A program made the translations under genes and the position numbers. The notes beneath the pieces were generated by a model. That model searched no databases, had not been told where the DNA came from, and worked only from the letters and a program-made list of their open reading frames with translations. From IMG/VR virus record IMGVR_UViG_3300037119_002665, positions 1 to 41,294 of that record: DNA of 41,294 nucleotides; one strand, 5' to 3'. This document shows, in pieces, positions 1-41,294 of this stretch; the stretch's first letter is position 1, and each line of letters opens with the position of its first letter. This stretch comes from a virus.

Positions 1-126
1 AATCTCGGCTACAAGCCGGAAAGTATTGATCCAAGACTTGCTCTCTTATTTAGAGACGGACACTTACATCACGAAGCTCTTCGGACCGAGCTTGCAAAGA
101 TTGGCCGGCTTACTAACGTCGAGCAA
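1..126. repeat. Terminal direct repeat, left copy (contig overlap)
   Basis: Bases 1-126 are identical to 41166-41291; after that the left copy continues with ccc while the last three bases of the window are ttt. The repeat lies inside a protein-coding gene whose frame continues through it. This fits an assembly overlap of a circular or circularly permuted molecule better than a functional terminal repeat, which would normally lie between genes. The circular unit is then about 41,165 bp. Confidence 0.93.
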
Positions 127-579
127 CCCGCCTGGAAGCGATATGTCGTTGAATATAACGGTGAGAATATACCAATCATCATTACCACCACGTGTGATCT
201 CCACTTCGATGGAACCTACGTCGGAGAACTTAAAGGGATCACAACCTTCTCCTTCAAGGGACTTAAATCAAACGACGATGTTCGATCCAAATACCCCCAC
301 TACGTAGGGCAGCTCAACACTTACCTCGATGTCTACGGAAAGAAGAAGGGGTTCTTGTTGTTCAAGGACAAGAATAGCTCAGCTCTTAGGATCTTCTGGT
401 TTGACTTTGACCAAGCCTTACTGGATGAGACTCTACAGAAGCTAGCTAAGATTGAAGTAATGAGTGCAAAGAAGAAGTTGATTAAGAGGCCGTTCAAGAA
501 GAGCTCGTGGGATTGTAAGAGCTGCCAGTTTAGGCAGAAGTGCTGGGGTAAACCAAGACAGGAGATGGTCTGGCGATGA
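1..579 (+). CDS. Cas4/RecB-type PD-(D/E)XK nuclease, C-terminal part (gene begins at 41028)
   Basis: This is the 3' part of a 238-aa protein that starts at 41028 and crosses the contig join in frame; 192 codons lie here. Joined, it has the layout of Cas4/AddB-like 4Fe-4S exonucleases: Cys39 (GDC), a histidine-containing GHLHHE segment (68-71), Asp112, Glu122-Leu-Lys124 as the ExK motif, Gln150 and Tyr154 in a QLNTY motif, and a C-terminal cluster Cys218, Cys221, Cys227. It probably resects DNA ends during phage replication or recombination, or degrades host DNA. The stop (577-579) overlaps the ATG of the next gene at 576. No Cas1, Cas2 or array is present, so a CRISPR role is not suggested. 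Confidence 0.9.
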   Translation, partial: NLGYKPESIDPRLALLFRDGHLHHEALRTELAKIGRLTNVEQPAWKRYVVEYNGENIPIIITTTCDLHFDGTYVGELKGITTFSFKGLKSNDDVRSKYPHYVGQLNTYLDVYGKKKGFLLFKDKNSSALRIFWFDFDQALLDETLQKLAKIEVMSAKKKLIKRPFKKSSWDCKSCQFRQKCWGKPRQEMVWR

Positions 580-1163
580 ATGTAAATGACGTGCAAAGCC
601 CGACAGTTGTGACTAAAGCCGAAGCTGCTTCCATTATGGTGGGTAGACAGAGTGAATTGGAAGCACACTACTGGCAGATTGAGAAACGTCCTGCTGAGTT
701 TATCGAAGTCAACAGTGCTACGGGACAAGTGCTAATCAAAGACTTCCTTTGGAGAATTACAGAAGAGGTCGGCGAAGCTCTTGAAGCTTTAGCTAAGAGT
801 GAGCCTCAAGAGAAGACATATGAAGAGATGGCTGATGCACTTCACTTCGTGCTCGGCTTATGTGTTATTACCCAGAAACGTCACCTCTTCGTAGAGATGT
901 ATACTAAGGACCATTACCCTAGCCCGGGCTCTATGGACCATTTCGTCATGAGTATGGGGATCTTGGGTAACACTCTTAAGATGAAGCCCTGGAAGCAGAC
1001 TCCAGTCCTTACCGATGAAGCCTACTTCGATGATTGTCTCATGCGTATGATTGCTAGCTTCATCTCACTCGTTAACTACTTCGGCATGGGTAACGAGAAG
1101 TTGTACGATTACTATTACCGTAAGTCAGAGGTGAACCTCTTCCGTATCAGGAGCAATTACTGA
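576..1163 (+). CDS. Dimeric dUTPase/MazG-like all-alpha NTP pyrophosphatase
   Basis: The 195-aa product shows the all-alpha NTP pyrophosphatase pattern: an EEVGEALEAL helix with metal-binding acidic residues, then a YEEMADALHFVLGL helix (ExxD type), and near the C-terminus YYYRKSEVNLFRIR, similar to the Y..K...N..R segment of dimeric dUTPases. The likely reaction is dUTP to dUMP and PPi, keeping uracil out of phage DNA and supplying dUMP. It sits between the Cas4-like nuclease and an unknown gene, with ATG/TGA overlaps on both sides, so translation is probably coupled. The family call is firm. Substrate (dUTP versus another NTP) is inferred from the C-terminal segment and from the pyrimidine genes elsewhere. 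Confidence 0.75.
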   Translation: MNVNDVQSPTVVTKAEAASIMVGRQSELEAHYWQIEKRPAEFIEVNSATGQVLIKDFLWRITEEVGEALEALAKSEPQEKTYEEMADALHFVLGLCVITQKRHLFVEMYTKDHYPSPGSMDHFVMSMGILGNTLKMKPWKQTPVLTDEAYFDDCLMRMIASFISLVNYFGMGNEKLYDYYYRKSEVNLFRIRSNY

Positions 1164-1726
1164 TGGGTAAGTTGGCTAGTCTCGAGGAGTTGGAGAGGAG
1201 GGGGCTTAACACGCCCCTTCTTCTTCTGGAACTCAAGCAGTTTGAAGAGAATAAGCTAGATAAGTGGAAAGCTTTTTACTCAGAAGCTCAAGGGAAAGTA
1301 TCTATTAGGACTGAGAGAGATGGGGAAAAGCTTTGTCCTTTTAGGCCTAATATTTCTCTTCATCGAGCAGCAGCTGAAATGCCAGACTTCATTAAGAAGG
1401 GATATCGGATCTTAGTCTTCAGAGGTATTGATCCCAATGATTCTCTCTTCTGTGGTAATTTTGCTCATACTGGAAAGAAGTTTATCGTTGAATGGATTAA
1501 GGGACCAGGTACTGTAAGAGAGTTAGAAAGCAGTAGTAGACTTAACCATGTATCAGTAGATACTGACAAAACTCTTGGTAAGGTGATTCACCCAGCTCAA
1601 ACTCTTCTAGATGTGTTAAGATTTACAGTTAAGGAAAATGAGTTATTTGAGTGGAGCATTTATTCTAAGGAAGTAGGGAAGCATCCTGACCACTTAATCT
1701 TTTGGGAGATTCGCTCATGGCGGTAG
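1163..1726 (+). CDS. Hypothetical protein, 187 aa
   Basis: I do not recognise this family. The start ATG overlaps the upstream stop (TGATG), and the last codons overlap the helicase start at 1717. The sequence is charged and soluble-looking with no membrane segment or signal peptide. Visible landmarks are a VSIRTERDGEK stretch, a CPFRPN motif (around residues 58-63), and a C-terminal half rich in Leu, Val and Glu ending in WEIRSWR. Its place between the dUTPase-like gene and the replicative helicase suggests a role in nucleotide or DNA metabolism, but nothing in the sequence fixes a function. Confidence 0.8.
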   Translation: MGKLASLEELERRGLNTPLLLLELKQFEENKLDKWKAFYSEAQGKVSIRTERDGEKLCPFRPNISLHRAAAEMPDFIKKGYRILVFRGIDPNDSLFCGNFAHTGKKFIVEWIKGPGTVRELESSSRLNHVSVDTDKTLGKVIHPAQTLLDVLRFTVKENELFEWSIYSKEVGKHPDHLIFWEIRSWR

Positions 1727-3024
1727 ATGCCTTGGAGTATCAAGTCCTCTCCAGTATCAGGAGCAGGATCTATTACCTCAAGAGCACACGTTACATACGT
1801 GAAGAATTGTTTGAGTCTTCCGAGACCAAGTTCATTTACAACCTCATCTCCAACCACCATCAAGAAGAGAAGAGTGATACTATCACAATGCGTAGCTTGA
1901 GGATTCTACTCAGTACTCAAGTTAAAGCAGGTGATAAGGCTAAGTATCGGGGGCTCATTCGTCGAATCAGAATCAATACGGTCAAGGACGAAGCTATCAT
2001 AACAAAGATCATGAAACGGTTTGCTAGACGTCAGGTTCTCAAGCATGCTATCTTAGAGGCTATTGAGAAGCTTGACTCAGGAGAGGAGGCAGACCTTGAT
2101 AGGGTCAGACAGCGAATCGACGAAGCAATCCTCATCGACACCAAGACGTCAGAGGAATCCTACAATTACTTCCACGACCCTCTTAAGCGAAACAATGATG
2201 AGGGCGGTGAAGAGAGAATACCTACGGGATTGTCAAAAGAGCTTGATGATTCTATTAGTGGGGGGCTTGCCGCAGGGGAAATTGGCATCATCGTTGCACC
2301 AACAGGTGTGGGAAAGACTTTGCTCCTCGTCAATATCGGATATGGAGCTATGCTTAGAGGAAAGAAGGTCGTGTATGCCACCCTGGAAATCAGGCCCCGC
2401 AAAGTGGCTAGACGGTTTGATTGTCGGATTACTAAGACTACGTTTTCACAGGTCGCCAAAGAGCCTGTTAAAGTTCAGACGAAGCTTCGAGCGTTGGAAG
2501 CAAGAGGAGCTGGCCTTCACATCAAAGACTACACCTCAGCCTTAGTCTCTGTCCCTGACTTGAGAGCTTATCTCGACAGGCTTAAGGCGAACAAGTTCCC
2601 ATTCGATGTGATCATTGTAGACCATGCTGATTTGATGTACTCCCCTAAGCAATACAAGGAACGACGATATGAACTATCCTCTATTGTCTCCGGGTTAAGG
2701 AGACTAGCTAATGAGTTCAACGTCCCCGTCTGGACAGCGAGCCAAGCAACTCGAGAAGCGGGCAAGAAAGGTAAGACAGGCCTTTGGGATATCGCAGAGG
2801 ATATTGGAAAGGCCAACTGGGCCGATCTTGCCATCACCCTCTCCCAAACGGACGACGAAAAAACAGAAGGGGTAATGTGGCTTAAGGTTGCAAAGAATCG
2901 ATTGGGGTCTACTAACCCTAAGGTTCAAGTCTTCATTGACTACGATACTATGACAGTCAAGGGGGCACAGAAGGAGATCTCAGATGTGCGACGTAGACTA
3001 CGCCAAGGTACCGATAAAGTGTAA
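1717..3024 (+). CDS. DnaB-like replicative helicase (SF4, RecA fold)
   Basis: The product is 435 aa from the ATG at 1717; an in-frame TTG at 1702 is possible, but GGGAG lies 8 bases before the ATG. Walker A is APTGVGKT at residues 194-201, followed by the DnaB-type second strand VVYATLEI. Walker B is IIVDHADLM, with Asp at about residue 302, and a SQATREAGKKG segment matches the H4/arginine-finger region. The first 170 residues are helical and fit a DnaB N-terminal domain. It should unwind DNA 5'-3' at the fork together with the zinc-TOPRIM primase at 34993. It overlaps the preceding gene by 10 bases and the next by 41. Confidence 0.92.
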   Translation: MAVDALEYQVLSSIRSRIYYLKSTRYIREELFESSETKFIYNLISNHHQEEKSDTITMRSLRILLSTQVKAGDKAKYRGLIRRIRINTVKDEAIITKIMKRFARRQVLKHAILEAIEKLDSGEEADLDRVRQRIDEAILIDTKTSEESYNYFHDPLKRNNDEGGEERIPTGLSKELDDSISGGLAAGEIGIIVAPTGVGKTLLLVNIGYGAMLRGKKVVYATLEIRPRKVARRFDCRITKTTFSQVAKEPVKVQTKLRALEARGAGLHIKDYTSALVSVPDLRAYLDRLKANKFPFDVIIVDHADLMYSPKQYKERRYELSSIVSGLRRLANEFNVPVWTASQATREAGKKGKTGLWDIAEDIGKANWADLAITLSQTDDEKTEGVMWLKVAKNRLGSTNPKVQVFIDYDTMTVKGAQKEISDVRRRLRQGTDKV

Positions 3025-3175
3025 GCATTGTGGTGAAAAGAAAGCTACTGCTTATGCTCAGCATCCTGTCATGGACTACCTAGCCTTTGAGTGTAAAGCT
3101 TGCTTCAAGACTTTCTCTATGAGTATGTATGACTTAAGGAAGGAGCATGTATGCTCGGAGTCGACCTCGGATTAA
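2984..3175 (+). CDS. Small zinc-ribbon protein, 63 aa
   Basis: Two CxxC pairs (CKHCG near residue 13, CKAC near residue 37) indicate one zinc ribbon. The start at 2984 lies inside the helicase C-terminus but follows a strong AAGGAG six bases upstream, which supports this start. The end overlaps the resolvase gene by 25 bases. This dense overlap with helicase and resolvase suggests a DNA- or RNA-binding helper of replication or recombination. Function unknown. Confidence 0.8.
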   Translation: MCDVDYAKVPIKCKHCGEKKATAYAQHPVMDYLAFECKACFKTFSMSMYDLRKEHVCSESTSD

Positions 3176-3663
3176 ACGTAGGCTCTGTAACTAGAGTCAA
3201 GAAGAAGAACAAGAAGTGGTTTAGCAAAGATCACTTAGTACTCAAGTTCGAACGAGAGAAAGACTCTCCTAAGAGGATTGACAAGATTGCGAAGAGGTTC
3301 TACTTCGTGATCAAGAAGATGGCTAAGGGAGATATAGTCATTGCAGTAGAGGAGCCAGTACTTTCATGGGGACGTAGGAACCCTAAAGCCTACGAGAAGT
3401 CAGTAGCTCTATTCACCTTAGTTAGTTTTCTACTGAGGAAGAAGGGCTTTACCATAGTGCCAGTAAACAACAGGACTGCTAAGAAGCGAGCAGGCTATGG
3501 TGGGAAAGACAAGGAGGGTATGATCAAGTCTTATCGCCAGACTACTGGAGTATTGCCTGGGCATAAGGCTAAGTATGGCATGGAAACTTTGGCTGATTCT
3601 TATTTCATTGCCTTGGCGGGGTATGACATATGGGCCACGAACAGAGACGAAAGGAAAAGCTAA
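3151..3663 (+). CDS. RuvC-like Holliday junction resolvase
   Basis: The 170-aa product has a RuvC/RNase H-like acidic triad: Asp5 in LGVDLGLN, Glu in IAVEEP (about residue 70), and Asp in ETLADSYFIAL near residue 150. Length and spacing suit phage RuvC-type resolvases, which cut branched DNA before packaging. The start follows AAGGAAGGAG at 3138-3145. The next gene starts at its stop codon (TAATG). The family call rests on motif pattern only. Confidence 0.82.
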   Translation: MLGVDLGLNVGSVTRVKKKNKKWFSKDHLVLKFEREKDSPKRIDKIAKRFYFVIKKMAKGDIVIAVEEPVLSWGRRNPKAYEKSVALFTLVSFLLRKKGFTIVPVNNRTAKKRAGYGGKDKEGMIKSYRQTTGVLPGHKAKYGMETLADSYFIALAGYDIWATNRDERKS

Positions 3664-4019
3664 TGAGCAATGCAACGCAAGGCCTACTGCAGATGACGAA
3701 GAAGGATCAGCCTGACATTGGTCCTAAAGAAGTGGTACAATTTCCTACTCTTAACTTCTCTGTAATCCCTGGTACTAGTCGTCTTATCATCATCGAAAAG
3801 CCTAGAGCACAGAAGTTGAAGATGGTAGATCGAGATGGTAAAGAACATGAAGTGATTAATGGTAAGCCCCCTGTGCAACGTATTATCGATCTTGACCTCT
3901 ATGAAGATGTCTGCTTTGTATCCGACACCCATATGGATGCAGAAGAGCAGATGCTTAGGGAACAATGTGAAAAGTTGAATATTGACTATGACGCATATAT
4001 CTCAAGCTTAACTCCATAA
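3663..4019 (+). CDS. Hypothetical protein, 118 aa
   Basis: The start at 3663 overlaps the resolvase stop (TAATG) and has AAAGGAAAAG upstream; an earlier in-frame ATG at 3630 would overlap the resolvase by 34 bases and is less likely. The protein has a central beta-rich stretch (FPTLNFSVIPGTSRLIIIEK) and an acidic C-terminus. No known motif is recognised. It closes the replication run before an untranslated control region. Confidence 0.75.
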   Translation: MSNATQGLLQMTKKDQPDIGPKEVVQFPTLNFSVIPGTSRLIIIEKPRAQKLKMVDRDGKEHEVINGKPPVQRIIDLDLYEDVCFVSDTHMDAEEQMLREQCEKLNIDYDAYISSLTP

Positions 4020-4023
4020 TATT

Positions 4024-4162
4024 GGGGGAGTATCTCAAAAAGGATTTACTGTAATGGAGCATATGTTTAATATGGGACACTTGTTATACTCCCCCCGTAT
4101 AAACACCCTTGGGAGTATGTGCTCTGAAAATTAGGTTGATATCTCATGGCGTAAAATTAAAC
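4024..4162 (+). promoter_or_regulatory. Four-copy control element, copy A (upstream of 4189)
   Basis: This is one of four related upstream regions. GGGAGTAT at 4026-4033 is followed 60 bases later by inverted ATACTCCC at 4086-4093, which starts 103 bases before the ATG at 4189. GGGAGTAT recurs at 4111-4118, giving an 8-bp stem with the second box. Then come CTGAAAATT (4124-4132), ATATC (4139-4143) and TAAAATTAAAC (4152-4162), which match copy C at 19122-19218 in order and spacing. An AAGGAG ribosome-binding site follows at 4175. It could be a promoter with a conserved leader, an operator pair, or a structured 5' UTR. Confidence 0.75.
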
Positions 4163-4188
4163 CACTGTCTTTTCAAGGAGTAATATCC

Positions 4189-4494
4189 ATGGCTCTCAAT
4201 GGCGGTGCGATGGGAGGACTTAGAACTAAATCCTTAGATGAGTCTTTTGGATCTCAAGTATCACGAGAGTCTAGGGAATCTATTACTACTAGAGTTATGA
4301 GGTTACAAGAAATTACTTATAACAATAACCACCGTCTTAGCTCCTTACTCGAAAGGATCAGAGGACCCATCCCTGAGGTAGGAAGTAATAAAGCTGATGT
4401 GCCTCCTATGACTATGGATGATTTTATGCACATCACTGAGATGAACTTACAGATTCAAGATCATTTGATTATGCAGTTAGAACAGTTAATCTAG
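4189..4494 (+). CDS. Hypothetical protein, 101 aa
   Basis: This single gene is preceded by its own element (copy A) and an AAGGAG site, and followed by a strong terminator, so it is an independent transcription unit. The N-terminus is Gly/Ser-rich and the rest helical, with possible coiled coil in the last third. There is no membrane segment or cysteine motif. The element it shares with a head-region gene, the giant virion gene and primase suggests expression with those genes. Function unknown. Confidence 0.8.
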   Translation: MALNGGAMGGLRTKSLDESFGSQVSRESRESITTRVMRLQEITYNNNHRLSSLLERIRGPIPEVGSNKADVPPMTMDDFMHITEMNLQIQDHLIMQLEQLI

Positions 4495-4496
4495 AT

Positions 4497-4542
4497 ACAC
4501 TAAGCCCCTGGCCTCGATGTTCTGAAGTCAGGGGCTTTGTGT
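4497..4542. terminator. Bidirectional terminator between converging halves
   Basis: AAGCCCCTG (4502-4510) pairs with CAGGGGCTT (4529-4537). Flanking ACAC (4497-4500) and GTGT (4539-4542) extend the stem to about 14 bp with one mismatch. It lies exactly between the plus-strand stop at 4494 and the minus-strand stop at 4549, so it should stop transcription from both sides. Confidence 0.85.
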
Positions 4543-4548
4543 AGTTAA

Positions 4549-5322
4549 TTATGTACGAGTACGTTGCTGGCTGATATAAGCACTCACTACTCCAATAGCA
4601 AAGTTTCCAGCACCAGCATTAGCTGCATTAGCCATATGAATTTGAGGAGCCATGAAGATATTAACTCTCGGCGTAGTCAAAGAAGAAATCTGAGTATAGA
4701 AAATCTTAGCTCCAGTAGTAAGGCTAGAGAGCTTAGTAGCAAGAATTGAGGAGTTAGGCTCTTGCCACATCTCCCAAAGGAACCCTTGACCTGCAGCTAA
4801 AGTAGCTCCTGTTATAGCATTCTTACTAGTAGTTACATTATTCCTATATACTAGGTTAAGAATGTTAGCCCCTTCAGTTGTGTCATGATACAAACCAACA
4901 CAATCACCGACGATGCCTGCTGTATCAACATTAGCTACATTACCTGCTGCTGCTGAAGCTAGACCAACGAAAAGACGTCCTGTATTGTTAAGCCAAGCTT
5001 CAATAGTAAACTGAACTGCAAAGTAGAATCCACCATACATATCATCACCGGGAACATTACCCCGCCAGAACTGATAGTCTGCTGCTCCTGCAAGAGCAGG
5101 GCCTAAGATCCTATTAGCTACGGCATCATTAGCATACATTGTTCTTTTCATCTGAGTAACTGGACTAGTAACAGCAGGAACAGGATGAGTTACTGTGTTG
5201 CCTACAGCTACTGTCCAAGCAGGCCCCCACCCCCCACCAATACCATCAACACTATTAGGTAAGAAGGTTACTCCAGCAAAGTCAAAGAGGCCGGGCTGAA
5301 GACTACTGAGAGGTCTGCTCAC
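4549..5322 (-). CDS. Putative tail fibre/spike or receptor-binding protein, 257 aa
   Basis: The gene starts with GTG at 5322 overlapping the previous stop (GTGA), with AGAGGT upstream. The product is rich in Ala, Gly, Thr and Asn with few charged residues, typical of beta-sandwich virion surface domains. Aromatic and Asp/Asn-rich stretches (FYFAVQFTIEAWLNN, VGLYHDTTEGANI) suggest a lectin-like or carbohydrate-binding fold. It is the last gene of the minus-strand operon, directly after a beta-helix protein and probably its partner. No enzymatic motif is visible. The receptor-binding role is inferred from composition and position. Confidence 0.6.
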   Translation of the reverse strand: MSRPLSSLQPGLFDFAGVTFLPNSVDGIGGGWGPAWTVAVGNTVTHPVPAVTSPVTQMKRTMYANDAVANRILGPALAGAADYQFWRGNVPGDDMYGGFYFAVQFTIEAWLNNTGRLFVGLASAAAGNVANVDTAGIVGDCVGLYHDTTEGANILNLVYRNNVTTSKNAITGATLAAGQGFLWEMWQEPNSSILATKLSSLTTGAKIFYTQISSLTTPRVNIFMAPQIHMANAANAGAGNFAIGVVSAYISQQRTRT

Positions 5323-6251
5323 ATTCTACCTCTGTTGTTAATATAACGGTCTGGGCCTTCAAGCATATTACCGAATGCTTCACAGAACTGACTATTCTCA
5401 TCAAAGTATCCAATCTGTCCAGCAGGGAATCCGAAAATTCGATTATATGCAACTCGAGCTCTCACACAAGTAGAGATACCAAAAGCTCTAGAGGCTGAGC
5501 TAACAGCATAGTTAAAGCCACACCCTTCAATGAGTACAGGGTTACAAGCTCCAAGCTGAATCACTTCTGTAATAACCTTAGCTCCTTCAAAGTCAACTCC
5601 TCTAAGCTCTAATCCAGTAACTGAATCAGCTTTGACTTCTCCAATAGTGTTACCTTCCATATTACCGCCATGGAAGAGGGGATTCATAATACCTCCACCA
5701 ACCATCTCTGCTCCCCAACGATCATTACCATTGAAAGTACAATTCTCAAACTTGTTGACATTAGTAGACCACAAACCGCCAGCATCTGTAGTATCCATAA
5801 ACACACCAGAACCTAAATTGAAAGATGAGACGATATTAGAAGCATGAAGTAAGATAGCTCCATCTAACCATAAACCATGAGAACTAGGACCATCTCCAGC
5901 ACCTTCATAAGTAGCTCCAATAGCCATATCATTCATCTTAATTCTAGGAGCCCCTCCTGAAGATACTCCCCCTACTTCTCTATATAGCTTAACTCCATAG
6001 AGCTGTCCGGTACCTCGAACAGTCATCCTCTCTAATGTTGTATATCCACAACCTACCCAGATACTGCCTGTGATAATTACCCCATCCCGGCTCTCTCCCT
6101 CAATGATGATCCCTGGCTTATTGTTAGGGATTGTGAACCCAGGATAGGTACCATTAGGCAACCTTAACCTGCCTCCGCCAGCCGGGACGGAGTCTATCGC
6201 CTCTTGTATATATTGGGCGTTTCTTGGGTCAGGACGCCAATTTGAATACAT
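5319..6251 (-). CDS. Pectate-lyase-like beta-helix tailspike protein
   Basis: The 310-aa product begins with a typical right-handed beta-helix entry: AIDSVPAGGGRLRLPNGTY, then repeated short strands ending in Gly/Asn (GIIIEGESRDGVIITGS, TLERMTVRGTG, LELRGVDFEG, LIEGCGFNYA). This is the fold of phage tailspikes that bind or cut surface polysaccharide. A clean AGGAGGT lies just before the ATG at 6251. At 310 aa it is short for a full spike and lacks a recognisable particle-binding head domain, so the following 257-aa protein may complete it. Catalytic residues cannot be assigned. Confidence 0.75.
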   Translation of the reverse strand: MYSNWRPDPRNAQYIQEAIDSVPAGGGRLRLPNGTYPGFTIPNNKPGIIIEGESRDGVIITGSIWVGCGYTTLERMTVRGTGQLYGVKLYREVGGVSSGGAPRIKMNDMAIGATYEGAGDGPSSHGLWLDGAILLHASNIVSSFNLGSGVFMDTTDAGGLWSTNVNKFENCTFNGNDRWGAEMVGGGIMNPLFHGGNMEGNTIGEVKADSVTGLELRGVDFEGAKVITEVIQLGACNPVLIEGCGFNYAVSSASRAFGISTCVRARVAYNRIFGFPAGQIGYFDENSQFCEAFGNMLEGPDRYINNRGRM

Positions 6252-6259
6252 CTTACCTC

Positions 6260-7084
6260 CTAGAACAAGATGAAGTTAAGCCCCACCCTGTTATCCCAAT
6301 TATCCTTGCTTAACCATTTCGAATAATCATACTGTACAGCAAACCTACCATTAAGCAAATAGGATAACTTACCACCGACCCAAGGGTAGTATTCAGCATC
6401 ACTATGAACAGGATCGTCATTCCTCCAACCAATACCACCATTTACTGCGAAAGTAACTCGAGCCATACTAAGCCAACCTGTTGCAACTCCTTCAGTCTTC
6501 TTAGTAATCAGTACATTCTGGATAGGAGTATTAAGCTCATAAGCAGCAATCTCTACCGCAAGCTCCATGCCAGTAGCATTAGGGTTAACAGGATTAAAGC
6601 CATCCATTGACTTGTCTGCAGCATATCCAGTGCTAGGAAGGCACACCATACCCATGAAGAAAGCTAAAGCTAACGCCCCCTTCAAGGCCTTGATCTCAGC
6701 AATACTAGTGGGAATGGGGCTCTTGACTAACCATTCACGAACACCTATACCAGCAAAACCAAGTAATGTACCCATACCAATATCCTTACCAGACACGAAG
6801 TAACCCATCACAATCATAAGAATAGGGTTAATGATCCACCCCAACCCACGGCTTGTACCACCACCAGTCCAAATAGTATTAATAGCATTCAAAATATTCT
6901 TAACAGCAGGAACATCTTTAAACATAGGACCTAAGCTCATAGCAGTCTTAACTAACCAGATCGCCCTAGTGCACACCCAACCAGAGATCAAAGCAACGAA
7001 TGCTGGGTTTATACCAGGCAAAAAATTGATGATCATGTTAAACACATTAGAAGAATCAGTAGGTACAGGAACTTGAATAATCAT
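6260..7084 (-). CDS. Multi-pass membrane protein fused to an outer-membrane barrel-like domain
   Basis: The first 130 residues contain several hydrophobic helices (around FVALISGWVCTRAIWLV and WIINPILMIVMGYFV). A second signal-peptide-like segment then appears (ALALAFFMGMVCLPSTGYA, followed by ADK). The last 60 residues alternate aromatic and polar residues and end in VGLNFILF, with the terminal Phe typical of bacterial outer-membrane barrels. It sits in the lysis cluster just downstream of the holin-like and endolysin genes, with AGGAGGT before the ATG. It could link inner and outer membranes at lysis, act as a holin, or block superinfection. All three are inferences. Confidence 0.6.
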   Translation of the reverse strand: MIIQVPVPTDSSNVFNMIINFLPGINPAFVALISGWVCTRAIWLVKTAMSLGPMFKDVPAVKNILNAINTIWTGGGTSRGLGWIINPILMIVMGYFVSGKDIGMGTLLGFAGIGVREWLVKSPIPTSIAEIKALKGALALAFFMGMVCLPSTGYAADKSMDGFNPVNPNATGMELAVEIAAYELNTPIQNVLITKKTEGVATGWLSMARVTFAVNGGIGWRNDDPVHSDAEYYPWVGGKLSYLLNGRFAVQYDYSKWLSKDNWDNRVGLNFILF

Positions 7085-7092
7085 GTTACCTC

Positions 7093-7332
7093 CTAGTTAC
7101 CGTTGTTATTGTTTTTCAAGAACTCTATATCTCCTTCTACTTCTTCAAACCTATTATGTATATGGTCTCGATGCTCATCATATAATTCTTTTCGAACAAA
7201 GACTCCATCTGTACCATTCTTACCTAATAGGTTTTCTATACCACTTAATCTACGTTTAATATCCCCATAAACCATACCAATCATAAACAAGATACCTATA
7301 CTCCAGAGAGCCACGTCTATACTGATGGTCAT
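7093..7332 (-). CDS. Holin-like small membrane protein, 79 aa
   Basis: One transmembrane helix lies at the N-terminus (VALWSIGILFMIGMVYG, about residues 7-23). A charged, probably coiled-coil tail follows, ending NNNNGN. This N-in/one-pass layout with an amphipathic tail resembles XhlA/haemolysin-type phage lysis proteins. The ATG overlaps the endolysin stop (TAATG) with GGAGG upstream, so it is translated together with the endolysin. Holin is a positional inference. Confidence 0.6.
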   Translation of the reverse strand: MTISIDVALWSIGILFMIGMVYGDIKRRLSGIENLLGKNGTDGVFVRKELYDEHRDHIHNRFEEVEGDIEFLKNNNNGN

Positions 7333-7817
7333 TAATCATCCTCCACCCAACCCACCTTAGCGAAGATCGCATTGTTATTCAGGAAGATATCTACTGGAGT
7401 CTCCTGAATAGCATCCCCTGTTTTGCGATAGTTGCCTGTGGAGCAATGAATCACCATCTTTGGTAAGCCCTCTACAACTGAGACTATACCTATATGACCT
7501 TGTCTACCTCCTCCATCAGGCCATACAACTAGGTCTCCTGGCTTAACGGCATTAATCTCTACCTTATCTACCATCCCCATTGTATTAGTGGCATCTTTGA
7601 AGACTGCTGAAGTTTCGAACCATCCTCCGTTTTGGTTCTTGTAATAAGGGTTATTAGTCTTACGACTTACCCCCAATACCCAAGCCACGAATCCAGAACA
7701 GTCACACTTTGAACCGGGGGTAGGCTTAGAAGCAGTGAATCCTCCCTTGCCTAGCTCATAGATTGTAGGCAGACCGATGACAGCTTTGGCTCGTGCTACC
7801 ACTACGGAGCGTTTCAT
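7332..7817 (-). CDS. NlpC/P60-type endolysin (161 aa)
   Basis: The start is ATG at 7817, overlapping the previous stop (TGATG) and 5 bases after GGAG; a TTG one codon earlier is less likely. Cys40 in CDCSGFVAWV is the expected nucleophile of NlpC/P60 cysteine peptidases, and GRQGHIGIV carries the His, followed by a polar IHCSTGN strand. These enzymes cut peptide cross-links in peptidoglycan. There is no signal peptide, so export would depend on the holin-like protein encoded next. There is no separate cell-wall-binding domain, as is common for Gram-negative phage lysins. Confidence 0.85.
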   Translation of the reverse strand: MKRSVVVARAKAVIGLPTIYELGKGGFTASKPTPGSKCDCSGFVAWVLGVSRKTNNPYYKNQNGGWFETSAVFKDATNTMGMVDKVEINAVKPGDLVVWPDGGGRQGHIGIVSVVEGLPKMVIHCSTGNYRKTGDAIQETPVDIFLNNNAIFAKVGWVEDD

Positions 7818-10800
7818 CAATACTCCTTCGCAGCTTCATTGATTAGAGCAGTTATTCTTTCGATCTCTCTTTCATTGGGACGATTCTTTACAGTTTCCTG
7901 ACGAAGCTTCTGACGTAGCTCTTTGATAGTGTCATCCACTCGGTACTTGTTAGTATTGAATCCCTTTTGCTCATCGTAAAGATAAGTCTTGCCTGAGAGG
8001 ATTCCAGTAATCTTATTAGCAAGCTCAACGTCTTCCTGAGTCATCTTATCAACTTCATTCAGTAATCGAACCACCTTAGCAGCGTGGACAGCCTGTGTAG
8101 GTAAGTCGACCCCCAGGAACCTAGTCTTCTGGCCAGGGATCGTAGCGATCTTCTTCTTGAGGAATACATCATAATTGAATGCCTGCTGTAGGATTTCCTT
8201 AGGGATTGGAGACATCATATTCAAAGCTGTTTGATGTAACTGTAACACCTTGGCTAAGTCTGCAGCAGGGAGCCAATTGTTAAGTAAGAAGTACTCATAT
8301 TGGCCTGCTTGATTCTTCCTAATCCTCAAGGGGAAATTCTCACTCATCCAAGATGGTAAGTATCTCTCACTAGCAGGAGTTGAGTTTTGGAATTCATTCT
8401 GTGCTTTGAATGTAGAAGAGAATTTAGCTGGCTCCATAATCAAGTGCTGGATTTGTAAGGGTACATTCTTACGTGTCCAAGCATAGAAGGGGAATGCTCT
8501 CTTCATTACGTTACGCTCAAAGTCAGTAAGCTCAGAGTAATCGAAGAGATACTTCTTAACACTCAACGCCGCTTCAGCTTCTGTATTACCAGCCTTGATT
8601 CGATTGATGAAGTGTGCGATTCTAGCATTATTTTCAATCTGTGATCCAAACTTGAATCCCTTCTTCACTAAGATATTGTTACGTCCAGGAGACCAGATAG
8701 TACCCTTCTCAAGTTCCTGTTCAATAGTACGCCCAACATCCTGTGCAACAAAACCTCGATCAACAACTCCTAACTCTTTCATTACCTGCATGATAGAGTC
8801 ACTAGTATATTGCTTACCTAACCCACCTGTAATAGTCTTCTGTCCAAACTTACCAGGAAATTGAACTTCTAATGCTAGCTTATAATCATTCAGATCATGA
8901 ACTCCAGCTAACCAGTTATTCCACATATTCCCAACAAAGTTACGAATATGATAGGAGGGGAATACAGCTAGAGTCCAAGCCTTCCACCAATCCTGTGTCT
9001 TATCGAAAAGATGAAGGAATTCATTCTGAGTATGGGGATCTTGGACAAACTTATACCACCCATCCATATTCTTTGCCACTTCAGGAGGTAATCGGAACCC
9101 CGCAAGCTCAGCCTGCTTGACAGGAAGCCAAGTAGTAGGAGCCTCTCCTTCAGGAAGAGCTAACCCCTTCATCTTGAGATCATTATAGAATTCCACTGAA
9201 GTACGCGCTCGTTCACCTCTGACACCACGAATTGTAGTAGAGTAGACTGGATCAGAGTGGAACGCTTCAGCTACAGCCCTATTACCATTACCTTTCCACT
9301 TACCAGCAGCAATCAATGCATTGACTTCATCATATCCTAATGAATGAACAGCATCGGCATACATATTCTCAGTAATTCTCTGCTCATCTAACATCTCATC
9401 TAATACTTCAAGACCATCCTTACCCTTAAGCTTCTTAGCAGTAGCCTTGTCAATAACCTTAGCTTCAACCCACTTATCAATAGTTTCTTGCTTAACTTTA
9501 GCAAAGTCTCGTCTCATTGCATTAGCCATCTTGGTACTCATCTCTTTAGCCGAGGATACCCTAGGTAGAGTACCTGTTTCAAGAGCATGTTGCTTCCAAG
9601 ATTCACGTAACTCTGGTGTAGAAATGTGAGCTATATATTCTCTATCGGCCATAAGAGGCTTAATCTGCACCCCAGAAGTTTGCTCAATTTCTAACTGCCT
9701 AGCCTGCTTCTCGTTGATAGTTTTTGCTACCTGTTGCACTGAATCTTCCATAAGGCCACGATCAGCAGCAGTAATATACACCTTGTCAATATTCGCATAT
9801 GAATGCTCAAGCTTAAGGATTAGAGTTTCAGCTGGCTCATCATTGAACTTGATCAGGTTCCTTAACACTTTATCGAGAACTTTAGGAGTAAGCTTTTGTC
9901 CACCCGTTATATGGCTACCTAACTTAGCTAGGTCTCTACGAGCTGCAAATTGATCATAAACTCGGGCTCCTTTAGGAGGGGGTACAGCATCTACCCATCC
10001 CGGAGGAAAAGAATTAGGGAACACTTTCTCTAACTCAAGAGATAAGTCCTTACCCAATCCTTGAGCGTTAGGCTTAATCTGCTCCCAAGTTGTAGCTGTT
10101 TCAGGATTAAGTGTCTGACCAAAAGGAGTAGTAAGTAAAGGCTTCTGAGGCTTAACTTCAGTAGGAGGTTTATAAGCTTCTAAGAATTGTCTCCTATCTC
10201 TTTCAAATGAAGAATCTCCAGCTCCTGAAACTATTGTTTCTAATCCTTCATAAGTGATAGACTTAGGAGGCTTTCCTTTAGTTAAAGCTTTATATAAATC
10301 ATTATTGTTATCAACTCCAAAAGCATTATACAAGTTCTCTAATTGTTCTGGAGTAATAACATCTTCAGGAATGTTTTCACTATCAAAGGGAATCTGAATC
10401 CCAAGTTCTTGCCTTCCTCCTTGCTGAGCATCATTAATAGCTTGCTGAAAAGCTTCATCAGCAGGTTGAGGCCCCGTAGGAGGAACAGCTCCTGCTTCAG
10501 GACTAAAGTCTTGACGATAGAATTGACGTAAGAAATCATCAACTTCTTTTGCATCTCCCTGGACTTGGCCTAGTAATTCATTAATGATATCAGAAGCAGG
10601 CTTAGGAGGAAAAGCATTTTTTTCCATACCAGCAACAATCTCATCATAATACTTTTTAGCAATCCTAATATCATCTGAATCCATCTTACCGATCAAGTCT
10701 TTAAGAACATCAATGAACTCTTCCCTACCCCCCTTTAAGCTACTGATAACATCTTCCATAGACTTAAAAGGTTGACTCGGGTCTTGCATAGTGTCGTTAA

Positions 10801-12502
10801 AGTATTCTCTAAACATACTAATGATTTCTTGCTTAAGAGGATCACCTTCAGCAACAAAAGCGGGATCCTTTTGTATATCTTCTAAATATCCATCTGCTAG
10901 ATTAAGGACTTCATCTGGAGTTAAGTTAGCCTCTTTACCTTTACTGAAGTTCTTTACAAGATAATCCGCAAGATCTTCAGGAGCTCCAGCCATCATTTCT
11001 GGAGGAATCTGGGACTCAATCTCAGGCTTAAGTCTAATCTCATCCCCAACAATATCAAAAATCTCAGGATTTGCTAAAGCCTCATTCATAATATCTTCTT
11101 TAGAAACAGTCTCAAATCCCATGCTCTCCATTCTCTTTAACAACTCATCATCGGGATTTAAGCCTGCTTCAATATCAGCTTCAGTAATAGGAGTCTCGTG
11201 CTGAATCCTCTTCTTAATCCCTCTCTTTGTTTCACCAGGAAGCTTTAATACTTCTTCACTAACAGGCCCAGCTTCAGGCTTCATGCGTTCAATAGCTTGA
11301 GAAACTAGATGATTAACTTGCTCACGGCTTACGGGTTTCTTAGAAAGTTCAGAAAGAGTATTAGCTAACCCATCCAGTTCTTTATTGAAATCTAATCCTT
11401 CAGCAATCTTTTGACCCGACCTATACATAACAAGATTCTTAAACTTATTGTAAGCTTTATCAAACCCTTTGTTACCTGTAGTACCACTGAATGCTCTCTT
11501 GAAAGTATTAACAAAAGGTTCTAATGCTGTTCTAATAGCTCTAACTGGAGCAGCACTAGTTTCCTTATGAAAAGCTTCTTTAACAGACTTCTCAATCAAA
11601 GGAAACTTTTCACCTAATGCTTTTTCAAGCTGAGGCTTTATCTTATTCAACTTAGCCTTAGTTAACACTTTATTACCAGCAACATGCTCAGCAAACTGTT
11701 CAAGCATTACTCTAGTGGGTTCTTTACCTTCAGCATAAGCTACTGGATATACTTCCTTCATACGTTCAGCTAATCTAGTAGTCAAGCCTACACGACTAAG
11801 AGCACTGAACGGTTTAGCAAGCTCAGCTCCTACTTTACCACCTACTAAGGGAGTTGAGATATTAGTGAAGGGGATCTCCAGATTAAGCAGGGATCGTTGT
11901 CCACCTGCAATCTGTTCAGGGAGTGGACGACCTTCAAGAGACCTAGGAAACTTTCTGATCAAATGAGGAGTAGCTTCCTCTGCTCCCTTGAGAGCAGCAG
12001 CTTCCTTAGCTACCTTAGACCCCAACTTAACAGAAATTCCTTCAGCCTTAGCAGCACCCAACTTCGCTGCTACCTTACCTAACTTAGTAGCTCCACCCAC
12101 ACCAACATAGGTAAGAGGATCAGTAACAACATCAGCTAAGAACCTACCTGTCCCTTTAGCAAACCCAACAACGGGATTATCTCCTTCTTGATGTGCTAAG
12201 AGACCACCTTGATTAAGGATGTCACCAACATAGATGTTATCTTTCTGTTCCTTAAGCTTACGTAACTTCTCAAGGTACAGAGGATCATCCTGTCCAAGGC
12301 TCTCTGCTAAAGGTAAAAAGGCGGACCGAGACACAACATTAGCTGCTGCCCCTAACGTCTCCCCAGTTCCGTGTAGGACATTACCAATGAAGCCTCGGTC
12401 CACCGGTTCATCATATTGTCTCTGCTCTTCATCAAGGAATCGGCTCCTACTACCCGGAGCTCCCTTAGCTCCATACTTCTTAAGGAAGTCTTCTAATGCC
12501 AT
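7817..12502 (-). CDS. Giant virion protein, probable DNA-ejection/internal protein (1561 aa)
   Basis: This is the largest gene. The product is mostly charged and helical. The N-terminus has a short Gly/Ala-rich segment (residues 40-60), then a hydrophobic-amphipathic GFAKGTGRFLADVVTDP region. A long acidic, Pro-rich middle (about residues 400-720) is low complexity. The C-terminal third holds WKAWTLAVFPSYHIRNFVG and RAFPFYAWTRKNVPLQIQH, segments I associate with very large internal or ejection proteins of tailed phages. No transglycosylase motif was found. It starts after AAAGGAG and a control region (copy B), so it may be a separate transcription start. Its position before the lysis genes fits a late virion component. 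Confidence 0.65.
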   Translation of the reverse strand: MALEDFLKKYGAKGAPGSRSRFLDEEQRQYDEPVDRGFIGNVLHGTGETLGAAANVVSRSAFLPLAESLGQDDPLYLEKLRKLKEQKDNIYVGDILNQGGLLAHQEGDNPVVGFAKGTGRFLADVVTDPLTYVGVGGATKLGKVAAKLGAAKAEGISVKLGSKVAKEAAALKGAEEATPHLIRKFPRSLEGRPLPEQIAGGQRSLLNLEIPFTNISTPLVGGKVGAELAKPFSALSRVGLTTRLAERMKEVYPVAYAEGKEPTRVMLEQFAEHVAGNKVLTKAKLNKIKPQLEKALGEKFPLIEKSVKEAFHKETSAAPVRAIRTALEPFVNTFKRAFSGTTGNKGFDKAYNKFKNLVMYRSGQKIAEGLDFNKELDGLANTLSELSKKPVSREQVNHLVSQAIERMKPEAGPVSEEVLKLPGETKRGIKKRIQHETPITEADIEAGLNPDDELLKRMESMGFETVSKEDIMNEALANPEIFDIVGDEIRLKPEIESQIPPEMMAGAPEDLADYLVKNFSKGKEANLTPDEVLNLADGYLEDIQKDPAFVAEGDPLKQEIISMFREYFNDTMQDPSQPFKSMEDVISSLKGGREEFIDVLKDLIGKMDSDDIRIAKKYYDEIVAGMEKNAFPPKPASDIINELLGQVQGDAKEVDDFLRQFYRQDFSPEAGAVPPTGPQPADEAFQQAINDAQQGGRQELGIQIPFDSENIPEDVITPEQLENLYNAFGVDNNNDLYKALTKGKPPKSITYEGLETIVSGAGDSSFERDRRQFLEAYKPPTEVKPQKPLLTTPFGQTLNPETATTWEQIKPNAQGLGKDLSLELEKVFPNSFPPGWVDAVPPPKGARVYDQFAARRDLAKLGSHITGGQKLTPKVLDKVLRNLIKFNDEPAETLILKLEHSYANIDKVYITAADRGLMEDSVQQVAKTINEKQARQLEIEQTSGVQIKPLMADREYIAHISTPELRESWKQHALETGTLPRVSSAKEMSTKMANAMRRDFAKVKQETIDKWVEAKVIDKATAKKLKGKDGLEVLDEMLDEQRITENMYADAVHSLGYDEVNALIAAGKWKGNGNRAVAEAFHSDPVYSTTIRGVRGERARTSVEFYNDLKMKGLALPEGEAPTTWLPVKQAELAGFRLPPEVAKNMDGWYKFVQDPHTQNEFLHLFDKTQDWWKAWTLAVFPSYHIRNFVGNMWNNWLAGVHDLNDYKLALEVQFPGKFGQKTITGGLGKQYTSDSIMQVMKELGVVDRGFVAQDVGRTIEQELEKGTIWSPGRNNILVKKGFKFGSQIENNARIAHFINRIKAGNTEAEAALSVKKYLFDYSELTDFERNVMKRAFPFYAWTRKNVPLQIQHLIMEPAKFSSTFKAQNEFQNSTPASERYLPSWMSENFPLRIRKNQAGQYEYFLLNNWLPAADLAKVLQLHQTALNMMSPIPKEILQQAFNYDVFLKKKIATIPGQKTRFLGVDLPTQAVHAAKVVRLLNEVDKMTQEDVELANKITGILSGKTYLYDEQKGFNTNKYRVDDTIKELRQKLRQETVKNRPNEREIERITALINEAAKEY

Positions 12503-12676
12503 TTTACACTGCTCCTTTCTTCCTGCTGCCTAGTCTTTAATCAATAGGAAGGAATGCTCGGCATTATCGAGCCGGTATTAGGGGGTACACCCTAGGGAGT
12601 ATTAACCACTGTCCCGGGATCCGGCTTGTTGATTCATACGAGACAGAGCTTGTACTCCCCCAAGGGCGTATTAAAG
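12503..12676 (-). promoter_or_regulatory. Four-copy control element, copy B (upstream of the giant virion gene)
   Basis: On the minus strand ATACTCCC begins at 12602, exactly 100 bases before the ATG at 12502. Inverted GGGAGTAC begins at 12659, 57 bases further upstream, inside CCCTTGGGGGAGTAC and GCTCTG, which resembles CCCTTGGGAGTAT and GCTCTG of copy A. The AT-rich boxes of copies A, C and D are not recognisable here. The 174-base gap has no coding potential that I could see and ends with AAAGGAG before the start. A promoter or operator is the likely role. Confidence 0.65.
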
Positions 12677-13531
12677 TTACTTAACAAAATCTCGAGCTGC
12701 TTGGTCTTGGTCTTCTCGAGGGATATTCTGACCAAAGGGTTTAACTTCTCTACGTCTCATAGATCCAGCAGGAAGACTATTGACCCACTGTTCGACTCGA
12801 TCAGAATCTAACTGCCTCCATGCTTCAGGATTACTACGGATCATATTATTAACCATAGCTCGAGCAGCATCACGAGTACCGAACCTAGGATCATCTCTGA
12901 CATTAATGAAGAACTCATCAGTAGGAGTAATCTTAGGATCACCATAAATATCAGGCATAACTTCTTGACCCTTATTGAAAGCTTCATCAAACATAGAAGC
13001 TCGACTTCCAGGGCGTTCACCTAATTGAGGATTACCATAGACATCAGTCAGTAGTTGCTGAATAGCTCTTTCACGAGTCAAAGGCTGAGAGCCACCAGAA
13101 GTGTATTGTTCAGGGTGTGACTCCCTAAAGTTAAGCTCCCTACCCAGCCTTTGATTAGCAGCAGCATCCTGTTGAGACTGAGTAAGCATAGGCATGATAC
13201 GCTGCATCACACTCATGCGCCCGGGAAGTCTAATAGGGCTACCACCAATCATAACAGTAAAGCCACCTGGAGCAACCTCAGAAGTATCTTCAAGAAACTG
13301 GTCTCTACCTAATTGAAGCTGGCCTTCATTTACAGTAGCCCCTCTTTCTTGTACAGCAGCCTGCCGATTACCTTGCTCAATGTTAGCAGCTCCTGTACGC
13401 TCTCCCTGAGCTACTTGACGTTCCTGAAGACTATCAAGATAATCCTGACGGGTACGTTCCTTTTGCTGTTGTCTTGCACCCTGAATACCCTGACCTAATC
13501 CAGCAAAGAAAGAAAGAGCCTTGTTAGGCAT
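12677..13531 (-). CDS. Probable virion structural protein, 284 aa
   Basis: The product is Gln-, Arg- and Glu-rich, with a short hydrophobic N-terminus (ALSFFAGLGQGIQGA) followed by a long coiled-coil-like helix to about residue 85. A more globular, Pro- and Asp-rich remainder follows. The start overlaps the upstream stop (TAATG) with GGAGGGGA before it. Hydrophobic N-terminus plus coiled coil, next to the giant protein, fits an internal or ejection protein. Inferred from context; no family recognised. Confidence 0.6.
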   Translation of the reverse strand: MPNKALSFFAGLGQGIQGARQQQKERTRQDYLDSLQERQVAQGERTGAANIEQGNRQAAVQERGATVNEGQLQLGRDQFLEDTSEVAPGGFTVMIGGSPIRLPGRMSVMQRIMPMLTQSQQDAAANQRLGRELNFRESHPEQYTSGGSQPLTRERAIQQLLTDVYGNPQLGERPGSRASMFDEAFNKGQEVMPDIYGDPKITPTDEFFINVRDDPRFGTRDAARAMVNNMIRSNPEAWRQLDSDRVEQWVNSLPAGSMRRREVKPFGQNIPREDQDQAARDFVK

Positions 13532-14328
13532 TATCCCCTCCTAGCCGGGCGCTGGGGAATAAAGCTAGAGGCCCAATCATAGCCTAAGCCTCCCGCCACT
13601 CCGCCGATCGTACCCCAAAGCTGGTCTCCCAGACTCTGTTGCTGGAGCTCATCCTGGAGTCTCATATTTTCCTGACCGCCTAAGAACCCAAGACGCCCCA
13701 TCTCAGCATTACGACGGAAGCCAAGGTCGTCACGATAAAGTCCTAAGTTTTCACCTCTACGCCGACCGAAGACATCTTGGTCTAATCCAAGTTGATCATC
13801 AACAAACTGGCTTTGTAAAGCATCCATACCCTCGATCATGTTACTGGAGCCTAACAAGCCAGCTCGAGCATATTCATCTCTACCCTTAAGGAACCTATGT
13901 CCCTGATTCCTCTGCAATCTACTACGTAAGCCAAGGAGTTCAGGATCATTATAGTCAGGGGTGTAACTGAATTTGCCTGCTCCCTGATTCACACGATCAG
14001 CCGCTGTCAGATATTGCTCAGCTACTCCACCCCTAGGTGAGGTCATTGCTGCTGGCCCCATCGGAGGAGTATACATAGGTTGAGGAGCTGAAGCTGCCAT
14101 TGATTGCTGTGGAGGAACTCCACCAGGAGTAGCGCCCATAGGGTTTCCAAAGAAATCGGCTCTACGTCTACGAGGGTCTTGCTCCTGATTAGGGTTCATA
14201 AACCGCCCACGACCTAATGTAGGTGACACAAATCTACCCCCTCCCCCACCACCACCAGGACCGGGACCTCCACCGCCGAAAGTGAAACCACCACCACCAG
14301 GGGGAAGAGGATCTTCGATAATAGGCAT
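13531..14328 (-). CDS. Gly/Pro-rich probable virion protein, 265 aa
   Basis: The chosen start is ATG at 14328, overlapping the upstream stop (TAATG); frame upstream to 14361 would overlap the neighbour. The N-terminal 35 residues are strongly Gly/Pro-rich and flexible (GGGGFTFGGGGPGPGGGGGGG). The central part is rich in Pro, Met and Gln. The C-terminal half has regularly spaced Gly/Leu/Arg segments (RRGENLGLYRDDLGFRRN), and the end (GGVAGGLGYDWASSF) is weakly hydrophobic. Low complexity plus location among virion genes suggests an internal or tail-associated protein. Confidence 0.6.
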   Translation of the reverse strand: MPIIEDPLPPGGGGFTFGGGGPGPGGGGGGGRFVSPTLGRGRFMNPNQEQDPRRRRADFFGNPMGATPGGVPPQQSMAASAPQPMYTPPMGPAAMTSPRGGVAEQYLTAADRVNQGAGKFSYTPDYNDPELLGLRSRLQRNQGHRFLKGRDEYARAGLLGSSNMIEGMDALQSQFVDDQLGLDQDVFGRRRGENLGLYRDDLGFRRNAEMGRLGFLGGQENMRLQDELQQQSLGDQLWGTIGGVAGGLGYDWASSFIPQRPARRG

Positions 14329-14588
14329 TACCAGTGGTCCTTCCAGGACGTTCCGTCCCAAGTACGTACTTTCTTTAGACTTTTGTCGTAGTATGTATAT
14401 CCTTCGGTAATTCTCTTAAGTTGAACATCTGGTTGTGTAGAAAGAGCAAACTGAATTAAGGGGATCTTACCTTGATTAATCGTCTCACTGATAAGGTTAA
14501 TAACTGAAGTTAATCTTTCTACTTCTGCCGCTGAGCTAATCCCCTTTAGCTTCTCAATTGTCCCGGGTGTAGGATTAGTTTCTGCCAT
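14328..14588 (-). CDS. Small structural protein, 86 aa
   Basis: The gene is flanked by TAATG overlaps at both ends, so it belongs to a tightly coupled virion operon. The C-terminus (YYDKSLKKVRTWDGTSWKDH) resembles short beta-hairpin tails seen in phage fibre-associated proteins. The N-terminal part is a helix with Leu/Ile heptads. Function is unknown; a fibre partner is possible. Confidence 0.6.
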   Translation of the reverse strand: MAETNPTPGTIEKLKGISSAAEVERLTSVINLISETINQGKIPLIQFALSTQPDVQLKRITEGYTYYDKSLKKVRTWDGTSWKDHW

Positions 14589-15199
14589 TATGACACCGGA
14601 ATATAATTAAACCGATAAGTAAACCCAGCAGTATCTAAACCAATAGCATCATGAATATTCGCAAGTACAAAGTAATAAGTATTGTTACTAGTATTCAAAT
14701 AAAGTTGCAAATTTCCTCTACCTGTGTAAACACCAGCAGGAGCTCCAGCACCTCTTATCTCTACAGAAAGGGGTAAACCTGTAGACGTTGTAATCCCCGT
14801 TGATAGGTAAGATACTGAAGCAGCTCCTAATATAAATCCTGGAGTCCAGTCTACAAAAGCTACTTTAACTTTTGAAAGGATTATATTATTATTGGCAATC
14901 TTAGCTGAAGTGACAGCCGAATCACGGATATGGTCTGTAGTCACAGCTCTACTTGAATCAGTAGAAGCATGACTTGAAAGCTTAGCATCTGTTACTGCGT
15001 TATTATTAATCTTAGCAGTTGAAACACCAGCAGGGGCATCAGCTAACTTACTGCCATCAATAGCTGCGAGAGCTTTAATGTTGGCATTATCAATATTACC
15101 ATTGAATTCACCATACAATAGATCAAAGTTATTATTAAACTTTAAAGCATCAATAATATCTAAGTCTGCAAAAGTGTGGGGCTTGACAATTGTTGCCAT
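14588..15199 (-). CDS. Fibre-like virion protein, 203 aa
   Basis: After an N-terminal segment (FADLDIIDALKFNNNFDLL) the protein carries short repeats of the form DGSKLAD, NAVTDAKLSS, DSAVTSAKIANN (about residues 45-105). These are the Ala-Lys-Ile/Leu repeats typical of phage fibre shafts. A beta-rich C-terminal domain follows (about 110-203). A GAGGT site precedes the ATG. Head or tail fibre is likely; the attachment point cannot be told. Confidence 0.7.
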   Translation of the reverse strand: MATIVKPHTFADLDIIDALKFNNNFDLLYGEFNGNIDNANIKALAAIDGSKLADAPAGVSTAKINNNAVTDAKLSSHASTDSSRAVTTDHIRDSAVTSAKIANNNIILSKVKVAFVDWTPGFILGAASVSYLSTGITTSTGLPLSVEIRGAGAPAGVYTGRGNLQLYLNTSNNTYYFVLANIHDAIGLDTAGFTYRFNYIPVS

Positions 15200-15202
15200 C
15201 GC

Positions 15203-16222
15203 TTACCTCGCAATAAGTCCAGTACCTAACACAAGGATCTCTTCTATCTCATGATAAGTACTAGTACCCTCATCGGTAACTTCAAATGACGGAGTATCAG
15301 CTCTGGCTTCAATGCCAAAGGTTCCCTCTCCTGTACCTAAAGTATGTAACAATGTACCAAACTTATCAATTCCAAACTGAGCTATCCCAAAGATTGCTTG
15401 CTGGGCCCCAGTAAGTCCTGCAAAAGGAGAAGCTTCTACAAATGAGACTTCATCATCTAGAATTAGTCTCATTTTAAGGATAGTGTCTGAAGTAAAATGA
15501 CCTTTCAGATGGGCTTTAGAAATAATGATGGGGCCTGAACTATCTACAAAAGTTTCTCCCGTACGTAACGTACTAGAGATTTTGTTAAGGTAATCAAGGT
15601 ATTGGTTACTTCTACGGACGTAGATATAACTTCCTATCGAAGCCTTAGCTTCACCCCAAATTAACTCATTACGATCCCGTTCTGAATCAAAAGCAACAAA
15701 ACAACTAGCAGTAAGTTTGTCTCCATTTTCATGGGGACCATCCCACTTGCCAGCTAATAGATCATATTCTAATTGCTTCCAATTATATCCTTGACTCCCA
15801 GAAGGGTCGTAACTGATAATGTAACGGAAATCATGATATACAGCTGTTACTCTTGCAAGAGCAGCAGCTGGCATCTCCAAGAATTCAGGCTTAATATTAC
15901 GCCCAATCTCAGTCAGATTCACACCATCATAGAAGTAGACTTCACCACGAGTAGCTAAGAAGACAATACCCCCCGGAACTTCTACAATGCTTTGAGGGGA
16001 TACTGTACCAACTTTGGGACTAACATTGGTGAGAGCTGAGTTAAAGCTTCGGCTAAGCCAACAAGAGTTACGCTTAAAGAAGATGAGACCTGAAGGAGTC
16101 TTAGCACAACCTGTAATGAGATCATTATCATTGTTAGCAACTGTAAAGAACTCATTGTCAAGGATCCTGTCTGAGAACCCAATGTCTGAGACCTCTACTG
16201 TACTAGCTGAAACTCCACTCAT
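15203..16222 (-). CDS. Tail/stabilisation protein, C-terminal part (frame continues upstream)
   Basis: This 339-aa frame has an ATG at 16222 but no good ribosome-binding site. It stays open upstream past that ATG to at least 16318, encoding HNPRTDTRFAILGYDD and VYYSG directly before it. The protein is beta-rich with propeller-like repeats (VPGGIVFLATRGEVYFYDGVN). It is the +1-frame continuation of the gene ending at 16284: the distance 17051-15203 is one base over a multiple of three. A join would give about 615 aa. The role is probably a podovirus tail-hub or stabilisation protein. Confidence 0.65.
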   Translation of the reverse strand: MSGVSASTVEVSDIGFSDRILDNEFFTVANNDNDLITGCAKTPSGLIFFKRNSCWLSRSFNSALTNVSPKVGTVSPQSIVEVPGGIVFLATRGEVYFYDGVNLTEIGRNIKPEFLEMPAAALARVTAVYHDFRYIISYDPSGSQGYNWKQLEYDLLAGKWDGPHENGDKLTASCFVAFDSERDRNELIWGEAKASIGSYIYVRRSNQYLDYLNKISSTLRTGETFVDSSGPIIISKAHLKGHFTSDTILKMRLILDDEVSFVEASPFAGLTGAQQAIFGIAQFGIDKFGTLLHTLGTGEGTFGIEARADTPSFEVTDEGTSTYHEIEEILVLGTGLIAR

Positions 16223-16283
16223 GCCACTATAATAGACTCTATCATCGTATCCTAAGATAGCAAAACGAGTATCTGTTCTAGGA

Positions 16284-17051
16284 TTATGGACTGGAACATA
16301 ATAGAGCGGAATCAGCAGTAACGTCTTGGTAAGTTGAAGTGGCTAAAGGAAGCTCAGTTAAGAAAAAGAACACAGCACCATTAGCTACGGTACGATAGAT
16401 TCTCTTAGCGGAGTTCTCATACCTAGCTGCAGGATCAGTAATAGTACTAAGATCAATCTTATCGTTAAGAGCAGCTACGATTGTAAGAGTTGTTCCAGCT
16501 GGACCTTCTCCCATATCTCCCGCTACGCTAGTCACCATGTATTTGTAGGTACCAGCGCTTAAACCTCCACCAGCAGAAGCTACTCCAGCGGGAGCAGGAA
16601 AAAGGTAGAAGCCAGCATAGACAGAATCAGTTCCATTATATCTTACTGGCTTAGTTCCATCATAGATATAGAGTCTGTCTTTATATGTAATAGTCTGATA
16701 CAAACTAGAAGCATGCATTAAATTAGCAACATCATTATCAATCAAAATCTGAGTAGCCGCTCCAGTAAGGTCATTAACAGTATAGAGCTTACCATTAGCT
16801 GCTGCTATCATGAACTTAGTTCCAGCCGCTTTATAGTAACGAGTAACAAAGTTAACAAAATTGTTACTGTTAATCTTAACTGGAGTAGTTCCGTAACGAT
16901 TATATCCTGGACGCTTGTATGGATAACCTTTAATATCCAGTCTATAGTTAGTACACCTAGACAATTCTGAAGTCTCTAGTGTCCCACTAGGATCAATGAG
17001 ATTAACTCCCTTGGGCCATGGGCCTATTGGGATTGGGATATGATGACCCAT
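16284..17051 (-). CDS. Tail/stabilisation protein, N-terminal part (interrupted by frameshift)
   Basis: The 255-aa frame begins with ATG at 17051 overlapping the upstream stop (TAATG) and opens with IGPWPKGVNLIDPSGTLE, a segment of the kind found in phage tail structural proteins, followed by beta-rich repeats. It ends in SALLCSSP then a stop, while the +1 frame over the same bases reads PLYYVPVHNPRTDTRF and runs into the next open frame. Either a one-base indel or a programmed +1 frameshift near 16284-16312 joins the two. The expected full product is about 615 aa. Confidence 0.65.
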   Translation of the reverse strand: MGHHIPIPIGPWPKGVNLIDPSGTLETSELSRCTNYRLDIKGYPYKRPGYNRYGTTPVKINSNNFVNFVTRYYKAAGTKFMIAAANGKLYTVNDLTGAATQILIDNDVANLMHASSLYQTITYKDRLYIYDGTKPVRYNGTDSVYAGFYLFPAPAGVASAGGGLSAGTYKYMVTSVAGDMGEGPAGTTLTIVAALNDKIDLSTITDPAARYENSAKRIYRTVANGAVFFFLTELPLATSTYQDVTADSALLCSSP

Positions 17052-17752
17052 TATGGCCTCGGATAGTTAGGGGGCAACACAGGCCATTGACGACGTGCAC
17101 CCACTACTTCAGGCCCACTAAACACTAGATTGCTATCAGGCCTACGATACACTGTCTTCACTAGATCCTTACGCATCTGCATATAATCCGCTTGGATCTC
17201 AGCAATTTCATCAAAGCGACCTTCTCTACGTAAGCCTCTCTTAGCCGCTCCTAGAGTAATCAAAGGATGCCATTCTGATGGTAAGTCACAAACATCAGCT
17301 AAGCTTACTAACTTTAAAGGTCGACGTTGATATGAATAAGGAAGAACGAAAGTTCCTGAAGGAATCTTGTAAAGCTCAACACTATTGTTATTCAAAATGT
17401 AATGAGTAATGGGACCTTCAAGAGTCTTATACTTAGGATCAAAGTTAGAAAGAATAGCCTCATCAATAGGAGCTAATCTGATGTTGTTAGTAGGATGGAC
17501 TAAAGTCTTAAGGAAATAGAAGTCATCCTCTAACTGATAGAAAGGTTCACCAGATGTAGTAGTAATTTCTCCTGAAGCATGAAACTCTCTGAAGATATAA
17601 ATAGCACTAAGGTATAGGACTTCTAGGTTAATCCACCTAGTGATATCGATGGGAATATTAGTGTTACGTAAGATATTGGCTACTTCATCAATCATCTCAC
17701 CTAGATCGAGATTATAGGTGGTATCACCGCTGGGGATAACAATAGCAGGCAT
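17051..17752 (-). CDS. Tail tubular/adaptor-like (head-tail connector) protein
   Basis: The 233-aa product has the pattern of podovirus adaptor or tail-tubular-A-like proteins: an N-terminal helix (LGEMIDEVANILRN), a middle beta region containing YIFREFHASGEI and EPFYQLEDDFYFL, and a C-terminal helix (RREGRFDEIAEIQADYMQM). Such proteins form the ring below the portal. Its position between head genes and the split tail protein fits. It starts by TAATG overlap with GGGAG upstream. No catalytic motif. The call rests on pattern and order. Confidence 0.6.
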   Translation of the reverse strand: MPAIVIPSGDTTYNLDLGEMIDEVANILRNTNIPIDITRWINLEVLYLSAIYIFREFHASGEITTTSGEPFYQLEDDFYFLKTLVHPTNNIRLAPIDEAILSNFDPKYKTLEGPITHYILNNNSVELYKIPSGTFVLPYSYQRRPLKLVSLADVCDLPSEWHPLITLGAAKRGLRREGRFDEIAEIQADYMQMRKDLVKTVYRRPDSNLVFSGPEVVGARRQWPVLPPNYPRP

Positions 17753-18102
17753 TATTCATATCTCCCGCGTGGTGAATACTGGGGAATATTCAGTAGCCCG
17801 AAGACACTACCACTTGGGATCACTATTCTAAAATGATACTCATCGTTGTCTACAAAGCAGTCAATGTATCCTTCATTATCGGTAACCAAAGGTTGAGCAA
17901 GAGTAGAAGCATTAGAAAAAGCAGAGTCATATAGAGTAGCCAACACAGGACTAGATAATACATTACCGTCGCTATCAATAGACGGAGTGTTGTCAGCTCT
18001 ATCTTTGTATACATAGACCTGAGCACCTACGATAGGCCTAAGGATTCCCTTGTCAACCCTCTGTATAGGGATCTTCAGGTGCCCGTAGATTTGGAGTGGC
18101 AC
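17752..18102 (-). CDS. Small virion protein, 116 aa
   Basis: The gene starts with GTG at 18102 right after the upstream stop, with AGGAGGGG before it. The sequence alternates short beta strands and turns (VGAQVYVYKD, VTDNEGYIDCFVDNDEYHF), like a small beta-sandwich resembling the collagen-binding or carboxypeptidase-regulatory fold sometimes found on phage particles. Unknown; probably a head-tail or decoration component from its place. Confidence 0.6.
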   Translation of the reverse strand: MPLQIYGHLKIPIQRVDKGILRPIVGAQVYVYKDRADNTPSIDSDGNVLSSPVLATLYDSAFSNASTLAQPLVTDNEGYIDCFVDNDEYHFRIVIPSGSVFGLLNIPQYSPRGRYE

Positions 18103-18513
18103 TTACCCCTCCTTATGATCCCCTTCGATTAGCACCCGAATCACCTTTGCGAGGGGGATACCCACCAGGGTCATCTTGTCAGGATTCCTTGCAGAAGGAC
18201 GCTCGATGAAGATTCGCTCATCCTCAATTTTCTTAATATCATACACGACATCATTATACTTGATCAGCTCACCGACAGTAAAGCCAGTAGTCTTCAAAGC
18301 CTCACGAGCACGAGCTTTCATCTCTTCACGAATAGCAAGCAGCTTCTTACCCGGCATGTTGGGAGGAAGGCCAATGGAGTCAGCATTCATCTCACCACGC
18401 TTCACCAGAATGGCTCGCAACTTACCCGGGAAATTATTCATATCAACTTGATACCCCGAGTGAGTAACAATAATATTTGTAGTAGGGCCATCCTCAACGG
18501 TGGTCCGGCTCAT
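18103..18513 (-). CDS. Hypothetical head-region protein, 136 aa
   Basis: The protein is basic and charged with no membrane segment. It includes the helix KKLLAIREEMKARAREALK and the beta segment VVYDIKKIEDERIFIERP. The ATG at 18513 follows GGGGGTAT and overlaps the zinc protein by 20 bases. Its position between the decoration-like gene and the adaptor-like gene suggests a head-completion role, but I recognise no family. Confidence 0.65.
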   Translation of the reverse strand: MSRTTVEDGPTTNIIVTHSGYQVDMNNFPGKLRAILVKRGEMNADSIGLPPNMPGKKLLAIREEMKARAREALKTTGFTVGELIKYNDVVYDIKKIEDERIFIERPSARNPDKMTLVGIPLAKVIRVLIEGDHKEG

Positions 18514-18688
18514 TACGATACCCCCTAAGCCAAAGCTTAACTTCCCAATACCACACTATCATTTCTTCAAGGAAGTTAGAGGGATTGGTCTGGGTCACCA
18601 TACGACAGCCGCACCTACATGACCCCTTCTTGAGAATGTCCATTTCAAGCCACATTCTCCTGCAGTCGCGGCATCGAAGTAGTTCCAT
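18494..18688 (-). CDS. Small zinc-binding protein, 64 aa
   Basis: The real start is ATG at 18688, preceded by GGGGG and TTGG; the open frame extends further upstream only because it shadows the decoration gene. Cysteines are arranged C-x2-C (CRDC) and CRCGC, indicating one zinc site. The rest is Trp- and Leu-rich (MIVWYWEVKLWLRGY). Overlap with the next gene is 20 bases. Similar tiny zinc proteins occur elsewhere in this genome. Function unknown. Confidence 0.7.
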   Translation of the reverse strand: MELLRCRDCRRMWLEMDILKKGSCRCGCRMVTQTNPSNFLEEMIVWYWEVKLWLRGYRNEPDHR

Positions 18689-18710
18689 AACCAACCCCCT
18701 AACAGTCAAA

Positions 18711-19121
18711 TTACATGCAGCGCAGCCATGCCTTGATACGGGAGCTAGCTGTGGCCGTGATAGCATAACCAAGCTGAGCCACCGGATCATCAGCTGTAAC
18801 ACCAAGCCCCACCGAGTTAGCTGTAGCTGAGGACTTGATCGCACCACCAGCCGTGACACCAGCCGCTGCCTTGACACTGGCATGATACCCGTAGACCTGA
18901 ATCTTACCAAACTCACCGACCGGAATGTCCTTACCCGAAACAACTCCGGCACAGATAAGCTGGGTAGCCACGGCACCAGCACCCTTAACCGAGATCCCGT
19001 CGGCAGCCGTCTGATCACCGATCACAAGATCCCCATTCACCAAGGCGACCGTATCGCTGTTCTTCATGATAGCGAAAACCGCCTCAGGCAAAGTACGCCC
19101 AGTGATTCTAGGGATTAACAT
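18711..19121 (-). CDS. Head decoration/stabilisation-like protein (DUF2190-like), 136 aa
   Basis: The product is rich in Ala, Gly and Val with few charges. The pattern ADGISVKGAGAVATQLI, GKIQVYGYHASVKAAAGVTAGG and a C-terminal AITATASSRIKAW resembles DUF2190-type capsid decoration proteins, usually encoded next to the major capsid gene as here. The base composition is more GC-rich than neighbouring genes. It starts at 19121 after GGAGG and is preceded by control element copy C, so it can be expressed at a higher level than its neighbours. Confidence 0.7.
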   Translation of the reverse strand: MLIPRITGRTLPEAVFAIMKNSDTVALVNGDLVIGDQTAADGISVKGAGAVATQLICAGVVSGKDIPVGEFGKIQVYGYHASVKAAAGVTAGGAIKSSATANSVGLGVTADDPVAQLGYAITATASSRIKAWLRCM

Positions 19122-19218
19122 TTGTTTCCTCCAAATGCAGGAGTTTAATTTTATGATTGAGGATATTGATCAAATTTTCAGTGCACACGCTCCCTAGTGT
19201 ATTTTCTAAAGGGAGTAT
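19122..19218 (-). promoter_or_regulatory. Four-copy control element, copy C (upstream of decoration-like gene)
   Basis: On the minus strand ATACTCCC begins at 19218, 97 bases before the ATG at 19121. It is followed by CACTAGGGAG (complement ends near 19190), GTGC, CTGAAAATT (complement of 19173-19181), ATATC and TAAAATTAAAC (complement of 19143-19153), then GGAGG. The order, spacing (19 bases between the AT boxes) and sequence match copy A, and most of the same stretch matches copy D. ATACTCCCT can pair with AGGGAG downstream in a 6-bp stem. Confidence 0.75.
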
Positions 19219-19251
19219 AGCGCCCTTCTCAAAAGGATAATATCCTCAATC
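19155..19251. repeat. 13-bp perfect inverted repeat flanking copy C
   Basis: GATTGAGGATATT (19155-19167) is inverted as AATATCCTCAATC (19239-19251), with 71 bases between. The same ATTGAGGATA core occurs in copy D at 34889-34898. The arms bracket the ATACTCCC/GGGAG hairpin, so either a long stem or a pair of protein-binding sites is possible. Confidence 0.75.
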
Positions 19252-19283
19252 CCATTTTTGAACTTTGAAGCGCTCGATTAGTA

Positions 19284-20246
19284 CTAAGCGGTGATACCGT
19301 CCATGACACCCTGACGAGCAGCATTCGAAGTAACCAGGTTACCCATCAGAAGAATCTGAGCCGTCTTCGCATCCTGGTTCTCAGGACGCACGAACTCAGT
19401 CGTGATGAGATCCGATTCCTTATCGATTACGGCTTCCAGGTAATTCGAGTTCAACATATAGAGAGCACCCGAGGTGCACTGCTCATCGAAGCCAATAACC
19501 ATACCCTTGAACTTCAGGTTCTGGAAACCAGCATCACCCGTAGTCTTGTCCTCGAAGCGCTCGTTAGGAACGAGAATCTTCTCATAGAACTCGAACACGG
19601 ACTGAGTAGTGAGACCGATATCCGGATGCTCGTTACCACGGCTGGACGAATTGTACAGAGTGCGCATTTTATCCAGACCGTTAGTAGTAAACGAACCCAC
19701 CGTACCCAGGAACTGGTTCCTCCACCAGGTGTTCAATGCATCATTACGATCGATACCCGCCAACGTACCCCAGGCAGCACCATTCTCCACCAGAAGCTGG
19801 AGACCAAACATATCCTTAGAGTCATTGCCTGTACCATCGCCGAACCACTGACGGTTGATCTCATCACGCATCGAGATCTCTGCCTGCTCGACCTTCGCCT
19901 TCAGAAGGCCAATCAGCTTCTGCTCACCCGAGTTCTGGCGCTCTTCCTTACGGGAGATGCTGATGCTGCCAGCAACCTGCTTCCAGGGATACTTGGCAGC
20001 GGTCAGACCTTCCTGGGGTGTCACATCCAGAACTTCATAACCCTCGTACGAGCGAACAGTGGAGTTCTTGCCGTACATCAACTGCACGACGATAGACTCA
20101 CCACCATCCTCTAACTTCTTCTTACCCTTCTGCGTCAACCACCAGAAGAGCATGAAGGACGTACTCAGGTTATCAGAAAACGTCTTACGATAGTTCGCAA
20201 GAGTCGTTGATAACAGGGCATCAAAATTCGGATTGCCGGCTGCCAT
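19284..20246 (-). CDS. Major capsid protein (HK97-type)
   Basis: The 320-aa product has features of an HK97-fold major capsid protein: an N-arm helix (FDALLSTTLANYRKTFSDNL), an early GGESIVVQLMYGKNSTVRSYEGYE strand region (E-loop), a spine helix (KAKVEQAEISMRDEINRQWFGD), and a C-terminal FVRPENQDAKTAQILLMGNLV strand. It lies just downstream of the scaffold gene. Codon use is GC-richer and more biased than in most neighbours, as expected for a highly expressed gene. It is followed by the 160-base spacer with copy C. Confidence 0.85.
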   Translation of the reverse strand: MAAGNPNFDALLSTTLANYRKTFSDNLSTSFMLFWWLTQKGKKKLEDGGESIVVQLMYGKNSTVRSYEGYEVLDVTPQEGLTAAKYPWKQVAGSISISRKEERQNSGEQKLIGLLKAKVEQAEISMRDEINRQWFGDGTGNDSKDMFGLQLLVENGAAWGTLAGIDRNDALNTWWRNQFLGTVGSFTTNGLDKMRTLYNSSSRGNEHPDIGLTTQSVFEFYEKILVPNERFEDKTTGDAGFQNLKFKGMVIGFDEQCTSGALYMLNSNYLEAVIDKESDLITTEFVRPENQDAKTAQILLMGNLVTSNAARQGVMDGITA

Positions 20247-20257
20247 TAGTTATCTCC

Positions 20258-21082
20258 TTATGCTTTACCGTTGGCATGTTGCTGCTTAGCCAATGCAAAG
20301 GCTTCTTCGATAGTCTTAGGCACAACGGTAGTCGTCTTATTGATATTAGATCCCCGAGTAGGCTTAGTAATATTCCCCTTCTTCTTTGCTGAGATACTGG
20401 TGCCAATCCGATCACCAAGTAACTCAATCAATTCAGGAAAGGAAACAATAGCTAAAGCTTGCTCGAAGGTGTGGTTAGGGTTATTTGCCAGATGCTCCCT
20501 AAGCTCAGGCCGGAAATTATCAAAGAAAGGATACTTAGTCGTAAACCCATTCCATTCCTCTGTCAGCTTCTCTTGTTCACGTTCTTGCTGTAGAGGAGTA
20601 AGTTCTTCCTTGACGATCTCCCGCATCCGAGTATCAACAGCATCTGGTTCATCTGTTCTTTCTTCCCGGCGACGGAAGCGGTTCTGAGGTTGCACCCCAT
20701 TCATATCTTCCATAAACTTCTGGAACTGGGGTAATCTAGCAAGCTCATCAAAAGCCTGAGCCTTCTTGGCAACTCCAGCTAAGCTATGCATCTTCTTCGT
20801 GAAAGATGCTTGCATTCTACGGAAAGCGGGCTTAAGTTCCTCAGGTAAGTTATTAGGATCATGGAATAACAGTTCCCGTGCCTTAGCCTGATCTTGAGTC
20901 TGCTTTTCCTCAATAGTAGTACTTTCCGCAGATTCTGTAGTCTCACCATCAGTAGTCGTGTCCTGCTCCGAGGCAGCGCCTTCTTCGGTCGATTCAACTT
21001 CCACTTCCGGGGCGTTACCACCTGCCGGAACCTGGGTTGAATTACCGGTGCCTGCTCCTCCATCAGGAGAAAGTAACTTCAT
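20258..21082 (-). CDS. Scaffolding protein, 274 aa
   Basis: A very acidic, Thr/Ser/Glu-rich N-terminus (about residues 1-65) precedes Gln-, Lys- and Arg-rich helical segments and a basic C-terminus (SAKKKGNITKPTRG then FALAKQQHANGKA). Acidic/low-complexity N-terminus, helical middle and basic C-terminus immediately upstream of the capsid gene is the standard scaffold layout. No protease motif was seen. Ribosome-binding site AGGTGGGG precedes the ATG. Confidence 0.8.
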   Translation of the reverse strand: MKLLSPDGGAGTGNSTQVPAGGNAPEVEVESTEEGAASEQDTTTDGETTESAESTTIEEKQTQDQAKARELLFHDPNNLPEELKPAFRRMQASFTKKMHSLAGVAKKAQAFDELARLPQFQKFMEDMNGVQPQNRFRRREERTDEPDAVDTRMREIVKEELTPLQQEREQEKLTEEWNGFTTKYPFFDNFRPELREHLANNPNHTFEQALAIVSFPELIELLGDRIGTSISAKKKGNITKPTRGSNINKTTTVVPKTIEEAFALAKQQHANGKA

Positions 21083-21086
21083 TGTG

Positions 21087-21389
21087 TTACCCCACCTCTC
21101 TTGTGTTAGTCTTTTCTAACAGTTTACGGTACTCAGCTTTACTTCCCACAGTAACCGGGCGATGGCCCAGGTTCTCGATAACCCTTTCCTGAGCTATTCC
21201 CTTAGAAGGCCAATAAGCTCCGGAGGGACTACCTTTGACACCAAGGCCAGAACCCGAAATGCTGATCCTAGAAACCAGTGGTCTGGCCCGCTTACCACAG
21301 ACTGCACACTTTGTTGTCTTAGGTTTCTTAGTATGGTGACGGTCAATTTCTGTCACATGACCAAGAATACATCCATAATCATATCTCAT
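21087..21389 (-). CDS. Zinc-ribbon protein, 100 aa
   Basis: The protein begins MRYDYGCILGHVTEIDRH and has CAVCGKRARP, giving a C/H plus CxxC zinc ribbon like FmdB-type regulatory zinc ribbons found in phage head clusters. It overlaps the portal stop by 4 bases. The C-terminal half is basic and helical. Function in head assembly is unknown. Confidence 0.7.
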   Translation of the reverse strand: MRYDYGCILGHVTEIDRHHTKKPKTTKCAVCGKRARPLVSRISISGSGLGVKGSPSGAYWPSKGIAQERVIENLGHRPVTVGSKAEYRKLLEKTNTREVG

Positions 21390-23275
21390 AACTTCACCAA
21401 TGCTCCACCCCCAATGCCTCCAGGAGTGGGAACTGCTACGCTTTGGTCGATGCCCTGCTTAATGCTGGTTGAATCGGGTACTCCGCCTTCCCCAATGGGT
21501 GGCCCCCCTTCACCAGGTTCAGTAGGCTCGGGCACCGACCCATCAGGATTTGCCATCATAGCATCTTGCATTCTCTTCTGCTTAAGCATTGCAGCAAGTT
21601 GGTTATTCAAATAAGATTCAGGATCAGTAAGACGATACTTCCTAACCATCTCAAGACGAATCTTGATAGGATCGAAGTAAGGATCGTTAGCAGTCAATTG
21701 ATAGAACTCATTAAACTGCTGACGGTCGACGTCGGGATTAATGGGCACAGATGACCCATAAGTAACTTCAAACATGAAGTCACCAGCCAACGTCCTATCG
21801 TCATTAAGCTGAACCCAACTGATAGCTCCTTCACCAATGATTGGAAATACAAGATCTTGAGTCATGAACTTCTGGGAGATAGAAGCTATATTCTTAGTGA
21901 TCCTACCCACAAAGGTAGTAACAACATCCAAGCGCTCATCGTTACGATTACGTGACTGGCCTTCAACGATAGCAGCCTCAGTCGCCGTCTTAGCACCCTG
22001 TGATGTGTTACCTCTTTGATATGTAGTGATTCCCGAAATCTCAGTAATATCAGCCTTAACTCTTTGCTCAACAGCATAAGCTTCAGGAGGAAGAGCGGCA
22101 TCTTGAACAGGCATAACTGCTGTACGAGCATCATCTGCTGAAGTAGCAATCACTGACCCATCATCACCCTTCTCAAGCTTAGCTAGTTCTTCAGTGGTGA
22201 ACACACCCTCACTGTATACATACCGACGATTATATCTCTTGCGATGATTAACCATTTGACTACGAGTCTGGTTAAGCTCAAGTAACTGAGGTTCCCAAGG
22301 CTCTACATCGCTTAAAGGATAGAACTCATCTGGTACGTCATTGAACTTCAACATGACATAGGGATGTCGAGAATCCAAGAATCTGTACTCATTAGTCTTG
22401 AAATCATAGCAATGCTCATCGTTATCTGAGATCATGTAGATACAACCTTCACGGAGATCCCAGACCTCATACATCACCTTGTATTGTAAATCCTTATCAC
22501 TAATAGTTCCCGACTGAGATATCGAAGTTCCCCTCTTCTGAAGCAACTTATAGACATCAGTAGAAGGGGACAGATCCTTTGGAAGGTCCCAGTCGGGGTG
22601 GTTCTCAAGATCTATCATAGGCATTACTATCTGCTCAGCAATCCAGGGTAACTCCTCGGGCCTTTGACTATAGGCAGGAACCACCATACGGAATGGTGAT
22701 GTCCGTAATGCCCAAGGACGTTCCTGAACAATCTTCTCGTTAGGCGCGGCTGCGTATCTTTGCTTGTTCTCTTCGGAATAGTTATCCTCTTCCTCTTCAC
22801 TAGAAGCCACCCCCATGATTGATAAAGCATAATCAATAAGAGTTTGCTTCTTTTCTTTCTCTTCTTCAATTGCCTCGAACTGGGTAGCAAACCCTGTCTT
22901 GATCCAGCTATGACCACAAAGAAGAGCATCGAGGATAGTGAGCTTCACTTCAGTTTTAAGATCGATCTCACGGAAGATATAACGAATGAACTTCTGCATA
23001 TCATATGCAGCTTGCTGATATTTCTCTTGCCTGGGAACCACTACTACATCTGGGTTCTTAGAGTAAATAGATGGGATAATAACTTTCACCATTGGATGAA
23101 CAAGATTAACACCAATGTAATCAGCTTGATTAGCCGGCATTACATCAATAAACTTGTTCTGCATATATCCAATGAATCGCATCCACTTGTCTTCGTGGGG
23201 TTGCCTAAAGGCTTCACCCAACTTGATGCGTTCCTGCCACTCTTTAACTTGAGTAGCAGAGAGCTTCTTAGCCAT
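21386..23275 (-). CDS. Portal protein
   Basis: The 629-aa product has the portal signature: a charged N-terminal helix (VKEWQERIKLGEAFRQ), NLVHPMVKVIIPSIYSKNPD and VVVPRQEKYQ, a wing region with acidic low-complexity EEEEDNYSEENKQR, then a helical stem (QLLELNQTRSQMVNHRKRYN) and a C-terminal helical segment with Gly/Pro-rich tail. It forms the dodecameric DNA channel in the capsid. It sits directly downstream of TerL in the usual order. Length fits podovirus portals. Confidence 0.85.
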   Translation of the reverse strand: MAKKLSATQVKEWQERIKLGEAFRQPHEDKWMRFIGYMQNKFIDVMPANQADYIGVNLVHPMVKVIIPSIYSKNPDVVVVPRQEKYQQAAYDMQKFIRYIFREIDLKTEVKLTILDALLCGHSWIKTGFATQFEAIEEEKEKKQTLIDYALSIMGVASSEEEEDNYSEENKQRYAAAPNEKIVQERPWALRTSPFRMVVPAYSQRPEELPWIAEQIVMPMIDLENHPDWDLPKDLSPSTDVYKLLQKRGTSISQSGTISDKDLQYKVMYEVWDLREGCIYMISDNDEHCYDFKTNEYRFLDSRHPYVMLKFNDVPDEFYPLSDVEPWEPQLLELNQTRSQMVNHRKRYNRRYVYSEGVFTTEELAKLEKGDDGSVIATSADDARTAVMPVQDAALPPEAYAVEQRVKADITEISGITTYQRGNTSQGAKTATEAAIVEGQSRNRNDERLDVVTTFVGRITKNIASISQKFMTQDLVFPIIGEGAISWVQLNDDRTLAGDFMFEVTYGSSVPINPDVDRQQFNEFYQLTANDPYFDPIKIRLEMVRKYRLTDPESYLNNQLAAMLKQKRMQDAMMANPDGSVPEPTEPGEGGPPIGEGGVPDSTSIKQGIDQSVAVPTPGGIGGGALVKL

Positions 23276-23277
23276 AG

Positions 23278-24819
23278 TTACCTCACGTTTAATGCACCAA
23301 GCCGATGACGATCTTTCTTCTTACCTTTCATCTTAGCTCTAAGAGCATCAAGAGACCTAGGGTGATGCTTCCTGATAATAGTCTTAATCAACGGTCTCTT
23401 CATCAATTGATCTTGGTAAGCTAGAGCATCAACACAGTCATCGTTCGCAACTCTAGGATAACGAAGAAGCTCATCCATGAGGATAGCAATATTGCCTTCT
23501 AGCGTTGCAAGGCTCGTACCCGGGACCTTGAAGAGGCCAGACTTCCAATAAGGTACCATGCTACGAATACGCATCTTCTTCGTTATCTTAGTATCTGTAT
23601 GTAATTCAACAAGAGGTAATCTCTTAACTCCACGTCTCTGGATCTCTGCTTTAACAAATCGATAGTAACTCTTCTGCCATGCTACAGATTCAAAGCCTAT
23701 CTTCTCGGGCTTCCAAGTATTGTATACATCAAAGAGGTTTTCAATAGTATCATACTCATCCATCTTAGCTCGGCGTACTTCAAGGATGTAAGCTACCCAA
23801 TCATGGCCAATACCACAAGTAACCATAGAACAGTAGTCATTACCATCCTCATCTCTCATGGGATCTACTGTAGTATAGATACGCTTGAGATCTGGAAGTT
23901 CTTCAGAGTCATAGAACTTAACCCAACTACTCTTGAAGATAGCCGAGTCATCATCTACTGGTTCATTCTGATACTGACAACTGAAGATATATGGCCCCTG
24001 CTCAAGCTTCTGGTCCTCAAGGAATTCCCATGATAATCGTTCGGGCCAGAGAAGAGTCCCATCCTCATTGATTGCTCTTTCAATCTTAATATGATAGCGC
24101 TTCTTAAGGCCTTTCTCTTTACGTTCTCTTTCCTTATCAATCACCCAACCAAAGAGATCGTCATAATGCCAACGAGTCCCAATGATAATCAACTTACCAC
24201 CAGGATCAAGTAGAGAGAGAAGAAGCTTATACCAAGTCTTCACTTTCTCAATCTGTTCTCTAGTGGTAATGTTCTTGCTTGAATGTGGGTCATCGATAAT
24301 GATTAGATCATAGTGAAGACCAACCTTTGTTACATCAATACCAGCACAAGTGATTGTAGGTTCTTTACGCCATATTGTTCTAGTAGCAATAGTGATCTCT
24401 TTCTCCGACCACTTAGTTCTACCTTTGATATTACCATATAACTTCTTGAATTCTTCGTTGTTCTCAATGTGGCCCTTGATTTCACTCAAGAACTTCATTG
24501 AAGTATTAAACTCTTCTGAAGCTATAAGGATACGTACGTTGGGGTTTCTTACCATCTCCCGTGTACTATATCCAATTGTGATACAGGATGTTTTGAGGGA
24601 GCCTCGCGGCTCTAATAGCAGGATCTTACGTCTTTTCTCATTCTCAACAAGTCGACACATCTCACCATGGAACCCATCCTCATCAGTCATGTCAGAGTAG
24701 TTGAGGATGTACTTGTCGAAGAAGTGTAAGTCTCTAAGCCCCCTTAACCTTTTCTTGGCCACTAACAATTCTTTGAAGCGATTACGCTGAGTAGCTTTAA
24801 TTGATTCGCTTACTTGCAT
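23278..24819 (-). CDS. Terminase large subunit (TerL)
   Basis: The 513-aa product has the ATPase plus RNase H-like nuclease layout. A non-canonical Walker A (EPRGSLKTS, residues 70-78), Walker B (LIIIDDPHS), and a coupling motif (IIIGTRWHYDD) are visible. The nuclease part has YTTVDPMRDE with the first Asp, FESVAW, and NDDCVDALAYQ with the last Asp. It drives DNA packaging into the portal. Start at 24819 lies inside the TerS gene (23-base overlap), consistent with coupled translation. Confidence 0.93.
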   Translation of the reverse strand: MQVSESIKATQRNRFKELLVAKKRLRGLRDLHFFDKYILNYSDMTDEDGFHGEMCRLVENEKRRKILLLEPRGSLKTSCITIGYSTREMVRNPNVRILIASEEFNTSMKFLSEIKGHIENNEEFKKLYGNIKGRTKWSEKEITIATRTIWRKEPTITCAGIDVTKVGLHYDLIIIDDPHSSKNITTREQIEKVKTWYKLLLSLLDPGGKLIIIGTRWHYDDLFGWVIDKERERKEKGLKKRYHIKIERAINEDGTLLWPERLSWEFLEDQKLEQGPYIFSCQYQNEPVDDDSAIFKSSWVKFYDSEELPDLKRIYTTVDPMRDEDGNDYCSMVTCGIGHDWVAYILEVRRAKMDEYDTIENLFDVYNTWKPEKIGFESVAWQKSYYRFVKAEIQRRGVKRLPLVELHTDTKITKKMRIRSMVPYWKSGLFKVPGTSLATLEGNIAILMDELLRYPRVANDDCVDALAYQDQLMKRPLIKTIIRKHHPRSLDALRAKMKGKKKDRHRLGALNVR

Positions 24820-25351
24820 TGTCTAGCCCCAACTCTTCAGTAAGCTTAGCAAGCTCAGCATCAACATCAGCTTCATTAAGGACTGCAGTAACCTGCTCTT
24901 CCTTAAGGTTAATATTCTTCTGAAGGTCACCAATCATCTCGAAGTACATCTTAAGGATCTTAGGATTACCAGCCTTAATCCTCTTGAATAAAAGTCTCCA
25001 TGCTTCATGACGCATACGAGTCTTGCGTAATGTAATCTGCTTATCTAACTCCTTCATGAAGACAGGATCATTACGCCAGTTGTGGTAAGTACGAGTAGCA
25101 CACCCCACCTGTCCCGCGATATAGTCAGGACTATGGTTCCCCTCAAAATCGATAAGAAGTTCAATAGCCTTAGCTTGCTGTTCACTAACAACCATCTTAT
25201 CATTCTTACTTTCAATCTGACTTCTCTTTACACCAAGCTGCCGAAGTTGGTTCTTCCGGAGCTTAATCCTCTCCTGAAGCTTCCTCTCATGAGCCGTTAA
25301 AAACTCAGCATGAAGAGTAACCTTCTTAGGCCTAGAGGATTCCTTAGCCAT
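24797..25351 (-). CDS. Terminase small subunit (TerS)
   Basis: The 184-aa product is strongly basic and helical, with a helix-turn-helix (YIAGQVGCATRTYHNWRND, residues about 84-102) like the DNA-binding domain of phBC6A51-type small terminases. A coiled-coil oligomerisation helix and acidic C-terminus follow. It is adjacent to and overlaps TerL, as expected. It should recognise the packaging site. AGGAG before the ATG. Confidence 0.75.
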   Translation of the reverse strand: MAKESSRPKKVTLHAEFLTAHERKLQERIKLRKNQLRQLGVKRSQIESKNDKMVVSEQQAKAIELLIDFEGNHSPDYIAGQVGCATRTYHNWRNDPVFMKELDKQITLRKTRMRHEAWRLLFKRIKAGNPKILKMYFEMIGDLQKNINLKEEQVTAVLNEADVDAELAKLTEELGLDNASKRIN

Positions 25352-25360
25352 AGTTAACTC

Positions 25361-27691
25361 CTAAGGATGCACTTGCCAAGCGGGAACACAAATTGTAGCA
25401 GGACGACAAGCAATAAGATCTAAGGCTCGAATATGTGGAGCAATAGACCTAATAAACACTTCAACATGGTAATCGGCTGAAGAATTATTAACAGCTCCCG
25501 GAGCTGTAGTAAACTGACCTGGGTGTTGATAGATTACTCTAGTAGTCTGACGAAAATTTTCTGCTAAGGCAGAAGCAACTACATTACCATTAGAAGCAGG
25601 TCGATTAGCTCCATTAGGGTCTGCAATATAACTAGAACCCCACTCTGTTCGAGTCTTTTCAGCCATAACACTACCACCCTTTAAACCTAGTACTGTTAAG
25701 GCTCTAGCTTCACCATCATCCATGTAAGCATTTCTACCGCTAACACCTTGTAAGATTGAGTTTACAGCCACAGCCTCAATAGTCCTATTGCCTACCCTAA
25801 TAATTCTCTTTTCTCCACCCCTCTTAAACCAAGTAGCTGCAACCATACTATCCCGATCCTGGTCTGCTGTACCATACCCGGGCCAGAGAGTTCCGGCTGA
25901 ATATCCCCACGGAGCACTCATAGAAATACGGAAAGTAACTTTACCATACCCTGATGTCTGCTGCCCATTCAACCCATAATCTAGTGCCCAGATTATGGAA
26001 TCAATGGGACAACTAGCAGCAGCTGAATAGAATAGAGTCCACAAAGGATTAGACGTAGTAGGCCTAGCTCTCCAGTTTACTGGGAGGAACTGATTAGCAG
26101 GGCTAGCTAAGTAGGGTGGAATAAGAGATTCGGGAGATTCAGCTTTCCGTAATGAATCGGAATAAGCTAATCGCTGGACAATCCCATACCTACCACCAGC
26201 CCCAAAGTTTGGAGACCCGGGTTGACCATTGGAAGTAGGATCATAACGAGAAGCAAACCTATGCCCCATGATCTCAATATTCTGAGCTCCCTGAGTAAGC
26301 TGATATCCATTGCCAGGATTGTACCCCCCAAAACCGCCAATTAAGTTTGAAGAAATATTACTTTGAGTAGAGTCATGAGAATGGTGTGCCCAAGTAAGCT
26401 TCTTCAAATAACTATGAGGGGGCCCAGTCCACTGGGGTTCATAATCAGGAGTACGCCCATCTAGGTATGCAGCAGCGTTTCTAGGGTTAATATTATTAGT
26501 AGGAACAATGCCATATGCTTTCAAAGCAACTAAAGATGACTCAGCTGCACTATTCCTCCAACGAGGGTAGACAGGCGAGTTGTTAATATCAGTAACATCA
26601 TCCCAATCGTAAGCCCACTTGATAGGATCAACAGTAGTGAACTTACACATTAGAGCCCAGATCAGGTGAGTAAGCTCATCCCCAGGATTAACATTATCAA
26701 CTACCTTGACAAAGTAAGCCCACTGAGGAGAAGTACCTCCACCTCCCACTCCGCGCCCGGGACTAGCTAAGGAATTAATCCAAGTAGTCACACTCTGCCC
26801 TGAGTACTGAGTGTAATGAACTTTCCAGATAGGGCTTAACAATTCACCAGGCCCAGCAACAGAGTCTCCCTTAGTAGCCGCTAAAGCTCTAGCAAAACTA
26901 CCAGGAGTCCAGTCAGCCCCATAAGATGTGTTCCAAGAACCAGGAGGACGGTAAGTAGTTGAGTCAACATTACCTACAAAGAAAGAAGTTCCTGAAGTTG
27001 TAATAGGCCTAAGCAACCTTACAACTTGATCGACTCCAGTAGGAAGAACCCCAATCCTCTGACCAGAAGTTCCCCTCTTACACCAGAGAGTATCTTGGTC
27101 ATCAAGGCTAACAAGTCCTGCACCTGATGTAGAAGAAACAAAAATATTACCATAACGACAAGAATCTACAAGCCCTCGTTCATTAGTACAAGGAGGACCT
27201 GAAGTACATTGCCAAGTTTGCCCAGAGCCCATCTCTGCTCCACCAATAACAATTAACTGGCCATTAGTAGAGTCAGCACAGAAGTAACGAGTCATTGCAG
27301 TAGTTACTGTTGTAGGATAAAGAACTAATACTGCAGCATACTGGCTACCAATATCGGTCCACATCTCACGATGATCAAAGTCTGTTTCAAAGAAAGTGCT
27401 CTTGTACCAATGAATCTCTCCGCCCTGAGCTCTGAAAGCATCAATGGCAGGAACAACATTTCTAATAACCGAAAGCTTAATGTTATTACTCTGCACATCC
27501 CAACGTTGAAGCTGAATAACCGCAATCCTCTTATCTCGAGAAACTGAAGAAGCTTGATAGGGTAAACATCCCACTGGAGTCAGACCAGCGGGGCTTGACC
27601 CACAGAAAGGAGGATTAGTAGCTGCCAATGCAACCGGACTCTGCATGGCTACAATCAAGAAAATAGAAATAACTTTACGAAAAAGGTTCAT
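25361..27691 (-). CDS. Secreted 776-aa protein with polysaccharide-deacetylase-like motifs
   Basis: A Sec signal peptide (VISIFLIVAMQSPVALA, cleavage about residue 24) starts the protein, unusual for a virion gene. The body is Gly, Ser, Thr and Trp-rich with several cysteines. YDWDDVTDIN and LTWAHHSHDS resemble the metal-binding Asp and His-x-x-x-His pieces of NodB-like polysaccharide deacetylases, but the order and spacing cannot be verified by eye. An N-terminal segment (VLVLYPTTVTT, IVIGGAEMG) looks like a glutamine-amidotransferase-like flavodoxin fold. It sits upstream of terS with a TAATG overlap to a second signal-peptide protein. Confidence 0.6.
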   Translation of the reverse strand: MNLFRKVISIFLIVAMQSPVALAATNPPFCGSSPAGLTPVGCLPYQASSVSRDKRIAVIQLQRWDVQSNNIKLSVIRNVVPAIDAFRAQGGEIHWYKSTFFETDFDHREMWTDIGSQYAAVLVLYPTTVTTAMTRYFCADSTNGQLIVIGGAEMGSGQTWQCTSGPPCTNERGLVDSCRYGNIFVSSTSGAGLVSLDDQDTLWCKRGTSGQRIGVLPTGVDQVVRLLRPITTSGTSFFVGNVDSTTYRPPGSWNTSYGADWTPGSFARALAATKGDSVAGPGELLSPIWKVHYTQYSGQSVTTWINSLASPGRGVGGGGTSPQWAYFVKVVDNVNPGDELTHLIWALMCKFTTVDPIKWAYDWDDVTDINNSPVYPRWRNSAAESSLVALKAYGIVPTNNINPRNAAAYLDGRTPDYEPQWTGPPHSYLKKLTWAHHSHDSTQSNISSNLIGGFGGYNPGNGYQLTQGAQNIEIMGHRFASRYDPTSNGQPGSPNFGAGGRYGIVQRLAYSDSLRKAESPESLIPPYLASPANQFLPVNWRARPTTSNPLWTLFYSAAASCPIDSIIWALDYGLNGQQTSGYGKVTFRISMSAPWGYSAGTLWPGYGTADQDRDSMVAATWFKRGGEKRIIRVGNRTIEAVAVNSILQGVSGRNAYMDDGEARALTVLGLKGGSVMAEKTRTEWGSSYIADPNGANRPASNGNVVASALAENFRQTTRVIYQHPGQFTTAPGAVNNSSADYHVEVFIRSIAPHIRALDLIACRPATICVPAWQVHP

Positions 27692-28398
27692 TAGTTAACT
27701 CCCGGCCAGTAATCAATCTGGAATCCGGTTAAATTCTTTCTGGGATGAAGGTTCGCAGCAGTGATTTCCAGATAAGAACCTGGAGTAAAAGCTCCTGTGA
27801 TATCAGATAAAGGAATAGATATACCCGTAGAACTAGCCCCTAGCCTATAGATCCCTATGGGGAATCGAACGGGGTTAGCTGAATTAGAAGGACCTGTGAT
27901 AGCTAAGAAATTCAGATTATTCCTAGTGATATAATAAGTGGGTATAGGCCTCATTACTTGTTCACCAACAGTATAGTAAGCCCAAGTTGAATCAGATTTA
28001 CTTCCTGCTACTGGAGTATAAGCAGCATTATATCGAATACCGCTAGCAGCTGAAGTTTTCTTCGAAACAAAGATCGCAATATTTACTGAATCAGAATCGG
28101 CTGCTGCAGCAAAAGCCCAAGTAACTAAAAGTTCCCCCTTGTTAAACGCACCAAGAGGGATAGGATCAAGGCTATTAGAAACTGCATTACCTGCATTTAA
28201 GTTTACTGAAGAAAGTAATGTAGTCGGTGTATTGACAGGAACTAAAGGACGGAAACCAATAGTCCCATCATCAAACATGTAAACATACTGCCAGATTCCT
28301 GGATTTGACTTAAGCCTACTACCCATTGTTGTGTTCTGTTGAGCAAAGGCATTGAAGCCAAAGCACAACAGGATAAGTGTTAGAAGGAGTCTTTTCAT
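27691..28398 (-). CDS. Secreted protein with Sec signal peptide, 235 aa
   Basis: The N-terminus (KRLLLTLILLCFGFNAFA then QQ) is a textbook Sec signal peptide with cleavage before the double Gln, of a type frequent in Bacteroidota but not confined to them. The mature part is beta-rich and Ser/Asn-rich (FAAAADSDSVNIAIFVSK), with no cysteine and no catalytic motif seen. GGGGAGG precedes the ATG. The 3' end overlaps the 776-aa secreted gene, so the two are probably made together and exported. Confidence 0.7.
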   Translation of the reverse strand: MKRLLLTLILLCFGFNAFAQQNTTMGSRLKSNPGIWQYVYMFDDGTIGFRPLVPVNTPTTLLSSVNLNAGNAVSNSLDPIPLGAFNKGELLVTWAFAAAADSDSVNIAIFVSKKTSAASGIRYNAAYTPVAGSKSDSTWAYYTVGEQVMRPIPTYYITRNNLNFLAITGPSNSANPVRFPIGIYRLGASSTGISIPLSDITGAFTPGSYLEITAANLHPRKNLTGFQIDYWPGVN

Positions 28399-28407
28399 TG
28401 CCTCCCC

Positions 28408-28656
28408 TTACCGACCCTTGCTGCGGCCGTTAGCATAGCTGGTAGGTAAGAAAGGAGTAATGGGAGTGCCAGGACCAGAGCTTACCTTTGAAGTCGAAGC
28501 CCCCGTCCCCTTCGATCCAGGGTAACTCGCCGGAAGGAAAGACATACCCTGACCACCCTTCGAAGACATCCCACCCCTGACAGGGCCTGTAGTGCCAATC
28601 TTGCCCGAGGCACCAGCCCCAGTACTCTTACCACCCGAACCGCCGACCTTGCCCAC
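28408..28656 (-). CDS. Gly/Ser-rich low-complexity protein, 82 aa
   Basis: The start is taken as GTG at 28656 because GGAGG lies 5 bases upstream. An open frame runs further to 28872 but that part is Tyr/Ile-rich, covers the promoter region and looks noncoding. The product is almost all Gly, Ser, Lys, Thr and Pro, with two similar segments (SFLPASYPGSKG and PFLPTSYANGRSKG). It is the first gene of the minus-strand operon. A flexible structural or regulatory role is possible; unknown. Confidence 0.55.
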   Translation of the reverse strand: MGKVGGSGGKSTGAGASGKIGTTGPVRGGMSSKGGQGMSFLPASYPGSKGTGASTSKVSSGPGTPITPFLPTSYANGRSKGR

Positions 28657-29403
28657 TTGAACCTCCTCTGCGCAGAGAACAGTAGGGAATGTGTTCCCCC
28701 ACCTGTAACCAAGTATATAACCCGCGGTTGCTCTCTGGAAAACATTTTTTTCAAGGACTTGTAACCCGAAGAGTATCAGAGACTTAACGCTTCCCACAAA
28801 CTTTTCTGATATAACACTATAGTATATATACAATCTAGTGCTATAGATAATAGATAATAGATATGGATACAAAATTACTAGAAAATAGAAATATGACTTT
28901 ATAACTAATACTAGTAACTAGATCTTGGGTTATTAACTAATAATTGATAAGGTGATCTACTTCAGTACTTACTATTAATAACTAATACTTATATATAAGA
29001 TAGCCCGTCTGCGGGTTGAGACTGAGAGTGCACCCTCAGCTGGTCTTAGTCATAATCATTTATCAATATCCTATGGCCTCATGTTAATGATAATGGTAAC
29101 TCATTCCTATGTGTTCTCCCATGGATGAATAAGATGGGCCTATGGGGTAACTGAGTATCCTTTATCATTATCATCATTCATTCTTCTTTCAGAGAACCAT
29201 TAAGGTTATATGTTAAGGTTATGTTAACTGCCAAAGAGGAAACACTTAACATTTCCCTATCATTTCCATAACAACTTCCCCTTTCCCGTATGAGATACTT
29301 GTAAATGTCAAATAACTCATTACTCGCTCATTGATAACTGAATACGTGAAGGGGTCAGGGGGATCCTCCAATCCACTCCACACTTTCCTCAACGGAGAAT
29401 CCC
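28657..29403. other. Divergent AT-rich control region
   Basis: No gene is supported here. The stretch separates the leftward structural operon from the rightward early operon. It is AT-rich, with tandem ATAATAG near 28850-28863, a double TTAAGGTTAT near 29202-29224, and imperfect inverted ATAATGATAA/TTATCATTAT runs near 29087-29178. A small stem-loop with CCCG/CGGG arms lies at 29004-29015, followed by a larger one with AGACTGAG and CTCA..GTCT arms. These are features of early promoters and possibly of a replication origin. Confidence 0.6.
28969..28997 (+). promoter_or_regulatory. Candidate early promoter
   Basis: TTACTA at 28969-28974 and TATATA at 28992-28997 are separated by 17 bases, a sigma70-like arrangement. 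The predicted RNA start is near 29004, at the stem-loop with CCCG/CGGG arms. It points toward the first early gene 400 bases downstream. AT-rich background makes chance matches likely. Confidence 0.45.
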
Positions 29404-29550
29404 ATGGAAACCACGATCCAGAACACCCCGATCGAGAACCTCCTCAACAACCTGACCGAAGCGAAGAAGGTGAAGGATCTGAAGGCCGCCAAGAAAGCCC
29501 GGAGGCTCCTCAGGAAGAACGGGTACTACATCAGCAAGCAGGCCAAGTAA
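29404..29550 (+). CDS. Small basic protein, 48 aa, GYYIS-module family (copy 1)
   Basis: The ATG at 29404 follows GGAGA by 5 bases. The product is 48 aa: a short polar N-terminus, then a Lys/Arg-rich helix and the ending LLRKNGYYISKQAK. The last 30 residues match the C-termini of the genes at 29780 and 33926 (motif K.AKK.R..LRK.GYYIS). GC is about 60%, far above the genome average. It has no acidic extension, so it is the minimal form of the family. It may bind nucleic acid or a host protein; function unknown. Confidence 0.75.
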   Translation: METTIQNTPIENLLNNLTEAKKVKDLKAAKKARRLLRKNGYYISKQAK

Positions 29551-29631
29551 CCCCTCCTCCTCGATCCCTTCCCGATTCAGCTCACCCCATCTAATGAGGA
29601 AAAGAGTTAACAATCCCATAACACTCCCATA

Positions 29632-29660
29632 ACAACTCCGATTATAACCTCATTTATAAT
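29632..29660 (+). promoter_or_regulatory. Early promoter P1 (spacer-motif family)
   Basis: ACAACT (29632-29637), 17 bases, TATAAT (29655-29660). The spacer contains ATTATAACCTC, aligned with P2 at 30750-30778 (GAGTATAACCTC) and partly P3 at 33038-33066. The -10 is perfect and the -35 is poor, which suggests that the shared spacer sequence is read by a regulator. Next gene starts at 29780. Confidence 0.6.
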
Positions 29661-29779
29661 GTTATTAATGGAGCTGGGAGCAACACACCAACACTCCATT
29701 TGCTCTTTCACAACTTAATAGGGAGCGCAGCACGGGGGGCGTAACTCCACTCCAGCAGTACACACTCAAGGAGAACGCC

Positions 29780-30064
29780 ATGTTCAACCCCAAGCACAGC
29801 GCCACTGAGATCAACGTCCTCGACGAGAATCTCGATCTCATCCCTGGTCAGCCGGAGACGGCGATCAACCAGGCTGCTTCTGAAGTCGACGCCGAAACCG
29901 AGGCGAAGCAGGAGCGGGGCGAAGCTAGGGAGGAGAGGGTGCACGAGCTCCTCCTCAAGCTCAAGCAGGCCAAGGCGGAGAAGGACGACAAAGCCGGTAA
30001 GAAGATCCGGCGTCAGCTCCGCAAGCTGGGTTACTACATCAGCAAGCAGACCAAGGCTGAGTAA
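29780..30064 (+). CDS. Acidic/basic protein, 94 aa, GYYIS-module family (copy 2)
   Basis: The N-terminal 55 residues are acidic (rich in Glu, Asp, Ala), and the last 35 are the basic module (AGKKIRRQLRKLGYYISKQ), matching copy 1 at 29404 and copy 3 at 33926. AAGGAGAA precedes the ATG. GC is about 58%. It is a two-part protein: an acidic, possibly DNA-mimic-like or solubilising half, plus a basic helical half. Unknown function. Its place right after promoter P1 suggests early action against or in the host. Confidence 0.8.
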   Translation: MFNPKHSATEINVLDENLDLIPGQPETAINQAASEVDAETEAKQERGEAREERVHELLLKLKQAKAEKDDKAGKKIRRQLRKLGYYISKQTKAE

Positions 30065-30151
30065 CATCAACTAACCTGCCCTTCGTGCTGTGCCTCCCGT
30101 TAAGTGTGACACTCTAACTATACCGAATAGGGCGAAAGGAGGTGATGCCAA

Positions 30152-30439
30152 CTGGCTAACACAGATCATGGTATTGGACGCTACACGCTTGGAGACTTCA
30201 TAGCCGATAACTTTGAAGATCTCCAGCCAATGTCAGCGAACATCTTGGGAGACGATGAACACACGTGCCTCAACTACCTCATGGACACATACATCTCTCA
30301 GGAAGCTAAGCGATTGATGTATCAGACCGAAGCTCTCTTCCTCAGTCTCAACGAAATCCCAGAACTGGAACGGAATGCAAAGTTCGAAGCTATCTGGGAC
30401 TTCACCTTCAGACAAATCCGGGTAATCGCATACGGATAG
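30152..30439 (+). CDS. Hypothetical early protein, 95 aa, likely CTG start
   Basis: The frame is open upstream of an internal ATG at 30230. A near-perfect anti-16S complement (AAAGGAGGTGAT, 30135-30146) lies 9 bases before CTG at 30152, in frame, which adds 26 plausible residues (ANTDHGIGRYTLGDFIADN and on). No ATG, GTG or TTG is better placed. The protein is acidic with a helical C-terminal half (KFEAIWDFTFRQIRV). Function unknown. The alternative is an ATG start at 30230, which has weaker context. Confidence 0.65.
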   Translation: MANTDHGIGRYTLGDFIADNFEDLQPMSANILGDDEHTCLNYLMDTYISQEAKRLMYQTEALFLSLNEIPELERNAKFEAIWDFTFRQIRVIAYG

Positions 30440-30447
30440 GGGGATAG

Positions 30448-30549
30448 GTGATCAAGAATCTACTGCAGGCCGTCATCTATGGGATCCTGGGCTGGTACAC
30501 GGGGCTAGCCATCATGGGAATCTTAGCCTTCCTCATACCTACGAGGTAA
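30448..30549 (+). CDS. Small single-pass membrane peptide, 33 aa
   Basis: GTG at 30448 follows AGGGGGAT. The peptide is nearly all one hydrophobic helix (AVIYGILGWYTGLAIMGILA). It sits 8 bases after the preceding stop and 2 bases before the next ATG, so it belongs to the same operon. Possible roles are membrane targeting or superinfection exclusion; unsupported beyond the helix. Confidence 0.55.
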   Translation: MIKNLLQAVIYGILGWYTGLAIMGILAFLIPTR

Positions 30550-30551
30550 TC

Positions 30552-30710
30552 ATGGTCGTCGTCACCTTCAAAGGGATGCTTACTACCACTCCCTTCGCCA
30601 TCGATGATCTCATTATCAGGTTACAAGAGGTCATACAAGTACATGCCATCCCTGGCACTAATCCAGCTCTCGCTATCGACTTGACAGTGGAGGTAACTCC
30701 CCGCAACTAA
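30552..30710 (+). CDS. Hypothetical small protein, 52 aa
   Basis: ATG at 30552 with GAGGT upstream, 2 bases after the previous stop. The product alternates beta and helix (VVVTFKGMLTTTPFAIDDLI, LALAIDLTVEV-like end) with no cysteines. It ends just before the inverted repeat that carries promoter P2. Tight operon packing supports it as real. Function unknown. Confidence 0.6.
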   Translation: MVVVTFKGMLTTTPFAIDDLIIRLQEVIQVHAIPGTNPALAIDLTVEVTPRN

Positions 30711-30712
30711 TG

Positions 30713-30771
30713 CAGAGGTTATACTCAAAACAGTCAGGTAAAAATCTGGTTTACTTTGAGTATAACCTCTG
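30713..30771. repeat. Perfect 17-bp inverted repeat overlapping promoter P2
   Basis: CAGAGGTTATACTCAAA (30713-30729) is repeated inverted as TTTGAGTATAACCTCTG (30755-30771), with a 25-base loop. The right arm is the spacer and part of the -35/-10 of promoter P2, so the repeat is either an operator with two half-sites, a hairpin ending the upstream transcript, or both. Confidence 0.9.
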
Positions 30772-30778
30772 ATAATAT
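30750..30778 (+). promoter_or_regulatory. Early promoter P2 (spacer-motif family)
   Basis: TTTACT (30750-30755), 17 bases, TAATAT (30773-30778). The preceding CTGG plus the -35 and most of the spacer are repeated at P3 (33034-33066). A palindromic arm covers the spacer, so regulator binding would block or guide RNA polymerase. It precedes the gene at 30851. Confidence 0.7.
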
Positions 30779-30850
30779 TGATATTGTAACACCCCATACA
30801 AATGAGTTATAAAAGAGCCAAATCTCACATAGAGAGGAGGTGATACTCAC

Positions 30851-31123
30851 ATGGGAAACCCTGAACAGACTCATGAATGGGCCAAAGGAGCTACGCTCCC
30901 TATCTACGAGAGTAAGAGCGCTAAGGAGATCATCGAAGCGGGCCCTGAGCACTACGTGGTGCTTGCCGACGGAGAAACTTACACACTTCTTAAGGGTGCC
31001 GTGATCATTGACCACTTCGGGACTGTATACGATGCGATGGAGCTGGTCGATGCCGTATTCGCCCCTAACGCTAGGGAGCGAGACAAAGGGGTTGAGAAAG
31101 CTATGATCGCACGTCTCACCTAA
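30851..31123 (+). CDS. Hypothetical early protein, 90 aa
   Basis: The ATG at 30851 follows GAGGAGGTGAT, a near-perfect 16S complement 6-7 bases upstream. The protein is soluble, mixed alpha/beta, with the segments ADGETYTLLKGAVIIDHFG and YDAMELVDAVFAP, and no cysteine or membrane motif. It is the first gene after promoter P2 and is followed by a structured noncoding stretch. Strong expression is expected. Function unknown. Confidence 0.8.
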   Translation: MGNPEQTHEWAKGATLPIYESKSAKEIIEAGPEHYVVLADGETYTLLKGAVIIDHFGTVYDAMELVDAVFAPNARERDKGVEKAMIARLT

Positions 31124-31131
31124 CAAGATTT

Positions 31132-31260
31132 GGGGAGTCAGCAGTGGCCCGACTGATCGGGCTCGTCAATGGAATCAGCGGACGTTTAAAGAAACGAAAG
31201 TCATATTCCGTGGCTTGGCGTCTTGCCCTCTTGAGAGACTTGAGTTTCAGCTGACTCCCC
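31132..31260 (+). ncRNA. Structured noncoding RNA candidate closed by an 11-bp stem
   Basis: GGGGAGTCAGC (31132-31142) pairs exactly with GCTGACTCCCC (31250-31260). Inside are GCCCGA/TCGGGC with a CTGA loop (31147-31162), GGAAT/ATTCC (31171-31175 with 31205-31209) and CGTTT/AAACG (31183-31187 with 31192-31196). No frame of useful length is open across it. Arms and loops form a branched junction. It does not match a family I recognise. It lies between a protein gene and tRNA-Ile in the early transcript. Confidence 0.7.
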
Positions 31261-31459
31261 ACTAGGTCTACTGAAGTTAGTGGGTAACGGAGCCGAAAAC
31301 ATCCGTGACAACCTCATAGGATACTTGACCTTCGGGAGGTATCTGGAGGGGGGCCTGATCAGCCTTATGGGGGAGAGACCGGAACATTTAGATCATCGGG
31401 ACGGTCTACCTACTACTTCACCGGTACTGAAGAGCCTCACATGGAGAGGCGAAACCTAG
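31261..31459 (+). ncRNA. Further hairpin-rich noncoding stretch before tRNA-Ile
   Basis: No gene is seen. Stems with intact pairing are ACGGA/TCCGT (31287-31291, 31302-31306), GATAC/GTATC (31320-31324, 31339-31343), AGACCG/CGGTCT (31376-31381, 31402-31407) and GCCTC/GAGGC (31434-31438, 31446-31450). CCCACTA (31258-31264) can also pair with TAGTGGG (31278-31284), competing for three bases of the stem upstream. It may be one RNA with the preceding element, about 330 nt in all. Confidence 0.55.
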
Positions 31460-31534
31460 GCTCCTGTAGCTCAATGGTTAGAGCCCATCGCTTATAACGG
31501 TGTGATCTTGGTTCAATTCCAAGCGGGAGTACCA
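31460..31534 (+). tRNA. tRNA-Ile (anticodon TAT)
   Basis: A 75-nt cloverleaf with encoded CCA: acceptor GCTCCTG/CGGGAGT, D stem GCTC/GAGC, anticodon stem CATCG/CGGTG with loop CTTATAA (anticodon TAT), T stem CTTGG/CCAAG with loop TTCAATT. It would read AUA. One G-U in the acceptor and one in the anticodon stem are tolerated. Reading AUA would need a host or phage route to keep U34, since bacterial AUA is usually read by modified CAU. Confidence 0.88.
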
Positions 31535-31547
31535 AGAGGAGGATATA

Positions 31548-31751
31548 ATGGATACTCTGGGTAGACAAAGGGATCGACTCATCCAAAGGATTATTAGCCA
31601 AGAGATTCAAGACTACTTCCAAGGAAAAAGGAGAAAGAGGTCGTGTGCTTGGTGTGGTAAGAAGTTTAAGCCCAAGAATCCGTGGCACTTCTTTCACCAA
31701 TCTGATTGCCGTAAGATGTGGTATCGAGGGCAATTCAGACCGAGGGATTAA
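31548..31751 (+). CDS. Small zinc-finger protein, 67 aa
   Basis: AGAGGAGGATATA precedes the ATG, 13 bases after the tRNA. The protein is basic with CAWCGKKFKP (Cys-x2-Cys) and FHQSDCRKMWY (His...Cys), so one C-C-H-C zinc finger similar to the treble-clef/MYM-like small fingers. The stop overlaps the next ATG (TAATG). Likely nucleic-acid or protein binding; unassigned. Confidence 0.75.
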   Translation: MDTLGRQRDRLIQRIISQEIQDYFQGKRRKRSCAWCGKKFKPKNPWHFFHQSDCRKMWYRGQFRPRD

Positions 31752-32836
31752 TGAACTATCCTCGTATTGCTAGTTATGCAGGACTTCGTTCAAGTGGTGC
31801 TCCATTAGTTAAGCCAGATGGAACCCTAGATCTGGAGCTTTGTAAGAAGCAAGCTCGATTCCCTTTAATGACTCTGGATATTAACACCATCATGCTTCAT
31901 CCAGAGATTGTTTTGAAGATTCGGGAATTTAATCCTACTGTTGAGATTCTAGGTTATCATCTTATGACTCATTGGTGGCTACCTCCAACTTTTGTTCCCC
32001 AGCCTACCGATAAGTCTTTCAATGCTGATTGGCATAAGGCACTCCAAGCTACTAATGGTTTCCTTACTGGAGTACCTGATGGTTACATCGTGGATTGGAA
32101 TAACATGCCTACAGCAGAAGCACTCATCCAACTATTGGAGAAGGCTGCAAGAACTCAACTGTTTGATGGGTTCTTCCTTGACTATTGTTCTCCTACAGTT
32201 TCATGGGTTCCCATTGGTAACAAGTTTACTGATGAAACAAGGCTTAGGCATTTTAGAGAACTTGTTGAACGTATGGATGATATTGATGCAGGTGGTCCCA
32301 TGTTTATCATGTATGGTAATGGGGTTGGAGCTAACCAATGCAATATGCAAGGCACAATGAAGGAGGGATTTCCAGGCAGTCTTACCTCTTTTAGCCAAGC
32401 TCTTCAGCAAACAAATGGAGATTGGTTAAAGACTGAGATTGGGACTCCCTCAAATACTCAACTTGCTAGGTATTGTTTAGGTACAGCTTGTTTGACAGGA
32501 GCATATGGTGCTCCAGCTGCAAACCGTAACAATACTCCTGAACTATTTGATGCTAACTTCTGGTTCCCAGAATATAGTGTGATGCCTGATGGGACTCCTG
32601 ATCCTACTGGATCTCACTTAGGTTGGCTTGGAGAACCTTTAGGCCCTAAGGTTATCATTGATAAAGGTATTCACTTCAGAATGTTTGAGTATGGAGTAGT
32701 AATGGTTAATCCTACTCCCTCCTCAGTAGTCATCGATAGCTTGACTAATCGTTGGAAGAAAGTAGGAGATACAGCAATTGTAAGGCAGTTTATTATCCCT
32801 GCTCAAGATGCTGTGTTTCTTATTGAACCAAGATGA
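31751..32836 (+). CDS. Glycoside-hydrolase-like TIM-barrel protein, 361 aa
   Basis: The start is ATG at 31751, overlapping the upstream stop and preceded by GAGGG; 33 bases upstream there is another in-frame ATG, less likely. The barrel-like order of strand motifs is visible: VEILGYHLMTHWW, GYIVDWNNMPT, FDGFFLDYCSP (a DGFFLDY strand typical of putative glycosidases), PMFIMYGNGVG, and a C-terminal beta domain (GVVMVNPTPSSVVIDSL). No signal peptide. Unusual to find among early genes: it could remodel an intracellular sugar or act on modified nucleotides or be carried in the virion. Function is inferred. Confidence 0.6.
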   Translation: MNYPRIASYAGLRSSGAPLVKPDGTLDLELCKKQARFPLMTLDINTIMLHPEIVLKIREFNPTVEILGYHLMTHWWLPPTFVPQPTDKSFNADWHKALQATNGFLTGVPDGYIVDWNNMPTAEALIQLLEKAARTQLFDGFFLDYCSPTVSWVPIGNKFTDETRLRHFRELVERMDDIDAGGPMFIMYGNGVGANQCNMQGTMKEGFPGSLTSFSQALQQTNGDWLKTEIGTPSNTQLARYCLGTACLTGAYGAPAANRNNTPELFDANFWFPEYSVMPDGTPDPTGSHLGWLGEPLGPKVIIDKGIHFRMFEYGVVMVNPTPSSVVIDSLTNRWKKVGDTAIVRQFIIPAQDAVFLIEPR

Positions 32837-32846
32837 GTACTTCCTA

Positions 32847-33032
32847 ATGAAAGAACAGGAGATAGCTGTAATCAAAGGTTGTGAGCACCCTAATGTATAC
32901 CCATATTCTACTCCGGGGACATTTTGGAAATGCTCAAGTTGTGGAGAAACTTTTTACTTACATCCATGGGATCATAGTAAACATGGTATCTTATGCTCAC
33001 CAGAAACTTGTGGTGGTCCTCCGAAGAAATAA
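32847..33032 (+). CDS. Small zinc-binding protein, 61 aa
   Basis: Cysteines and histidines at CEHP, CSSCGETFYLHP, HSKHGILC and CGGPPKK suggest one zinc site. The ATG at 32847 lies 11 bases after the previous stop and has only a weak ribosome-binding site; a longer frame from 32808 overlaps the preceding gene. Function unknown. Confidence 0.6.
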   Translation: MKEQEIAVIKGCEHPNVYPYSTPGTFWKCSSCGETFYLHPWDHSKHGILCSPETCGGPPKK

Positions 33033-33037
33033 ACTGG

Positions 33038-33066
33038 TTTACTTTGTGATTAACCTATGATAATAT
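33038..33066 (+). promoter_or_regulatory. Early promoter P3 (spacer-motif family)
   Basis: TTTACT (33038-33043), 17 bases, TAATAT (33061-33066). CTGGTTTACTTTG (33034-33046) is identical to P2, and TTAACCTATGATAATAT matches the P2 TATAACCTCTGATAATAT. The inverted arm of P2 is missing here. It drives a run of small zinc-ribbon genes. Confidence 0.7.
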
Positions 33067-33096
33067 GTGTATATCACCCAAACAGGGAGGTATATC

Positions 33097-33264
33097 ATAG
33101 GTACTCGCACAATCAAGACTAAGGTGAAGTGCCAAGGGTGTATGAGATGGAGATTCTGGACTTCTTATAATGAGAAGGCGAATCTCATGCTCTGCAAAAG
33201 GTGTCATGCAATCGTGAAATATGAGCCTACGTTCTTCAAACGAAAGAAAGAAGAGCGATCGTGA
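33097..33264 (+). CDS. Small zinc-ribbon protein, 55 aa, start uncertain (ATA)
   Basis: The frame holds CQGC and CKRCH, a two-knuckle zinc ribbon, with a basic C-terminus. GGGAGG (33085-33090) is followed at 6 bases by ATA (33097), the only well-spaced in-frame codon. The GTG at 33067 lies within or beside the -10 of P3 and cannot be used by a transcript starting near 33073. A rare ATA start is therefore possible. The stop overlaps the next GTG. Confidence 0.6.
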   Translation: MGTRTIKTKVKCQGCMRWRFWTSYNEKANLMLCKRCHAIVKYEPTFFKRKKEERS

Positions 33265-33431
33265 AGAAACACCTGCTTACTGTAGGGACACATGATTTCA
33301 CAAGCAGAGATACCTGTGTCAAGTTTGCTAGAGCCGTCATGTGGGCAGTTGGAGGAAATAAACTGGGGATTACAAAGACTAAGAAAGGGTGGAGGTTCAA
33401 AGTGTATTATGTCGATAAAGCTCGAGAGTAA
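33261..33431 (+). CDS. Hypothetical protein, 56 aa
   Basis: GTG at 33261 overlaps the previous stop (GTGA). The basic product reads VKFARAVMWAVGGNKLGITK in the middle and ends KVYYVDKARE, a compact alpha/beta fold with no cysteine cluster. It is too short for a typical threshold. No family recognised. Overlaps the next gene by 23 bases. Confidence 0.6.
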   Translation: MKKHLLTVGTHDFTSRDTCVKFARAVMWAVGGNKLGITKTKKGWRFKVYYVDKARE

Positions 33432-33582
33432 AGAGTGTAAGAACTGTAAAGCATTAACAAATGAGATCCTCCACAAGGTAGTTGTAGGTGATTCCTGGAT
33501 GACTCACATGGATGTACCCTTCTGTACGTCTTGTAAGAAAGCATATGACGAAGGCTATAAAGATGGACTGGATGATAGCTAA
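33409..33582 (+). CDS. Small zinc-ribbon protein, 57 aa
   Basis: The start is ATG at 33409 after GGAGG; an upstream ATG at 33292 would overlap the preceding gene by 140 bases and add a non-coding-looking tail. The protein has CKNC and CTSC pairs, giving one zinc ribbon, and an acidic C-terminus. Part of a cluster of five small zinc proteins from 31548 to 33582. Confidence 0.6.
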   Translation: MSIKLESKECKNCKALTNEILHKVVVGDSWMTHMDVPFCTSCKKAYDEGYKDGLDDS

Positions 33583-33617
33583 CGTGGTAAAAGATTTACC
33601 ATCCGGTAAAAAAAGAT

Positions 33618-33647
33618 TTGACGTAGTTATGGGTGATATCCTATATT
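33618..33647 (+). promoter_or_regulatory. Candidate promoter P4
   Basis: TTGACG (33618-33623), 18 bases, TATATT (33642-33647). The RNA would start near 33654. The -35 is nearly perfect. A hairpin-rich leader follows, ending before the acidic protein gene at 33926. This promoter lacks the TATAACC spacer motif of P1-P3. Confidence 0.6.
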
Positions 33648-33654
33648 GAATCTC

Positions 33655-33925
33655 CCTCACCACATGACCCTATACCACCTAGATTTGAGCCCTGGTAATC
33701 GGCCCTGGTTCTTGGTGCGTCCTGCAGACCCATCAAGCCTTTGTCGACACGCTGGGGCTCTCTATATGATGGTTGGTGAGATGGGCAGTACAGTTGTTCT
33801 CTTAAATCATAACTCTCTTGAGTTAGCCTAGGAGTTATGAGCCAACCTTTCTTTTCCGTAGGGTAATGACCCCTACCCGCTGCAGAGTCGGATACTCTGT
33901 GACCCCTCAGTAGGAGGCTACTAGA
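33655..33925 (+). ncRNA. Hairpin-rich leader or ncRNA before the acidic protein gene
   Basis: The 270-base stretch has no convincing gene on either strand. GAGCCC (33685-33690) and GGGCTC (33756-33761) can close a stem of about 75 nt. TCATAACTC/GAGTTATGA (33807-33815 with 33832-33840) is followed 7 bases later by TTTCTTTT, like a terminator. GTAGGG/CCCTAC (33858-33863, 33871-33876) and CAGAGT/ACTCTG (33883-33888, 33894-33899) follow. It may be a leader with an attenuator, or a separate small RNA ending near 33856. Confidence 0.55.
33807..33855 (+). terminator. Terminator-like hairpin in the leader
   Basis: A 9-bp stem (TCATAACTC/GAGTTATGA) with a 16-base loop is followed 7 bases later by TTTCTTTT at 33848-33855. 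As a factor-independent terminator it would end a short RNA from P4 or attenuate the downstream gene. The gap before the U tract weakens the call. Confidence 0.45.
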
Positions 33926-34312
33926 ATGCCGAAGAACAAGACTGAGCAGCCGAAGAACAAGAAGAAGCAGGATGAGGATGATGACGAGGACGAGGATGCT
34001 GACGAGGATGAGGATGAGGAGGAAGTTGAAGAGACGGAGGATGAGGAAGAGGTAGAGGAGGACGAGGATGAAGATGAGAAGCCTGCCAAGGCCAAGAAGG
34101 GTGGTAAGGGCGGTGGCAAGGGCTCTGGTCTCGTCCCCCGTGAGCCGGTGACTGTGCCGAAGGATGTGCTCAAGGCTCAGCCGAAGGAGATCCAGGCACT
34201 CCTCAAGCAGCGTGATGCTCTTCAGGCCGCTGGTGACAAGAAGGGTCTGCGGAAGATCCGTATGCAGCTTCGCTCCAAGGGATTCAAGCTGTCGGAGCTT
34301 GCCGGTAAGTAA
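33926..34312 (+). CDS. Highly acidic protein with basic tail, 128 aa, GYYIS-module family (copy 3)
   Basis: The middle (about residues 15-52) is almost only Asp and Glu in short repeats. A Lys/Gly-rich linker and a Pro-containing segment follow, then a C-terminal helix LQAAGDKKGLRKIRMQLRSK and GFKLSEL, clearly related to the basic tails of the genes at 29404 and 29780. TAGGAGG precedes the ATG. GC is about 57%. The combination of a polyanionic stretch with a basic module suggests a DNA mimic, chaperone-like or host-factor-binding role. Inference only. Confidence 0.8.
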   Translation: MPKNKTEQPKNKKKQDEDDDEDEDADEDEDEEEVEETEDEEEVEEDEDEDEKPAKAKKGGKGGGKGSGLVPREPVTVPKDVLKAQPKEIQALLKQRDALQAAGDKKGLRKIRMQLRSKGFKLSELAGK

Positions 34313-34373
34313 CAAGAAGCTACCTACCTCTGGTGAGTAACCAGTATAGGTGAGTACTTCCCAGCTGTACCCG

Positions 34374-34445
34374 GGGTAGGTTGGTACGGGGTTCTCAAGA
34401 GTGGTTTAGTCACTCTTACCCGGGCTAGCCTACCCTTTCTTTTTC
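34374..34445 (+). terminator. Long hairpin with U tract (terminator or attenuator)
   Basis: GGGTAGG (34374-34380) pairs with CCTACCC (34429-34435). Inside, AAGAGTG (34397-34403) pairs with CACTCTT (34411-34417), with GGGT/ACCC between. TTTCTTTTT follows directly (34436-34444). It separates the acidic gene from the PC4-like gene. Since no promoter fits between it and 34462, it may be a leaky terminator or attenuator. Confidence 0.65.
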
Positions 34446-34461
34446 CCTCGAGGAGCCTACA

Positions 34462-34818
34462 ATGTCCATGGATGAGAAGGATCAAGAACCAGCTGACTTG
34501 GAAAAGCAATTGGATAAAGAAGAAACCATTATTCAAAGTATCGAAAGAGGGCCCCAACAACGACAAGAAGGAAGAGTAGTCCGTCACCTCCCCGCTGTAC
34601 TCCATTCGTTTCCTACCCTCCGTCGAGGAAAGCAACAACTTCGTGTACGGATTGTGCAATATCCCCGATCCGAACCGCTCCTCGATATCCGTGAGTTTAT
34701 CACCGGCGAAACGTTCAATGGGTTCTCCAAGAAGGGGATCACAATCAACTTGGAGCAAGCTACTTCTCTGTTCGAGAATGTAGAGTTGATCATGAAAGCC
34801 CTTAGTGGTAATGATTAA
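34462..34818 (+). CDS. PC4/Sub1-like ssDNA-binding protein, 118 aa
   Basis: The C-terminal half (about residues 66-114) has the PC4/p15 pattern: LLDIREFITGETFNGFSKKG then ITINLEQATSLFENVELIM. In PC4 folds this is a beta-hairpin pair plus helix which binds single-stranded DNA, often as a dimer. The N-terminal half is charged and Gln/Arg-rich. GAGGAG precedes the ATG. It may coat ssDNA, or act as a transcription cofactor. Role in late transcription would be an attractive inference, since no phage RNA polymerase is seen. Confidence 0.65.
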   Translation: MSMDEKDQEPADLEKQLDKEETIIQSIERGPQQRQEGRVVRHLPAVLHSFPTLRRGKQQLRVRIVQYPRSEPLLDIREFITGETFNGFSKKGITINLEQATSLFENVELIMKALSGND

Positions 34819-34833
34819 ACTCTGCGATTATTC

Positions 34834-34992
34834 GGGAGTATAATACGGGAACGAATCCCATGTATGCGAGATATGGCTTCCCAAGTTAATTGAGGATACT
34901 CCCAAGTATATACTCCCTTGGCGAAGAGTACCTGATTAATTTGATCCATATCCCCAATCCCTAAATTAATCCTGAATCTCTACGGAGTAGAA
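34834..34992 (+). promoter_or_regulatory. Four-copy control element, copy D (upstream of primase)
   Basis: GGGAGTAT at 34834-34841 overlaps a TATAAT (34839-34844). ATACTCCC at 34896-34903 lies 97 bases before the primase ATG, and a second one is at 34910-34917. CTGATTAATT (34932-34941), CATATCC and TAAATTAAT (34962-34970) match copy C (CTGAAAATTTGATCAATATCC, TAAAATTAAAC) in order and spacing. ATTGAGGATA precedes the first ATACTCCC, as in the arms around copy C. Confidence 0.7.
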
Positions 34993-35964
34993 ATGAATAA
35001 CCTCTCTTGGCGAGATATAGCTGGATTCCCATATAAACTAACCAAGACAGAACATCGATTCAACTGTATCTTTTGTCCCGATCCGGACAATGGCTATCAC
35101 CTTTATGTGAACAGGTCTAAGAAGGTATACCATTGTTTCAGGTGTGGTGCAAAGGGAGTCTTGATAGATAAGACGGGATATGGATCACTCCTCTCGAAGT
35201 ATGCCACGGCCGTCAAGAGATATGGGAGTAAAGAGAAAGAGGAGAAAATTGTAAAAAGCTTACCTCTTACTGAAGGATTCTCCTCAGAAGGCAAGATACA
35301 TAGATCCCCAGAAGAGAGTGAAGCTTTAAAGTATCTATTAAGTAGAGGTATTAATCATAAGAAGATATATGAAAATGATATTAGATATAGTAAAGATAAG
35401 CATGGTATATATACTAAGACTATAGTATTTCCTGTAGGAGATATAGATAATCCTGATTATTTTGTATGTAGAAGATATGATGGTACAGAACCTAAGTATA
35501 TCAATGCTCCTTGGCCAAAGGGTGATATCTTATTCATGCCCTTCAAGGATGGTCCTATCTATTACTGGGTAGTATGTGAGGGAATCTTTGATGCAATGAA
35601 TTTAGCTTGTTGTCCTCACTCACAGCCAGTAGCTTTGTTAGGTAAAGAAGCAACAGATGAACAGATAGATAGGCTTTGTGATTCAATTTATCCTCTGTTA
35701 ATCTGCTTAGACCCTGATGCTGAGTCTTATGCAATGAAGCTAACTTTAGAACTGAAGAGTAGAGGAAAGAAAGCAATCATGGTCCAGTTAGAGGGTAAGG
35801 ATCCTGGTGATACTCCAAGAACTACTCTCAGGAGGATTATCTCTGATGCGTATCTTTCAGTCTGCCCGGGAAGCCGTGAAAGAAGTAGAAAGGGACATTT
35901 GGGAGATGGGTACAAGGGTAGTGACAAAAACATATCAAGACAAGGATATAACTGGAGACGTTGA
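34993..35964 (+). CDS. DNA primase (zinc ribbon plus TOPRIM)
   Basis: The 323-aa product starts with a zinc ribbon (CIFC near residues 26-29, CFRC near 49-52). A primase core follows with TOPRIM motifs: VCEGIFDAMN (Glu of motif I), and LICLDPDAES (DxD). It makes RNA primers for the DnaB-like helicase at 1717. The last 119 bases overlap the next gene in another frame, and the C-terminus there is Arg/Gly-rich and less constrained. It is expressed from control element copy D. Confidence 0.88.
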   Translation: MNNLSWRDIAGFPYKLTKTEHRFNCIFCPDPDNGYHLYVNRSKKVYHCFRCGAKGVLIDKTGYGSLLSKYATAVKRYGSKEKEEKIVKSLPLTEGFSSEGKIHRSPEESEALKYLLSRGINHKKIYENDIRYSKDKHGIYTKTIVFPVGDIDNPDYFVCRRYDGTEPKYINAPWPKGDILFMPFKDGPIYYWVVCEGIFDAMNLACCPHSQPVALLGKEATDEQIDRLCDSIYPLLICLDPDAESYAMKLTLELKSRGKKAIMVQLEGKDPGDTPRTTLRRIISDAYLSVCPGSRERSRKGHLGDGYKGSDKNISRQGYNWRR

Positions 35965-36577
35965 TTATGAGACAAAGGAGATCCTGGGCTACTCATTCAC
36001 ACTGACGAATGGTGATGATTGGACTCAGTCCTTTGGAGAATTGGGGATGCTTGATGGTGGAGATTGTGTGGATTATGTACGCACTGAAGCAACTGATAGA
36101 CTGTCTGTGCCTACAAACTATCCTCTTAATCCAGGAGTGTCTTGGATCCACCGAAGGGGAGTATGGGAGAAATTCTTGATTCCTGATAAGAATCAATTCC
36201 ATTACTCTTATCCAGAACGAATCCATGGTTCAAATCAGATGCATACTTTACGATACTTCCATGAGAAAGATCCCTCAAGTAGACAGTTGATAGTCCAAAT
36301 CTACAATCAGGATAAGGATTCAGGATTGAGAGTTGGAGGAGGTAGAGTGCCTTGTACTATGCACTATCAGTTCCTGCATAGGGGTGACCAATTCTATACT
36401 ATTGTTAACATGAGGAGCTGTGATCTTTATACTCACTTTGCTATTGATATGAGTATTGCCTGGCATATGGGTGCTATTCTCGCTGAGGAATGGGGAGCTA
36501 CATGCTCGAAGCTGATAATGCAGTTCGGGTCTCTACACGCTTTCGCCAAGGATTTGAAGCCAAGAGGGATCTTCTAG
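35846..36577 (+). CDS. Thymidylate-synthase superfamily; dCMP hydroxymethylase-like (protein 1)
   Basis: The start at 35846 follows AGGAGG by 10 bases and overlaps primase by 119 bases. The 243-aa protein shows ThyA landmarks: QDKDI, DPSSRQLIVQIYN, catalytic Cys170 in VPCTMHYQFL, Arg190-Ser191-Cys-Asp193, and Asp201. Spacing Cys-Arg 20 and Cys-Asp 31 equals E. coli ThyA Cys146, Arg166 and Asn177. Asp instead of Asn at that last site is the change known from T4 dCMP hydroxymethylase (Asp179) that favours cytosine. It probably makes hydroxymethyl-dCMP using methylene-THF. Confidence 0.8.
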   Translation: MRIFQSAREAVKEVERDIWEMGTRVVTKTYQDKDITGDVDYETKEILGYSFTLTNGDDWTQSFGELGMLDGGDCVDYVRTEATDRLSVPTNYPLNPGVSWIHRRGVWEKFLIPDKNQFHYSYPERIHGSNQMHTLRYFHEKDPSSRQLIVQIYNQDKDSGLRVGGGRVPCTMHYQFLHRGDQFYTIVNMRSCDLYTHFAIDMSIAWHMGAILAEEWGATCSKLIMQFGSLHAFAKDLKPRGIF

Positions 36578-37362
36578 TCTATGAGAGAGGCCGGGTCATT
36601 GAAGCCAAGAACTGTGCGGACGCTTGGAGGAATCTTAATTCGTTTATGTTTGACGCTCGTGCTCTTGAACATTATCGTCTGGGCAATCGTCACATGGTTC
36701 CACGAGTCACTCTGGAGATCGCTAGGTGGAAACGGTTAATCCCCTTAGAGACTTTCGGGTATAAACACTTCCGAATCAACCGACTAAAGAGGAACTACCT
36801 CAATGATGAATCGCTTGCTCGTTGTCGTGCATATATGGATAAAAGGAAATTGGATAGTCCTGCTACTCATGGGATTATCTTTGGCTCAGGTCGTAAAGCT
36901 ACCCCACCTTGTATGGTCGCCGGTACTTTTTATTACCGTCCTGGGTCTCTATTGGCAAACTTCACTCTACGCGCAAGTGAGACAACAAAGACTCTCGGTG
37001 CTGACTTTCACTTTCTGGACTATATCCTCGAATCTGCTGTCCCTCCTGGGATGCGTGAGTGTCTTGATTCTGTTGTGCTACACTTGGATATGGCTTATTG
37101 TCTGGCGCAATGGTTTCCTCTCTTAGATATGATTATGCCAGGTTATCCACTTAATCCATACGATCATAAGTTCCACAAGATGTGTATGGACTCCATCAGA
37201 AAGGCTCAGAACTATGACTACGAGTCGAAGTGGAAGCCGGAAAGGAGAATGCAAAAACGATACAAAGCTATGTTCAAAGAAGGAGGATATAGGACGAATA
37301 GCGAGGGAAGAATTATTCATGGACCTAGCTTTTTCCCTCTCAAAGCGAAGTACATGTCTTAG
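36502..37362 (+). CDS. Divergent thymidylate-synthase-like protein (protein 2)
   Basis: The start at 36502 follows GGGGAG and overlaps protein 1 by 76 bases. The 286-aa product keeps the TS core spacing: Cys137 in KATPPCMVAG, Arg157 20 residues later (NFTLRASETT), and Asp168 31 residues later (LGADFHFL). It lacks the usual paired-Arg segment before the Cys, so it is a distant member. It may be a second hydroxymethylase or a partner subunit of protein 1. Also Asp at the specificity position. Catalysis is not proven by sequence alone. Confidence 0.65.
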   Translation: MLEADNAVRVSTRFRQGFEAKRDLLVYERGRVIEAKNCADAWRNLNSFMFDARALEHYRLGNRHMVPRVTLEIARWKRLIPLETFGYKHFRINRLKRNYLNDESLARCRAYMDKRKLDSPATHGIIFGSGRKATPPCMVAGTFYYRPGSLLANFTLRASETTKTLGADFHFLDYILESAVPPGMRECLDSVVLHLDMAYCLAQWFPLLDMIMPGYPLNPYDHKFHKMCMDSIRKAQNYDYESKWKPERRMQKRYKAMFKEGGYRTNSEGRIIHGPSFFPLKAKYMS

Positions 37363-37753
37363 AGCCATGGTAGGAGCAGTCCTTACTAAGGGTAACAGAA
37401 TCATAGGGAGTGGATATAATGGGGCTCCAATGGGGGTTCGACACTGCACTGACGTCGGTAACTGTCTTACTTTTGGCGGTATTCGCTGTCGCCGTACTAT
37501 CCACGCTGAAGTTAATGCAATATTATCCGCTGGGGTCTCGGGTATCGGAATCGGTACAGGTGAAGTGGTTCTATACTGTACTCTTGTACCTTGTGCTGAA
37601 TGCCTTAAATTGTGTGTTGGGGCTAAGGTTGATAGAGTTGTTTACTTCTCTGATAGGGAAACTCCTGACACCTGGGAATTACTGAAAGATTATGGGGAGG
37701 TAATTAAGCTTGAAAGATTTAAGGTTAATGCTAGTAGGAGAATCTCCAAGTGA
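37319..37753 (+). CDS. dCMP deaminase
   Basis: The start is ATG at 37319, preceded by AGGGAAG; a longer frame from 37214 overlaps the previous gene and adds a non-homologous tail. The 144-aa product matches dCMP deaminases: MDLAFSLSKRSTCLRAMVG, SGYNGAPMGV, zinc ligands His62-Ala-Glu64 and Cys92, Cys95 (PCAEC). It converts dCMP to dUMP, which feeds thymidylate synthesis. It shares operon and overlaps with two TS-like genes and the polymerase. Confidence 0.9.
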   Translation: MDLAFSLSKRSTCLRAMVGAVLTKGNRIIGSGYNGAPMGVRHCTDVGNCLTFGGIRCRRTIHAEVNAILSAGVSGIGIGTGEVVLYCTLVPCAECLKLCVGAKVDRVVYFSDRETPDTWELLKDYGEVIKLERFKVNASRRISK

Positions 37754-39977
37754 CTATGATAAGGCCGACAAATTACTGGATAGTATTCTCTTTGCCTTTG
37801 ATCTCTCACGTGAAAACCTTTCTATTGCCTACGCTGTTCCACATAAGCTTCCTGATAACCGTCGCCCCAAGAGCTCCGAGATTACGGCCCACCGTAGTAA
37901 TCTTTTCAAACAAATAAAGGAAGCAAAGCCTAAGCTTATCATTGCTATGGGTGCAATAGCTTTAGAAGCATTAACTAAAGAGAAGTTGCCTGTTACAGCG
38001 AGTAGAAAGAAGCTCTTCCGGATCGGCAAGAAGGAGCGTCCTATGGTCGTGACCTTCCATCCTGCTGCTGCCGTGAGGAATGACTACCTTACAGAAAAGA
38101 TCGTGGAGGATTTCGAATATGGTTTCAAACTCCTCAGAAGTGGGTTTGACATTAAAGAAGATATTACCTCTTACAGACGTATTGACTCCCTCTCAGAGGA
38201 TCCGGCTACGCTTAATGCTTCAGTGGTTTCTCTTGACCTCGAAACTGATGGGCTCGACCCGTATCTCCCAGGAAGACAAATTCTTTCTGTCCAGGTTAGT
38301 TCAAACCCTGGCACTGGATGCTTCCTTAGGTGGACTTCACGAGTCAAAGAAGAAATTAAAACGCTTGTTAGTTCAAAGGTTCGTACCATAGTTAATCATA
38401 ATATCAAGTTTGATATGAAATGGTTGAGAGAAGAAGGGATACATATCCATGGCCCAGTTAGGGATACTATGTTGGAAGCTCATCTCTTGGACGAAAATAA
38501 TCGTGACAAGTCATTGGGCTCTCTGGCAAACACTTATACAAGTCTCAAAGACCACAAAGAAGGGTTGGAAACTTACCGGAAGCAAAACAAGTGTGCTCAT
38601 AAAGATGTACCAGAAGAGATTATGATTCCTTACGGATGTGCTGATGTAGATGCTGCACTGAGGTTAGATCAAGTCTTTATGCCTAAGCTTCTCAAGCAAG
38701 GGCTTGGTCCCCTCATGGATCTAGAAGGTGAAGCTATCAAGTTGTTCGTTGAGATTGAAAGTAATGGTTGCAAGATTGATATGAGTATTATCGACGGTAT
38801 TGCTAACCACTACGAGAAGCAAATTCGTAGAGCAGAAAAGGTTATATTAGAGGTAGCTGGCTCAGACTTCAATGACCGATCACCTGTGCAAATCAAGAAA
38901 ATTATCTACGACAAGTGGGATCTTCCTCCTATGGGGTTGGTTAAGCCATGGGAAAAGAAGGATGGATATGACACCACTGAGTATACTCTTGATCGCTTGG
39001 TCCACTCTCGTCACGTTGATGCTACTCAGAAGTCATTTCTTGAAGCGATCCTCAGACTCCGGGAAAACAGGAAGATGTTGTCTACATATGTCTTGGGACT
39101 CTCGGACCACATACGCCCCGGTAGCTATATTCACTCATGGTTTAGGCTTGATGGAACCGTTACAGGGAGACTCTCTAGCAGAGATATCAATCTCCAAAAC
39201 ATTCCTAGAGAGGGACCTATTAAGAGCCTCTTTGTTAGTCGTTATGGAGCCGACGGGGTGGTACTACAGTGTGATTTGTCTCAGGCCGAACTCAGATTTG
39301 CTGCGCATGTCTCAGGAGAACCTACCCTCACAAGACTATTCAATAGGGGAAGTTCTGACATCCATCGCGAGACTGCTGCCCAAGTTCTTGGAAAACGTAC
39401 CGTTGAGGTAACAGATAAAGAACGTAAGAAAGCTAAGATCGTTAACTTCGGAATCTTGTATGGTGCTAGTAAGTATAAGATGGCTGAACAGATGGGTACT
39501 TCAGTAGAGATTGCTGCTCAGTTTATTGAAAGATGGAAGGCTAGGTTTTATGGTTGGGCACCATACGAGCGTAACATTCGTAAGTTGGTTATCGAACGAG
39601 GGTATGTTACTTCTCCATTTGGGAGGAGAAGAAGACTACCCATCATGGATCCCGGGAGCAAGCAAGGAAAGGAGGCGCTCCGTCAGGCGATTAACTCTCC
39701 GATTCAAGGGGGGGTCTGCGACTATACCTTGTATTGTGGAGTCAGAGCCAATCGAGCTAGGAAAAAGCAAGGTTTGCGTAGGTGTCACTTTATCGCGCAA
39801 GTTCATGATGCGTGGATTCTTGATTGTCACAAGTCAGAGGTTGCTGATATGGCCAGAATCATGACTGAGCATCATCAGATTAGGGAACTCCCAGAATTTG
39901 GAATTAAGCTAGCTGTACCGATGGTGATCGAATGTCAGGTTGGCCCCAACTGGAAAGAGGTAAAGGAGTATGCTTAA
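37710..39977 (+). CDS. DNA polymerase A with N-terminal UDG-like domain
   Basis: TTG at 37710 follows GGGGAGG by 9 bases; an ATG at 37728 is an alternative. The N-terminal ~150 residues are a uracil-DNA glycosylase-like domain: VGESPSDYD (9-17), AMGAIALEAL (79-88), VTFHPAA (114-120). A 3'-5' exonuclease follows (LDLETDGL, VNHNIKFDMKW, YGCADVD). The polymerase has motif A with Asp522 (QCDLSQAELRF), motif B (KIVNFGILYGAS), and motif C with Asp700 (QVHDAW). It replicates the phage and may link uracil checking to synthesis. The stop overlaps the SSB start by 8 bases. Confidence 0.9.
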   Translation: MKDLRLMLVGESPSDYDKADKLLDSILFAFDLSRENLSIAYAVPHKLPDNRRPKSSEITAHRSNLFKQIKEAKPKLIIAMGAIALEALTKEKLPVTASRKKLFRIGKKERPMVVTFHPAAAVRNDYLTEKIVEDFEYGFKLLRSGFDIKEDITSYRRIDSLSEDPATLNASVVSLDLETDGLDPYLPGRQILSVQVSSNPGTGCFLRWTSRVKEEIKTLVSSKVRTIVNHNIKFDMKWLREEGIHIHGPVRDTMLEAHLLDENNRDKSLGSLANTYTSLKDHKEGLETYRKQNKCAHKDVPEEIMIPYGCADVDAALRLDQVFMPKLLKQGLGPLMDLEGEAIKLFVEIESNGCKIDMSIIDGIANHYEKQIRRAEKVILEVAGSDFNDRSPVQIKKIIYDKWDLPPMGLVKPWEKKDGYDTTEYTLDRLVHSRHVDATQKSFLEAILRLRENRKMLSTYVLGLSDHIRPGSYIHSWFRLDGTVTGRLSSRDINLQNIPREGPIKSLFVSRYGADGVVLQCDLSQAELRFAAHVSGEPTLTRLFNRGSSDIHRETAAQVLGKRTVEVTDKERKKAKIVNFGILYGASKYKMAEQMGTSVEIAAQFIERWKARFYGWAPYERNIRKLVIERGYVTSPFGRRRRLPIMDPGSKQGKEALRQAINSPIQGGVCDYTLYCGVRANRARKKQGLRRCHFIAQVHDAWILDCHKSEVADMARIMTEHHQIRELPEFGIKLAVPMVIECQVGPNWKEVKEYA

Positions 39978-40836
39978 GAAGAAGCGCGTAGTGGAGGAAG
40001 ACGATGGCTTTAAGACCAGGCTTGACAAGACGAAGAAGCGTTTCGAAGAAACCGCGGGCGATGGCAAGTACTATAAGGCTACCCCAGGCAAGAATTATAT
40101 TAGAGTTCTCCCGCCATGGGGCAAAGGGGCCAATGGCAGTTTCTTCTTCGTGGGAGCTCTTCATTACGGATTCAAGATTGGTGGAAGAGATCGAGCGATA
40201 CCTTGTCCAGCTTTCAGTGAGCGGGGAAGATGCCCCGTTTGCGAGTTCCTGGATAAGCTTAAGTCCAGCGGGGATGAAGACCATAAGGAGCTCGCTCAGA
40301 AGATTAGGCAGAGCAAGAAGTACTGGATCAACATCGTCAGGCGTACGGAAAAGGCAGAGAACGAAGACGACAAGGTGAAGGTGGAGATTTATGGAGCCAA
40401 CAAGAAATTCATCAATACTCTTCTTGAAGCCTTCGATGAAGATGACTATGGGGACGTTACTGATCCTGTGGAAGGACATGACATTATTCTCAAGCGGAAA
40501 GGGGAAGGATTCCAGACTCGGTATACGGTTACCGTACGTCCTCGTCCCACCCCCCTTAACGTTCCCGATTGGAAGAAGCAGGTGCACAAGTTAGATGAGG
40601 TTGTGTTGGAATGGATGACTGAGAAGGAGATTGAATTCGCTATCGCCAAGAACTATGGCGAAGAGGCTATGGATGCAGGGTACAAGCTTTCCGGTGGGAA
40701 AAGCAAGAAGAAGGAGGAGGATGATGACGATGAAGAGGAGGATCGGCCCAAGAAGAAAAGGGCCAAGGGACCCGCAAAAGAAGACGATGAAGACGATGAT
40801 GAAGACGAAGATGACGATGACGATGGAGATGAGTAG
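39970..40836 (+). CDS. T4 gp32-like single-stranded DNA-binding protein
   Basis: The 288-aa product has the gp32 pattern: a basic N-terminus, an OB-like core with CPAFSERGRCPVC (zinc-binding cysteines), KKYWINIVRR, and a C-terminal tail of mostly Asp and Glu (about 250-288) that typically contacts replication partners. It sits between DNA polymerase and the Cas4-like nuclease. The acidic tail is separated by basic patches (KKKRAKG). Confidence 0.82.
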   Translation: MLKKKRVVEEDDGFKTRLDKTKKRFEETAGDGKYYKATPGKNYIRVLPPWGKGANGSFFFVGALHYGFKIGGRDRAIPCPAFSERGRCPVCEFLDKLKSSGDEDHKELAQKIRQSKKYWINIVRRTEKAENEDDKVKVEIYGANKKFINTLLEAFDEDDYGDVTDPVEGHDIILKRKGEGFQTRYTVTVRPRPTPLNVPDWKKQVHKLDEVVLEWMTEKEIEFAIAKNYGEEAMDAGYKLSGGKSKKKEEDDDDEEEDRPKKKRAKGPAKEDDEDDDEDEDDDDDGDE

Positions 40837-40933
40837 GCTTAAGATGCAAGAGCTTGAACTGAAAGAATATCAAGAAAGGATGGATGAGGTTCAGGAATAC
40901 TATGACCCTCTTGCATTTGATATGTTAGACTAA
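40829..40933 (+). CDS. Possible small acidic peptide, 34 aa
   Basis: An in-frame ATG at 40829 (overlapping the SSB end by 8 bases) or 40844 gives a 34- or 29-aa acidic, helical peptide ending DPLAFDMLD. GGAG lies too close to the first start. It lies immediately before tRNA-Leu. Codon use looks coding but the length is short; it may be translated by coupling with the SSB. Confidence 0.45.
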   Translation: MSRLKMQELELKEYQERMDEVQEYYDPLAFDMLD

Positions 40934-40941
40934 TCACAGGT

Positions 40942-41017
40942 GCCCCGGTAGCCCAACGGCAGAGGCAGAAGACTTAAAATCTTCACAGTGTGGGTTCGAA
41001 TCCCACTCGGGGTACCA
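40942..41017 (+). tRNA. tRNA, anticodon TAA (Leu, class I shape)
   Basis: A 76-nt cloverleaf with CCA: acceptor GCCCCGG/TCGGGGT, D stem GCC/GGC, anticodon stem GAAGA/TCTTC with loop CTTAAAA (anticodon TAA, reads UUA), T stem GTGGG/CCCAC with loop TTCGAAT. The variable loop is only 5 nt, whereas bacterial tRNA-Leu normally has a long variable arm. Either an unusual Leu tRNA or one charged by another synthetase. It is not a stop suppressor. Confidence 0.85.
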
Positions 41018-41027
41018 TTGGAGTCAC

Positions 41028-41294
41028 ATGAAGACACCAGATATCGTAGGTCTTATTCTCGAGAGGACAGAACAGGAGATCCAAGATGAGTGGAGACCAG
41101 CAAGAATTCCTGGGTCCTACCGTGGAAGTGAGCTTGGGGATTGTACCCGAGCACTTCAGTACGCCAATCTCGGCTACAAGCCGGAAAGTATTGATCCAAG
41201 ACTTGCTCTCTTATTTAGAGACGGACACTTACATCACGAAGCTCTTCGGACCGAGCTTGCAAAGATTGGCCGGCTTACTAACGTCGAGCAATTT
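41028..41294 (+). CDS. Cas4/RecB-type nuclease, N-terminal part (continues at position 1)
   Basis: ATG at 41028 lies 11 bases after the tRNA CCA, with GGAG at 41019-41022. The first 46 codons are unique here, including Cys39 in GDC, the first Fe-S cysteine of the Cas4 pattern; the rest repeats the first 126 bases of the window in the same frame. The full protein is completed at 1-579. The last three bases (ttt) differ from the left end and are likely an assembly edge. Confidence 0.88.
   Translation, partial: MKTPDIVGLILERTEQEIQDEWRPARIPGSYRGSELGDCTRALQYANLGYKPESIDPRLALLFRDGHLHHEALRTELAKIGRLTNVEQF
41166..41291. repeat. Terminal direct repeat, right copy (contig overlap)
   Basis: Identical to bases 1-126 and in the same reading frame of the nuclease gene. 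It indicates a closed or circularly permuted genome. The length is close to a large-k assembly overlap. Confidence 0.93.

Follow-up and report, generated by a model that had tools for sequence, protein, structure and literature searches.

A repeated intergenic element in two long operons of an uncultured phage that probably acts as RNA

An element of about 165 nt recurs in four intergenic gaps of an uncultured phage genome and in two contigs of its relatives, L032 and L064. The element probably acts as RNA. Our preferred reading, to which we give just short of an even chance, is that it is a lineage-specific intergenic mRNA hairpin cassette that controls the next gene, and we infer the step concerned to be processing or translation. 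Because of the strict spacing of the sequence boxes in the element, DNA-level roles together retain roughly one third of the probability.

Results

The first 126 bases of the window (the whole 41,294-nt stretch of DNA analysed here) match its last 126 bases, and contig L031, which is 100% identical to the window, spans the join. Therefore, the window is the complete circular genome, about 41.2 kb, of an uncultured phage. The (−) operon extends from about 28.9 kb down to 4.5 kb and contains terminase, portal, major capsid, and tail-type genes. The (+) operon extends from about 31 kb via the join to 4.5 kb and encodes primase, thymidylate synthase, dCMP deaminase, DNA polymerase, single-stranded DNA-binding protein, DnaB-type helicase, dUTPase, and a RuvC-like resolvase. 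Neither an RNA polymerase nor a sigma factor was found among the profile matches of the window proteins, many genes having no family. A search of the whole window with Rfam 15 at the gathering threshold detected two tRNAs only, tRNA-Ile (31460–31534; anticodon TAT, which decodes ATA) and tRNA-Leu (40942–41017; anticodon TAA); L032 and L009 gave none. A 776-aa protein encoded at 25364–27691 (−) has no Pfam or PHROG match and is kept in L064/L066 at 42%.

The window contains the central box of the element, ATACTCCC, 10 times, versus a mean of 1.61 expected from dinucleotide shuffles, and none of 100 shuffles reached 10, so the recurrence described in an earlier note on this DNA withstands a shuffled-sequence control. 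Eight of the 10 occurrences lie inside four intergenic gaps of 169 (U4189), 174 (U12502), 162 (U19121), and 174 nt (U34993), which make up 1.6% of the window. As the earlier note had reported, the box begins 103, 100, 97, and 97 nt before the starts at 4189(+), 12502(−), 19121(−), and 34993(+), respectively. U4189 (4020–4188, + strand) occupies a whole gap upstream of the last gene of the (+) operon, which encodes a 101-aa protein of no family. It harbors an up-box GGGAGTAT (4026–4033), the central box (4086–4093), a third box, GGGAGTAT, as down-box and alternative partner of ATACTCCC (4111–4118), and a group of downstream boxes at 4124–4162, namely CTGAAAATT, ATATC (4139), and TAAAATTAAAC (4152). 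U12502 (12503–12676, − strand), a probable but diverged copy with the central box at 12595–12602 and the up-box GGGAGTAC at 12652–12659, precedes the gene for a 1561-aa protein with a weak tail-fibre match. U19121 (19122–19283, − strand) fills the gap that separates the major capsid gene from the gene after it (136 aa). Here, the left arm GATTGAGGATATT (19239–19251) and the right arm AATATCCTCAATC (19155–19167) of stem P1, both assigned from the fold and the inverted repeat I16, enclose the central box (19211–19218), and the unpaired box TAAAATTAAAC lies at 19143–19153. U34993 (34819–34992, + strand) lies between a PC4-like gene and the primase gene, with the up-box GGGAGTAT at 34834–34841, the central box at 34896–34903, a second ATACTCCC 14 nt further on (34910–34917), and the ATATCC and TAAATTAATCC boxes at 34948–34972. 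The PC4-like (transcriptional coactivator p15) gene directly upstream of this copy (34462–34818; E 2.6e-6) is 65% identical to its counterpart in L032.

Alignment of the copies revealed a strict order of boxes in the downstream half. In all five clear members (all copies except U12502), ATACTCCC is followed by a CTSAAAA or CTGATTAA box at 36–38 nt, by ATATC at 52–53 nt, and by TAAAWTWAA at 65–66 nt, and the spacings of 52 and 65 nt are kept with no net indels despite a variable interior. The distance from ATACTCCC to the start codon varies from 97 to 130 nt (130 in L064), and the conserved boxes span 31–130 nt ahead of the start codon; it is the box-to-box spacing, rather than the fixed distance to the start codon proposed earlier, that is conserved. 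The downstream boxes previously ascribed to three copies were only partly borne out: exact CTGAAAATT and TAAAATTAAAC are present in U4189 and U19121 only, and U34993 has CTGATTAATT and TAAATTAATCC instead. The upstream half is looser. The inverted box noted before in three copies, an up-box complementary to ATACTCCC, was confirmed 60 nt upstream in U4189, 62 nt upstream in U34993, and, as GGGAGTAC, 57 nt upstream in U12502; L032 and U19121 have a degenerate form of it, and L064 has essentially none. The strictness of the downstream spacing exceeds what a loop requires and could reflect DNA geometry.

Conservation in relatives, by which the earlier note had proposed to judge the element, held. 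Leave-one-out profile searches of 769 kb recovered the copies of L064 (E 3e-13) and L032 (4e-11) as well as U19121 (2.6e-15), U4189 (2.3e-11), and U34993 (6.3e-5). U12502 was placed at its exact position and strand with E of 0.07–8 and in most of these searches ranked near the top of the non-member matches, and it aligns directly with the L032 copy (pairwise; 0 of 1000 shuffles as good). Gap-to-gap pairwise alignments beat 1000 shuffles for U4189/U19121 and U19121/U34993, U12502 being linked mainly via L032. A sequence-only profile made from the two capsid-linked copies found L032, U4189, and U34993 in 380 kb (1e-9, 9e-9, and 2e-6, respectively) and otherwise matched only palindromic complement strands. 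These sequence comparisons indicate, almost certainly, a single family with five clear members, to which U12502 quite probably belongs as well. The earlier argument against gene duplication stands as far as the adjacent genes are concerned, but the elements are homologous copies of one another.

In L032, whose DNA polymerase is 61% identical, the element separates the PC4-like gene from the primase gene, as in the window; in L064, whose major capsid protein (MCP) is 84% identical to that of the window, it directly follows the MCP gene. The pattern common to L032 and U19121, TTGAGAAGGG-N{2,7}-TATACTCCC, is found in exactly two contigs of the viral collection, L032 and L064, which come from the same metagenome and are likely pieces of one phage. 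Profile searches detected no element after the MCP gene of eight relatives with 62–74% identical MCP (L009, L010, L011, L012, L067, L068, L069, and L070), where the gaps are short. Since L032 and L064 carry the element and these eight do not, its conservation is confined to a narrow lineage, outside which it was gained or lost. An exact-pattern scan of viral contigs that included the downstream boxes found none, blastn of two copies against annotated phages gave zero matches, and GTDB genomes searched by polymerase yielded distant homologues only. A mobile element with terminal inverted repeats was also considered and rejected, as the arms differ among the copies and no target duplication was seen.

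Consensus scans detected neither a sigma-70-like promoter nor a terminator-like site (GC stem and U run) inside any element, and a permissive Rfam search near two elements gave nothing credible. The suggestion that TATACT serves as a −10 region was not upheld, there being no conserved −35 partner. Among the possibilities raised before (promoter class, dual operator, or leader RNA), a leader or intergenic RNA is the best supported; a promoter class is supported neither by consensus nor by position, since a late promoter class is expected upstream of the first structural gene, where the element was not found, nor was it found in the early region. Still, a DNA-level promoter class for middle or late genes, in which an unrecognised factor would contact the TATACTCCC box, ATATCC, and TAAAAT at fixed spacing, is unlikely rather than negligible: it would account for the invariant ATACTCCC, for the near-constant 52–53 and 65–66 nt over a variable interior, and for the orientation of the four copies toward the next gene, and TAAAAT is a fair −10 hexamer. 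Besides its lack of sigma-70-like sites and its position, this reading has against it that RNA polymerases and sigma factors are missing from the profile matches, several genes being without a family, that it leaves the sense-strand folding described below unexplained, and that the lineage has another promoter-like repeat. The latter is a 39-nt direct repeat, 85% identical, at 30740–30778 and 33028–33066 (TTTACT ... GATAATAT), with counterparts in L032 (about 1040–1080) and L065. Leader-peptide attenuation was rejected separately: short ATG frames were seen by eye in every copy, most lacked a Shine-Dalgarno sequence, and the frames disagreed.

The sense RNA of four of the six copies (L064, U19121, L032, and U34993) is predicted to form one long irregular hairpin, that is, the long irregular double-stranded stem in a transcript that is a feature of RNase III sites. 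Single-sequence folds share a common plan of three stems: the ATATC box contributes to the outer one and ATACTCCC, paired downstream in these four copies with a probability of 0.74–0.87, to the apical one, with a middle stem in between. The z scores of the sense core were −4.56 (L064), −5.14 (U19121), −4.48 (L032), and −3.71 (U34993), and the antisense core was weaker in all four (−3.07, −4.54, −4.35, and −1.25, respectively); 40 coding windows used as background had a mean z of −0.45, none being below −3. In L064, U19121, and L032, the left arm complements the right arm better than shuffles do, U34993 being borderline, and the arms of L032 pair best with each other (−28.8), not with the arms of another copy. 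In U4189 and U12502, where the long hairpin is not formed, ATACTCCC pairs with the up-box (probability 0.98 and 0.86, respectively). In all six folds, ATACTCCC is paired and TAAAWTWAA is mostly unpaired. Because adding the L064-type structure to the model lowered the scores of other members (L032 from 37 to 30 bits, U4189 from 34.3 to 26.7, and U34993 from 26.5 to 19.2), the modelled hairpin is to be regarded as a shared tendency and not as a pair-by-pair conserved structure. The covariance search proposed earlier brought no gain in score over sequence alone. With four to six sequences, a formal covariation test has no power, and we claim no covariation.

The two ways of pairing could be read as a two-state RNA switch, in which AUACUCCC has two alternative partners, the up-box about 60 nt upstream and the down-box about 20 nt downstream, and the choice between them, made by a phage protein or the state of translation, turns the next gene on or off. 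The centre is indeed paired upstream in two copies and downstream in four, and both partners are available in U4189 and U34993 and, more weakly, in L032. However, a single state fully dominates the prediction within each copy, a convincing up-box is missing in L064 and U19121 (p 0.42 and 0.11), and there is no known ligand or protein partner; we regard such a switch as improbable. A new family of phage RNA regulon, in which one phage factor would flip AUACUCCC between its upstream and downstream partner boxes and thereby jointly set the expression of the primase, the 1561-aa protein, the gene that follows the capsid gene, and the gene at the end of the (+) operon, is slightly more doubtful still. 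Similarly doubtful is an operator at ATACTCCC and GGGAGTAT for a DNA-binding phage regulator, possibly with looping. It fits the inverted boxes 57–62 bp apart in three copies, the extra inverted box at 4111, and the extra direct box at 34910, but the up-box is degenerate or essentially absent in the remaining copies, no integrase or repressor match was found among the scanned proteins and hence no obvious regulator, and such an operator would explain neither the conserved arms nor the A/U-rich box.

Discussion

Our preferred reading, the mRNA hairpin cassette, may work as follows. The element would be a repeated cis-acting cassette that lies in intergenic gaps of both long operons and is read into the mRNA. 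The hairpin may mark a boundary of processing or stability, by an RNase III-type cut or by blocking an exonuclease, with the A/U-rich box (TAAAWTWAA) predicted to stay unpaired between the hairpin and the ribosome-binding site. This box could then give the downstream gene its own accessible ribosome-binding site, and the genes so served (those for the primase, the 1561-aa protein, and the 101-aa protein, and the post-capsid gene) would therefore be expressed independently of their operon neighbours.

Phage T7 has several similar irregular intergenic hairpins in one mRNA, which are processed by RNase III ahead of ribosome-binding sites. The element resembles these in its several predicted irregular intergenic hairpins ahead of ribosome-binding sites; unlike in T7, no single-subunit RNA polymerase is recognised in this phage, and RNase III cleavage is here something we only infer. 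The put RNA of HK022 and the nut sites of lambda are likewise structured RNAs in phage operons, a likeness to the predicted folds here that was compared by Rfam only. A put-like or nut-like antitermination RNA, by which the polymerase passes operon-internal terminators, would suit sense-strand hairpins within long operons, one of which also has a strong terminator-like hairpin (about 34370–34447), but it is very improbable, as the elements are mid-operon and at least one copy is not upstream of a terminator, U34993 lying downstream of the one at 34370–34447.

Two described groups of phage repeats invite comparison. Promoter-early stem-loops (PeSL) of T4-like phages are cassettes of an early promoter and a terminator-type stem-loop (PMC4503421, citing Arbiol 2010 and Comeau 2014). 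Measured against that summary, the element is likewise a repeated intergenic stem-loop cassette at unlinked phage sites that some relatives have and others lack, but the four gaps here contain no sigma-70-type early promoter and no terminator-type stem-loop, and the two copies searched have no sequence match among annotated phages. Start-associated sequences (SAS) of cluster K mycobacteriophages are 13 bp long, lie 3–7 bp before the start codon, and overlap the ribosome-binding site, and extended start-associated sequences (ESAS) are 17-bp inverted repeats with a 4–13 bp spacer in most sites, whose arms do not support RNA pairing (PMC3203893). Like SAS/ESAS, whose function is unknown, the element has inverted repeats upstream of selected start codons and is found at orthologous genes; unlike SAS, its ATACTCCC lies 97–130 nt and its boxes 31–130 nt from the start codon, and unlike ESAS, the arms of I16 in U19121 are 71 nt apart and a fold is predicted for the sense RNA. 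The defining features of both groups were tested, and the element belongs to neither.

The element provides a compact case of how gene expression might be timed or set in lytic phages for which no RNA polymerase of their own is recognised: a repeat before unlinked genes is kept at the orthologous places of a relative and absent slightly further out. Its box spacing, family profile, and arm pairs make specific mutants testable.

Two other stretches share structure with L032. The intergenic RNA of 34316–34447, conserved with L032 (2262–2365), is structured in both, with fold z scores of −3.4 and −4.0, and at its end a strong terminator-type hairpin precedes a T-rich run (TTTCTTTTT). As its 5' part ACCTACC is complementary, by eye, to GGTAGGT of the terminator stem, it may be an attenuator or antiterminator. 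The stretch at 33768–33906 (L032 1702–1830), upstream of an acidic-protein gene and inside a 651-nt block 70% identical to L032, has a shared hairpin plan with fold z scores of only −1.8 and −0.8.
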